Shown: in pieces, positions 1 to 45,138 of the stretch
Layout of the letters: every line of letters begins with the position of its first letter
Position numbering within the stretch: the first letter of the stretch is position 1
Assembly (NCBI GenBank): GCA_016744535.1
Contig: JADGEE010000012.1
Span: forward strand, 1 to 45,138
Length of the DNA: 45,138 nucleotides
Direction of reading: 5' to 3'
Origin: Campylobacteraceae bacterium
GTDB taxonomy: Bacteria > Campylobacterota > Campylobacteria > Campylobacterales > BB28
Notes under the pieces: model-generated
Database searches by the model: none
The model's input: the letters and a program-made list of their open reading frames with translations, nothing else
What the model was told of the DNA's origin: nothing
Translations under genes and position numbers: made by a program

Positions 1-48
1 GAGGTAGAAAAAATAACCGAAATTTTGAATAAAGAAGTAGATTTATAG
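1..48 (+). CDS. 3' end of a rightward gene (partial)
   Basis: An open frame enters from the left edge and ends at TAG (46-48). It encodes about 15 residues ending ILNKEVDL. It converges on the minus-strand gene that ends at 43, so the two stop ends overlap by six bases, which is common in this compact genome. The visible part is too short to assign a family, and chance openness cannot be excluded. Confidence 0.35.
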   Translation, partial: EVEKITEILNKEVDL

Positions 49-987
49 CTCTACTTTTTCTCCATTTTCATTATACAATATTTCGGATTTTAACTCACCG
101 TCCAAATATATAGCTTCACGTTTAATTAAACCATTTGGATGATATGAATAGAATTCGCCATCAGGAAGATCGTTTTTATAATTTCCATAATCTGAAACTT
201 CTCCATTTGCAAAGTACCAAGATGCATAGCCATGTTTCTTGCCATCAGAATAATCCATTTTATATTTAAGATTTCCGTTCTTGTAATATTGAGCGACTAA
301 ACCAACTATTTTCCCAATAGAATATTCTCTCTCCTCTTCTATCTGTCCCGTTGGATAAAGAATAACCCACTTGCCATTTAGTGTATCGTTACTATACGTA
401 GTTTGCTTTACAATTGTACCGCTCTTATCATAACTAGAACTATTACCACCAATTAATAAAGAAAAATATTGATTATCTATATTTAAATTATTCTCTTTTA
501 AAAATAGTTTTGATTTTTTTAATAAATCCTCTTTTGAAACAATAGAGGGTGCTACATTTATAATAATTTGATTTGAGAGTTTTAAATCTATTACTGTTAA
601 AATTATATTAAAAAGCTTCTCATTAACTCCTCTAGGATTTCCACTAAAGATATTTTGTGCATTATAAGTCAAGCTTAGCCAAGCATTTAAAAAAGTTGTA
701 TCTTTTCCACTAGAAATAATAATATTAGGCTTTTTTATATTTTTAAATCCATTATAAAAAACATTAATATATCTTAAATTTTCTTCTCTTTTAAAAAAAA
801 ATCTAAATAATTTAAAATTTAGTAGCAATTTTAAAACTCTCTTAGAAAAAGAGTTTTTAATTTTAATTTCTAGTATTTCAGAATTTAAATTATATATTTT
901 TTCTAATGCTTTTAAGATTCCAATAGATTGATTAAAGTGTCCTGTTTTACCATCGTTAATTATTAAAATTTGTTTTGTAGTTTTCAT
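43..987 (-). CDS. Chimeric protein: truncated ELM1-like glycosyltransferase fused to MORN/YwqK repeats
   Basis: Residues 1-185 match the start of the ELM1 (mitochondrial fission ELM1/DUF1022) family, putative sugar-transfer enzymes of bacterial glycan loci: an opening INDGKTGHFNQS, then NVAPS and the GGNS motif at 181-184. Just after GGNSSSY the ELM1 fold stops. Residues about 187-314 are instead MORN-like repeats of the YwqK type (units such as LNGKWVILYPTGQI and LPDGEFYSYHPNGLI). ELM1 proteins normally continue well past GGNS with a second Rossmann half, so a fusion by deletion near base 435 is inferred. The start ATG (985-987) overlaps the TGA of the preceding toxin gene and has no visible ribosome site, suggesting coupled translation. 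It is probably not a working glycosyltransferase; the MORN part could still fold. Confidence 0.75.
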   Translation of the reverse strand: MKTTKQILIINDGKTGHFNQSIGILKALEKIYNLNSEILEIKIKNSFSKRVLKLLLNFKLFRFFFKREENLRYINVFYNGFKNIKKPNIIISSGKDTTFLNAWLSLTYNAQNIFSGNPRGVNEKLFNIILTVIDLKLSNQIIINVAPSIVSKEDLLKKSKLFLKENNLNIDNQYFSLLIGGNSSSYDKSGTIVKQTTYSNDTLNGKWVILYPTGQIEEEREYSIGKIVGLVAQYYKNGNLKYKMDYSDGKKHGYASWYFANGEVSDYGNYKNDLPDGEFYSYHPNGLIKREAIYLDGELKSEILYNENGEKVEL

Positions 988-1223
988 TGTTTAAAAATGC
1001 TTGAATGATTATTAATTTTATAAATAAGTAATAAATAAGGTTTTAAATGACATTCTCTACAACCATTCCAATTACCTCTTAAATTATGGTCTTTATATTT
1101 ATTTTCTAATTTTTCACCATTTGCAAGTTTTATAAGAATATCTCTAAATATCTCTTTCTCTTCACTATTTAATTTTTTAAAATCTCTCTTAAAACTATTT
1201 GTTCTAAATATTTTATATTTCAA
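984..1223 (-). CDS. YafQ/RelE-type toxin, internally shortened
   Basis: A 79-residue member of the type II toxin family YafQ, ribosome-dependent mRNA endonucleases. KDHNLRG, the CH-K-P stretch and LLIYKI line up with E. coli YafQ, as do His46 and His59 (YafQ H50 and H63, same spacing). The C-terminal HSSIF matches the catalytic H87/F91 pair, but only 14 residues separate His59 from His73 instead of 24, and the YafQ D67-W68 positions are Tyr-Leu. About ten residues of a core strand are therefore missing near base 1007, and the toxin is probably inactive. It overlaps the antitoxin gene by four bases. The family call is firm; inactivity is inference. Confidence 0.75.
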   Translation of the reverse strand: MKYKIFRTNSFKRDFKKLNSEEKEIFRDILIKLANGEKLENKYKDHNLRGNWNGCRECHLKPYLLLIYKINNHSSIFKQ

Positions 1224-1411
1224 GATTCTAAATCTTTCATAAGTTCATCTATTGAATTAAAAGTTTTACCTTCTCTATTCTCTAATTCATTAAGTGCTTT
1301 TTCTAATGGATTAAATTTCTCTTTTAGTTTTATTTTTTTATCATCTAAAAGCTTTAAAAAACTTAAAAATTCATTTATATAATTATCTTTAACCTCTAGT
1401 GTTATTTGCAT
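1220..1411 (-). CDS. Antitoxin of the YafQ-like pair
   Basis: A 63-residue acidic small protein directly upstream of, and overlapping by four bases (ATGA), the YafQ-like toxin: the usual antitoxin-first order. It begins MQITLEVKDNY, an N-terminal strand followed by a helix as in RelB/DinJ-like antitoxins. It ends with an acidic segment containing the FNSIDEL pattern, seen in many toxin-binding antitoxin tails. The gene looks complete and has its own GAGG ribosome site (1418-1421). Its exact family is not certain. Confidence 0.7.
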   Translation of the reverse strand: MQITLEVKDNYINEFLSFLKLLDDKKIKLKEKFNPLEKALNELENREGKTFNSIDELMKDLES

Positions 1412-1434
1412 TTACATCTCCTCAATAAATTTAA

Positions 1435-1849
1435 TTATATATTTAAATTTTTAAATCCCTCATATTTTTTAAATGATAATAGATATAAACTTTTTAATAT
1501 ATTGTCATCAACTTTTTTTAATTCATTAAAAACTAATTGTTTAAATCTCTCTTTTTCATCTGTTACTAATTCATAAAACTTATCGATAGAGACTCTTCTA
1601 ATATTTTCGTTTGATGTTGATTCTCCATCTAATACTATTTGACTTGTCCATTTGTCGTACTGTTTCTAGGTCAATAATCTCTTCAATAGTTTTTCCATAA
1701 ACTTTAGAATCAAAAGTTAATTTGATTGGGTCAATTAAATTTTTATTAAACTCTTTTAAATTAATTTTAAATCTATATTTTTCTATTGTCTCTTTTGTAT
1801 GGTTAAATAAATCATTATTACTTATAAAACTTAAATTATATTTTTTCAC
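1435..1849 (-). pseudogene. Remnant of an Eco47II-family restriction endonuclease, catalytic core deleted
   Basis: From a GTG at 1849, preceded by an AAAGG-type ribosome site, the reading matches the start of Eco47II-family (G^GNCC) restriction enzymes: YNLSFIS, then FNKNLIDPIKLTFDSKVYGK and RQMDKSN. Near base 1645 the frame shifts by one. In the new frame about 70 codons without a stop run to TAA (1435-1437), containing IRRVSIDKFYELVT and a tail ending SLYLLSFKKYEGF, which match the C-terminus of the same family as I remember it. The middle, including the E-x-K catalytic region (VEMKNKHNTMN in relatives), is absent. The upstream part is in frame with the methyltransferase, so R is now a tail on M. 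Frames and stops are read directly; the family match is from memory. Confidence 0.75.
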
Positions 1850-2887
1850 TGTTTTTACCTTTTTTAATTTATTCAAATACTCTATTATTGAAATTCCAAC
1901 CTCTTTTGCCAAATTTATTGGAACTGCATTGCCAATTTGTTTATATTTCTCTGCCATTGAACCCTCAAAAATCCAATCATCGGGAAAAGATTGGATTCTT
2001 GCATTTTCTCTTACACTAAATGGTCTTAACTCATCAGGATGACATCTTTCAGTCTGTTTTTGTGCAGGAGTGCATAAAACAGTTAATCCAGCTTCATCCC
2101 AAGATAATCGTCTAGCAATTCCAGTTCTTCCACCACCCATAAAGTAAGTTGTTTTCATATATTCTCTTGCAACATCATCTGGTAAATCTCTCCAACATCC
2201 ACCAGCTGGAACATATTTTAAAACTTCTTTTTTCTTATCATTATATTTTGCACACTCTGAATTTGGAACATTTTTTAAAATATCTCTTAATACTAAATGT
2301 TTTTTATGTGGTTTTGGAAAACTATAACTTTCACCTATTTCATCTCTTATATCTTTTCTGATACCTATAATTACAACTCTTTGTCTTTTTTGTGCAACTC
2401 CATAATCTAAAGAGTTTAATACTTTATAATCAACATAATAACCAACTTCTTCAAATACATCTATCATAACTTTTAAAGTTTTACCACTATCGTGAGCAAC
2501 CAATCCTTTAACATTTTCAGCTAAAAACATTTTAGGTTTAACCTCTTTTAATATTTCAGCAAAATCATAAAATAGTGTTCCTCTAGTATCTTCTAAACCT
2601 AACTTTTTACCTGCATAGCTAAAAGATTGACAAGGATAACCACCTGATAATAAATCTATCTCATCGTTATCAACTAAATAAGATTTAATTCTTTTTTTTG
2701 ATATTTTTTGAATATCATCTTCAATAATATTCCAATTAGGTCTATTTTTTTTTAATGTTTTTACAGCCCATTTATTATTTTCAACAGCCATTTTAGTATT
2801 AAACCCAGCTTGTTCAAGCCCTAGAGCTGAACCACCAGCACCTGCGAATAGTTCTATTACATTATATTTTTTTAAGTTATTGTACAA
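1598..2887 (-). CDS. C5-cytosine DNA methyltransferase with a fused, broken restriction-enzyme tail
   Basis: Residues 1-346 form a full m5C methyltransferase: motif I ELFAGAGGS (12-20), motif IV PCQS with catalytic Cys86, motif VI ENV (124-126), motif VIII QKRQR (166-170), motif IX containing ENARIQSFPDDW, and motif X IGNAVP. It methylates DNA cytosine using SAM. If paired with the Eco47II-like remnant it would target GGNCC, but that is inference. Residues 347-429 are not methylase but the start of the former restriction enzyme, running into an out-of-frame end after the deletion. The start overlaps the end of the upstream nuclease-like gene by 11 bases. All catalytic motifs are intact, so an active orphan methylase is likely. 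Confidence 0.9.
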   Translation of the reverse strand: MYNNLKKYNVIELFAGAGGSALGLEQAGFNTKMAVENNKWAVKTLKKNRPNWNIIEDDIQKISKKRIKSYLVDNDEIDLLSGGYPCQSFSYAGKKLGLEDTRGTLFYDFAEILKEVKPKMFLAENVKGLVAHDSGKTLKVMIDVFEEVGYYVDYKVLNSLDYGVAQKRQRVVIIGIRKDIRDEIGESYSFPKPHKKHLVLRDILKNVPNSECAKYNDKKKEVLKYVPAGGCWRDLPDDVAREYMKTTYFMGGGRTGIARRLSWDEAGLTVLCTPAQKQTERCHPDELRPFSVRENARIQSFPDDWIFEGSMAEKYKQIGNAVPINLAKEVGISIIEYLNKLKKVKTVKKYNLSFISNNDLFNHTKETIEKYRFKINLKEFNKNLIDPIKLTFDSKVYGKTIEEIIDLETVRQMDKSNSIRWRINIKRKY

Positions 2888-3617
2888 ACCCTTTTATCTC
2901 CTCTTTCACAAAAAGTAAATTTTTATAAATTTCTTTTAAATCATTAATTTTTGTACTATCAAAATTTTCACTTACAAAATATTGATATGAGTTTTCTTTT
3001 AACTTTTCCAAAATAACAAAATTCCAAATAGCACCTACAATATAAGCCCCTCTCATTTGAGTAAAATTATTTATCTCAATGGCACTTATAAGTTCTGCTA
3101 TAAGTTGTGGTCGTGGGTCGCTTGAATCAAATCCTTTTTTAAACTCTTGAATGAAAAAAAGTGGAGTTTTTGCATAATTTAAACCTTTTGATACTATAAA
3201 ATCACAAATCCCAGTTAAAGTAAAATTTTTATTTTTGTAAGTAATACTCTCTTCATAAAAATCTCTAATTTGTATATCTACTAATTTAAAATCAACTCTA
3301 TTTAAAATAGGTGCAATAAATTTTACTTTTAAATCTTCCTCTTTGTATCTCTCTATAAAAAACTTTTCACTTTTTAAAAGAGTAGTTAAAAAATTTAAAT
3401 CCTCACTACTAATATTTATATTATTATTAATCCAACTATCAAATATCTCTTCATCACCAATTTTTTCTATTATATTTATAATTTTATCTAAATCACTAAA
3501 AGTAATTTTAGAAAAAGAGTAACTATTTACTTCTAACTTTTCACCTTTTAACTCTCTTATCTCTCTTTTTAACTCTTCAATTTTTCTTAAAAGTTTTAAT
3601 TCTAATTCTTCAGACAT
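2877..3617 (-). CDS. PD-(D/E)XK nuclease-like protein of unknown role
   Basis: A 246-residue protein with a coiled-coil N-terminus (about 1-28, Glu/Lys/Leu-rich) followed by a nuclease-like fold. GICDFIVS supplies the Asp and FFIQEFKK the E-x-K of the PD-(D/E)XK superfamily; a later segment (GAYIVGAIWNFVILE) is typical of a widespread uncharacterised family whose members carry H/QEYK or QEFK at this place. The family occurs in many phyla without a fixed partner, so a restriction role is not proven despite the methylase next door. It overlaps the glycosyltransferase upstream by 16 bases and the methylase downstream by 11, implying coupled translation. The gene looks complete. Confidence 0.65.
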   Translation of the reverse strand: MSEELELKLLRKIEELKREIRELKGEKLEVNSYSFSKITFSDLDKIINIIEKIGDEEIFDSWINNNINISSEDLNFLTTLLKSEKFFIERYKEEDLKVKFIAPILNRVDFKLVDIQIRDFYEESITYKNKNFTLTGICDFIVSKGLNYAKTPLFFIQEFKKGFDSSDPRPQLIAELISAIEINNFTQMRGAYIVGAIWNFVILEKLKENSYQYFVSENFDSTKINDLKEIYKNLLFVKEEIKGFVQ

Positions 3618-4624
3618 TTTTTATAAACCTCTATCGTTTTATCAACCATTTTATCTATTGAAAAATTCTCTTCTGCAAATTTAAAACTATTTTCAAACTC
3701 TTTTAATACTTCATCATAATTATTAATTACGAATTTAATTTTTTTATTTAGGGCTTCGTAATCGTCTATATCCACTATAAATTTTTTAGTTATTATCTTT
3801 TTAATATCTGCAACATCAGTTGAAATTAGAGGTTTTTTAGATAAGAGAGTTTCTGCAAAAACATAAGAAAAACCCTCTCTTTTTGAACTTATTACAATTA
3901 AATCCATAGAGTTTAAATACTCCTCTAAATTATTTACAAAACCTATAAATATCACATTTCTATCAATATTTAACTCTTTTGCTAAAGCTTTTAATTTAAA
4001 TTCATCTTTGCCCTCCCCTAAAATATAAAGTGTTGCATCAATTTCACTAAAGGCTTTAAGTAAAATATCAAATCCTTTTACATCTACAAGACGACCAATA
4101 GAAGCTATTTTAAAATTTTTATTTGAAGTTATATTATCAACTTTTTGAGTATTGTTTTTTAAATTTACTCCATTATATATAACTCTAAAAGATTCTCTTA
4201 ATTTTAATTTTGCACAACTATCTTTAATATCATTTAAAATATACTCTGAAACCGCAATCACAAAATCAGCCCGACAATAAGCTTTTACATTACTCTTTTT
4301 ACTATGCAGAGTTGCTATAAATTTTGAATTAATAAAAGGTTTTAATAAAGAGATAATATGAGTTGCTTTATTTGCGTGAGTATGAATTATATCTGCATTA
4401 ATATTTTTTAAAATTTTTTGAAGTTTGAATAAAATTATAGGATTGTTTCTACTTTTGCTTAAATCTAACTCTGTAAAATTTATATTTTTATTTAAATATT
4501 CTTTATATTTTTTATGGGCTATAACATAAATCTCAAACTTTTGATTTATAGCATTTGAGAGTTCAATAAAATGTTTTTCAAGTCCACCATCCTCATTTCC
4601 TCCAACTATTTGGACTATTTTCAT
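3602..4624 (-). CDS. Glycosyltransferase family 4
   Basis: A 340-residue GT-B retaining glycosyltransferase. It opens MKIVQIVGGNEDGGLEKHF, the usual acceptor-domain loop. IIHTHANKA and the FVIAVSE segment lie in the first half. The second half has IASIGRLVDVKGFDILLKA and the nucleotide-sugar region SSKREGFSYVFAE, where the two Glu residues of the EX7E motif fall. It should add a sugar to a lipopolysaccharide or surface glycan at the inner membrane face; donor and acceptor are unknown. Its start touches the stop of the upstream deacetylase gene (TAATG), so the two are coupled in one operon with the second GT4. Confidence 0.9.
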   Translation of the reverse strand: MKIVQIVGGNEDGGLEKHFIELSNAINQKFEIYVIAHKKYKEYLNKNINFTELDLSKSRNNPIILFKLQKILKNINADIIHTHANKATHIISLLKPFINSKFIATLHSKKSNVKAYCRADFVIAVSEYILNDIKDSCAKLKLRESFRVIYNGVNLKNNTQKVDNITSNKNFKIASIGRLVDVKGFDILLKAFSEIDATLYILGEGKDEFKLKALAKELNIDRNVIFIGFVNNLEEYLNSMDLIVISSKREGFSYVFAETLLSKKPLISTDVADIKKIITKKFIVDIDDYEALNKKIKFVINNYDEVLKEFENSFKFAEENFSIDKMVDKTIEVYKKCLKN

Positions 4625-5445
4625 TATTTATTTAACCCTCTTTTACCTGTTTTTAATTTAAGTGAAAAAGCTAAAAAATTATCCGTTCCACTAATTGTGA
4701 TTCTATTTAATAAAAACTTATTAGCCTCTTTAAAATTTGATATACCTTTATCAGTTGTAACTGCAGAGCTAAATCCAAGTTTTTGGACTAATTTCCAGTC
4801 ATTATCTTTATAAAATCCAAATGGATATGCAAAACTTTTACACTCTGTATCAAATTTTTTCTCTATTTCTATTTTAGATTTTTCAATCTCCTCTTTTGTT
4901 TTATCTAGTGTTAATTTATGAAAATTTTTATGAGTCATTGAGTGAGCGCCAATTTCAATTAATTTGCTTTGGAGCATCTCTTTAACTTGTCTGTTACTAA
5001 TTTTAACTTCTCTTTTAAGCTCACCTGTTAAATTGCTTCTTTTTCTATGAATTGACCAATCATTATTAAATCTATCCACTACTAAATATAGAGTCGCTTT
5101 AAAATTATACTTTTTCAAAATTGGTAGAGCAGTTGTAAAATTATCTTCGTATCCATCATCTAAAGTTATAGCAATAGATTTTTTTGGTAAATTATCACCT
5201 TGCTCAATTAGTTCTGTAACTGTAAAAGAGTGCCAACCTTGTTCACTTAAATACTTAATTTGCTCTTCAAAATTCTCAGGAGTTACTCTTAATTTATTAA
5301 ATTTTGCTCCATCTTTGTGTGAGCTTATCATATGATACATAAGTATTCTAGGAAATAATTCATCAACTTCTCTTCTCCACCAAGCATAGCGAGTTGAGTA
5401 ATAGATTCCTATAATAAATAATAAAATTAAAATAGCTTCAATCAA
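4624..5445 (-). CDS. Membrane-anchored polysaccharide deacetylase (NodB fold)
   Basis: A carbohydrate esterase family 4-like protein. An N-terminal membrane helix (AILILLFIIGIYY) is followed by RILMYHMIS, ITLDDGYEDN (the Asp pair of motif 1), GAHSMTHKNF (the metal-binding H-S-x-x-H of motif 2) and SFAYPFGFY (motif 3). It probably removes N-acetyl groups from a surface polysaccharide, facing the periplasm. The start chosen is TTG at 5445, because AAGGAGT (5451-5457) sits five bases upstream; the in-frame ATG at 5478 would overlap the previous glycosyltransferase by 41 bases. It lies between two GT4 genes, which suggests one glycan-modifying unit. Confidence 0.88.
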   Translation of the reverse strand: MIEAILILLFIIGIYYSTRYAWWRREVDELFPRILMYHMISSHKDGAKFNKLRVTPENFEEQIKYLSEQGWHSFTVTELIEQGDNLPKKSIAITLDDGYEDNFTTALPILKKYNFKATLYLVVDRFNNDWSIHRKRSNLTGELKREVKISNRQVKEMLQSKLIEIGAHSMTHKNFHKLTLDKTKEEIEKSKIEIEKKFDTECKSFAYPFGFYKDNDWKLVQKLGFSSAVTTDKGISNFKEANKFLLNRITISGTDNFLAFSLKLKTGKRGLNK

Positions 5446-6526
5446 TAGATACTCCTTTATAAACTTTAATGGTAGCATCTACCATCTCTTTTAAATTAAA
5501 ATTTTTTTCTATGTAACTTTTAAATTTTTTATTTTTTAAATTTTTAATTAATAATATCTTTTGAGCTAAATCTTTCTCATCAGAGACTTTATAAAAAAAT
5601 CCATTAATTCCATCTTTAATTATATCTTTCACACCACCGTGATTTGAGGCAATTACTGGAGTATTAATAGCAATAGCTTCTGCCACAGCCCTACCAAAAC
5701 TCTCAGGTTTTTTAGATGAAGATATTACTATATCACTTAAGTGATAAATTTCTGCTATTTTATTTTGACTTCCTGTAAAAATTATATTATCTTTTAAGTT
5801 TAAATTTTTTACTAATGTTTGAAGTTTAATAAAATACTCTCTCTTATCATCTCTAACTCCTCCTACAATTAAAGCTTTAATATTATTGAAATCTCTTTTA
5901 ATTAACTCTACTGCTTTGATAAAAGTTTCAAAATCTTTTAGTTGTGTAACTCTTCCAACAGAAGTTAAAATTATATTATCTTTTAATAAATATTTGATTT
6001 TAAAATTTTCTATAAACTCTTTATCTAAATTATCTATATTAAATTTTTCTAAATCAACACCTCTATAAATTACTTTGATTTTTTTGCTAGGTGTTTTGTA
6101 ATTTTTTTGAATATACTCTTTTATAGAGTTGCTAACACATATTACTCTATCACCTTTTGTCATAATTTTAGAGTAGAAATTAACACTGTTAAAACCGTGT
6201 ACAGTTGTAATAAAAGGAGTCTTTTCTTTTGCAAAATAACTAATCCAAGCAGGAACTCGACTTCTAGCGTGAATAATATTAGGATTTAAAATTTTAAATA
6301 CTTTTTTTAATTTATAGATTCTAATAGGAAGTGTAAAAGGGTTTTTACTAGATACATCAAAGTTTATATATTTACCACCATCAGATTCTATTTGAGTTAC
6401 TAATTTCCCACCACTACTTATAATTATACTCTCAAATCCTCTTTTTACTAATTCACGGTTAAGCTCAACCACACCCCTCTCAACACCACCCTCATTTAAT
6501 TCAGGAATTAACTGTATTATTTTCAT
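5438..6526 (-). CDS. Glycosyltransferase family 4
   Basis: A 362-residue GT-B enzyme. It starts MKIIQLIPELNEGGVERGVV, typical of family-4 lipopolysaccharide-core and capsule transferases. IIHARSRVPAW and VICVSNSIKEYI mark the first Rossmann domain. LTSVGRVTQLKDFETFIKA and SSSKKPESFGRAVAEA mark the donor-binding domain with the EX7E-type pair. It lies nine bases behind dnaA and overlaps the deacetylase start by eight bases, so it is read in the dnaA transcript unless an internal promoter exists. The donor sugar cannot be told from the sequence. Confidence 0.9.
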   Translation of the reverse strand: MKIIQLIPELNEGGVERGVVELNRELVKRGFESIIISSGGKLVTQIESDGGKYINFDVSSKNPFTLPIRIYKLKKVFKILNPNIIHARSRVPAWISYFAKEKTPFITTVHGFNSVNFYSKIMTKGDRVICVSNSIKEYIQKNYKTPSKKIKVIYRGVDLEKFNIDNLDKEFIENFKIKYLLKDNIILTSVGRVTQLKDFETFIKAVELIKRDFNNIKALIVGGVRDDKREYFIKLQTLVKNLNLKDNIIFTGSQNKIAEIYHLSDIVISSSKKPESFGRAVAEAIAINTPVIASNHGGVKDIIKDGINGFFYKVSDEKDLAQKILLIKNLKNKKFKSYIEKNFNLKEMVDATIKVYKGVSID

Positions 6527-6535
6527 AAATTTATT

Positions 6536-7825
6536 CTATTTTCTAACTATTTTGTTTTTTAATTCAGTTACTAAAAGCTCAAGAGATTCATCTTTTGCAA
6601 TATCAGCTTTTAGTCTTTTTATAGTATGTGAAATTGAAGAGTGGTCTTTTAAGTTAAAAATTTGGGCTAATTTTGGAGTAGGAGTTAGAGTTAATTCTCT
6701 TGATAATAAAATTACAACTCTTCTAGCTTTTGAAATTGCTCTATTTCTACTTTTTGATTTTATATCATTAATTCTAACTCCAAGCTCTCTCCCTACAACT
6801 TCTATTACTTTATCAACATCTATCTCTTCCTCTTTCTCTTGTAGATACTCCTCTATTGTCTGTTTTGCTAAAGAAAGTGTAATTTTCTGATTATTCCATC
6901 TAGCTTTAGCATTTAATTGAATTAAAGTCCCCTCAATCTCTCTAATATTATTATTTAAGTGAGTTGCAATATATTTAATAACTGTATTATCTAACTCTAT
7001 TTTATCAATTTCACATTTCTTTTTAATAATTTCTATTCTAGTTTCAATATCTGAAGGTTGAATGTCAATTATCATTCCCCATTCAAATCTACTTCTAAGT
7101 CTATCTTCTAAGCCATCAATTTTTTTAGGGTGCATATCAGCAGTTAATACAATTTGTCCCTTTTTATTATGAATCTCATTAAAAGTGTGAAAAAACTCCT
7201 CTTGAAGTTTATCTTTTCCTGATATAAATTGAACATCATCAATCAGTAAAATATCACAATCTCTATATTTATTTTTAAATTGTTCCATAGAGTTCCTCTT
7301 TATATTATAAGTAAAATCATTCATAAATTGCTCAATTGTAGTGTAAATTACAACTTTATCTTTATCTAAATTGTAATTTCCTATTGCTTGGAGTAGATGA
7401 GTTTTTCCAAGTCCAGCATCTCCGTATATAAATAGAGGATTAAATAAAACTCCAGGGTCTTTGGCTGTATTTAAACTTGCAGTGTAAGCAAACTGGTTTG
7501 ATTCACCAACAATAAAACTCTCAAACACTAAAGATGGATTCAAAAAACTACTCTGTTTTTTTTTTCCTACATTCTCTGTATATTTCTCTTTACCTTTGAT
7601 TATAAAATCTAAATCTACTTTTGAATTTAATTCAGATTCAAAAGAGTTTTTAATAATTTCAAAATATTTACTTTTAACCCATTTTGCAATAAATGGATTT
7701 TTTGCTTCAAACACAAAAAGTTCACTATTTGATAAGTTTTTCTTAAAATCTAAATTTGAAATATACCTATTATAATTTAATTCTCCAATTTTTTTTTTAA
7801 CTTTAGCTAAGACATTATCTATCAA
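6536..7825 (-). CDS. dnaA: Chromosomal replication initiator DnaA
   Basis: A full-length (429 aa) DnaA. Domain I (about 1-75) binds DnaB or regulators. The AAA+ domain has Walker A GDAGLGKTHLL, Walker B DILLIDDVQF and the arginine-finger region RLRSRFEWG. Domain IV carries the DnaA-box-binding signature DHSSISHTIKRLKAD. The start is a TTG at 7825 with AAAAGG about eight bases upstream, a weak start that may limit expression. It is 20 bases behind an HD-GYP response regulator and nine bases ahead of a glycosyltransferase gene. Neither dnaN nor gyrB is next to it and no DnaA-box cluster is visible in the short flanking gaps, so the origin is probably elsewhere or lies within coding sequence. 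Confidence 0.98.
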   Translation of the reverse strand: MIDNVLAKVKKKIGELNYNRYISNLDFKKNLSNSELFVFEAKNPFIAKWVKSKYFEIIKNSFESELNSKVDLDFIIKGKEKYTENVGKKKQSSFLNPSLVFESFIVGESNQFAYTASLNTAKDPGVLFNPLFIYGDAGLGKTHLLQAIGNYNLDKDKVVIYTTIEQFMNDFTYNIKRNSMEQFKNKYRDCDILLIDDVQFISGKDKLQEEFFHTFNEIHNKKGQIVLTADMHPKKIDGLEDRLRSRFEWGMIIDIQPSDIETRIEIIKKKCEIDKIELDNTVIKYIATHLNNNIREIEGTLIQLNAKARWNNQKITLSLAKQTIEEYLQEKEEEIDVDKVIEVVGRELGVRINDIKSKSRNRAISKARRVVILLSRELTLTPTPKLAQIFNLKDHSSISHTIKRLKADIAKDESLELLVTELKNKIVRK

Positions 7826-7845
7826 TAAATTTACCTTTTATATAG

Positions 7846-9261
7846 TTATAAAAAATTTTCTAAATTATCAATATCAATATCTTTTAAATTAAAATATTTA
7901 CTATCTATATTAATTTTTGTATCTTTTATCTGATTAATTTTAATTTTAATTTTATCTCTACTTAAAATTATAAAATCATCTCCGTGTAATCTAAATATTA
8001 AAGAATTAATGTATTCTATTTGAAGGTAGTGAGCAAATTCAGATAAAATTTTATCACCACTACTCCAACCTCTCTCTTTATTATGCAATGAAAAGTTATG
8101 AAGATAGACAATAGATAAAAATTTATATTTTTTACTCTCTCTGTTATCCATAAGTACAATTTGTAAATATGACAAATTATATACATTTGTCAAAGGGTCA
8201 TTAAAAAAGTATGCAAATCTTTTAGATTCTAATTCAGTTTTTGGAAGTTGGTCAATTGAAGAGAGTGCTTCTACATCTTTTAAGGCTTTTCTAGCTACGC
8301 TTACAACTTCAGGGTTAAACTGTATTCCACTAAATTTTTCTATCTCATCAATAGCTTCTGAAACTTTTTTGCTTCTCTTATATACTCTATTAGTTGTCAT
8401 TGCGTCAAAAGCATCAGCTAATGCCATAATACTAGATAGTTTTGGAATCTTATCACCTGTTATTCCATAAGGATAACCTTTACCGTCGTGGCGTTCGTGA
8501 TGATATTTAATAATTTCTGCTAAATCTTTATACAAATCAATTTTAATTAAAAATTCATATCCAGTTAAAACGTGACCTTTAATTAAATCATACTCAACAT
8601 CATTAAGTCTTCCAGGTTTTAAAAGTACTGAATCAGGAGTTGCAATTTTGCCAATATCGTGAAGTTTTGCAGCTTCAACTAGCTTATCTATATCTTTTTG
8701 AGGACACCCAAGCTCTTTTGCTAAAAGTTCACAATACTTAGCCACTCTTATAGTGTGTCCTGCTGTATAAGTGTCTCTTTTTTCAATCATATCTACAAAA
8801 GAGAATATCGTCTCTTTATAATTTTTAATTTTCTCCTCTTGAATTTGAACCATTTTTTTTGCTAAAACTATCGCTTCAACACTCTCACTTAGAGTTCTCA
8901 TTAAGTTTTTTAAGTTAATTGGCTTAGTAATATATCTATTAATTCCAATATTTATAGCTTCAAATAGAAACTCTTTATCACTAAAAGCAGTTGTAATAAT
9001 AATAGGAATAGAAGGATTTATATCTTTTACCTCTTTTGACATAGCAAGTCCATCCATTAGAGGCATTTTAATGTCTGTTACGATAATATCAGGGTTGTAT
9101 TCTTTAAAAGCTTCTAATCCCTCTTTTCCATTTGTTGCAAGATATACTTCTTTTGTAATTCTTTTTAATGACCTAGCAAGAACATCTCTTATCTCATCTT
9201 CATCTTCAACATAGAGAACTGTAATTAATTTTAAATGCTCTTTCTCTTGCTCACCAATCAT
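7846..9261 (-). CDS. REC - HD-GYP - degenerate GGDEF response regulator
   Basis: A 471-residue regulator. REC domain (about 12-130): acidic VEDEDE, phospho-acceptor Asp in VTDIKMPLMDG, switch Thr in ITTAFSD and Lys in TKPIN. A short helix leads to an HD-GYP domain (about 155-335) with HDIGK, HHERHDGKGYP and a DAFDAMTTNR metal site: a c-di-GMP phosphodiesterase. The C-terminal part (about 352-460) is a worn GGDEF domain: DPLTNVYN is recognisable but the active loop reads RLHGDDF instead of RxGGDEF, so cyclase activity is doubtful. GGDEF behind HD-GYP is an unusual order. AAGGTAGC precedes the ATG. It shares a promoter with dnaA, linking a c-di-GMP signal to the initiator gene by position. Confidence 0.92.
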   Translation of the reverse strand: MIGEQEKEHLKLITVLYVEDEDEIRDVLARSLKRITKEVYLATNGKEGLEAFKEYNPDIIVTDIKMPLMDGLAMSKEVKDINPSIPIIITTAFSDKEFLFEAINIGINRYITKPINLKNLMRTLSESVEAIVLAKKMVQIQEEKIKNYKETIFSFVDMIEKRDTYTAGHTIRVAKYCELLAKELGCPQKDIDKLVEAAKLHDIGKIATPDSVLLKPGRLNDVEYDLIKGHVLTGYEFLIKIDLYKDLAEIIKYHHERHDGKGYPYGITGDKIPKLSSIMALADAFDAMTTNRVYKRSKKVSEAIDEIEKFSGIQFNPEVVSVARKALKDVEALSSIDQLPKTELESKRFAYFFNDPLTNVYNLSYLQIVLMDNRESKKYKFLSIVYLHNFSLHNKERGWSSGDKILSEFAHYLQIEYINSLIFRLHGDDFIILSRDKIKIKINQIKDTKINIDSKYFNLKDIDIDNLENFL

Positions 9262-9303
9262 CTAGCTACCTTATCCAATAATTATTTAAATAAATTTTAA
9301 CTA

Positions 9304-9309
9304 ATTATA
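9304..9309 (-). promoter_or_regulatory. Likely -10 box for the response regulator-dnaA operon
   Basis: On the minus strand the gap reads TTTAGCTATAATTAG. A perfect TATAAT preceded by AGC lies about 43 bases upstream of the HD-GYP regulator ATG. No good -35 is seen, as is usual in Campylobacterota, where AT-rich tracts replace it. It is the only clear promoter between the kinase gene and dnaA. Confidence 0.5.
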
Positions 9310-9336
9310 GCTAAAATTTATTATTTTTTAATTTAT

Positions 9337-10956
9337 TTAATATAAAAATTGAATTATATTTAGAATAAGTAGTATATAAAAACTAAGCTTGTAAAACTTG
9401 AGAGGGTCTCTTTCTAAAAGAGGTGTATCTTTATTAAAAAATGGTTTCACTCTATCGCTATTTTCTAACTCATAAATCATCTCTGTATAGTTTAAATATC
9501 GCTGTTTTGTATCTATTGCTAAAGACCTTAAAATTATACTATCAAGCCATAGAGGGATGTTTTTATTAATTTTATTTGGACTCCTCATCTCTTTAAAAGT
9601 TGGGTTTTGAAATGGTTCTATTTCACCGTATGGAAATTTATCTGTTAAAGATTCAAATAGAGTTACACCTATTGCAAATATTTCACTTTGTTCACTTATA
9701 GCATTTCCTTCAAATCTTTCTGGTGCAAGATAAGAGGGTGTTCCTGCTCTATTAGTTAAAGAGTAAAGTTCTGTAATTGAGCCAAAGTCAATGATTTTAA
9801 ATATCTTTTTATCGTGTCTATTTAATAAAATAATATTTTCAGGTTTTATATCTCCGTGGACTAAATCATATTTAAGTAGATATTGTGATGCCCTTAGAAG
9901 TGTTTTTGCTAATAATATAGACTCTTCTATTGAGAGTTTTCTACTCTTTAAATACTCTTTTAAGTTCATTCCATCAAGTGCTTCCATTACATAATATCTA
10001 TGTGTTCTATTTTTTGGAATTACAGCTTTTGGAAAAAAACCAGCTTTCAGTCTTTTGGCATTCCAAGCCTCTTTTACAAAACTATCAAATAGATTTTTAT
10101 CCTCTAAAGCTTCATAAGGAGGAAATTTTAAAATATATCTTATACCTTTATTTTTAGCAATCCAAGTTCTATTATTTTGTATTAAAGATTTTTCAAGAGT
10201 GTATCCATCTATTACATCTCCTATATTTAAATACTCTGGTATGATTAATTTTTGCTCTTTTAAAAATTTTATATTCATATGATTGATTTTTTGAATATCA
10301 ATAACAATTGCTGTTGTATCATCAGGTAAATTATCTTTAACTAATGAACTAGCTTTCTTAACTAAAGGGTATGCACCAAATTCAATCTCTTTAATTAATA
10401 ACTCTTCATTTAAAATATTATATAAACCATCACTACAAAGTAGTATTTTATCATTATTTTTTAACTCATTTTCAAAATAGTATGGCTCAACATCACTATC
10501 CATTCCAATAGCTTGAGTTAATACATTTTCATAATTTTTTTCATCCATTGAGTGATCAAATGAGAGTTGATTAAGAGTATTGTTACGAGATATATAAATT
10601 CTACTATCCCCTACATTTGCACCATATAATCGATTACCTTCAATAACAGCAATAGTTAAAGTAGTTATTAATTCAGCTCTTTGGTAATTATCTACTGATT
10701 CTTGATACAAAATAGAGTTTATAGATTTTATAAATTTTTTGATAGATTTTTCAATTGACCAAGAATCAGGTCTATTTTTGAAGTTTGTAATTAAATAATT
10801 AGTAACTCTTTTAGCTGCTAATGCACCGTTTTCAGCACTTCCAACACCATCACATACAATAGCTATGGATAAGCCATCAAGGGTGACGCTATCATAAAAA
10901 TCATCACCCTTTAACTCATCTGCTTTTGCTAGTGAAAAGCTTGAGATTAGACTCAA
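9337..10956 (-). CDS. PP2C phosphatase-Ser/Thr kinase fusion with C-terminal membrane helix
   Basis: The first 240 or so residues are a PP2C (PPM) phosphatase: CDGVGSAENG, ANVGDSRIYI, LLCSDGLYN and PDDTTAIV carry the metal-binding acids. Next is a complete Hanks-type kinase: Lys in YILKF, Glu in VKEAWNAKRL, catalytic HGDIKPEN, DFG in IDFGS and the GTPSYLAPERF activation segment. HGD in place of HRD makes it a non-RD kinase. A final helix (FYILLILNIIQFLY) may anchor it in the membrane. The start chosen is TTG at 10956, behind AGGTGG and overlapping the narK stop (TTGA); the upstream ATG at 10995 would lie inside narK. Coupling to narK suggests control of nitrate/nitrite uptake or assimilation, with kinase and phosphatase acting oppositely. 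Confidence 0.92.
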   Translation of the reverse strand: MSLISSFSLAKADELKGDDFYDSVTLDGLSIAIVCDGVGSAENGALAAKRVTNYLITNFKNRPDSWSIEKSIKKFIKSINSILYQESVDNYQRAELITTLTIAVIEGNRLYGANVGDSRIYISRNNTLNQLSFDHSMDEKNYENVLTQAIGMDSDVEPYYFENELKNNDKILLCSDGLYNILNEELLIKEIEFGAYPLVKKASSLVKDNLPDDTTAIVIDIQKINHMNIKFLKEQKLIIPEYLNIGDVIDGYTLEKSLIQNNRTWIAKNKGIRYILKFPPYEALEDKNLFDSFVKEAWNAKRLKAGFFPKAVIPKNRTHRYYVMEALDGMNLKEYLKSRKLSIEESILLAKTLLRASQYLLKYDLVHGDIKPENIILLNRHDKKIFKIIDFGSITELYSLTNRAGTPSYLAPERFEGNAISEQSEIFAIGVTLFESLTDKFPYGEIEPFQNPTFKEMRSPNKINKNIPLWLDSIILRSLAIDTKQRYLNYTEMIYELENSDRVKPFFNKDTPLLERDPLKFYKLSFYILLILNIIQFLY

Positions 10957-12236
10957 ATTATTCCACCTGCTTGAACTCCCCAAGTAGTTCTCCATCTAGT
11001 TTTTACCATACTAATACCAATAATAGCTATTAATACAACTCCTGCAAATATTAAAAATCCTGCCATATATCCATCAAATGCACCTTTAGACCAACCTAGA
11101 GTTTTGATAAGAGCAGTTCCTCCAAGTCCTCCAGCAGCACCTATAATTCCAGTCATAATTCCAATATCTCTACCAAATCGTTGAGGTACTAATTGAAATA
11201 CTGCTCCATTTGCCATTCCAAGACTTGCCATAATTAAAAATAAAACTAATATAGCAAGAGCAAATGGCATAGTAACTGTTGCATTAACTATTGCTAGTGT
11301 TGCTACTGTTCCAAAAAATAGATATAGTGATTTTACACCACCAAACTTATCAGCAATTGCTCCACCAACAGGTCTTAAGACAGCCCCTGCAAAAATACAT
11401 AATGCTCCAAAATATCCAGCTACAACTTTAACATTTGATTCATCTAAATACTCAAGCCCAAAAGCACTCATATCAACACTATAAGTATTCATTAAGTAGA
11501 CTTTCATATATCCAGCAAATCCAACAAATCCACCAAAACTTACCGCATAAAATAGATTAAACCACCAAGTATCTTTATCTTTTAGTAATTTTCCATAATC
11601 TTTAAGTTTTTTAGGATTAGCTTTGTAGATATCTTCAGGTGCATCTTTTGCCATAAAAGTATATACTATTAAAATAAACGTTGAAAGCACCGCACCTACT
11701 AAGAATACAGTTTCCCATCCCCAAATTTCTGCGATTTTTGGAGCAAATATAAAGTCAATTACAACTCCAATATTTCCAGCTCCTGCTAAACCTAAAACTA
11801 CACCTTGAAGTTTAGGAGGATACCATTGACCAGCTTGTGGAAGTGCTACTGCAAATGAAGCCCCAGCAAAACCCAACACAAATGCTACCATTAAAAGTTC
11901 ATCATAAGTAATACTTGCACCTCTAAAGTATGCAAAAAATAGACCTATTACAACTATACTCTGTGAGGCTAATGCCGTCTTTTTTGGTCCGACCCTATCT
12001 ACAAAAAAGCCTAATAAAATTCTTAATATAGCCCCTGCTAAAATAGGAATTGATAAAAGCGTAGCTTTTTGCCCTGCACTCATTGTAAAATCGTGTGCTA
12101 ATTTTAGAGATTCTGCTATCTCTGTTGATAATGGTCCAAGCATTGTCCAAACCATAAAACTAAAATCAAAATATAAAAAAGCTGCTAAAAGGGTTTTCCA
12201 ATCTCCCTGCCCTTTTAAATCTTTAAATCCTGCCAT
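10953..12236 (-). CDS. narK: NarK/NasA-type nitrate/nitrite transporter (MFS)
   Basis: A 427-residue major facilitator with about 12 membrane helices. It shows the nitrate-porter signatures GFAGASFAVALPQAGQWYPP and GLAGAGNIGVV, and an MFS loop motif (GFFVDRVGPKK). It moves nitrate in, or exchanges it for nitrite, across the inner membrane. It heads the minus-strand unit with the PP2C-kinase and is divergent from a siroheme nitrite/sulfite reductase across 149 bases, so uptake for assimilation is the likely role. No nitrate reductase is present in this window. Confidence 0.92.
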   Translation of the reverse strand: MAGFKDLKGQGDWKTLLAAFLYFDFSFMVWTMLGPLSTEIAESLKLAHDFTMSAGQKATLLSIPILAGAILRILLGFFVDRVGPKKTALASQSIVVIGLFFAYFRGASITYDELLMVAFVLGFAGASFAVALPQAGQWYPPKLQGVVLGLAGAGNIGVVIDFIFAPKIAEIWGWETVFLVGAVLSTFILIVYTFMAKDAPEDIYKANPKKLKDYGKLLKDKDTWWFNLFYAVSFGGFVGFAGYMKVYLMNTYSVDMSAFGLEYLDESNVKVVAGYFGALCIFAGAVLRPVGGAIADKFGGVKSLYLFFGTVATLAIVNATVTMPFALAILVLFLIMASLGMANGAVFQLVPQRFGRDIGIMTGIIGAAGGLGGTALIKTLGWSKGAFDGYMAGFLIFAGVVLIAIIGISMVKTRWRTTWGVQAGGII

Positions 12237-12312
12237 AAATAATCCTTAATTTAAATTTTAGACAAAATTATATAATTTTTTTCTAGTTTTTTAATCATAT
12301 TATTGTTTAAAT

Positions 12313-12346
12313 TTTAATCAATATAGATGTTTGCTTATTGATTAAA
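12313..12346. promoter_or_regulatory. Perfect 11-bp inverted repeat between narK and the nitrite reductase gene
   Basis: TTTAATCAATA (12313-12323) and TATTGATTAAA (12336-12346) are exact reverse complements separated by 12 bases, in the divergent gap. Placed about 40-75 bases before the reductase ATG and 77 bases before the narK ATG, it could be an operator for a dimeric regulator of both units. The arms contain ATCAA/TTGAT but in the opposite order to the FNR/CRP site (TTGAT-N4-ATCAA), so it is not a normal FNR box. A TATAAT (12369-12374) also lies just ahead of the reductase ribosome site. Confidence 0.55.
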
Positions 12347-12385
12347 TAGTATATAGTTTCACTTAATCTATAATAAGGAAAGAGT

Positions 12386-13966
12386 ATGAATAAATTAGAG
12401 ATAGCATTTAAAGAGAGAGATAAAAAGAGAAATAAGATAGAAAAATTAAAAGAGTTAAAGACTCCTATGAGTGTTTTTGATGAGTTAGAAAATATTTGCA
12501 GTAGTGGTTATGAAAATTTAAAAGATGAAGATAGTAAATATTTTTTAAAGTGCTTTGGTATTTTTGATAAAGGTGATGAAACTTTTATGATAAGAGTTAG
12601 AATTCCAGCAGGTCAGCTTAATATAATTCAAGCTAAAATTATTGGAGATGTAGCTAAGAGTTACGGAGATGATTATATAGATATCACAACAAGACAACAA
12701 ATTGAGCTTAGATATATTAAATTTGAAAATTTAGCAAAAGTATTAAAAGAGTTAAATAGTGTAGGTATTTCAACATTTCAAACAGGAGTAGATAACTTTA
12801 GAAATATAGTAACTTCTTCATTTGATGGATTAAGTGAAGATAGTTTTATTGAGTGTAAACCGATAATAGATGAGTTACAAAATATTTTTATAAATAGAGA
12901 AGATTGGATTGGAGAGTTACCCAGAAAGTTTAATACAGCTCTTATTGGTTGTAGTACAAATGATTGTAATATCTATGGACACGATTGCTCTTTTATTATA
13001 GCAAAAAGAGATAACGAAATAGGATTTAATCTATATTTAGGGGGTAAAGTCGGAGTTCAAGCAGTTGATAGTGGGCTTTTTATCAAAAAAAATGAAGTAA
13101 TAAGTGTTTATAAAGCTATTATAAATCTATTTAAAACTTATGGTTTTAGAGATAATAGAAATAAAAATAGATTATATTTTTTAATTCAAGCAGTTGGAAT
13201 TGATGAATTTGTAAAAGCTATAAAAGAGTATAGTCAATTAAATTTACAAAATAGTGGTAAAATTTTAGTCAATAAAGAGTCTATCATAAAAGCTGGAGCA
13301 GTTAAATTAAATAATAATTTAAATGCGTTACAATTTAGTATACCTAGTGGTATTTTTAGTGGAAGTGATTTAATTGAAGTTTCAAAATTAGCAGATATTA
13401 ACGATTCAGAAATTAGATTATCAGTTGAGCAAAATATCTATTTAATTAATAATAATATAGAAAATTTATTAAAAGATAGTGAAATTTATAAGAAATATTC
13501 AAAATTTAATAATATCTATTTTCATAATCAAATAGCTTGTGCTGGAACTGCTACTTGTAGTTTTGGTGTAATTGCTAATAAACCTGATGCGATAGAGTTA
13601 TCGGAATATTTAAATAGAGAAGTTTCCATTGAAAATGGAAAAATAAGATTATATTGGTCAGCTTGTCCTAAAGGTTGTGGAATTCACTCAATTGGTGATA
13701 TTGGGTTTGAGGGATGTAAAGCAAAAGATGAAGATGGAAATAGATGTGATGGAGTTCATATATATTTAGGTGGAAAAGCTACTATAAAATCAGAAGAAGC
13801 AAGAGTTATATTTAAATTCACTCCACTTACTAAAGCTAAAAAGATTGTAAAAAAGTTAGTTGAATTTTATAGAGATGAAAAAAATAATAGTGAAACTTTT
13901 GAGGAGTTTGATACAAGATTATTAAGTAAATTATCAATCCAAGAGATACAAGAGAGGGTTAAGTAA
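12386..13966 (+). CDS. Siroheme/[4Fe-4S] nitrite (or sulfite) reductase
   Basis: A 526-residue assimilatory nitrite/sulfite reductase with two repeated ferredoxin-like and siroheme-binding halves. DITTRQQIELRYI marks the substrate/siroheme Arg region. The cluster ligands are CAGTATC (C-x5-C) and CPKGC (C-x3-C). It reduces nitrite to ammonia or sulfite to sulfide with six electrons, probably from ferredoxin. Being divergent from narK favours nitrite. The ribosome site AAGGAAAGAG lies directly before the ATG. Family members cannot be separated into nitrite and sulfite forms by eye, so no gene symbol is given. Confidence 0.88.
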   Translation: MNKLEIAFKERDKKRNKIEKLKELKTPMSVFDELENICSSGYENLKDEDSKYFLKCFGIFDKGDETFMIRVRIPAGQLNIIQAKIIGDVAKSYGDDYIDITTRQQIELRYIKFENLAKVLKELNSVGISTFQTGVDNFRNIVTSSFDGLSEDSFIECKPIIDELQNIFINREDWIGELPRKFNTALIGCSTNDCNIYGHDCSFIIAKRDNEIGFNLYLGGKVGVQAVDSGLFIKKNEVISVYKAIINLFKTYGFRDNRNKNRLYFLIQAVGIDEFVKAIKEYSQLNLQNSGKILVNKESIIKAGAVKLNNNLNALQFSIPSGIFSGSDLIEVSKLADINDSEIRLSVEQNIYLINNNIENLLKDSEIYKKYSKFNNIYFHNQIACAGTATCSFGVIANKPDAIELSEYLNREVSIENGKIRLYWSACPKGCGIHSIGDIGFEGCKAKDEDGNRCDGVHIYLGGKATIKSEEARVIFKFTPLTKAKKIVKKLVEFYRDEKNNSETFEEFDTRLLSKLSIQEIQERVK

Positions 13967-14053
13967 CAATTAAAATGTATTTAAAAATTATCAATTGATT
14001 TAAACAATAAAAAAAGATATAGTTTTAAAAATATAAATCAATTGGAGTTTTTA

Positions 14054-16072
14054 GTGCCTCTTAAAAATTTAAATAGTGACCAGTTAAGTGCCGTAAAATC
14101 AAATCAAGGACATAATTTAATTATAGCTTCTGCTGGAACTGGTAAAACTTCAACTATTGTTGGAAGAATAGCTTATTTAATCCAAAGTGGTGTAGCACCA
14201 GAGCGAATTTTACTTTTGACTTTTACTAATAAAGCAGCAGCGGAAATGATAGTAAGAGTTGCAAAATTTTTTGGTAAAGATGTTGCAAAGCGAATTGAAG
14301 CTGGAACTTTTCACGCAGTTAGTTATAGATGGCTTAAAAAAGGAAAGAGAAATATAGCGCTAAAAACTCCAAAAGAGTTAAAATTGCTACTAAAAACTCT
14401 TTATGATAAGAGAAACTTTTTAAATTTTAGTGAAGAGAAAACTAAGCCATATGTCTACTCTTATCTATATGATTTATACTCACTCTATTTAAATAGTACA
14501 AATGTAGAGAGTTTTAATGAGTGGTTAAGCGAAAAAAGCCCTGAACACGAAATCTATTTAGATATTTATAATGATATTTTAGATGAATATAGAGAGTTAA
14601 AAGCAGAGTATGGTTATGCAAATTTTGATGATTTATTAATTTTTGCAAAAGATGAAATAAGAGATAGTAAAATAAGTTTTGATGAGATTTTAGTTGATGA
14701 GTATCAAGATACAAATCCACTTCAAAACTCTCTTATTAATACATTAGAGCCAAATTCTCTATTTTGTGTAGGAGATTATGACCAGAGTATTTATGGTTTT
14801 AATGGTTCTGATATTTCTATTATTTCATCATTTAAAGATGTCTATATTAATTCTAAAATTTTCACTCTTAAAAAAAATTATCGCTCAACTGCACTAATTT
14901 TACAATTAGCAAATGATGTTATTAAAAGTAATTTACGAGTCTATCCAAAAGAACTTGAAGTTGTTAGAAGAGATAGTAATATTCCTCCAAGATTGCTTAC
15001 TTGTGCAGATGTAAAAGAGCAATATCGTGCTGTGACTGCAAAGATTATAGAATCAAATACTCCAAAAGAAGAAATTGCTGTTATTTTTAGAAACAATGCA
15101 ACAGCAGATGGAGTTGAGGCGATTTTAAGAGAGAATAATATTCCCTCAAAAAGAAAAGGAAGTCTTAGTTTCTTTGAATCAAAAGAGATTAAACTTTTTT
15201 TAGATATTGCAACACTATTAATGAATCCCAAAGATATGATGGCATTTATTCACATTTTTGAGTATATTAAAGGTGTTGGAAGTGCAATTTCAAAAGAGCT
15301 TTTTGATGCACTTTCTCTTTTAGGTGATGGAGATATTATAAGAGGACTCTTTAGACCAAATGATATTGCAAATCCGTTTAAATCTAAAAAAAATTTTCAA
15401 TTAGGACTTTTTGATGACTATTTTGTCTTAGAGAAAGCATCTCGTTTTAAAAATATTATAGATGATGATAGTTTTTTGAAAAACCCTATTTTAAAACATC
15501 CAAAATTAACTAGTGATGCGGTAAAATTTATCTATAATTTTTACATACTATATAAACATATAAATTCTAAAAATCCTACAAGAATTGTAGAATTTATCAA
15601 TAACTCACATCTTTTTAAAGATATAAAAGATACAATTACAACAAAACGAGCTACTTTAAAAAGTGGAGAAGTTGATAATGAATTAAAAAAAGAAGCTGAT
15701 TTAAAACTTGATATTAAGATAAATATTTTAAAAGATATTGCCAAAAATTATGATGATTTAAATAGATTTTTAAATGCTTTAATTTTGACAAATTCAGAGA
15801 TGAGCGAAGGTAGTGGAGTAAACTTATTAACTGTTCACTCAAGTAAAGGGCTTGAATTTAAAGAAGTTTTTGTAGTTGATTTAATGGAAGGAAGGTTTCC
15901 AAATCATAAATTAATTTCAAAAGGAAGTTCACTTGACGAGGAGAGGCGACTCTTTTATGTAGCAGTAACTAGGGCTAAAGACAGACTCTATCTCTCATTT
16001 GCAAAGTATGATAAATTTAGAAATATTGATTATGAACCCTCTTGTTTTTTAAATGAAGCAAAATTAATTTAA
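14054..16072 (+). CDS. UvrD/Rep/PcrA-family DNA helicase
   Basis: A superfamily 1A 3'-5' helicase with all motifs: Walker [12 protein letters not shown], Ia [83 protein letters not shown]. It unwinds DNA in repair or fork restart. The start chosen is GTG at 14054, because TGGAG (14043-14047) stands six bases upstream; the alternative TTG at 14042 overlaps that site. Length (about 672 aa) is normal for the Campylobacterota forms, which lack the long PcrA C-terminal tail. murA follows after ten bases. Confidence 0.92.
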
Positions 16073-16082
16073 AAGGTTGAAA

Positions 16083-17345
16083 ATGGATTTTCTCTCTGTT
16101 AGTGGAAATACAAAATTAAATGGTACAATTGAAGTATCTGGTGCTAAAAACTCCGCACTTCCTCTCATTACATCGACAATTCTAGCAAAAAATTTAGTAA
16201 ATATTTCAAATATTCCAAATGTTGTTGATATTAGAACACTTTTAAAGTTATTAAAGAATTTAGGAAGTGAATTTGAGTTTAATAATAATTTATTAAAAAT
16301 AGATTCCTCAAAAATACATCACACAAAAGCAAATTATGAAATAATAAAAACTATGAGAGCTTCTATTTTAGTATTAGGTCCACTGTTAGCTAGATTTAGA
16401 AAGTGTGAAGTTAGTCTTCCTGGTGGTTGTGCAATTGGAGAGAGACCTGTTGATTTACATATAAAAGCCTTAAAACAGATGGGTGCTGAAATTGATATTA
16501 GAGGTGGTTATATCGTAGCAGAGGCTAAAAAAGGCTTAAAAGGGTGTGAAATTGTATTTGATAAGATAACTGTCACAGGAAGTGAAAATATAATTATGGC
16601 AGCTGCTTTATCAAAAGGTAACACAAAAATTATAAATATAGCAAAAGAGCCTGAAGTAATTCAACTTTGTAATGTTTTACAAAATGCTGGAGTTGATATT
16701 AATGGAATCGGGACTGATGAAATTACTATCTATGGAACTAGTGGAGAGTTAGTTGAATTTAGTGAAATAGAAGTGATTCCAGATAGAATTGAAGCAGGAA
16801 CTTATCTTTGTGCTGGAGCAATTACAAATTCAAATTTAACCCTAAAAAAAGTTAATAGTTCACACTTAAGTGCAGTGTTATCAAAATTAAAAGAGATGGG
16901 GTTTGGTATTATTGAAAATGAAAATGAAATAAAATTAATTGAAGCTAGAAAAATAAATCCAGTTGAAATTATAACAAGTGAATATCCAGCTTTTCCAACT
17001 GATATGCAAGCTCAATTTATGGCACTAGCTACTCAAGCAGAAGGAACAAGTATCATTGAAGAGAGACTATTTGAAAATAGATTTATGCACACAAGTGAGC
17101 TTAGAAGACTTGGGGCTAGTATTAAAACAAATGGAAAAGTAGCTACAATTGACGGTGGTAATAAATTAATAGGTGCAGAAGTTATGGCAACAGATTTAAG
17201 GGCTAGTTCTGCTTTAGTCTTAGCTGGACTTGTAGCTGATGGAGTTACAGATATACATAGAATTTACCATTTAGATAGAGGTTATGAGAAACTTGAAGAT
17301 AAATTAAGTTCAATTGGAGCAAAAATAACAAGAGGAAAAAAGTAA
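16083..17345 (+). CDS. murA: UDP-N-acetylglucosamine 1-carboxyvinyltransferase
   Basis: First committed step of peptidoglycan synthesis: transfer of enolpyruvyl from PEP to UDP-GlcNAc in the cytosol. The protein has the two-fold inside-out barrel, GAKNSALP near the start (catalytic Lys22 type), [13 protein letters not shown] with the fosfomycin-target Cys (about 116), and the LKEMG and YPAFPTDMQ segments. Cys rather than Asp implies fosfomycin could react. The ATG at 16083 is preferred over a TTG at 16077 because AAAAGG (16071-16076) is six bases upstream of it. It sits between a helicase and lolA. Confidence 0.97.
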
Positions 17346-17368
17346 AAAAAATATTTAAAAGGTAGAGT

Positions 17369-17884
17369 ATGAAGTATATAATTTTTATCTCATTAATATT
17401 TGTTAATCTTTTTGGTGGATTTGAAGATATAGAAACTTTTAGTGCTGATTTTAAACAAGATATTATAAATGAGCAAAATGAAAGAATTAAGTATAGTGGA
17501 AAAGTCTATATAAAAAAGCCAAATTTAGCTTTTTGGGAGTATCGTAAACCAATAGTTAAACAAGTTTATCTAATAGCTTCTGAAGTTACTATAATAGAGC
17601 CTGAACTTGAACAAGCTATTATTACTAGAGTTGATGGAACAATTGATTTTTTGAAAATTTTAAATGCTTCTAAAAAGGTTAGTAAGAATTTATATGAGAC
17701 TTTAGTGCAAGACCAAAAATATCTGCTTTATATGGAAAATGATTTATTAAAAAGAGTTCAATTTGTGGATAAAATGGATAATAGGGTAGATATTGAATTT
17801 AATAATCAAGAGAAAAATTTAACTCTAAAAAGTGATATTTTCAAGCCTAATATTCCTCAAGACTTTGATATTGTAAGAGAGTAA
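17369..17884 (+). CDS. lolA: Outer-membrane lipoprotein carrier LolA
   Basis: A 171-residue periplasmic chaperone that carries lipoproteins from LolCDE to the outer membrane. A signal peptide (about 1-16) is followed by FSADFKQDI and the conserved SGKVYIKKPNLAFWEY, the strand motif of LolA. The end is shorter than E. coli LolA, as is usual in Campylobacterota. Ribosome site AAAGG precedes the ATG. The next gene begins three bases after its stop, so the small Cys-rich exported protein is translated in the same operon. Confidence 0.92.
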   Translation: MKYIIFISLIFVNLFGGFEDIETFSADFKQDIINEQNERIKYSGKVYIKKPNLAFWEYRKPIVKQVYLIASEVTIIEPELEQAIITRVDGTIDFLKILNASKKVSKNLYETLVQDQKYLLYMENDLLKRVQFVDKMDNRVDIEFNNQEKNLTLKSDIFKPNIPQDFDIVRE

Positions 17885-17886
17885 TT

Positions 17887-18237
17887 ATGAAATTTATAAC
17901 TATTTTTTTTCTCTTCTTAAGTTTAAATCTATTTGCAAATCCAGTAAAAATTAAAAAGTGTCAATATTGTGATAGTTTTTTTAAAAAGTGTCTATTTTAT
18001 AAAAAGAGTTATATTAATAATAATTTAATTTGTGAAGAAAAGTGTCAATTTTGGGATAAAATGTTTAAAAAGTGTCACTATAAAACTAAATGCCAAAGAG
18101 TAAAAAATGGATTTATATATACAGAGTGTAGTGAATTTGATACTTTTTTTAAAAAATGTATATTAGAAGAGGATAAATATTTAATAAATAATAGAGAAAT
18201 TGATATAGATATTAAAATAAAAGGAAATTATGAGTAA
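17887..18237 (+). CDS. Small exported Cys-repeat protein, family not recognised
   Basis: 116 residues. A signal peptide (to about residue 17, ending NLFANP) precedes a Lys- and Cys-rich mature part with nine cysteines. Three copies of one unit are visible: CDSFFKKC, CQFWDKMFKKC and CSEFDTFFKKC, that is C-(2 or 3 residues)-D-x-[FM]-F-K-K-C, separated by spacers with further Cys. The last 25 residues are acidic and lack Cys. The pattern suggests disulfide-linked repeats or metal/haem-free Cys clusters in the periplasm. It directly follows lolA and overlaps the DMT transporter by eight bases. I do not recognise a known family. Confidence 0.8.
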   Translation: MKFITIFFLFLSLNLFANPVKIKKCQYCDSFFKKCLFYKKSYINNNLICEEKCQFWDKMFKKCHYKTKCQRVKNGFIYTECSEFDTFFKKCILEEDKYLINNREIDIDIKIKGNYE

Positions 18238-19129
18238 TCAAAATAGAGGTATCGCATATATGATATTTGCCTCATTTATGTTTGCGTGGATGGGAATTTT
18301 TGCAAAAGAGTTAAGTTTTTATATGAGTTCAGTTGAAGTAGTTTTTTTCAGAAATGTTTTTGGTGTAGTTATTATGACTTTAGCTATTTTAAAATCCCCA
18401 CTTAAACAAGTTGGAGGAAAACCACTTTTGCTTATTTTTAGAGGCGTAATTGGATTTTTAGCTCTTTTAATGTTTTTTTATAATATCGCTACAATTCCTT
18501 TAGCTGAAGCTATGACATTTTCAAAAACTTCTCCAATATTTACAGCAATTTTTGCATATTTTTTTATGAAAGAGAGTTTAAGCTTTAAGAGTTGGATAGG
18601 TATTTTTATCGGTTTTATTGGGATTGTATTTATCACAAAATTTACAGGTGAGGGTTTAGATAAAGCTGATTATTTAGGAATCTTAAGTGGAGTTGGTGCA
18701 GCACTGGCTTACACCTCAATAAGAGAGCTTAAAAATTATTACGATACAAGAGTTATAGTTTTATCATTTATGCTAACAGGGACAATTTTTCCAGTTATAT
18801 TTATGATAATAGCCGAATTTGGAACAGTTAAATTTTTAGATTTTGCAATTGCTAAGTTTACTATGCCAACGGGAATAGCTTGGGTTTATATTGTATTGTT
18901 AGGGCTTGTTTCAACTTTAGCACAAGTCTATATGACAAAAGCATACTCAAGTACAAAGGCTGGAATAATAGGTGCAGTTGGATATTTAAATATAGTCTTT
19001 GCAGTAATTTTAAGTGTAATTTTATTAGGAGATATGTTTCCAAATAATTTAACTATATTTGGAATTATTTTAATAGTTATAAGTGGATTATTAGTTTCAA
19101 AGGAGAAAGTAAAATATAGACTTATTTAA
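18230..19129 (+). CDS. DMT-superfamily (EamA) transporter
   Basis: A 299-residue membrane protein with ten predicted helices in two EamA repeats. The first has the usual AEAMTFSKTSPIFTAIFAYF segment and the second QVYMTKAYSSTKAGI. EamA carriers export small metabolites such as amino acids; the substrate cannot be read here. AAGGAAATT precedes the ATG, and the start overlaps the Cys-repeat gene by eight bases. It closes the helicase-murA-lolA group and converges on a flavoprotein gene. Confidence 0.88.
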   Translation: MSNQNRGIAYMIFASFMFAWMGIFAKELSFYMSSVEVVFFRNVFGVVIMTLAILKSPLKQVGGKPLLLIFRGVIGFLALLMFFYNIATIPLAEAMTFSKTSPIFTAIFAYFFMKESLSFKSWIGIFIGFIGIVFITKFTGEGLDKADYLGILSGVGAALAYTSIRELKNYYDTRVIVLSFMLTGTIFPVIFMIIAEFGTVKFLDFAIAKFTMPTGIAWVYIVLLGLVSTLAQVYMTKAYSSTKAGIIGAVGYLNIVFAVILSVILLGDMFPNNLTIFGIILIVISGLLVSKEKVKYRLI

Positions 19130-19140
19130 ATATTATAATG

Positions 19141-19189
19141 TTCCTATAAATAGTGTTTTAAAATATAGGAAGGAATTAAATATTTAATT
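19141..19189. terminator. Inverted repeats between convergent genes, probable bidirectional terminator
   Basis: TTCCTATA (19141-19148) pairs with TATAGGAA (19164-19171) around a 15-base loop, and a perfect 16-bp palindrome AATTAAATATTTAATT (19174-19189) follows, reaching the stop of the minus-strand gene. The position between two convergent genes fits termination, but the stems are AT-rich and lack a clean T run. Confidence 0.4.
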
Positions 19190-20415
19190 TAAAATTTACT
19201 CATATTTTTTCCTGCAATAAATCCAGAAGCCCAAGCCCATTGAAGATTATAACCTCCACAATCTCCATCTATATCAATAACTTCACCACCAAAAAAAATC
19301 CCTTTTTGAAGTTTTGATTCCATTGTTTGAGGATTTATATCTCTTACATCAACTCCACCTGCACTAACTTCTGCACTCTTAAAACCTTTAGTATCTATAA
19401 TATTTAATTTCATATTTTTTATCGCATAAACAATTTTTAGTAAGTCTTTTTTGTTTAACTCTTTTGCAAATTTTATATCACTTCTTAAATTTGCATTTTT
19501 TACTATAATAGATGTTAATTTCTTGTTTATTAATCCCTCTAACCAAAATTCAATATTTTTATCATTTGCAAATTTAACTCTTTTTTGTAGTAAACTTAAT
19601 AACTCATCTTTAGATAGTAATGAAAACAAATCTAATATAATTTCTATATTTTTTTTCTGTAAAACTCCCAGTGAAACACTTCTACTTATATCTAAAACTG
19701 CTGAACCTGATAATCCATAATTTGTAAAAAGTATATCACCATAAGTACTATTAACCTCTTTTTTATCAATTAAAACTTTTATAAAACCGTTAATTTTTAC
19801 TCCACTAACTAGTTTTAAAAATGAAGTATTAGAGACTACTTGAACTAAAGAGGCAAAAGGTTTTATAATATTATGATTAAATATTTTTGCAAACTCATAT
19901 CCACTTTCACTACTTCCTAGAGACGGTGTAGCTAATCCACCAGTAGCAATTAAAATTTTTGAAAATAAATCACTACTATTTTGAGTTTTAATTAAAAATT
20001 TATCTTCTCTCTTTTCTATATTTTCAACATAAGAGTTTAATTTAAATATCACTCCAACTCTTTTAGCTTCATAAACTAATAAATCAACAACACTTGAGCT
20101 TTGAAGTGACATAGGATAAAGTCGTCCTTTTTCACCCTCTTTAAATTCTATTCCAATACTATTAAAAAACTCTTCACACTTTCTAAAATTAAATTGACTT
20201 AGTGTTGATTTTGCAAATTGTGGATTTAATCCGTGAAAATTTGAAATTTCAATTTCTCTATTTGTGATATTACATCTACCATTTCCTGTAGCTAATATTT
20301 TTTTACCAATTTTATCATTTTTTTCATAGACAACAACACTCATTCCATCTTTTGCACTCACAATACTAGCTATTAATCCAGATGCTCCAGCTCCTATAAT
20401 TGCTATTTTTTTCAT
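19189..20415 (-). CDS. BaiN/HI0933-family NAD(P)/FAD-dependent oxidoreductase
   Basis: A 408-residue flavoprotein. The N-terminal dinucleotide motif is IIGAGASGLIASI, followed by the family hallmarks GKKILATGNGRCNITN and GRLYPMS. The C-terminal end has GGEVIDIDGDCGGYNLQWAW, where the FAD-binding GG and the closing helix lie. Members are of uncertain physiological role (BaiN of gut clostridia reduces bile-acid intermediates; others are only putative). AGAGGAAATTTT precedes the ATG. It stands alone on the minus strand, 43 bases after the ABM-domain gene. Confidence 0.9.
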   Translation of the reverse strand: MKKIAIIGAGASGLIASIVSAKDGMSVVVYEKNDKIGKKILATGNGRCNITNREIEISNFHGLNPQFAKSTLSQFNFRKCEEFFNSIGIEFKEGEKGRLYPMSLQSSSVVDLLVYEAKRVGVIFKLNSYVENIEKREDKFLIKTQNSSDLFSKILIATGGLATPSLGSSESGYEFAKIFNHNIIKPFASLVQVVSNTSFLKLVSGVKINGFIKVLIDKKEVNSTYGDILFTNYGLSGSAVLDISRSVSLGVLQKKNIEIILDLFSLLSKDELLSLLQKRVKFANDKNIEFWLEGLINKKLTSIIVKNANLRSDIKFAKELNKKDLLKIVYAIKNMKLNIIDTKGFKSAEVSAGGVDVRDINPQTMESKLQKGIFFGGEVIDIDGDCGGYNLQWAWASGFIAGKNMSKF

Positions 20416-20458
20416 AAAATTTCCTCTATAATTTAAAGAAATGTTTTAACATTTTCAT

Positions 20459-20737
20459 CTATTTTTTTGTAATTTGATAATGTCTTGTAACATTTATTGT
20501 AACTAAACCCCATTTAGAGTTGCGTACACGGACTTGATGTGCTTCAAATGTCTTTTGATTAGTAAATTCTTCATATACATTAAAACGATTTTTATTATAT
20601 TTGTCTTGAGATACCTCAAATGCTAAGCAACCATTTTCCTCTTTTGATAATTTAATATGATTAATTAGCTCTTTTTTTACTATTTCAAGTTCGCTTTCTG
20701 ATACAAGTATATATCCTTTTAAAATTATTTTTTGCAA
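20459..20737 (-). CDS. Antibiotic biosynthesis monooxygenase (ABM)-domain protein
   Basis: A 92-residue ferredoxin-like ABM/YgiN-type protein. It begins with the strand IILKGYILV, has ENGCLAFEVSQD and the FNVYEEFTNQKTFEAHQ segment common to quinol monooxygenases and haem-degrading relatives; such proteins act as dimers without a cofactor. The C-terminal end is slightly unusual (RHYQITKK). AAAGGAGC-type ribosome site upstream. The substrate is unknown. It is cotranscribed with the small upstream gene at 20770 (32-base gap). Confidence 0.85.
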   Translation of the reverse strand: MQKIILKGYILVSESELEIVKKELINHIKLSKEENGCLAFEVSQDKYNKNRFNVYEEFTNQKTFEAHQVRVRNSKWGLVTINVTRHYQITKK

Positions 20738-20769
20738 AATTAGCTCCTTTTTTTTATGAAATAAATTAT

Positions 20770-20961
20770 TTATGATAAAATATCTACTGATTCTTTTACA
20801 TCTTCTTTAACTCTATTTAATAGTGAACTAACTCCTAGTATATCATCTGAATTTAATTCAATACTATCTATTCCCATATATGTAATTACAGTTGTTAAAA
20901 ATGTTAATTCCACTTCAACTTTTTCTAATATTTTTATTACTTCATCTTTTTTATCTTCCAT
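20770..20961 (-). CDS. Small protein of unknown function
   Basis: 63 residues, acidic, mostly helical by eye, with no signal peptide, Cys or membrane segment. The N-terminal half is a Glu/Lys/Val heptad-like helix (KDEVIKILEKVEVELTFL) and a second helix follows (SSLLNRVKEDVKESVDIL). AAAAGGCAAAAA precedes the ATG, and a TATATAAAAG-like -10 lies upstream on the minus strand. It is divergent from the ribbon-helix-helix gene across 156 bases. I do not recognise the family. Confidence 0.6.
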   Translation of the reverse strand: MEDKKDEVIKILEKVEVELTFLTTVITYMGIDSIELNSDDILGVSSLLNRVKEDVKESVDILS

Positions 20962-21084
20962 TTTTTGCCTTTTTTAATCTAAATTGTAAAACTTAATTAC
21001 TTTTATATAGCTTAAAATACATACTTTTGTTATAAATATATGTATGACAATGTACTAGTATTTTTTTTTATAAATTGTATATGA

Positions 21085-21090
21085 TATAAT
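21085..21090 (+). promoter_or_regulatory. Likely -10 box for the small RHH gene
   Basis: TATAAT at 21085-21090 follows a T run (21061-21069), the typical Campylobacterota promoter shape, 28 bases before the ATG. An 8-bp palindrome TACTAGTA (21053-21060) just upstream could be a binding site for the ribbon-helix-helix protein itself; that is inference. Confidence 0.5.
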
Positions 21091-21117
21091 TAAAATTAGT
21101 AATTAAAAGGGCGAACT

Positions 21118-21309
21118 ATGAGTAAAGTTAGAACAAATGTAACTATTGATAAAGATTTAAAAAAAGCTGTTCTTAAATTAGCAAAGGAAGAAGACGGTAT
21201 AAATACATTCTCTTCATTAATTAGTATATTATTAACTAAATATAAAAAAGAAAAAGAGTTATCACAAGTAAAATTACAAAATGAATTATCTCAAATTAAA
21301 AGAGGATGA
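21118..21309 (+). CDS. Small ribbon-helix-helix (CopG/Arc-like) protein
   Basis: 63 residues. The first strand RTNVTIDKDLKKAVLKLAKE and the following helix pair with FSSLISILLTKY match the ribbon-helix-helix DNA-binding fold, which works as a dimer inserting the strand in the major groove. A Gln/Lys-rich coiled tail follows (QVKLQNELSQIK). Ribosome site AAAAGGGCG. No toxin partner follows: the next gene is a convergent LysR regulator. It may be a solitary autoregulator. Confidence 0.7.
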   Translation: MSKVRTNVTIDKDLKKAVLKLAKEEDGINTFSSLISILLTKYKKEKELSQVKLQNELSQIKRG

Positions 21310-21343
21310 TTTTAATTCTATGTTTTGCTAAGATATAAAAAGT

Positions 21344-22216
21344 TTACAATTTAATATAACTCTTTAAAGTTTTAATATTTTCGCTATTTTTATCTATCTT
21401 TTTATATCCAATCCATAACTCATTTATAATGGGTGGATTTGGCTCTAAAATAGTGTAAATACTTCTCTCCTTAATGGCTTTTTGACATAAATAACTAGGT
21501 AATATGCTAACTCCTACACCCAATTCGACAGCTTTTAAAATAGAGTGAAGATTTGGAATAATGATAATAGGTTGAATATTAGCCATATTATTGAACACAT
21601 CTTGCCAAAACCGTCTAATTATTGGTAAATCTGCTCCGTAACTAATCCATTTTTGAGTTAATAACCACTCCTCTAACTCATTTAAATCTTTATATTTTGA
21701 AATTTTTATATTGTTAGGTGCTATTAAAATAAACTCCTCTTTGTATATTTTCCTATATTCAATCTCTTTTGAGTTTATTTTTTGAGTAGCAATTATTGCA
21801 TTTAAATGGTTATTTTTTAATTTATCTACTAAATTTTGAGTTATATCAAATTCAAAATTTAATCTAAATGGTGTTGATGTTAATTTTTGAATTATTTTTT
21901 CATAAAAAAATTCAAGAGGAGTACCAATTTTTAAAATAGGAGTTTCAGGTTTTAAAATACTTTTTTGTATCTTATTTGAGGCTTTATTTAAAATATCAAA
22001 AGATGAAGCAATTTGAGAATATAACTCTTTTGCTTTATCAGTTGGAATCATTCTTTTAGAAGTTCTTATAAAAAGTTTATTTTCTAAAATTTTTTCAAGT
22101 GAACTTAAATGTTGGCTAACTGCTGGTTGAGTTAATTTACAAAATTCAGCAGCACTAGAGACTGTACCTATTCGATAAATTGCAATAAAACTTTTAAACC
22201 ACTCTAAATTAACCAT
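21344..22216 (-). CDS. LysR-family transcriptional regulator
   Basis: A 290-residue LTTR. The winged HTH (about 3-62) includes SSAAEFCKLTQPAVSQHLSS, then the linker helix. An effector-binding periplasmic-protein-like domain follows, with GVGVSILPSYL near the end. It is divergent from the DJ-1/PfpI gene across 115 bases, the standard arrangement for LysR control of the neighbour; the inducer is unknown. Confidence 0.93.
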   Translation of the reverse strand: MVNLEWFKSFIAIYRIGTVSSAAEFCKLTQPAVSQHLSSLEKILENKLFIRTSKRMIPTDKAKELYSQIASSFDILNKASNKIQKSILKPETPILKIGTPLEFFYEKIIQKLTSTPFRLNFEFDITQNLVDKLKNNHLNAIIATQKINSKEIEYRKIYKEEFILIAPNNIKISKYKDLNELEEWLLTQKWISYGADLPIIRRFWQDVFNNMANIQPIIIIPNLHSILKAVELGVGVSILPSYLCQKAIKERSIYTILEPNPPIINELWIGYKKIDKNSENIKTLKSYIKL

Positions 22217-22285
22217 AAATAAATTTATACCTTCTATAAAATTAATAATTTGAATTATACTTTTTTTTAAAGTAAAATGTCAATA

Positions 22286-22314
22286 TTGATAAAAAACATA
22301 TAAGCTTATATAAA
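22286..22314 (+). promoter_or_regulatory. Sigma-70 promoter of the DJ-1/PfpI gene with a 14-bp palindrome
   Basis: TTGATA (22286-22291), a 17-base spacer and TATAAA (22309-22314) form a good promoter. Its spacer and -10 are spanned by the perfect palindrome ATATAAGCTTATAT (22298-22311). The same 14-mer precedes hydA. It may be a regulator site or an extended -10 element. Confidence 0.55.
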
Positions 22315-22331
22315 AAATTTAAAGGATTTTT

Positions 22332-23009
22332 ATGAATACAGTATTATCAATTTTAATTATAGTTACAAGTTGGGCTGAAATAGACTCAAGTGAAAAAACA
22401 GGCTTATGGTTAGAAGAGTTTGCAATTCCTTATATGGAGTTTAAAAAGAGTGATTTTAATGTAGAAGTTGTAAGTATTAAAGGTGGAGTAGCTCCAATTG
22501 ATCCAAGAAGTAAAGTTAGCAGTGATGAGGCTAAAAAATGGAGTGATGCTATAAATGCACTAAAAAATACAACAAAGCTTTCGAATATAGAACATAATAA
22601 ATATAGTGCAGTTTATATTCCAGGTGGTCACGGAACTATGTTTGATTTGCCAAATGACAAAAATTTACATAAAATTTTAAGAGATTTTGCAGAAAATAAT
22701 AAAATTATATCTTCAATTTGTCACGGTCCAGCTAGTTTAGTAGGTGTTACCTTAAGTAGTGGTGAGCCTTTAGTTAAAGGAAAAACTATCACAAGTTTTA
22801 CAAATAATGAAGAGAAAGAGGCAGGTTTTATAGATAAAATGCCATTTTTATTAGAAAGTAAATTAAAAAGTTTAGGTGCAAATTTCATTGTAAAACCAAA
22901 TTGGTCAAACCATATAGAAGTTGATGGCAATATTATTACTGGTCAAAATCCACAATCAAGCTTAAATATAGCACAAGCAATTATTAATAGATTAAAAAAT
23001 AGAGAATAA
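22332..23009 (+). CDS. DJ-1/PfpI (Hsp31-like) type 1 glutamine amidotransferase-domain protein
   Basis: A 225-residue protein of the DJ-1/PfpI superfamily. YIPGGHGTMFDLP forms the acid/oxyanion part, SSICHGPASLVG carries the nucleophile-elbow Cys, and WSNHIEVDGNIITGQNPQSS is the end typical of Hsp31/YDR533C-like glyoxalase-III proteins. Likely roles are methylglyoxal or carbonyl detoxification or a protective chaperone function. The ribosome site AAAGG precedes the ATG. It is divergent from a LysR regulator that probably controls it. Confidence 0.9.
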   Translation: MNTVLSILIIVTSWAEIDSSEKTGLWLEEFAIPYMEFKKSDFNVEVVSIKGGVAPIDPRSKVSSDEAKKWSDAINALKNTTKLSNIEHNKYSAVYIPGGHGTMFDLPNDKNLHKILRDFAENNKIISSICHGPASLVGVTLSSGEPLVKGKTITSFTNNEEKEAGFIDKMPFLLESKLKSLGANFIVKPNWSNHIEVDGNIITGQNPQSSLNIAQAIINRLKNRE

Positions 23010-23092
23010 ATTTCTCTATTAATTCTTTGTAATATTATAGCAAATAAATCGATTAAAATTTTAGCGTAACATTAGTTATATATTCTATATTT

Positions 23093-23728
23093 TTACAATA
23101 TCATATTAAGCCCAACAATCAACGAAACTCCTCCTGCTACACTTACAACTCTTCTTACATTTTGCTTACTATACAAAAGTCTCTTATTAATAAAAAGCAT
23201 AATCATTCCAAAACCCACAAATACAACCATTGCTCCCATTACAAAAGCTAAAACCATCATAAAATCAATTGTGTGTGAATTTACTAAACTAAGAGTTATA
23301 AGCATTCCTCTAACACCACCAATTCCCATAAGTGTACCGATACTAAAAGCTGATAAGCTAGAGTTTTCATTATGAGAATGCTCTTTTCCAAACCAAATAT
23401 GAATATGTTCTTTATCATTATGAATATGTTTTTTCAGATGGACTCTATCAAGATAAACCATTAAAAGCATATATAAACCCATAGCTATTATAATTATAGA
23501 AGCTATAAAATCGGCATAACTTAAAATTTCAGGTGAGATAGCTTGACTCTCTAAAATTTTAGCAAAAATAAATAGCATTAATCCGTGACCAATAGCAAAA
23601 GAGAGAGTAATAAGTAGAGTTTTTCTTTTAGATTTTCCAATTGAAAAATCAGCAATCGCACTTAAATGGTCTGGTCCAAAAGCGTGAAGTAATCCATACC
23701 AAAATATAATTAATAAACTAATTTCCAT
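23093..23728 (-). CDS. NicO-type nickel/cobalt permease
   Basis: A 211-residue membrane protein with about six helices. HAFGPDHLSAI in the first helix is the H-x5-DH-type metal-binding signature of NicO/NiCoT carriers. A His-rich cytoplasmic loop (HIHNDKEHIHIWFGKEHSH) fits a metal-binding loop. Being the last gene of the hydrogenase cluster (19 bases after hydE), nickel supply for the [NiFe] centre is the natural role; the metal is inferred from context. Confidence 0.82.
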   Translation of the reverse strand: MEISLLIIFWYGLLHAFGPDHLSAIADFSIGKSKRKTLLITLSFAIGHGLMLFIFAKILESQAISPEILSYADFIASIIIIAMGLYMLLMVYLDRVHLKKHIHNDKEHIHIWFGKEHSHNENSSLSAFSIGTLMGIGGVRGMLITLSLVNSHTIDFMMVLAFVMGAMVVFVGFGMIMLFINKRLLYSKQNVRRVVSVAGGVSLIVGLNMIL

Positions 23729-23747
23729 ATTAAAGCCTTTAATAAAT

Positions 23748-25496
23748 TTATAACATCAATGCACCAAATACAATATTATCTCTATCCATACTCAATTTTT
23801 TATTTGTAAATATAGGATAATTTGGTGAAATAACTTTAAAGATATTTTTTAACAGTTGTCTATTTTCAAATAAATTTCCACTAATTGCTACGGCATCTAT
23901 TGAAATATTTTTATCTATATTTTCAACTTTCGTTGCGATAAAATCAGCTAGTGAATCTACAAAACCTAAGCTAATTAAAATATCATTAGCACCAGCTAAC
24001 TTAAAACTTATAGCAGATTTTAGTGATATTAAGGCATCTAAATAATTATTATTTTTAATTTTATAATCAACTCTAGGACCAGACTTTAAATTAGCCTCTA
24101 TTGCATTATATTGTAACATTTTTGCACTCTCATAAATATCATCACCATCATAAAAGCCTAATATTACCGATGTTAATCCGAAAAGTTCTGTTATTGTATC
24201 TACATCTTTAAAATTTTTAAATTCAAAATTTTGAATTTTATTATAGAGTTTTTCATACTTATTTTTAAAATTATTAATAAGTCGTTTTGAATTATCATCA
24301 ATTTCAGATATAGCTTTTAATATCTCTTTTGGTTGTAGATTTAAACTTTTAAATTTAACCATAGAGTTATAGCCAATTTTTGGAGAGTAACTAAAAATTT
24401 CTGAATTTGAAATATTACTTAAATGAATTCCGCAAAGTGTTTTATTATAGAGAGAATTTTCAAAAATAATAGATTGTATTGCCCCGTGATTTGATTTAAA
24501 AGAGATAGAGTTTTTTTGATTTGATTTTTTATCAGGAATAAATGAGATTAAATTACTATCTTTATTTTGATTTACATCATAATCAATTTTTATTAAATTT
24601 GATTTTATATTAGAGTAAAATCCAAACGCTTTGCACTCTGCATTTAGTTTAGATTCTTTTTTAAACTCCATTGGTAAAATATCTCTACCTGTATTTAAAA
24701 TAAAAGCCTTTTTTTCTGTAACTGTACATTTTAGCGTTGAAAAACTTGATGCAAATACTTGATTAATTCCATTTAATTTGATTAAATTACTAAAAACTAG
24801 AGTTATTAAATCATCAGCTAAGAAGAGATCATAAAATATATTTTTTAGACTCTTTTCTATTTTAAATTTAAATTTTGGTTTTAAGATTATTATTGGCTTT
24901 TCAATTAAAGTAAGTGTTTTTATCTCTAAATCAGTGGCTACAAAAGAGTCTTTTATTTTTTCTATATCACAAATTAAAATTCCATAAGGTCTATTTTGTT
25001 GCTCTTCATTAATAGAGATAATTCTATCGCCATAGATAGTATTGAGAGTTACAAAACCTTTATCTAAAAACTCCTTGACTTTTTGTTCTAATATTTCATA
25101 AAAATCTTTATTAATGGGATATTTTAAATTACTATCTCCACAAATTTCACACTCATTAAAATTTGCTAGTGTTTTATCTATAACTCTATTTTGACATTTT
25201 AAACAGTATGGAGTTTGGTAATAAGTTGAGTTATCTTTTAAAAACTCGTCTTTAGCATTAATATCTTCTATCTCTTTAAGCTCATAACTCTCTAAAAAAA
25301 ATGATAGAGGAATAGTTGATGAGATAAGTTCGCCTAAAGCCTCTAATTCATTTTGCTCTCCTTTGGCTTGAATACTATATATATTAATGTTTTGATTTAA
25401 AAAAATAGTAATTTTTGACTCTCTTTTTATATAATTTAGTAGACGAGTCATTAATCCATTAGAGTGAGTATAAGTAAAATTAAATGTTACTTTCAT
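23748..25496 (-). CDS. hydE: Hydrogenase maturation protein HydE (HypF-related)
   Basis: A 582-residue protein of the Campylobacterota hydrogenase-associated HydE family. An acylphosphatase-like start is followed by a HypF-style zinc module (CLKC about residue 98, CEIC about 117) and a region resembling the HypF YrdC and carbamoyltransferase domains. It lacks clean catalytic motifs of true HypF, so it should help, not replace, HypF. In Wolinella and Helicobacter the gene is needed for active hydrogenase; its exact step is not settled. Its ATG overlaps the hydD stop by four bases. Confidence 0.85.
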   Translation of the reverse strand: MKVTFNFTYTHSNGLMTRLLNYIKRESKITIFLNQNINIYSIQAKGEQNELEALGELISSTIPLSFFLESYELKEIEDINAKDEFLKDNSTYYQTPYCLKCQNRVIDKTLANFNECEICGDSNLKYPINKDFYEILEQKVKEFLDKGFVTLNTIYGDRIISINEEQQNRPYGILICDIEKIKDSFVATDLEIKTLTLIEKPIIILKPKFKFKIEKSLKNIFYDLFLADDLITLVFSNLIKLNGINQVFASSFSTLKCTVTEKKAFILNTGRDILPMEFKKESKLNAECKAFGFYSNIKSNLIKIDYDVNQNKDSNLISFIPDKKSNQKNSISFKSNHGAIQSIIFENSLYNKTLCGIHLSNISNSEIFSYSPKIGYNSMVKFKSLNLQPKEILKAISEIDDNSKRLINNFKNKYEKLYNKIQNFEFKNFKDVDTITELFGLTSVILGFYDGDDIYESAKMLQYNAIEANLKSGPRVDYKIKNNNYLDALISLKSAISFKLAGANDILISLGFVDSLADFIATKVENIDKNISIDAVAISGNLFENRQLLKNIFKVISPNYPIFTNKKLSMDRDNIVFGALML

Positions 25497-26029
25497 ATAT
25501 TTAACTTATATGAGATTTTTAAAATATCATCAATCATAATCTCTCTTTTCATATTAGCTTTTACATCAAGCGATTTTAAATGCTCTATTAATTTACTCTC
25601 TACTACATTTACAGCACTATAAACTTTTTTAGATAGAGAGAATTTAATAGGCTCGATAATAGTTGGTACTATTCCAAAAATTTTAGTAGTCGGTCTATCT
25701 CCTACTAAATCCATCATATTTAGAGTTTGCAACATTTCAACCTCGTGAGCAGTTCCTTGCCAATCAACTCCATTTGGGATATTGTCAAAATCAAAAAAAT
25801 AAACCTCACCAGCTTCAACATTTGGAGCATTTATAGTATCAATAATAATTAAATAGTCATACTTAACTATAATAGGAATCAATCGTTGTGCTAATGTTCC
25901 TCCATCCATTAAATCAATTTGGTGAGAGGAGTTAAACTCATACTTCTCTTTTATATAATTTGTGATATGAACTCCAACTCCCTCATCTGCAAATAAGATA
26001 TTGCCTATACCTAAAATTAGTATTTTCAT
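25493..26029 (-). CDS. hydD: [NiFe] hydrogenase maturation endopeptidase HydD (HyaD/HybD family)
   Basis: A 178-residue protease. LGIGNILFADEGVGVH carries the nickel-sensing Glu of the family, MDGGTLAQRLIP is the second signature, and a conserved His is in GTAHEVEM. It removes the C-terminal tail of HydB after the last His once nickel is inserted. It lies eight bases after hydC and overlaps hydE. Confidence 0.93.
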   Translation of the reverse strand: MKILILGIGNILFADEGVGVHITNYIKEKYEFNSSHQIDLMDGGTLAQRLIPIIVKYDYLIIIDTINAPNVEAGEVYFFDFDNIPNGVDWQGTAHEVEMLQTLNMMDLVGDRPTTKIFGIVPTIIEPIKFSLSKKVYSAVNVVESKLIEHLKSLDVKANMKREIMIDDILKISYKLNI

Positions 26030-26037
26030 ATTAATTT

Positions 26038-26718
26038 TTAACTCTTTTCATTTTTTAAGTGATAATCATAACCCGTAAACATTGCATCAACAGCGTTATG
26101 TTTAAATCTAATTGATGACCAAATTATCATATATATATGCACTGGTACAAATAAAATTAATCCCCACATTACAAGATGGTGAATTAAACGAACTTGTGCT
26201 AAGCCACCAAACCAAGTAGTAACAATATTAAATGATTCATAAAGCATACCACCTAAGCCTTGATGATATACATTAGTATATAAAATAAGTCCTGTTAAAA
26301 TTGCTAAAAGAATTAAAATTGTAATAGAAGCATATACTATAAATTGAAGAGGTCCATAAACTCCTTTTTTATGTAACTCTCCAATAAAAAAGTAAGACTT
26401 AAGTTGTGTAATCCAAGAATCCACACTTTTAACATCCTCTAATGACTTAAGCTCAACTTTGCTATCTGCTCCAAAAAAGAAGAGATATATTCTAATAATT
26501 GCACCTGATGTGAATATAAATCCAAAAATATAGTGCCACATACTAATTTGACCTAGAGTTAAATCTTTTGTTTCACCAGTAGGTGTTAAAAATGGATCAG
26601 CTATATAAAAACCTGTTACTATTAATGCAATAATAGTAATAGCTCTTACCCAATGTAAAACTCTATTAGCACTTCCATAAACAAAATTTGCATGATAAAT
26701 GCGTTCATTATCTTTCAT
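26038..26718 (-). CDS. hydC: Hydrogenase cytochrome b subunit HydC
   Basis: The di-haem cytochrome b that anchors the periplasmic hydrogenase and passes electrons to menaquinone. It shows four membrane helices and His residues in NRVLHWVRAI, MWHYIFGF, VRLIHHLVMW and VPVHIYMIIW. The start is taken at ATG 26718, because AAGGAG (26725-26730) is six bases upstream; the in-frame ATG at 26754 lies inside hydB. hydB ends ten bases before it. Confidence 0.93.
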   Translation of the reverse strand: MKDNERIYHANFVYGSANRVLHWVRAITIIALIVTGFYIADPFLTPTGETKDLTLGQISMWHYIFGFIFTSGAIIRIYLFFFGADSKVELKSLEDVKSVDSWITQLKSYFFIGELHKKGVYGPLQFIVYASITILILLAILTGLILYTNVYHQGLGGMLYESFNIVTTWFGGLAQVRLIHHLVMWGLILFVPVHIYMIIWSSIRFKHNAVDAMFTGYDYHLKNEKS

Positions 26719-26728
26719 AATCATCTCC

Positions 26729-28441
26729 TTAACAAGATGTTGCAGAGGTTGCATTTACTTTAAATTCACTTAAATCATTACCTTTTAAATCCATAACATG
26801 CACTGAACACGCCATACAAGGGTCAAATGAGTGAATTACTCTTAAAATTTCTAATGGTTTAGTAGGGTCTTCTAGTTTAAGTCCTACAAGTGAAGCCTCA
26901 TAGGGTCCTATAACCCCATTTGCATCTTTTGGTCCTGCATTCCAAGTTGTCGGAACAACTGCTTGATAGTTTTCAATTACACCATTTTTTATTCTAATCC
27001 AGTGACTAAGTGTACCTCTTGGAACTTCTCCAATAAAACGACCTTTATACTCTTTAGTTTTATCAATTTCAACTTTTGTATAAGTGCTATCATCAGTTTT
27101 TATATTTTCAATTAGTGAATTAAATGTAGTAATTGCATTATCTGAAACTATTTTAGTCTCAAGCATTCTAGCAGCAGTTCTTCCAAGTGTTGTAAACAGT
27201 GCATTAACTGGTAAACCTGTCTTTTTTAAAAATTTACTTACAGCATCAACTACAACTTTATTACCTTTTACATAGTTTACAAGCATCACAGAGAGTGGCC
27301 CAACTTCATAACTCTCTCCATCATAACGAGGAGATTTAACCCAACTATATTTATCTTTTTCATTGATAATTTTAGCTTTACCGTTTACTGTATCTCCATC
27401 AATAAAACCTGTATATTTTGGTTTTGTTTCACCGTCATAAGGCTTTAGTGGTTTTTCGCCTTCATACCACGAATGTGTGACATCTTCAGCAATTTTATCT
27501 TCTTGAATTTCATATACTTTAGTTAAATCACCATTTTTAATAATTCCAGATTCAAATAGTTTTTTACCACGACTAAGTAAAAATGCCTCTCCTGATAAAA
27601 AGTTTTTAACTCCAACCCCACCTAAAACACTCTCTTCAGTTCCATAAGCAGAAGCTGCCATTACAATATCAGCGTAATACGCACGGTCAATAAAATCTTT
27701 AACAATTTCATATTTACTCTTCCATTCCATAAGACGACTTGGGCTTAACATATCTTTTACACTTGTAATTCCACCCACAACTATACTTTGAGGATGTGGC
27801 TGTTTCGCACCAAAGATAGCAAACATTTGAGCAGCAACTCTTTGAATCTCTAAAGCTTTTAAGTAGTGAGAGAGGGCTATTAAATTTTGTTCAGGTGTAA
27901 ATTTATAAGTTTTGTTTCCCCAGTAAGCATTTGCAAATGGTCCTAGTGAGCCTTTACTTGCAAACTTTTTAACTTTCTCTTGAACAGCTTTAAGCTCATC
28001 CTCACCAGTTGCAATTGGGCTATCTGTATATTTAAAAGCCTCTTTTGAAGCTTTAGCAGGGTCAGCTTGCAGAGCTGATGTTATATCAACCCAATCAACT
28101 CCGTGAAGATGATAGAAGTGAACGACGTGGTCGTGCATATAGAGTGATTCATCAAGTAAAGATCTAACTAATTGTGCATTTAAAGGTGGTACAACTCCTA
28201 GTGCATTTTCAACTGATTCAACTCCAGCTTTATAGTGTGAATATGTACAAACTCCACAAATTCTTTGTGTTATTAAACCTGCATCTCTAGGATCTCGACC
28301 TTTTAAAATAACTTCTATTCCACGCCATAGAGTTGATGATGAGTAAGCTTTTTGAACAACATTATCTTCATCAACTTCTACTTCAATTCTTAAATGTCCC
28401 TCAATTCTTGTAATAGGGTCAATTACTATACGCTTACTCAT
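26729..28441 (-). CDS. hydB: [NiFe] hydrogenase large subunit HydB
   Basis: A 570-residue catalytic subunit of a group 1b-type uptake hydrogenase, acting in the periplasm. The nickel ligands are RICGVCTYSH (C62, C65) and DPCMACSVH (C542, C545, His548). The 22 residues after His548 are the tail that HydD is expected to remove. It oxidises H2 to protons and electrons with HydA and HydC. The start touches the hydA stop (TAATG), so the two are made together. Confidence 0.97.
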   Translation of the reverse strand: MSKRIVIDPITRIEGHLRIEVEVDEDNVVQKAYSSSTLWRGIEVILKGRDPRDAGLITQRICGVCTYSHYKAGVESVENALGVVPPLNAQLVRSLLDESLYMHDHVVHFYHLHGVDWVDITSALQADPAKASKEAFKYTDSPIATGEDELKAVQEKVKKFASKGSLGPFANAYWGNKTYKFTPEQNLIALSHYLKALEIQRVAAQMFAIFGAKQPHPQSIVVGGITSVKDMLSPSRLMEWKSKYEIVKDFIDRAYYADIVMAASAYGTEESVLGGVGVKNFLSGEAFLLSRGKKLFESGIIKNGDLTKVYEIQEDKIAEDVTHSWYEGEKPLKPYDGETKPKYTGFIDGDTVNGKAKIINEKDKYSWVKSPRYDGESYEVGPLSVMLVNYVKGNKVVVDAVSKFLKKTGLPVNALFTTLGRTAARMLETKIVSDNAITTFNSLIENIKTDDSTYTKVEIDKTKEYKGRFIGEVPRGTLSHWIRIKNGVIENYQAVVPTTWNAGPKDANGVIGPYEASLVGLKLEDPTKPLEILRVIHSFDPCMACSVHVMDLKGNDLSEFKVNATSATSC

Positions 28442-29580
28442 TATTTCTCCTCATTTTTTTTCGCAAATAGGCTACTTACTGCGTGTGCTCCTATACCAAT
28501 AGCAGTAGCTGTTAATAGAGTAGTTCCAACATTATCTGCAGTTGTATTAAGTCCCATTAGTAAGTTATCATCAATTGGCTTTTCAAATGGTCCCATTGTA
28601 TCCCAAAAGTCTGGCTCACTACAGCCCATACAGCCGTGTCCTGCACCAATAGGCCAATTTGTGTGTTGATTAAATCTTTCAATTGAACAGTTATTAAAAG
28701 TGTATGGCCCTTTACAGCCTTGTTTATATAGACACCAGCCCTCTTTTGCTCCGTCATCTCCAAACTCTTCAACAAATTCACCAGCATCAAAGTGTCCACG
28801 GCGTTCACATAAATCATGAATTCTATTGGCATAAGCCCATTTGGGACGATTATAATTATCAAGTGCAGGTAATGTTCCAAATAGAATAAAATGAACTAGT
28901 GTTCCGACAATATTTTTTTCACTTGGTGGACAGCCTGCTACATTGATAACTGGTTTTGAGATAACTTTATCAACGCCTTTTGTACCTGTTGGATTTGGAG
29001 CAGCTGCTTGAACTCCACCAAAACTAGCACAAGTTCCAATTGAAAATATTGCAGCAGCAGAAGAGGCTGTGTGTTTTAGTAAATCAAGACCTGTTCTAGC
29101 GTGAGCTCCAATTGTTAAGTATTGACCATTCATAGCTGTAGGAACTCCACCTTCAACTAATAAAATATAGCGATCTTTATAATTTTTAATTGCATTTTCA
29201 AGGTTCTCTTCAGCTTGCCAACCAGCGGCTGCCATTAAAGTTTCGTGATACTCTAATGATATATAATCAAAAATAAGTGAATCTATTGTTGGAGAATTTG
29301 TACGAATGAGTGACTCACTACACCCTGTACATTCAGCTAAATGAAGCCAAATAACAGGTAAACGATTAGCTAACTTAACAGCATCAGCTACTAATGGAGT
29401 AAAATGTGCTGGAAGTGCTAACATAGCTGTAATAGACGCAGTCCATTTTAAAAAATCACGCCTACTAACACTATTTTTCTCTAACATTGTTTCAATGCTC
29501 TCCTCTTTAGTTGAAGATAGCTTTGATAACGCCTCTAGCTGAGAAGTTGCCCGTTTAAAAAGTGAAGTATAATCATTCAT
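28441..29580 (-). CDS. hydA: [NiFe] hydrogenase small subunit HydA
   Basis: A 379-residue Fe-S subunit. The twin-arginine signal SRRDFLKW (Arg40-Arg41) sends the folded complex across the membrane. LAECTGCSES holds the proximal-cluster Cys pair; later Cys (GTCASFGG, AGCPPSE, CERRGHFD, YKQGCKGP, HGCMGCSEP) make the other clusters. A C-terminal helix (TTLLTATAIGIGAHAVSSLF) anchors it. AAAAAGG lies nine bases before the ATG. It heads the hydABCDE operon. Confidence 0.96.
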   Translation of the reverse strand: MNDYTSLFKRATSQLEALSKLSSTKEESIETMLEKNSVSRRDFLKWTASITAMLALPAHFTPLVADAVKLANRLPVIWLHLAECTGCSESLIRTNSPTIDSLIFDYISLEYHETLMAAAGWQAEENLENAIKNYKDRYILLVEGGVPTAMNGQYLTIGAHARTGLDLLKHTASSAAAIFSIGTCASFGGVQAAAPNPTGTKGVDKVISKPVINVAGCPPSEKNIVGTLVHFILFGTLPALDNYNRPKWAYANRIHDLCERRGHFDAGEFVEEFGDDGAKEGWCLYKQGCKGPYTFNNCSIERFNQHTNWPIGAGHGCMGCSEPDFWDTMGPFEKPIDDNLLMGLNTTADNVGTTLLTATAIGIGAHAVSSLFAKKNEEK

Positions 29581-29611
29581 ACCGAAACCTTTTTGTAATT
29601 TATTTTATATA

Positions 29612-29625
29612 ATATAAGCTTATAT
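29612..29625. promoter_or_regulatory. Palindrome in the hydA leader
   Basis: ATATAAGCTTATAT, a perfect 14-bp palindrome, stands 32-45 bases upstream of the hydA ATG and just before a TATATAAAAT stretch that may serve as -10 on the minus strand. An identical 14-mer lies in the promoter of the DJ-1/PfpI gene (22298-22311). Function unknown. Confidence 0.45.
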
Positions 29626-29743
29626 GCCTTAAATTTAGTTAAAAATTTATATACAAATTGTTTAAATTTTAATATTTATTTTAATCATATAGTAGCAAAA
29701 AAGTAGCATTTGAAAACTAAATAATAATTTAGATATTTAATTA

Positions 29744-30025
29744 TTAAAATATATGAACTGTTAACCATATACAAAGAGGCTCTTTTGAGGTGCTAATCAC
29801 TTGATGAGAAGTTTTTGAATTGATAAAAAAATACTCCCCTTTTTTTAACTCTATTATCTTTTTTTCTACTTTTAATTTAGCACTTCCTTGTAAAATTAAA
29901 ATCCATTCATCTTCATCTTGAGTAAACTCTTTACTTGTAAACTCACTAGGGCTTATAATCCGTTTTATAGATATATTTTTAAAATTTAGAATATCTTCAA
30001 AAGTTTCTATAATACATTTCCCCAA
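29744..30025 (-). CDS. Small cupin-domain protein
   Basis: A 93-residue single-domain cupin: DEDEWILILQGSAKL and KKGEYFFINSKTSHQV are the two cupin motifs, with an ExxW and a His that could bind a metal. Such proteins often fold around iron, manganese or nickel or act as small isomerases; no substrate can be named. The frame opens at a TTG inside the last codons of the upstream symporter gene and no ATG fits in frame, so the start is uncertain. GGGGA followed by an ATT codon five bases on is another candidate. It is cotranscribed with the symporter. Confidence 0.75.
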   Translation of the reverse strand: MGKCIIETFEDILNFKNISIKRIISPSEFTSKEFTQDEDEWILILQGSAKLKVEKKIIELKKGEYFFINSKTSHQVISTSKEPLCIWLTVHIF

Positions 30026-31338
30026 ATAAAATAAGCTACAATTGCAAGTAAAAAAGCACCTATTATATTAATAAAAAATCCAATTTTTGCCATCTCTTTT
30101 ATTTTTATTATTCTAAAAGAGATAACAATTGCATTTGGTGGCGTGGCAATTGGTAGCATAAATGCGTAACTCGCTGCTATGGTTGCTACTAGCATTACCA
30201 TCTCTTGATTTAATCCATTTACTCTTGAGAACTCAAAAAATATAGGCATTGCGATAGAAGTGAGAGCTGTATTACTTGTAATTTCGGTAGAAAAACTAAC
30301 AAAAAGTGCAATTAACAAAAGTAGTAAAAATAGTGTTAAAGAACCAAAAGCATTTAAGTAATTTGTAATTTCAACAGCTAATCCTGTCTGCATAAATGCC
30401 ATAGCTATCGTAAAACCAGCACCAAATAGAAATAAAATTTCATAAGGAAATCTCTTAAAATCATCCCAATCTAAAACTCCAATTTTGGGAGCAAATGTAA
30501 TTAATCCAAAACCTAATAAAATCATTTTTTCATTAAGTCCTAATCCATCATAATATGGCTTTATTGGAGAATTTAAGAGTAAAAGTGCAACTAATCCAAA
30601 TATAATATAGATATATCTCTTTTGAATTTTATTAATTTTACTTATATCTTTATTATGTCCAACAACTTCATTATTTACACCAATTGAGAGAATATAAGGA
30701 ACAATTGCTAACATAGATATAGCTAACGGAAGAGTTAAATATATCCAATTTATAAATGAAATTTCAGCTCCTGTATTTTCACTAATAAATCCTAAATATA
30801 TTAGATTAGGAGCTGTTCCAATTGGAGTTATAATCCCACCTAAATTTGCCCCATAGGCAACTGCTAATAAAAATCTAACTTTTAATTTTATATTTTCAGT
30901 TAAAAATATAGCAATAGGAGCTAACATAAGTGTAACTGTGGTATTTAGTAAAAAAGCACTCAAAACAGCTGATGTAATTGCCAGTGAATAAATTATACCT
31001 CTAGGTGTTGTTGGGAAAATTAAAAGAAGTTTATGAGCAATAATTTTATGAAGTCCAATTTTTTCAATTGCCATTGCAATTAAAAATCCTCCTATAAATA
31101 AAAATATAATTGGTTTTGAGTAATTTGTTGTAGCCTCTTTAAACTCTAATATTCCAAAAATTGGAAATAGCATTAAAGGCAGGAGTGAAACAATACCCAT
31201 TGGCATCGCTTCATTTGTCCAAAGTGTAACTAAAAAACCAACAATACCTAAAAGTATTGCGTGTTCGGTATTGAAACCTAAAGTTGAAATTATGGTTATA
31301 AAAATCCCGATTATTAAAGCAATAAATAGTTTTTGCAT
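30007..31338 (-). CDS. DASS (SLC13)-family sodium:anion symporter
   Basis: A 443-residue membrane carrier with about 12 helices. AYGANLGGIITPIGTAPNLI is the SNT-like sodium/substrate motif of the divalent anion:sodium symporter family, and PIATPPNAIV is its C-terminal repeat. Substrates are sulfate or C4-dicarboxylates; these cannot be told apart here. AAAGG precedes the ATG. It is divergent from the DTW gene and overlaps the cupin gene. Confidence 0.88.
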   Translation of the reverse strand: MQKLFIALIIGIFITIISTLGFNTEHAILLGIVGFLVTLWTNEAMPMGIVSLLPLMLFPIFGILEFKEATTNYSKPIIFLFIGGFLIAMAIEKIGLHKIIAHKLLLIFPTTPRGIIYSLAITSAVLSAFLLNTTVTLMLAPIAIFLTENIKLKVRFLLAVAYGANLGGIITPIGTAPNLIYLGFISENTGAEISFINWIYLTLPLAISMLAIVPYILSIGVNNEVVGHNKDISKINKIQKRYIYIIFGLVALLLLNSPIKPYYDGLGLNEKMILLGFGLITFAPKIGVLDWDDFKRFPYEILFLFGAGFTIAMAFMQTGLAVEITNYLNAFGSLTLFLLLLLIALFVSFSTEITSNTALTSIAMPIFFEFSRVNGLNQEMVMLVATIAASYAFMLPIATPPNAIVISFRIIKIKEMAKIGFFINIIGAFLLAIVAYFIWGNVL

Positions 31339-31378
31339 TTTTTACCTTTAAATTATTAATATTTTAGTAGAAAAATTT

Positions 31379-31384
31379 TATAAT
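31379..31384 (+). promoter_or_regulatory. Likely -10 box of the DTW-domain gene
   Basis: TATAAT at 31379-31384, 21 bases before the GTG start, in the 67-base gap divergent from the symporter. A T-rich tract precedes it. Confidence 0.4.
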
Positions 31385-31405
31385 AGCAAAAAAGAGAGTA
31401 AATTA

Positions 31406-32059
31406 GTGAATTTTAAAGTAATAGAGAAGTGTTATGATTGTAATAGAAAAATTAAGAGTTGTGTATGTAAATATATTAAACCTATAAATACATTTACAAA
31501 ATTTGTTATATTAATGCATCCTAAAGAGTTTAAAAAGACAAAAAATGGAACAGGACATATGACTAATAAATCTCTTTTAAATTCAAGTATATATATTGGT
31601 ATAGATTTTTCAAATCATAAAAAAGTAAATGAATTAATAGATAATAGTGAAAATAGTTGTTTTTTATTGTATCCAGATAGTAATAGTTTAAATTTAAATA
31701 CTCAAAATATAGAAAATAAAAATAAAAATATAGTTATATTTATAATAGATTCAACTTGGCCTTGTTCTAGAAAAATAATTAAATCAAGTGATAATCTTCA
31801 GATACTTCAAAAAGTGAGTTTTCAACACTCTAAAACATCACAATTTAAAATTAAAATGCAACCAAATAAGATATGTTTATCTACCATAGAATCAACACTT
31901 TGTGTTTTAGAACTTTTAAATACTCAAAAAGTAGAAAATATAGTAGATATAGAACTAGAAAATTTTTTAAATCCATTTAATGAAATGGTCAAATATCAAT
32001 TAGAATGTGCAAACGAATTAAATAAAAAAATTAGATATAAATTGCCTAATATTATTTAG
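31406..32059 (+). CDS. DTW-domain protein (tRNA-uridine aminocarboxypropyltransferase-like)
   Basis: A 217-residue member of the DTW family, which modifies uridine in tRNA with the aminocarboxypropyl group of SAM (TapT/YfiP type). The N-terminus has a small zinc site (CYDCNRKIKSCVCKYI), then HPKEFKKTKNGTG. The namesake motif reads DSTWPCSRK instead of DxTW with no gap, and CLSTIESTLCVLELL is the family's end signature. It is unusually rich in Asn/Lys. It starts with GTG behind GAGAG. The exact tRNA position is not known. Confidence 0.85.
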   Translation: MNFKVIEKCYDCNRKIKSCVCKYIKPINTFTKFVILMHPKEFKKTKNGTGHMTNKSLLNSSIYIGIDFSNHKKVNELIDNSENSCFLLYPDSNSLNLNTQNIENKNKNIVIFIIDSTWPCSRKIIKSSDNLQILQKVSFQHSKTSQFKIKMQPNKICLSTIESTLCVLELLNTQKVENIVDIELENFLNPFNEMVKYQLECANELNKKIRYKLPNII

Positions 32060-32125
32060 TGGGTTTTTATATAAGCTTAGATAAAATTAAGTTTATTTTA
32101 TAAATTTAATAAAAAAGGTAATTCT

Positions 32126-33160
32126 ATGATTTTAGTTATGAATTATAAAGCAAGTGAAAATGATATTAATAAAGCTGTAAAACAATTAGAAGAGTGGGGA
32201 GCTAAGACAACTATTTCTAAAGGAGAAAAAAAGACCGTAATAGGAATTATTGGAGACAAAAAAGCCTTATTATCAAAACCTTTAAATACATTATCAGGAG
32301 TTGAAGAAGTGTTAGAAGTATCTGCACCATATAAGTTGGCAAGTAAAGAGTTTCAAGAAGAGAGAAGTATAGTTGATGTAAATGGAGTTAAACTTGGTGG
32401 TAGTCATAAGTGTATAATAGCAGGTCCTTGTTCAGTTGATACAGAAGAGTATGTAATGCAAACTGCTATTGCTGTTAAAAAAGCTGGTGCTACAATGTTT
32501 AGAGGAGGTGCATTCAAGCCAAGAACTAGTCCATATACATTTCAAGGATTAGAGGAAGATGGACTTAAATTATTAGCACAAGCTAGAGCTGAAACAGGGC
32601 TACCTATTGTAACTGAACTTATGAGTGAAAGAGATATAGATGTAGTCTATAAATATACTGATGTTATTCAAATTGGTGCTAGAAATATGCAAAATTTTCC
32701 TCTATTAAAAGAGATTGGAAAATTGGATAAACCGGTAATTTTAAAAAATGGAATTGCTTCAACTGTAAAAGAGCATTTAATGAGTGCTGAATATATTATG
32801 AGTGAGGGTTTAAAAGATGTTATTTTATGCCTAAGAGGTGTTAGAAGTTATGAAACTGCTATGAGAAATGTTTTAGATGTAAATTTAGTTCCTTACTTAC
32901 AAAAATTAACTCACTTACCTATTATTGTAGACCCAAGTCACGCCGCTGGAAAGAGAGAATTTGTATCATCACTTGGTTATGTGGGAATGGCTGCTGGAGC
33001 TGATGGCTTGATTGTTGAAGTTCATCCAAATCCTAGTTGTGCATTAAGTGACGGTGACCAAGCATTGCTTCCAAAAGATTTTGATTATTTAATGGATAAA
33101 TTATCAAAATTAGAGTCTTGGAATCAAGAAGAGTGGTATGATATGGATACTAATAAGTAA
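32126..33160 (+). CDS. aroF: 3-deoxy-7-phosphoheptulonate (DAHP) synthase, type I-beta
   Basis: First step of the shikimate pathway: PEP plus erythrose 4-phosphate give DAHP. Residues 1-70 form a ferredoxin-like regulatory domain, as in the Thermotoga/Bacillus type; the TIM barrel follows with IIAGPCSVDTEEY, GGAFKPRTSPY, ILCLRGVRSYE and VDPSHAAGKRE. The extra N-terminal domain in relatives mediates feedback by Tyr or Phe. AAAAGG precedes the ATG. A promoter-like ATATAAGCTTAGATAAAAT lies about 40-57 bases upstream. The symbol is a class label; aroG is also used. Confidence 0.93.
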   Translation: MILVMNYKASENDINKAVKQLEEWGAKTTISKGEKKTVIGIIGDKKALLSKPLNTLSGVEEVLEVSAPYKLASKEFQEERSIVDVNGVKLGGSHKCIIAGPCSVDTEEYVMQTAIAVKKAGATMFRGGAFKPRTSPYTFQGLEEDGLKLLAQARAETGLPIVTELMSERDIDVVYKYTDVIQIGARNMQNFPLLKEIGKLDKPVILKNGIASTVKEHLMSAEYIMSEGLKDVILCLRGVRSYETAMRNVLDVNLVPYLQKLTHLPIIVDPSHAAGKREFVSSLGYVGMAAGADGLIVEVHPNPSCALSDGDQALLPKDFDYLMDKLSKLESWNQEEWYDMDTNK

Positions 33161-33165
33161 ATAAG

Positions 33166-33187
33166 AATAGTCAAATATAGAACTATT
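33166..33187. terminator. Weak hairpin after the DAHP synthase gene
   Basis: AATAGT (33166-33171) pairs with ACTATT (33182-33187), followed by TTTG. Short and AT-rich, it may be the terminator for the gene ending at 33160. Confidence 0.3.
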
Positions 33188-33233
33188 TTGTAATAATTTT
33201 AAAGTTTGATTATTAGACGAAATACTACAAGAA

Positions 33234-33266
33234 AAAGTTTGAAATTATTTAATAATTTTAAACTTT
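33234..33266. promoter_or_regulatory. Near-perfect 33-base palindrome ahead of the TonB-dependent receptor gene
   Basis: The left arm AAAGTTTGAAATTATT (33234-33249) and right arm AATAATTTTAAACTTT (33251-33266) pair over 16 bases with one mismatch and one central base. A related half, AATAATTTTAAAGTTTGA (33192-33209), lies upstream. The 188-base gap holds nothing coding; these sites, 54 bases before a TATAAT (33320-33325), look like operator copies. Confidence 0.5.
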
Positions 33267-33319
33267 AAATTCTCCAAACTTAAATATAAAAATTATTTAT
33301 GAATTCAATTTTTAATAGA

Positions 33320-33325
33320 TATAAT
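33320..33325 (+). promoter_or_regulatory. -10 box of the TonB-dependent receptor gene
   Basis: TATAAT at 33320-33325, 26 bases before the ATG at 33352, in an AT-rich context. Confidence 0.45.
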
Positions 33326-33351
33326 TAATCCATTAAATTAAAGAGGGGTTG

Positions 33352-35379
33352 ATGTTGAAAAATTTTTTATTATTATTAAACTTTTTAATAATAAGTTTAA
33401 TGGCAGATAGTGATTATTTTTTAGAGACACTAAATGAAGCTACAGAAATTGCCACAAAAACGAAACTTAATATAGATTATGTTCCAGGCACTGTTACAAT
33501 TATAAAAGGTAATGAATTAAAATCTATGGGAGTTACTAATTTAAATCAATTAAATGCTTATGATATGGTTGTAGGAATGGAATCAGTAGTATCTAGTTTG
33601 CGTGGTGTTGGTTCAATGTATGGGGCTATTGGAAATAAAATTAAATGGATGTTAAATGGTAGAGTTATTGAGACAGAGTTAAGAGAGACAGATGATTGGG
33701 GTAAGGGTCCTGTATTTACTCCAATACCAGTAGATTTTATTGAAAGAGTAGAATTTATTAGAGGTGCTGGTTCTGCATTATATGGAGGAAATGCAATTTT
33801 TGGAGTAATTAATATTATTACTAAAAAAAATGTTAGTGGAGTTTTTGGAGAGTTTGAGTATTTAAGAGGTTCAAATATAGCTAAACATACTGGAGTTTAT
33901 ACTAATATTAAAGAGGGGGACTTATCAATTGATTTAAGTCTATCTACTTATAAAAGTGATGGATATGATTTATATGTTGGACTTGATGGACACTTCTATA
34001 ATGACACGACAGCGAAGCAAACCCCAGCTTATGGTCCAGGTGATTTACCAGCACACTCTAAAGCTTATAATTTAATGACAGATTTTAATTATAAAGATTA
34101 TAAATTTTGGGTATATAATTTTCAAACAAAGACAGGGCAAGGTTATGTTGATTGGTATCCAACTGATGTACTTCCTCCAGATGATGGTCGATATATTAAA
34201 ACAATGGAAAATACAATGATAGGATTAGAAAAGTCATTTTTATTTAATGATATTAAAATAACTCCAGAAATTGGATTAAGTATATATGAAAACCCAGCTG
34301 ATAGGTATTTTAAATATCCAGCAAATTTTATCATTTTAGCATTAACGCAAGAGTCTTATACAGATGAAAAATTTCGTTCAAGAGAGTATAAAGAGCAAAA
34401 ATCTTATGGACAAATTGATTTGGAATATCAAGCTAAAAATCATATGTTAATGGGAGGTGTTTTTTTTCAAAATACAAAAATTATAAAAGATAAAACTTTT
34501 AGAAATTATACAATAAATTCTCCAGAATCTATAGAGTGGTTTGAACATACTGGACTTTTAAAAGATAAAAAACATCGTAATCAACAAGCTATTTATATTC
34601 AAGATATTTGGGATATTACTGATGATATAGCAATTACTACTGGTATTAGATATGATTACTTTAGTGATGTAGATGAAGCTTTTTCACCTAGAATAGCAGG
34701 TGTGTATAGTATAAATAACTCTAATATTTTAAAAATGCAATATTCTCGTTCATTTAGACCACCATCTTTTTTTGAAGCTTATGGTTATATGTCACCTTAT
34801 GTTTTAAAACCTGAAACTGTAGATACTTACGAGATAGGATATATTTTTAAATATGATGAATCTACCTTTAAAGCTACACTATTTAAATCGTATATGAACG
34901 ATATGATAATACAACATTATCGTTCTTACTATTTTGAAAATTTAAAAGATAAAGCAAAAGTTGATGGGCTTGAACTTGAATATGAGTGGAAGAGCAAATA
35001 TTTTAAAGTAAATTTAAATGGTGCTTTTTATGATACACATAATGAAGAGACAAACAGTGATTTTTCACTCTCATCAAAATTTATAGGAAATATTTATGGA
35101 ACATACTTATTTAATTCAAATAATCATTTAACTCTATGGTGTCACTATTTATCAAAAAAACCTAGATTAGAAAATGATTCAAATGGTTTTATTCCATCAC
35201 AAGACTATTTAAATATTACTTACAAAATGAAATTTAAAGAGGTTGAATTAAATTTAGGTGTAAAGAATCTATTTAATAAAATACAAGATACTCTATATAT
35301 GCCTTTAAATCCAAAAAATAGTGATGATATACCTTATATGGGGCAAAGTATTTGGTTAAATTTTAATTATAACTTTTAA
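33352..35379 (+). CDS. TonB-dependent outer-membrane receptor
   Basis: A 675-residue receptor. A signal peptide (to about residue 19, MAD) and then a plug domain: VPGTVTIIKGNEL, the LRGVG and NGRVI loop, and FIERVEFIRGAGSALYGGNA at the plug-barrel border. The barrel follows, with the end strand SIWLNFNYNF closing in the aromatic residue typical of outer-membrane proteins. The substrate is unknown: no siderophore or vitamin genes are adjacent. Start taken at ATG 33352 (AGAGGGG at 33342-33348); the frame also opens at TTG 33349. The next genes encode a YfiR-like periplasmic protein and a sensor kinase, so the receptor may be a sensor component. Confidence 0.92.
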   Translation: MLKNFLLLLNFLIISLMADSDYFLETLNEATEIATKTKLNIDYVPGTVTIIKGNELKSMGVTNLNQLNAYDMVVGMESVVSSLRGVGSMYGAIGNKIKWMLNGRVIETELRETDDWGKGPVFTPIPVDFIERVEFIRGAGSALYGGNAIFGVINIITKKNVSGVFGEFEYLRGSNIAKHTGVYTNIKEGDLSIDLSLSTYKSDGYDLYVGLDGHFYNDTTAKQTPAYGPGDLPAHSKAYNLMTDFNYKDYKFWVYNFQTKTGQGYVDWYPTDVLPPDDGRYIKTMENTMIGLEKSFLFNDIKITPEIGLSIYENPADRYFKYPANFIILALTQESYTDEKFRSREYKEQKSYGQIDLEYQAKNHMLMGGVFFQNTKIIKDKTFRNYTINSPESIEWFEHTGLLKDKKHRNQQAIYIQDIWDITDDIAITTGIRYDYFSDVDEAFSPRIAGVYSINNSNILKMQYSRSFRPPSFFEAYGYMSPYVLKPETVDTYEIGYIFKYDESTFKATLFKSYMNDMIIQHYRSYYFENLKDKAKVDGLELEYEWKSKYFKVNLNGAFYDTHNEETNSDFSLSSKFIGNIYGTYLFNSNNHLTLWCHYLSKKPRLENDSNGFIPSQDYLNITYKMKFKEVELNLGVKNLFNKIQDTLYMPLNPKNSDDIPYMGQSIWLNFNYNF

Positions 35380-35427
35380 TAAACTTAATTATTTGATTAC
35401 AGTTTTATTTTAATTATGATACTTATC

Positions 35428-35456
35428 TTGACGAAATTTGTTAATAGTGTTAAAAT
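35428..35456 (+). promoter_or_regulatory. Promoter of the YfiR-like/histidine kinase genes
   Basis: TTGACG (35428-35433), a 17-base spacer and TAAAAT (35451-35456), about 30 bases before the ATG at 35487. It gives the periplasmic protein and kinase their own transcript besides any readthrough from the receptor gene. Confidence 0.6.
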
Positions 35457-35486
35457 TTAAATAATTAAATTAAAGAAGTATATTAA

Positions 35487-36008
35487 ATGGTTAAGTGTTT
35501 TATAATATTTTTATCTCTTTTAAATATTTTATTTGGAAATGAACTGATAACTCAAAGTAAGTTATTTCCTTACTTTTTAATGTATGATAAAGAGTTAAAA
35601 GATAAAACTATTGATAATACTATAAACTTTTTAATAGTTTATGATGAGTTTTCAAAAGAGAGTGCATTTAAATTAAAAGAATCTATCATAAAAGAGCATG
35701 GATTTAAAATAAATGAGTATAAGTTAAATACAATTTTAGCTGAAAATTTGACAATTGATGATTTGAAAATAGCAACTGCTATCTATATTTTTGATATAGA
35801 TGATAAATATGTTAAAATAATAACTAACTTTGCAAAGAAGCATAAGCTTATAACATTTGCTAATAAATCAGCTATGTTAAAAAAGGATATAGTAGTTGCA
35901 CTTTCAATTAAAAAGAGAGTTCAACCTCTTATAAATTTAAAAGTTTTAAAAAGCTCAAATATTAAACTTTCTTATAAAATTTTTAAGGTATCTAAAATTT
36001 ATGAATAA
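35487..36008 (+). CDS. YfiR-like (DUF4154-related) periplasmic protein
   Basis: 173 residues with a signal peptide (to about residue 17, FGNE). The body is a Rossmann-like periplasmic domain; the ending, LKSSNIKLSYKIFKVSKI, resembles the closing ISSKLLKLAK motif of YfiR/DUF4154 proteins. YfiR of Pseudomonas is a periplasmic repressor in a membrane signalling chain. The match is weak in the middle, and DUF4154 is named with caution. It lies between a TonB-dependent receptor and a membrane kinase and overlaps the kinase by eight bases, which supports a role passing a signal between them. Confidence 0.6.
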   Translation: MVKCFIIFLSLLNILFGNELITQSKLFPYFLMYDKELKDKTIDNTINFLIVYDEFSKESAFKLKESIIKEHGFKINEYKLNTILAENLTIDDLKIATAIYIFDIDDKYVKIITNFAKKHKLITFANKSAMLKKDIVVALSIKKRVQPLINLKVLKSSNIKLSYKIFKVSKIYE

Positions 36009-37593
36009 AATATTTTTTTCTCTTGGAAATAGAGTAAACTTAATAAATACTCTTCTATTTTCGGCATTAATAACTCTTTTTTATCTATATAATAGTTTAA
36101 TAACTTTTCCAGAAATATTGCAAGAAAAAGAGGAGAGAATAAAGGAGATTGCACTCTCATTTAAAGAAGATTTATCACTTACACTCTATTTTATGGAAGA
36201 TAAAGAGGCAATAGAAGATGCACTAAAAAGAGTTGGCTATATAGAGAGTGTATTAAATATTGAAATAAGGGATAAGAGTCTTAATTTAATAGCATCCTAT
36301 TCAAAAGTAGACTTTAACTTTAAAGCAAGTTTAAATACTAATGTAGAACTTATAGAGGCTAAAATTCCTTATTTTAGATACTCTTATGTTTTAAAGCAGA
36401 AAAGTATTAAACATTTTGTAATTATATATTATAGTGCTTCTTCATATTTAAAAAAAATTCAGAGTTATCAGAAGTTTATTCTAATGATATTTATAGTTAT
36501 TTTAATTATTATTTTAATCTACTCATCTATTTTAAAAAAAATTTTGTCCCCTTTGAGTGAACTTGCAATAATAATATCTAACATAGATTTCAAAAATTTT
36601 AAAAACTTTAAATTAAAAAAAATTAATTCAAATGATGAGAGAAGTTTAATTATAAATTCAACTCAAAAAATGCTTGATAATATTGAGACAAATTTAAAAG
36701 AGTTAAAATCTTTAAATTCATCACTTGAAGAGAAAGTTTTAGAAAAAACTATTAAGTTAGAGAGATTAAATAAATCACTTGAAGAAAAAGTAAAAAAAGA
36801 GGTTCAAAAAAATTTAGAAAAAGATAGTATTATGTTTCAACAAGCACGTTTGGCACAAATGGGTGAAATGATAGGAAACATAGCACATCAGTGGAGACAG
36901 CCTTTAAATGTATTATCTCTTATCATTCAAAGATTAGAAATTGATTATTACACTAATAAAGAGATAACAGAAAATAGTATTATGGAAATTGTAAATGATT
37001 CATTAGAGCAAGTTGATTTTATGTCTAAGACAATAGATGATTTTAGAAACTTTTTTAAACCAAATAAAGAGAGAGAAGTTTTTTTTATTAAAAAACATAT
37101 TGAAGATAGTTTAAAAATAATTTCAGCTCAATTTAAAAATGATAAAATTATTATAAATTTAACTGGTAATGATTTTATGGTAAATGGATATTCTAATGAG
37201 TTTAAGCAAGTTATTTTAAATATTTTATCTAACTCAAAAGATGCTTTTAATGATTTTGAAAAAAAAGAGTATAAAATTAATAATAAACATTTAGATATAG
37301 AGATTTCAATAAAAGATAAAATTGGAATAATTAAATTAAAAGATAATGCAAAAGGTTTAGATAAAAAAATTATAGATAGAATTTTCGAACCATATTTTAC
37401 AACAAAACATCAATCTCAAGGTACAGGAATTGGTCTTTATATGTCAAAAATGATTATTGAAAAAAATATGCATGGTAAACTTTATGTTAAAAATATTTTA
37501 TCCAAAAGAGGAGTTATATTTACTATTGAATTACCCATATACAAGGAAAATATAAATGAAACTACTAATTTCAGCCCTAGAGCCATCAAGTAA
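36001..37593 (+). CDS. Membrane sensor histidine kinase
   Basis: A 530-residue kinase. TM1 is about 14-33, a periplasmic sensor segment of about 120 residues follows, then TM2 (about 155-177) and a HAMP-like linker. A long coiled coil (about 235-280) leads to the dimerisation helix with GNIAHQWRQPLN (His296). The ATP domain has N box NILSNSKDAF, G1 DNAKGLD (Ala for the usual Gly), F box IFEPYFTTK and G2 GTGIGLYMSK. No response regulator is fused or immediately adjacent. The last 13 residues overlap lpxB. Its periplasmic part may sense the YfiR-like protein. Confidence 0.92.
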   Translation: MNKIFFSLGNRVNLINTLLFSALITLFYLYNSLITFPEILQEKEERIKEIALSFKEDLSLTLYFMEDKEAIEDALKRVGYIESVLNIEIRDKSLNLIASYSKVDFNFKASLNTNVELIEAKIPYFRYSYVLKQKSIKHFVIIYYSASSYLKKIQSYQKFILMIFIVILIIILIYSSILKKILSPLSELAIIISNIDFKNFKNFKLKKINSNDERSLIINSTQKMLDNIETNLKELKSLNSSLEEKVLEKTIKLERLNKSLEEKVKKEVQKNLEKDSIMFQQARLAQMGEMIGNIAHQWRQPLNVLSLIIQRLEIDYYTNKEITENSIMEIVNDSLEQVDFMSKTIDDFRNFFKPNKEREVFFIKKHIEDSLKIISAQFKNDKIIINLTGNDFMVNGYSNEFKQVILNILSNSKDAFNDFEKKEYKINNKHLDIEISIKDKIGIIKLKDNAKGLDKKIIDRIFEPYFTTKHQSQGTGIGLYMSKMIIEKNMHGKLYVKNILSKRGVIFTIELPIYKENINETTNFSPRAIK

Positions 37594-38581
37594 TTTACAC
37601 TTAAAAGAGTTGATAAAATATTTAAATGATACTGAATTTGCAGGGATTTATGATAAAAATTTAATTTCAACTCCTCCACTTTATGATATGAGAGAGTTTT
37701 CTGTAATGGGTTTTATGGATATTATTTATAAATATTTTAAAGCAAAAGAGGCGATAAAGGAGTTAGCTTTTATCTCTTGCGATTGTGATAGAGTTATATT
37801 AATTGATGCTCCTGCATTTAATATTCCTTTAGCTAAAGAGATAAAAAAAGTTAATCCAAATATAAAAATAATTTATTATATTTTGCCAAAGGTTTGGGCT
37901 TGGAAAGAGGGTCGTATTAAAAAAGTAGAAAAATATTGTGATAAATTAATTTCTATTTTTCCATTTGAAAAAAACTATTTTAGAAACTCTTTATATTTAG
38001 GAAATCCTCTACTTGATGAAATTGATAAATTTAAATCAAGAGTTAGTAATAATGATACTATAGCTTTTTTAGCAGGAAGTAGAAAAAGTGAAATAGAAGC
38101 TTTAATGCCAACTTTTAGAGAAGTTGCAAAAAAAATTGATAAAAAGAGATTATTAGTTATCCCTAAATTTTTAGAGAATTTAAGTATATATGGAGATATC
38201 AGTGATTTTGAAGTTATAAGAGATACAAAAGAGGCTTTAAATAGAAGTGACTTTGCTTTTATATGTAGTGGAACGGCTACCTTAGAGGCTAGTTTAATTG
38301 GAACTCCTTTTGTTTTAGTATATAGAGCTAAAACAATTGATTTTTTAATTGCAAAACTTTTTGTTAAAATTAAATTTGTTGGACTTTCAAATATTATTTT
38401 TAATTTTGAAAATTTAGGAAAATTTCATATAGAGTTACTTCAAGATGATGTTAATTTAAAAAACATATTAGAAGCTTATGGAAGGTGTGATAGAGAACAA
38501 TTTTTAATTAATTCTAAAAAATTAAGAGAAATTTTGAAAGGCGGAGTTTCAAAAGAGTTGGCAAAAACTATTAAAGTGTAA
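37556..38581 (+). CDS. lpxB: Lipid-A-disaccharide synthase
   Basis: A 341-residue inner-membrane-associated GT-B enzyme joining UDP-diacyl-GlcN and lipid X to the lipid A disaccharide. LISALEPSSNLHLKEL, then YYILPKVWAWKEGR, AFLAGSRKSEIEAL and FICSGTATLEASLIGTPFVL are family hallmarks. AAGGAAAATATAA precedes the ATG. It overlaps the kinase gene by 38 bases and is followed by kdsA after 27. Confidence 0.95.
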   Translation: MKLLISALEPSSNLHLKELIKYLNDTEFAGIYDKNLISTPPLYDMREFSVMGFMDIIYKYFKAKEAIKELAFISCDCDRVILIDAPAFNIPLAKEIKKVNPNIKIIYYILPKVWAWKEGRIKKVEKYCDKLISIFPFEKNYFRNSLYLGNPLLDEIDKFKSRVSNNDTIAFLAGSRKSEIEALMPTFREVAKKIDKKRLLVIPKFLENLSIYGDISDFEVIRDTKEALNRSDFAFICSGTATLEASLIGTPFVLVYRAKTIDFLIAKLFVKIKFVGLSNIIFNFENLGKFHIELLQDDVNLKNILEAYGRCDREQFLINSKKLREILKGGVSKELAKTIKV

Positions 38582-38608
38582 AATATAGTATTAATAAAAA
38601 GGAAAAAA

Positions 38609-39403
38609 ATGGTTTTAATAACAGGACCTTGTGTAATTGAGAGTCGTGAAAATGTAATGAGAATTGCAAGTGAATTAAAAGATATTAGTGAAAACAAACA
38701 AATTGAATTTTATTTTAAAGCTAGTTTTGACAAAGCAAATAGAACAAGCTTAGAGAGTTTTAGAGGAATTGGATTTGAGGAGGGTTTAAGAGTTTTAGAA
38801 GATGTAAGGAAAGAGTTTGGTTATAAGCTTTTAACTGATATTCACGAAAGCTCACAAGTTAAAAGAGTTAGTGAAGTTGTAGATGTATTGCAAATTCCAG
38901 CATTCTTATGTCGTCAAACTGATTTATTAGTTGAGTGTGCTAAAACTGATAGAGTTGTAAATATTAAAAAAGGACAATTTATGAATCCTATTGATATGCA
39001 ATATTCTATCTTAAAAGTTTTAAAAACAAGAGGCTTTAATGAAGCAACTTATGAGAATGCAAAAAAGGCTAAGGTTTGGCTAACAGAGAGAGGTAGCACC
39101 TTTGGATATGGAAATTTAGTAGTTGATATGAGAAGTTTAGTTATTATGAAAAAATTTGCACCAGTTATCTTTGATGCAACACACTCTGTTCAAATGCCAA
39201 GTAGTGGAGGTAAAACTGGAGGTGATAGCTCTTTTGTACCTTACTTATCAAAAGGAGCTAGTGCTATTGGTGTTGATGGTTTTTTTATGGAGACACATTT
39301 TGACCCAAGCATTGCCAAAAGTGATGGGGCGAATATGATAAAAATAGAAGAGTTAAAAACTCTAGTAGATGATATTTTAAAGATAAGAGAAGTGATAAAG
39401 TAA
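38609..39403 (+). CDS. kdsA: 3-deoxy-8-phosphooctulonate (KDO-8P) synthase
   Basis: A 264-residue TIM-barrel enzyme making KDO-8-phosphate from PEP and arabinose 5-phosphate for the lipopolysaccharide core. Hallmarks: [36 protein letters not shown] and [11 protein letters not shown]. The Cys in LTDIHE's strand neighbourhood (GPCV) does not by itself settle the metal-dependent form. AAAAGGAAA precedes the ATG. It pairs with lpxB as an envelope unit. Confidence 0.96.
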
Positions 39404-39498
39404 GAAAATTAAATAAATTTTCATAAATTTTAAAATTATCACAAAAATTTCATTTTTTTTCTATACAATATATAAAATTCCTTGAAAAGGGCTACAAA

Positions 39499-39909
39499 AT
39501 GAGAGTTTTATATATTGATGATGACAGGTTAAGTCTTAATATTACAAAAAGTATATTAGAGCAAAGATGTAAAAAAAGTTTTTTTATAGATGGGGTTTGC
39601 TGTAAGATGGAAGATGGCTGGAAACGCTATATAGAGGGTGGGTTTGATTTTGTAATGATTGATTTAAGTATTCCTAAGAGTTATGCTTATGAGTTAATTG
39701 ATAAAATAACATATTTAAATCCATTTCAAAAAATAATTACATTAAGCAATGGAGCTGGAAATTTAAATAGACCTAGCTCAAAGTTAGGTTGTATTCATTG
39801 TAAAGAAAACCATAAGAGAATTAGAATTAGTAAACCATTAAATGTAAAAATTTTAAGAGATACTTTAATAAATTTTGAAAATAAAAATTGTTGTTTTAGT
39901 TTTAATTGA
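39499..39909 (+). CDS. Single-domain, Cys-rich response regulator
   Basis: A 136-residue REC domain with no output domain. Acidic pocket IDDDR (7-10), phospho-acceptor Asp55 in MIDLSIP, Ser in ITLSNG at the switch place and Lys in ISKPLN are all present. Seven cysteines occur (24, 34, 35, the C-x-x-C pair in LGCIHCKE, and a terminal CC), unusual for REC. A TATAAA-containing -10 region (about 39468) gives its own promoter; AAAAGGG precedes the ATG. It may be the partner of the orphan kinase two genes upstream. Confidence 0.8.
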   Translation: MRVLYIDDDRLSLNITKSILEQRCKKSFFIDGVCCKMEDGWKRYIEGGFDFVMIDLSIPKSYAYELIDKITYLNPFQKIITLSNGAGNLNRPSSKLGCIHCKENHKRIRISKPLNVKILRDTLINFENKNCCFSFN

Positions 39910-39918
39910 AAGTAATAT

Positions 39919-40545
39919 ATGATTAAATTTTATTTTAGCTATTTTTTAAAACCTTTAAAAGATGAGTTATTTCAATATTATTTAAATTTAATTCCAAAAA
40001 AATTACAGATTAAAACTCTTAAATATAAGAGATGGCAAGATAGGTATAATTATCTGTTTAGCAAACTGTTACTTCAAAAAGCATTGAAAAATTTTAATTA
40101 TAAATTAAGTGATGTTTTAATTAGTGAATATAAAAGACCTTATATTGATGCAAATATAGATTTTAATATATCTCATTCGGAAAATTTTATTGTCTGTGCA
40201 ATTGTAGAAGATTCTAAAATAGGTATTGATATAGAGATAGTAAAAGATATAAATTTAAGTGATTTTAAGCAATTTTTTGAAAGAGAGTGGAGTGAGATTA
40301 TAAATTCAAACAACTCACTTAAAAGTTTTTATAAGTTTTGGACAATAAAAGAGGCTATTTTAAAAATAGATGGACGAGGATTTTTATCAGAAAATATCGA
40401 TATGAAAATAGATGTAGATAATAATTTTGTAAATTTTGAAAATAATATTTATCAAATTCAAAATATAAATTTATCTTCAAGTTATATTTGTACAATTGCC
40501 TCTTTAGAATCTAAAAACATAGAGATAAAAGAGATTAAATTTTGA
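39919..40545 (+). CDS. 4'-phosphopantetheinyl transferase (Sfp type)
   Basis: A 208-residue Sfp-type enzyme that moves the phosphopantetheine arm from CoA to carrier proteins. FNISHSE, GIDIEIVK (the Mg-binding Asp and Glu) and FWTIKEAILKIDGRG (W-x-x-KEA) are all present. No polyketide or peptide synthase is near, so it may serve acyl-carrier proteins or a cluster elsewhere. It sits nine bases after the REC gene and its stop overlaps the TTG of the helicase gene. Confidence 0.9.
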   Translation: MIKFYFSYFLKPLKDELFQYYLNLIPKKLQIKTLKYKRWQDRYNYLFSKLLLQKALKNFNYKLSDVLISEYKRPYIDANIDFNISHSENFIVCAIVEDSKIGIDIEIVKDINLSDFKQFFEREWSEIINSNNSLKSFYKFWTIKEAILKIDGRGFLSENIDMKIDVDNNFVNFENNIYQIQNINLSSSYICTIASLESKNIEIKEIKF

Positions 40546-42230
40546 TAAAAAAAAAATTAAAAGAGTTAGAGAATTTAGCAAACAATATTTTAAGTGAAAA
40601 AGAGATAAAAGAGATTTCATCTCAATCTTTAATGCAGACAAAGGGAAGTTCAAATTTAGCTTCTAAAATTGATATTAATAGTTTTTATGAAACTTACTAT
40701 TATAATTTAAAAATAGCTATCGATAAAAAGAGTCCTCAACTTTTTAATATAAATAAAAATATATTTAAAGTAAAAAATAGTAAAAATATATTAACTGATG
40801 AACAAAAAGAGATTATTCAATCAACTGAAGATAATTTAAAAATTAATGCAGTTGCAGGAAGTGGCAAAACTACAACACTTATTGAGTATGCAAAAAGTCG
40901 TCCTAAAGAGAGTTTTTTATATTTAGCATATAATAAATCAATAGCAAATGATATAAATAAAAAAGCAATAAAAAATAAAATTAATAATATTACAGTGTCT
41001 ACAATCCACTCATTAGCTTATAGAAATGCTAATGGTTTTAGTTATGAGTTAGATAATTTAAATGAGTTGAAAATTCAAGATAACTATTTAATAGCTAAAG
41101 AGAAAAATCTTAAATTAGCTTGGTTAATCAATGATATAATCACATATTATTTAAACTCTTGGTTAATTAAGCTTGATGAGGTTTTATTAGAAGAGTATTT
41201 GAAGAGTGTGGATTTAACGATGGAACTTCAAGAGTTGGTAAATAAAAAGAGTGTTCTGATTTTATCTAAAATTAAAGAGATATTAGGGGATATGAAAAAT
41301 AGAAAATTTCCTGCTACTCACGATTTTTATCTTAAAATGTATCAGTTTATGAAACCAAAACTAAATTATGACTCAATTTTAGTTGATGAAGCACAAGATA
41401 TATCACAAGTTATGATGAAAATTATTAACTCTCAAAATAGTAAAAAAATTTATGTAGGAGACTCTTTTCAGCAAATTTACTCATTTAGATTTGCTACAAA
41501 TTCACTTGATTTAATAGATTTTCCAAAATTATCACTTACAAAATCATTTAGGTTTGGTCAAAATTTAGCTAAAGAGATAGAATTTGATATAAACAGAATG
41601 TATAAAAAACTTTTAAAAAAGAGAATTAAATTTAAATTAAATGGAGTAAGTGATAGAGATACTATATTTTCAAGAGTGAGAGCAAATTTTAATCAAAAGA
41701 CTGTAATTGCTAGAAGTAATTTAAAACTTTTTGAGAGTGTTGTGAAACATTTAGATTTTCCTAATTTAAAATTCTCATTTGAGAGCGAATATAAAAGTTA
41801 CGGTTTTATGAATATAAAAGTAATAAGTCTAATTTATCTATATAAAAATGCACACGATAAGATAAGAGATGATTTTATCAAAAGATTTAAGAGTTTTAAT
41901 GAGTTAGCAAAATTTGCAGAAGAGATTAAAAATAGAGAATTACTTTTATATATTAAATTAGTGAAAGATTATCAAGGTGATTTATTTGATATTAATCGTT
42001 TAATAAAGGAAAAATTAATTAGTAAAAATGAAGCTGATATTACATTTAGTACAACTCACAAAGCAAAAGGTTCAGAATATGAAAATGTAGAGATGTTAGA
42101 TGATGATTTTATAAAATTAGAAGAGTTAAAAAAGAGTAGTAGTGATATTAGTAAATTAAAAGAGGAGATAAATATCTATTATGTAGCTTCAACTAGAGCA
42201 AAAAATAGAATTAAATTGCCTCTTATTTAA
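40542..42230 (+). CDS. FBH1-like UvrD-family helicase
   Basis: A 562-residue SF1 helicase closer to the FBH1-like group than to UvrD: Walker A VAGSGKTTTLIEYA, LAYNKSIANDI, STIHSLAY, DEAQDISQVMM, VGDSFQQIYSFR, KSFRFGQNLA, TTHKAKGSEYENV and YYVASTRAKNRI. A first 100 residues are not helicase and are Lys/Asn-rich. It likely dismantles recombination intermediates. TTG start within the previous gene's stop (TTGA), AAAGAG upstream, so coupled translation. The C-terminal end comes right after motif VI (KLPLI), as usual for this group. Confidence 0.85.
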   Translation: MIKKKLKELENLANNILSEKEIKEISSQSLMQTKGSSNLASKIDINSFYETYYYNLKIAIDKKSPQLFNINKNIFKVKNSKNILTDEQKEIIQSTEDNLKINAVAGSGKTTTLIEYAKSRPKESFLYLAYNKSIANDINKKAIKNKINNITVSTIHSLAYRNANGFSYELDNLNELKIQDNYLIAKEKNLKLAWLINDIITYYLNSWLIKLDEVLLEEYLKSVDLTMELQELVNKKSVLILSKIKEILGDMKNRKFPATHDFYLKMYQFMKPKLNYDSILVDEAQDISQVMMKIINSQNSKKIYVGDSFQQIYSFRFATNSLDLIDFPKLSLTKSFRFGQNLAKEIEFDINRMYKKLLKKRIKFKLNGVSDRDTIFSRVRANFNQKTVIARSNLKLFESVVKHLDFPNLKFSFESEYKSYGFMNIKVISLIYLYKNAHDKIRDDFIKRFKSFNELAKFAEEIKNRELLLYIKLVKDYQGDLFDINRLIKEKLISKNEADITFSTTHKAKGSEYENVEMLDDDFIKLEELKKSSSDISKLKEEINIYYVASTRAKNRIKLPLI

Positions 42231-42280
42231 CTAATAATAAAACTCCCTTTTTTAAATTTTATTACAATATTCATAAATTT

Positions 42281-42328
42281 TAAATGATAATTGTATATTT
42301 TAATCAAAATAGATACAATTATCATTTA
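42281..42328. promoter_or_regulatory. 16-bp perfect inverted repeat upstream of the TetR gene
   Basis: TAAATGATAATTGTAT (42281-42296) and ATACAATTATCATTTA (42313-42328) are exact reverse complements around 16 bases. It lies 29-76 bases before the TetR ATG. It differs from the TAGACC-type sites downstream of the gene, so a second regulator, or a hairpin, must be considered. GATAAT halves vaguely resemble iron-regulator boxes. Confidence 0.55.
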
Positions 42329-42356
42329 TTAATAAAAATAATTTTAGAGGGGTTAA

Positions 42357-42938
42357 ATGTCTAAAGTATCAACTAGAGATAAAATATTAAATTCAGTTTT
42401 TAAAGAGGTTTATGCAAAAGGTTACAATGGTACATCCACATCTATGATATTAAAAGATTGTCATATTCCCAAAGGCTCTTTATATCACTATTTTCCATCT
42501 AAAAAAGAGATGGTACTAGCTGTTATAAGAGAGGTAATAACTCCTAAAATGGAGAGTTTTTTTCATTTTGACACAAATGATGATAAAAATATAATGGATT
42601 CAATTATAGACACTATAAAAACAGTAGCAAATAATGATATGCTTATATCTTATGGGTGTCCATTACATAGATTAAATCAAGAGATGAGTTCTATTGACAA
42701 AGATTTTGAAGATGAGTTAAATATAGTATATGAAGGTATAAAACATAATCTAAAGATTATTCTTGATATTGCTGTTAAAAAATCTCAAATTTCAGCTGTA
42801 AACACAGATTCACTAACTGAATTTATTATAGCCTCTTTGTGGGGTTCTATTTCACTTAGTCCAAAACAGTCATCAAAAGAGAGATTTTTAGAAACGATAG
42901 ATCACTTATTATCTTATTTAAATTCACTGAAAAAATAA
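42357..42938 (+). CDS. TetR/AcrR-family repressor
   Basis: A 193-residue TetR. The HTH (about 8-55) shows TSTSMILKDCHIPKGSLYHY, with FPSKKEMVLAVI after it, and the C-terminal helical domain resembles the NemR/YxaF-LmrA type. It carries a Cys in ISYGCPLHR that could be redox sensitive, as in NemR. It is followed by an AhpD-like gene with TetR-type operators in the gap, so it most likely represses that gene. AGAGGGG precedes the ATG. Confidence 0.92.
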   Translation: MSKVSTRDKILNSVFKEVYAKGYNGTSTSMILKDCHIPKGSLYHYFPSKKEMVLAVIREVITPKMESFFHFDTNDDKNIMDSIIDTIKTVANNDMLISYGCPLHRLNQEMSSIDKDFEDELNIVYEGIKHNLKIILDIAVKKSQISAVNTDSLTEFIIASLWGSISLSPKQSSKERFLETIDHLLSYLNSLKK

Positions 42939-43001
42939 ATTAGACCATTCAGTCTAATTTAAGGTCTATTCCTCTATAATTCTTTAAGACCGACCGGTCT
43001 A
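42937..43001 (+). promoter_or_regulatory. Promoter flanked by two TAGACC/GGTCTA-type TetR operators
   Basis: Site 1: AAATTAGAC (42937-42945) and GTCTAATTT (42952-42960), exact arms around six bases. Half site GGTCTA at 42963-42968. Site 2: AAGACC-GACC-GGTCTA (42986-43001), with the inner palindrome AGACCG-AC-CGGTCT. TATAAT (42975-42980) lies between them; site 1 covers the -35 area and site 2 the expected transcript start. TAGACC-N4-GGTCTA sites are known for NemR-type repressors (recalled). Confidence 0.7.
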
Positions 43002-43022
43002 ATATATTAAAAGGAAAATTCA

Positions 43023-43547
43023 ATGTTTATTATAGAGACAATCAAATATGAAGAGGCAACAGGTTCTCTAAAAGAGAAGTATGACAAGTTTTTTAATCTT
43101 TTAGGAGTAGTTCCTCCACATTTAGAGCTATTAGGTACTATTGATGAGAATCTATTAGATAAGTTCTTTGGAATGGTTAGTAGTTGTTTAAATCATCCAA
43201 CTATAAATGCAAATATTTTCCCATATTTAAGACTCTATATTGCAAATAAAGAGGGGTGTAAATATTGTAAAAATTTTAATACAACTATGTTAAAAAATAA
43301 GGGAGTTAGTGATGAGGAGTTATTAAATGTAATGAAAAATATCAATAATACTCCATTTGAGTTAAAAGATAGAACTCTCTTAAATAAAGCTATAAAAGCA
43401 GTTTATGAACCTGAAAACTTTGGTAAAAATGATTTAGAGGAGTTATATAATTTAGGTTGGAATAATAAAGATATATTTTATATTATAGATTTTGCTTCTG
43501 TCTTTAAAGGAAAAGGAAAAATGATAGATGCGTATTTAAAAGGGTAA
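43023..43547 (+). CDS. Carboxymuconolactone decarboxylase/AhpD-like protein
   Basis: A 174-residue all-helical protein of the CMD/AhpD fold. The redox pair CKYC in NKEGCKYCKNFN is the AhpD-type active site, used in peroxide or electrophile reduction. The rest (PHLELLG, VSDEELLNVMKN) fits the family. AAAAGGAAAATTCA precedes the ATG. TetR operators in its promoter suggest induction by electrophiles or chlorine/quinone stress, by analogy with NemR targets. Confidence 0.88.
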   Translation: MFIIETIKYEEATGSLKEKYDKFFNLLGVVPPHLELLGTIDENLLDKFFGMVSSCLNHPTINANIFPYLRLYIANKEGCKYCKNFNTTMLKNKGVSDEELLNVMKNINNTPFELKDRTLLNKAIKAVYEPENFGKNDLEELYNLGWNNKDIFYIIDFASVFKGKGKMIDAYLKG

Positions 43548-43565
43548 ACTTACAATACTAGGAAA

Positions 43566-44774
43566 TTATCTAAGTTTTCTAATAAAGATAACTTTAAGAT
43601 AATTTCCCTCTTTAAATTTATCATTAATTTTAAAATCTTTTGGTAATGAAAAAGTCTCTTCAATTTTATATTTTTCATTCAACTCTTTAAATGACCTATC
43701 TATAAATTCTTTAAATACTCTCATATCAAAATTTGCATAATTTGTTGATGCAACAATAAGACCATCTTTATTAGTTATTAAGATAGTCTCTTTAAGAAGT
43801 TTTACATAATCTTTTGCCACACTAAAAGTATGTTTTTTTGACCTTGCAAAACTTGGTGGGTCAAGTACCACTATATCAAAGAGTATTTTTTTTCTAACTG
43901 CATATTTAAAGTAATTAAAAACATCTTCAACTATAATATCTTGTTTCTCTATATTAATAAAATTTATATTAAATTGCTCTTGAGTCTTCTTACGACTTCT
44001 ATTGGCTAAATCAACACTTGTAGTTTTATTAGCACCACCAAGAGATGCAAAAACTGAAAATGCTCCTGTATAAGAGAAAGTATTTAATAGTATTTTGCCT
44101 TTTGCATATTTATCACGAATACTCTTTCTAACTTCTCTTTGGTCTAAAAATACGCCAACCATTGGTCCATCATCTAAATATATTGCAAAATTAACACTAT
44201 TTTCTTTTACTATTATAGAAGAATCTGCGTGATTACCACATATAAAATCATCTGCATCATTGAGATACTTACCTTTAGTGTCAAATCTCTTTTTTTGATA
44301 TATGCCTTTATATTTAACTAAAGATTTAAATGCTTCTAATATCTTATCTTTAAACTCATATATGCCAATACTATACCAAGTAAGTAGATAAAATCCATTA
44401 AAATAGTCTATCGTTAAGCCACCAACTCCATCACCTTCACCATTAAAAACTCTAAAAGCTGTGGTCTCTTTATTGTTATAAAAATCTTCTCTATATTTGA
44501 TAGCTGATTTTATTTTATTAACAAAAAAAGTTACATCTATTTTTTCATCTTTTTTAAATGATAATATCCAGCCATAGCCTTTATTCTGTATTCCATAATA
44601 CCCTTTTGCTATGAATTTTTTTCTATCATCTACTAAATTTATTATTTCGCCCTCTTTGCTTACTTTAGAAAAATCCATAATAGACTCTTTTGAGATTAAT
44701 GGGTAGCCTTGTTGGTACTCTTTAATATATTTTGATTTTACTATTAAATCTATACTACTTTGTATAGTAGACAT
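43566..44774 (-). CDS. rlmI: RlmI-like 23S rRNA (m5C) methyltransferase
   Basis: A 402-residue class I SAM methyltransferase with an N-terminal PUA-like domain (about 1-75), a central RlmI domain (FRVFNGEGDGVGGLTIDYF), and a Rossmann core: LNTFSYTGAFSVFASLGGA for SAM binding, SVDLANRS, and VVLDPPSFARSKKHTF, the catalytic DPP-F motif. E. coli RlmI modifies C1962 of 23S rRNA; the target is inferred from that. AAGGAATAG precedes the ATG. It is convergent with the AhpD-like gene. Confidence 0.88.
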   Translation of the reverse strand: MSTIQSSIDLIVKSKYIKEYQQGYPLISKESIMDFSKVSKEGEIINLVDDRKKFIAKGYYGIQNKGYGWILSFKKDEKIDVTFFVNKIKSAIKYREDFYNNKETTAFRVFNGEGDGVGGLTIDYFNGFYLLTWYSIGIYEFKDKILEAFKSLVKYKGIYQKKRFDTKGKYLNDADDFICGNHADSSIIVKENSVNFAIYLDDGPMVGVFLDQREVRKSIRDKYAKGKILLNTFSYTGAFSVFASLGGANKTTSVDLANRSRKKTQEQFNINFINIEKQDIIVEDVFNYFKYAVRKKILFDIVVLDPPSFARSKKHTFSVAKDYVKLLKETILITNKDGLIVASTNYANFDMRVFKEFIDRSFKELNEKYKIEETFSLPKDFKINDKFKEGNYLKVIFIRKLR

Positions 44775-44859
44775 TTCTATTCCTTGTTAAATTAAATAAA
44801 TACTCATATTTTTTAATTGACTTATTAGTTAAAATCTATTATTGAGATGATTTTACTCT

Positions 44860-45072
44860 TTAAAAACAATCTTTTAATTCTATTTTTAAATTTAAACTAT
44901 CACAAACTTCTAAAAAGAAAACAAATGAAAATGAACCTCTATTTATTTTACTTCTAATTGTATTTTCACTATGTTTAAAACCGTTCTCTTTCATTAGATT
45001 AGATAATTTAATATAACTTATTTTTCTTTTCTTTAATTCATTTTTTATAAATTCTTTTGCTTTGTTTTTCAT
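44860..45072 (-). CDS. DUF6471 helix-turn-helix protein
   Basis: 70 residues. The sequence KEFIKNELKKRKISYIKLSN and ENTIRSKINRGSFSFVFFLEV matches DUF6471, a small XRE-like helix-turn-helix family. No ribosome site precedes the ATG, and a TATAAT (45080-45085 on the minus strand) is only about seven bases ahead, so the mRNA may be leaderless. It is divergent from a strong promoter for the next rightward gene, outside the window. Function unknown; a DNA-binding regulator is likely. Confidence 0.82.
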   Translation of the reverse strand: MKNKAKEFIKNELKKRKISYIKLSNLMKENGFKHSENTIRSKINRGSFSFVFFLEVCDSLNLKIELKDCF

Positions 45073-45079
45073 AATATTT

Positions 45080-45131
45080 ATTATATCATATTAAAAAAAA
45101 CATTGACAAAATGCTGCATATATGATACAAT
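45080..45131. promoter_or_regulatory. Back-to-back promoters with a shared -35 and flanking inverted repeat
   Basis: Rightward: TTGACA (45103-45108), 17 bases, TACAAT (45126-45131). Leftward: TTGTCA (complement of 45104-45109), 18 bases, TATAAT (complement of 45080-45085). The two -35 boxes overlap. TATCATAT (45084-45091) and ATATGATA (45120-45127) are exact reverse complements that overlap both -10 boxes, as an operator for a repressor would. The rightward gene starts beyond the window. Confidence 0.65.
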
Positions 45132-45138
45132 TTTTTAT

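Follow-up and report, generated by a model that had tools for sequence, protein, structure and literature searches.

The locus and its genes

The window analysed here is a stretch of 45,138 nucleotides from a Campylobacteraceae bacterium (GenBank assembly GCA_016744535.1, contig JADGEE010000012.1, forward strand). Gene positions and Pfam matches within it confirmed a line of three genes, all on the forward strand, that encode a TonB-dependent receptor (TBDR), a periplasmic protein of the YfiR/DUF4154 type and a histidine kinase with two transmembrane (TM) segments (Table 1). These genes had been proposed as an envelope sensory chain in an earlier note made from the sequence alone, whose start point, 33234, falls in the non-coding stretch 5' of the receptor gene. 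The receptor and yfiR genes are separated by a gap of 107 nt, and the overlap claimed between yfiR and the kinase gene was borne out, at 8 nt. The kinase gene in turn shares 38 nt (37556-37593) with lpxB, whose start lies within it, which raises the possibility of translational coupling between a lipid A gene and the sensory kinase. As parts of the module, lpxB and kdsA were ruled out, since neither was present in any of the 27 other neighbourhoods tested.

Table 1. Positions of the genes and other features of the receptor-YfiR-kinase locus, numbered from the first nucleotide of the window
Feature	Position	Strand	Remarks
TonB-dependent receptor (TBDR) gene	33349-35379	+	TTG start, ATG at 33352
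Candidate extended -10 promoter before yfiR	35428-35456	+	10/12 consensus matches plus TG extension; weak
YfiR/DUF4154-type periplasmic protein gene (yfiR)	35487-36008	+	signal peptide; proposed relay
Two-TM histidine kinase gene	36001-37593	+	transducer
Kinase sensor region (TM1, periplasmic domain, TM2)	36001-36600	+	domain in common with GGDEF/EAL transducers of other YfiR loci
lpxB	37556-38581		overlaps kinase gene
Stand-alone receiver-domain protein gene	39499-39909	+	Response_reg 4.4e-6, below Pfam cut-off

The receptor carries a signal peptide and both domains expected of its family at scores above the Pfam cut-offs (Plug, 5.7e-11; beta-barrel, 2.7e-39), and its best solved relatives include CirA, FepA and BtuB. 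Plug and barrel were the only domains that Pfam recognised on it, with no STN domain found, and the neighbouring proteins scanned with Pfam included neither a FecR anti-sigma factor nor an ECF sigma factor. TonB itself is encoded in the same genome, by two TonB_C genes. The kinase matched HATPase_c above cut-off (4.6e-16) and HisKA just below it (1.1e-5), and has an H-box, HQWRQP, with His296, an N-box, NILSNS, and the motifs DNAKG and GTGIGL. Its TM segments lie at about residues 12-36 and 152-186, and no Pfam domain was recognised in its sensor region.

The yfiR and kinase genes had also been credited with a promoter of their own. The candidate, TTGACG-17-TAAAAT with a TG extension, is plausible as a match to the consensus, but it does not stand out from the background of this AT-rich stretch, where 51 promoter-like matches were found versus 44 expected from shuffled sequence. 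As the receptor and yfiR genes overlap or abut in most relatives, a separate promoter is in any case not general. That no regulator is attached holds for the genes adjoining the trio. The receiver-domain protein encoded two genes downstream was considered as the cognate regulator of the kinase; no counterpart or close match to it was found in the sister genome G001, and it is only a possible partner. This protein has a Cys/His-rich insert (GCIHCKENHK) and a terminal Cys pair. In one relative (L042), an OmpR-type regulator is encoded immediately 3' of the kinase.

The periplasmic protein belongs with YfiR

Taken alone, the match of the periplasmic protein to DUF4154 (PF13689) is marginal, at 2.1e-5 and 25.0 bits, just above the cut-off of 24.9. 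Rather than disappearing in a profile search, the match strengthened: the profile built from 19 relatives of this protein matched that of clear DUF4154 members at 97.9% (5.6e-13, 167 columns). The clear-DUF4154 profile matched solved YfiR chains at 1.7e-7, and the window-type profile (A1) had no direct match to solved YfiR, so that the sequence link runs through the stronger DUF4154 members. Folding without an alignment gave a pLDDT of 41, and AlphaFold2 with a three-sequence alignment produced a confident model, with a pLDDT of 83.7. Thirteen of the 16 best PDB matches of this model were YfiR chains (TM-score 0.57-0.75 on target), and its score against the solved YfiR 4yn7 was 0.70 on target; the model also resembles the substrate-binding proteins 3lkv and 5z6v. 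Pseudomonas YfiR has two cysteine pairs (PMC4655355), and both of these conserved pairs are absent from the window protein, whose sole cysteine, Cys4, is in the signal peptide. The profile comparison and the predicted fold thus back the marginal Pfam call and support membership of the YfiR family.

One sensor domain for different transducers

The sensor region of the window kinase scored E = 0.083 against CHASE8 in Pfam, and its profile match to that domain dropped from 96.9% with the TM segments to 48.6% after their removal, for which reason a firm CHASE8 assignment was rejected. Clear CHASE8 domains are present in the transducers of some relatives. When the sensors of kinase-type and GGDEF/EAL-type transducers were compared as profiles (A4 versus A6, hhalign), they matched at 99.9% (1e-36), and at 99.5% (9e-23) without the TM segments. 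Of ten nominal controls of the TM-free comparison, five scored 0.1-0.3% and five 16-97%, the latter all being from YfiR loci and hence not true controls. By these profile comparisons, the kinase and GGDEF/EAL transducers of YfiR loci are proteins with one common sensor domain.

A search of the phylum with this sensor gave 50 strong matches, 44 of which had a YfiR gene no more than 6 kb away, a proportion inflated by construction since the seeds were drawn from YfiR loci. Less inflated by the seeding are the overlap at the level of genomes, with YfiR present in all 27 of the 27 sensor-bearing genomes, and the relocated cases (L129, L111). A kinase 40% identical over its full length to that of the window, and with the same sensor domain (G000:C15:14381-15919; L069 5876-7486), has no adjoining YfiR or receptor gene and could share the YfiR of another locus.

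Recurrence of the trio

The detection of YfiR relatives depended on the query: a scan of genome contigs with a single YfiR sequence had no matches, and a four-row alignment found two loci. Searches with our own profile were positive in 34/298 genomes of the phylum, at 55 places, versus 15/200 genomes with Pfam DUF4154 alone, which misses many members. Neighbourhood genes were classified with profiles built for this analysis. Among 63 YfiR loci of the phylum, which include repeats within genera and so are not 63 independent events, a receptor gene lay no more than two genes from YfiR in 55 and a same-strand transducer gene was present at 53, with no recognised same-strand transducer at the other 10; at 8 loci YfiR and a transducer occurred with no receptor nearby. 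The genes of the trio thus co-occur in relatives and do not scatter. Receptor-YfiR-transducer with overlapping ends is the commonest order, and YfiR-kinase-receptor and receptor-kinase-YfiR are also found.

Within the genome of the window itself, a DUF4154 gene adjoins six of the nine TBDR (Plug) genes, where about 0.05 such adjacencies would be expected in roughly 3000 genes (P about 2e-11). The trio also recurs outside the phylum, in annotated plasmids of Alpha- and Gammaproteobacteria (two of Sphingobium, one of Indioceanicola and one of Pseudoalteromonas), in the same order as in the window and with CHASE8 hybrid kinases, confirmed by Pfam in two of these trios, or an EAL protein as transducers. 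Cultivable carriers include Sphingobium indicum B90A, with the module on plasmid pSRL1, and Pseudoalteromonas sp. Bsw20308, with it on pPBSW1. A view of the three genes as unrelated chance neighbours would fit the absence of the adjacent kinase from the sister genome, but it is scarcely credible beside the adjacency at most loci of the phylum, the clustering within one genome and the recurrence in a second phylum.

Two plasmids of Pseudoalteromonas have IS30 transposase genes beside their YfiR modules (L151 4018-4986; L152 1703-2671); in L151 the transposase gene is directly before yfiR, at the place that the receptor occupies in L152.

Exchangeable outputs

The input side of YfiR loci is constant and the outputs vary, being histidine kinases, GGDEF or GGDEF/EAL proteins, or SpoIIE proteins. 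Two further loci of the window's own genome illustrate this. One (L052) encodes YfiR, a receptor and a CHASE8-SpoIIE protein, and in the other (C72; L055 5122-7035) the gene directly after a TBDR gene encodes relay and output as a natural fusion, a single protein with DUF4154 and a SpoIIE phosphatase domain as well as a long coiled region and a TM segment. In many bacteria the receptor-YfiR pair is joined to different outputs, and it thus seems to be a sensing module open to reuse.

The nature of these outputs also bears on a reading in which the direction of signalling is reversed, with YfiR and the kinase sensing the periplasm (stress, redox) and the receptor being a co-transcribed target whose expression the kinase sets. 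Such a reading would account for the eight loci with YfiR and a transducer where the receptor is not nearby, and for the possible promoter between the receptor gene and the yfiR-kinase pair in the window. It is made rather improbable by the many GGDEF/EAL or SpoIIE outputs, which have no direct transcriptional control of a neighbouring gene, by the retention in G001 of a receptor-YfiR pair without a kinase, and by the co-divergence of receptor and YfiR, both described below.

Another fusion, at a different locus of the same genome (C6; L037 8915-11185), joins an ammonium transporter domain to HAMP and a chemotaxis MCP domain; its gene is three genes after that of YfiR, the intervening two encoding a kinase and an ankyrin-repeat protein.

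Co-divergence and history of the locus

The matching of partners was assessed in 41 complete modules, in comparison with 2000 swaps of partners made within genomes only. Distances between receptors correlated with those between their YfiR proteins at 0.79, versus a swap mean of 0.50, and 0/2000 swaps reached the observed value; the corresponding correlations were 0.65 versus 0.47 for YfiR and sensor (P 0.0045) and 0.72 versus 0.52 for receptor and sensor (P 0.0055). As all exceed the swaps, partners have been inherited together beyond random pairing, which supports their being one unit and by itself is no proof of contact.

The history of the window locus is a composite one. In quick trees, several forks of which are weak, the YfiR and sensor of the window grouped with those of L033, from the same genome, and L034, from Candidatus Thiovulum imperiosus, both of which have a different type of receptor and the order YfiR-kinase-receptor. 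The window receptor grouped with that of the sister genome G001, that of L122 and two receptors of its own genome without an adjoining YfiR. By these trees, the receptor and the YfiR-kinase pair of the window differ in lineage, and the discordance indicates that the receptor was probably exchanged at the locus before the split from G001. In G001 (L032), an assembly that is 88% complete, the receptor and YfiR genes have no adjacent kinase gene, and the sole strong sensor match is a hybrid kinase on another contig (L185) with no YfiR beside it. The receptor-YfiR pair and the hybrid kinase of G001 may act together in trans; alternatively, their separation could reflect an incomplete assembly.

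Two receptors of the window receptor's lineage in its own genome that lack a YfiR (L146 3313-5343, on C31; L148 2528-4549, on C33) have the N-terminal motif TEIATKTKxN-D-VPG in common with it.

A proposed relay across the envelope

That the chain proposed in the earlier note forms a functional unit is supported by co-occurrence, the exchange of outputs, matched divergence and recurrence in a second phylum. By analogy with YfiBNR, the tripartite system of Pseudomonas aeruginosa (also TpbB; DgcN in E. coli), the trio would be a trans-envelope signalling unit, a reading to which we give a probability of roughly 60%. In such a unit, sensing at the outer membrane would fall to the TBDR where YfiBNR has the lipoprotein YfiB, YfiR would relay the signal through the periplasm, and the kinase would act as transducer at the inner membrane where YfiBNR has the diguanylate cyclase YfiN. 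It is probable that YfiR attaches to the periplasmic domain of the kinase and fixes one of its activity states, and the receptor plug, moved by TonB or bound by ligand, would capture, release or reorient YfiR; the kinase would hand its phosphate to a regulator encoded elsewhere. What we infer here extends from the receptor-to-kinase direction of the signal, and with it the reporting of ligand uptake, to the physical contacts, the sign of regulation, the ligand and the cognate regulator. The precedent is Pseudomonas YfiR, which bridges both membranes: at the inner one it is believed to inhibit YfiN, and at the outer one YfiB captures it (PMC4655355).

The main rival to such a relay is a route in which the TBDR imports a ligand and the loaded YfiR docks on the kinase sensor, making contact between receptor and YfiR unnecessary. 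The likeness of the YfiR model to substrate-binding proteins is in keeping with this route, as is the exchange of the receptor at the locus, which fits a loose receptor-YfiR link. We consider it rather less likely than the relay: the co-divergence of receptor and YfiR (0.79) exceeds that of YfiR and sensor (0.65), which suggests specific matching of the former pair, and the characterised YfiR works through protein contacts (PMC4655355).

Comparison with known systems

The families of the components are known, and in the relay model they would work together as in a known system, but with two of its parts replaced. What the window has in common with YfiBNR is a protein of the YfiR fold whose gene stands between that of an outer-membrane component and that of a transducer in the inner membrane, which carries a periplasmic sensor. 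The window differs in that its outer-membrane gene is for a TBDR and not an OmpA-like lipoprotein, its output is a histidine kinase and not a diguanylate cyclase, its YfiR is without the conserved cysteine pairs, and its sensor bears only a weak likeness to CHASE8. With FecAR/FecI, the trio would have in common a TonB-dependent receptor as sensor for an inner-membrane partner. However, with no STN domain and, among the scanned neighbours, no FecR or ECF sigma gene, and with YfiR as the proposed relay and a kinase as the output, the layout is unlike FecR/sigma systems, as had been noted. FecI/FecR/FecA is the receptor-linked system that has been described for Campylobacterota (PMC9239204).

Among kinases, the trio can be compared with LuxPQ, a binding-protein-dependent sensor kinase system. 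Both have a periplasmic protein that may report a ligand to a kinase sensor, but that of the window is of the YfiR family and not a full two-lobed binding protein, and its gene cluster includes an outer-membrane receptor. No account of a TBDR-YfiR-kinase trio was found in the open-access literature searched, a coverage outside which most subscription journals lie.

Signalling across the Gram-negative envelope that is triggered by receptors is known chiefly from STN/FecR/sigma systems, and YfiR chiefly as a component of YfiBNR. If the recurrent module is what it seems, it would be a second general route from outer-membrane receptors to the cytoplasm, one that ties receptor occupancy to a phosphorelay or to c-di-GMP, and receptors of the phylum that have perhaps been taken for nutrient transporters may have a signalling function.

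An acyltransferase-linked branch

In the modules of 15 relatives, a gene for an acyltransferase of about 197 aa is directly upstream of the receptor gene, usually overlapping it (L040 8833-9429; L045 3888-4499; L049 8729-9319; L051 3627-4220; L058 273-863; and L104, L105, L106, L107, L108, L112, L115, L116, L117 and L129). Acetyltransf_5 was matched above the Pfam cut-off in 10/10 of those tested, and further matches to Autoind_synth and FeeM reached 9.8e-8 and 8e-7, respectively. E-x-D-x-x-D and E-x-S-R, together with an Arg, are conserved in the alignment of these proteins, features that we take to fit LuxI-type synthases. The acyltransferase is thus a candidate signal synthase of the LuxI/FeeM superfamily, and its linkage suggests that some of the receptors beside it sense an acylated, self-made signal. 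In this branch, a LuxI/FeeM-type enzyme would make an acylated signal that acts through the TBDR and YfiR on c-di-GMP, which points to a testable ligand class. The window is without an acyltransferase gene, and so the branch gives no evidence on the window's own ligand. A wider scheme, in which the TBDR-YfiR-transducer module is general with exchangeable outputs, the acyltransferase branch is for cell-cell communication to c-di-GMP, and the window represents a kinase branch with another ligand, is put forward tentatively and is on the doubtful side.

Across the 298 genomes, 14 of 17 full-length matches to the acyltransferase were upstream of a receptor-YfiR module, a count biased towards modules by the use of module loci as seeds of the profile. 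Broken remnants of the acyltransferase gene are also found upstream of modules, in G155 (C1:372065-372303) and G275 (C2:158721-159067).
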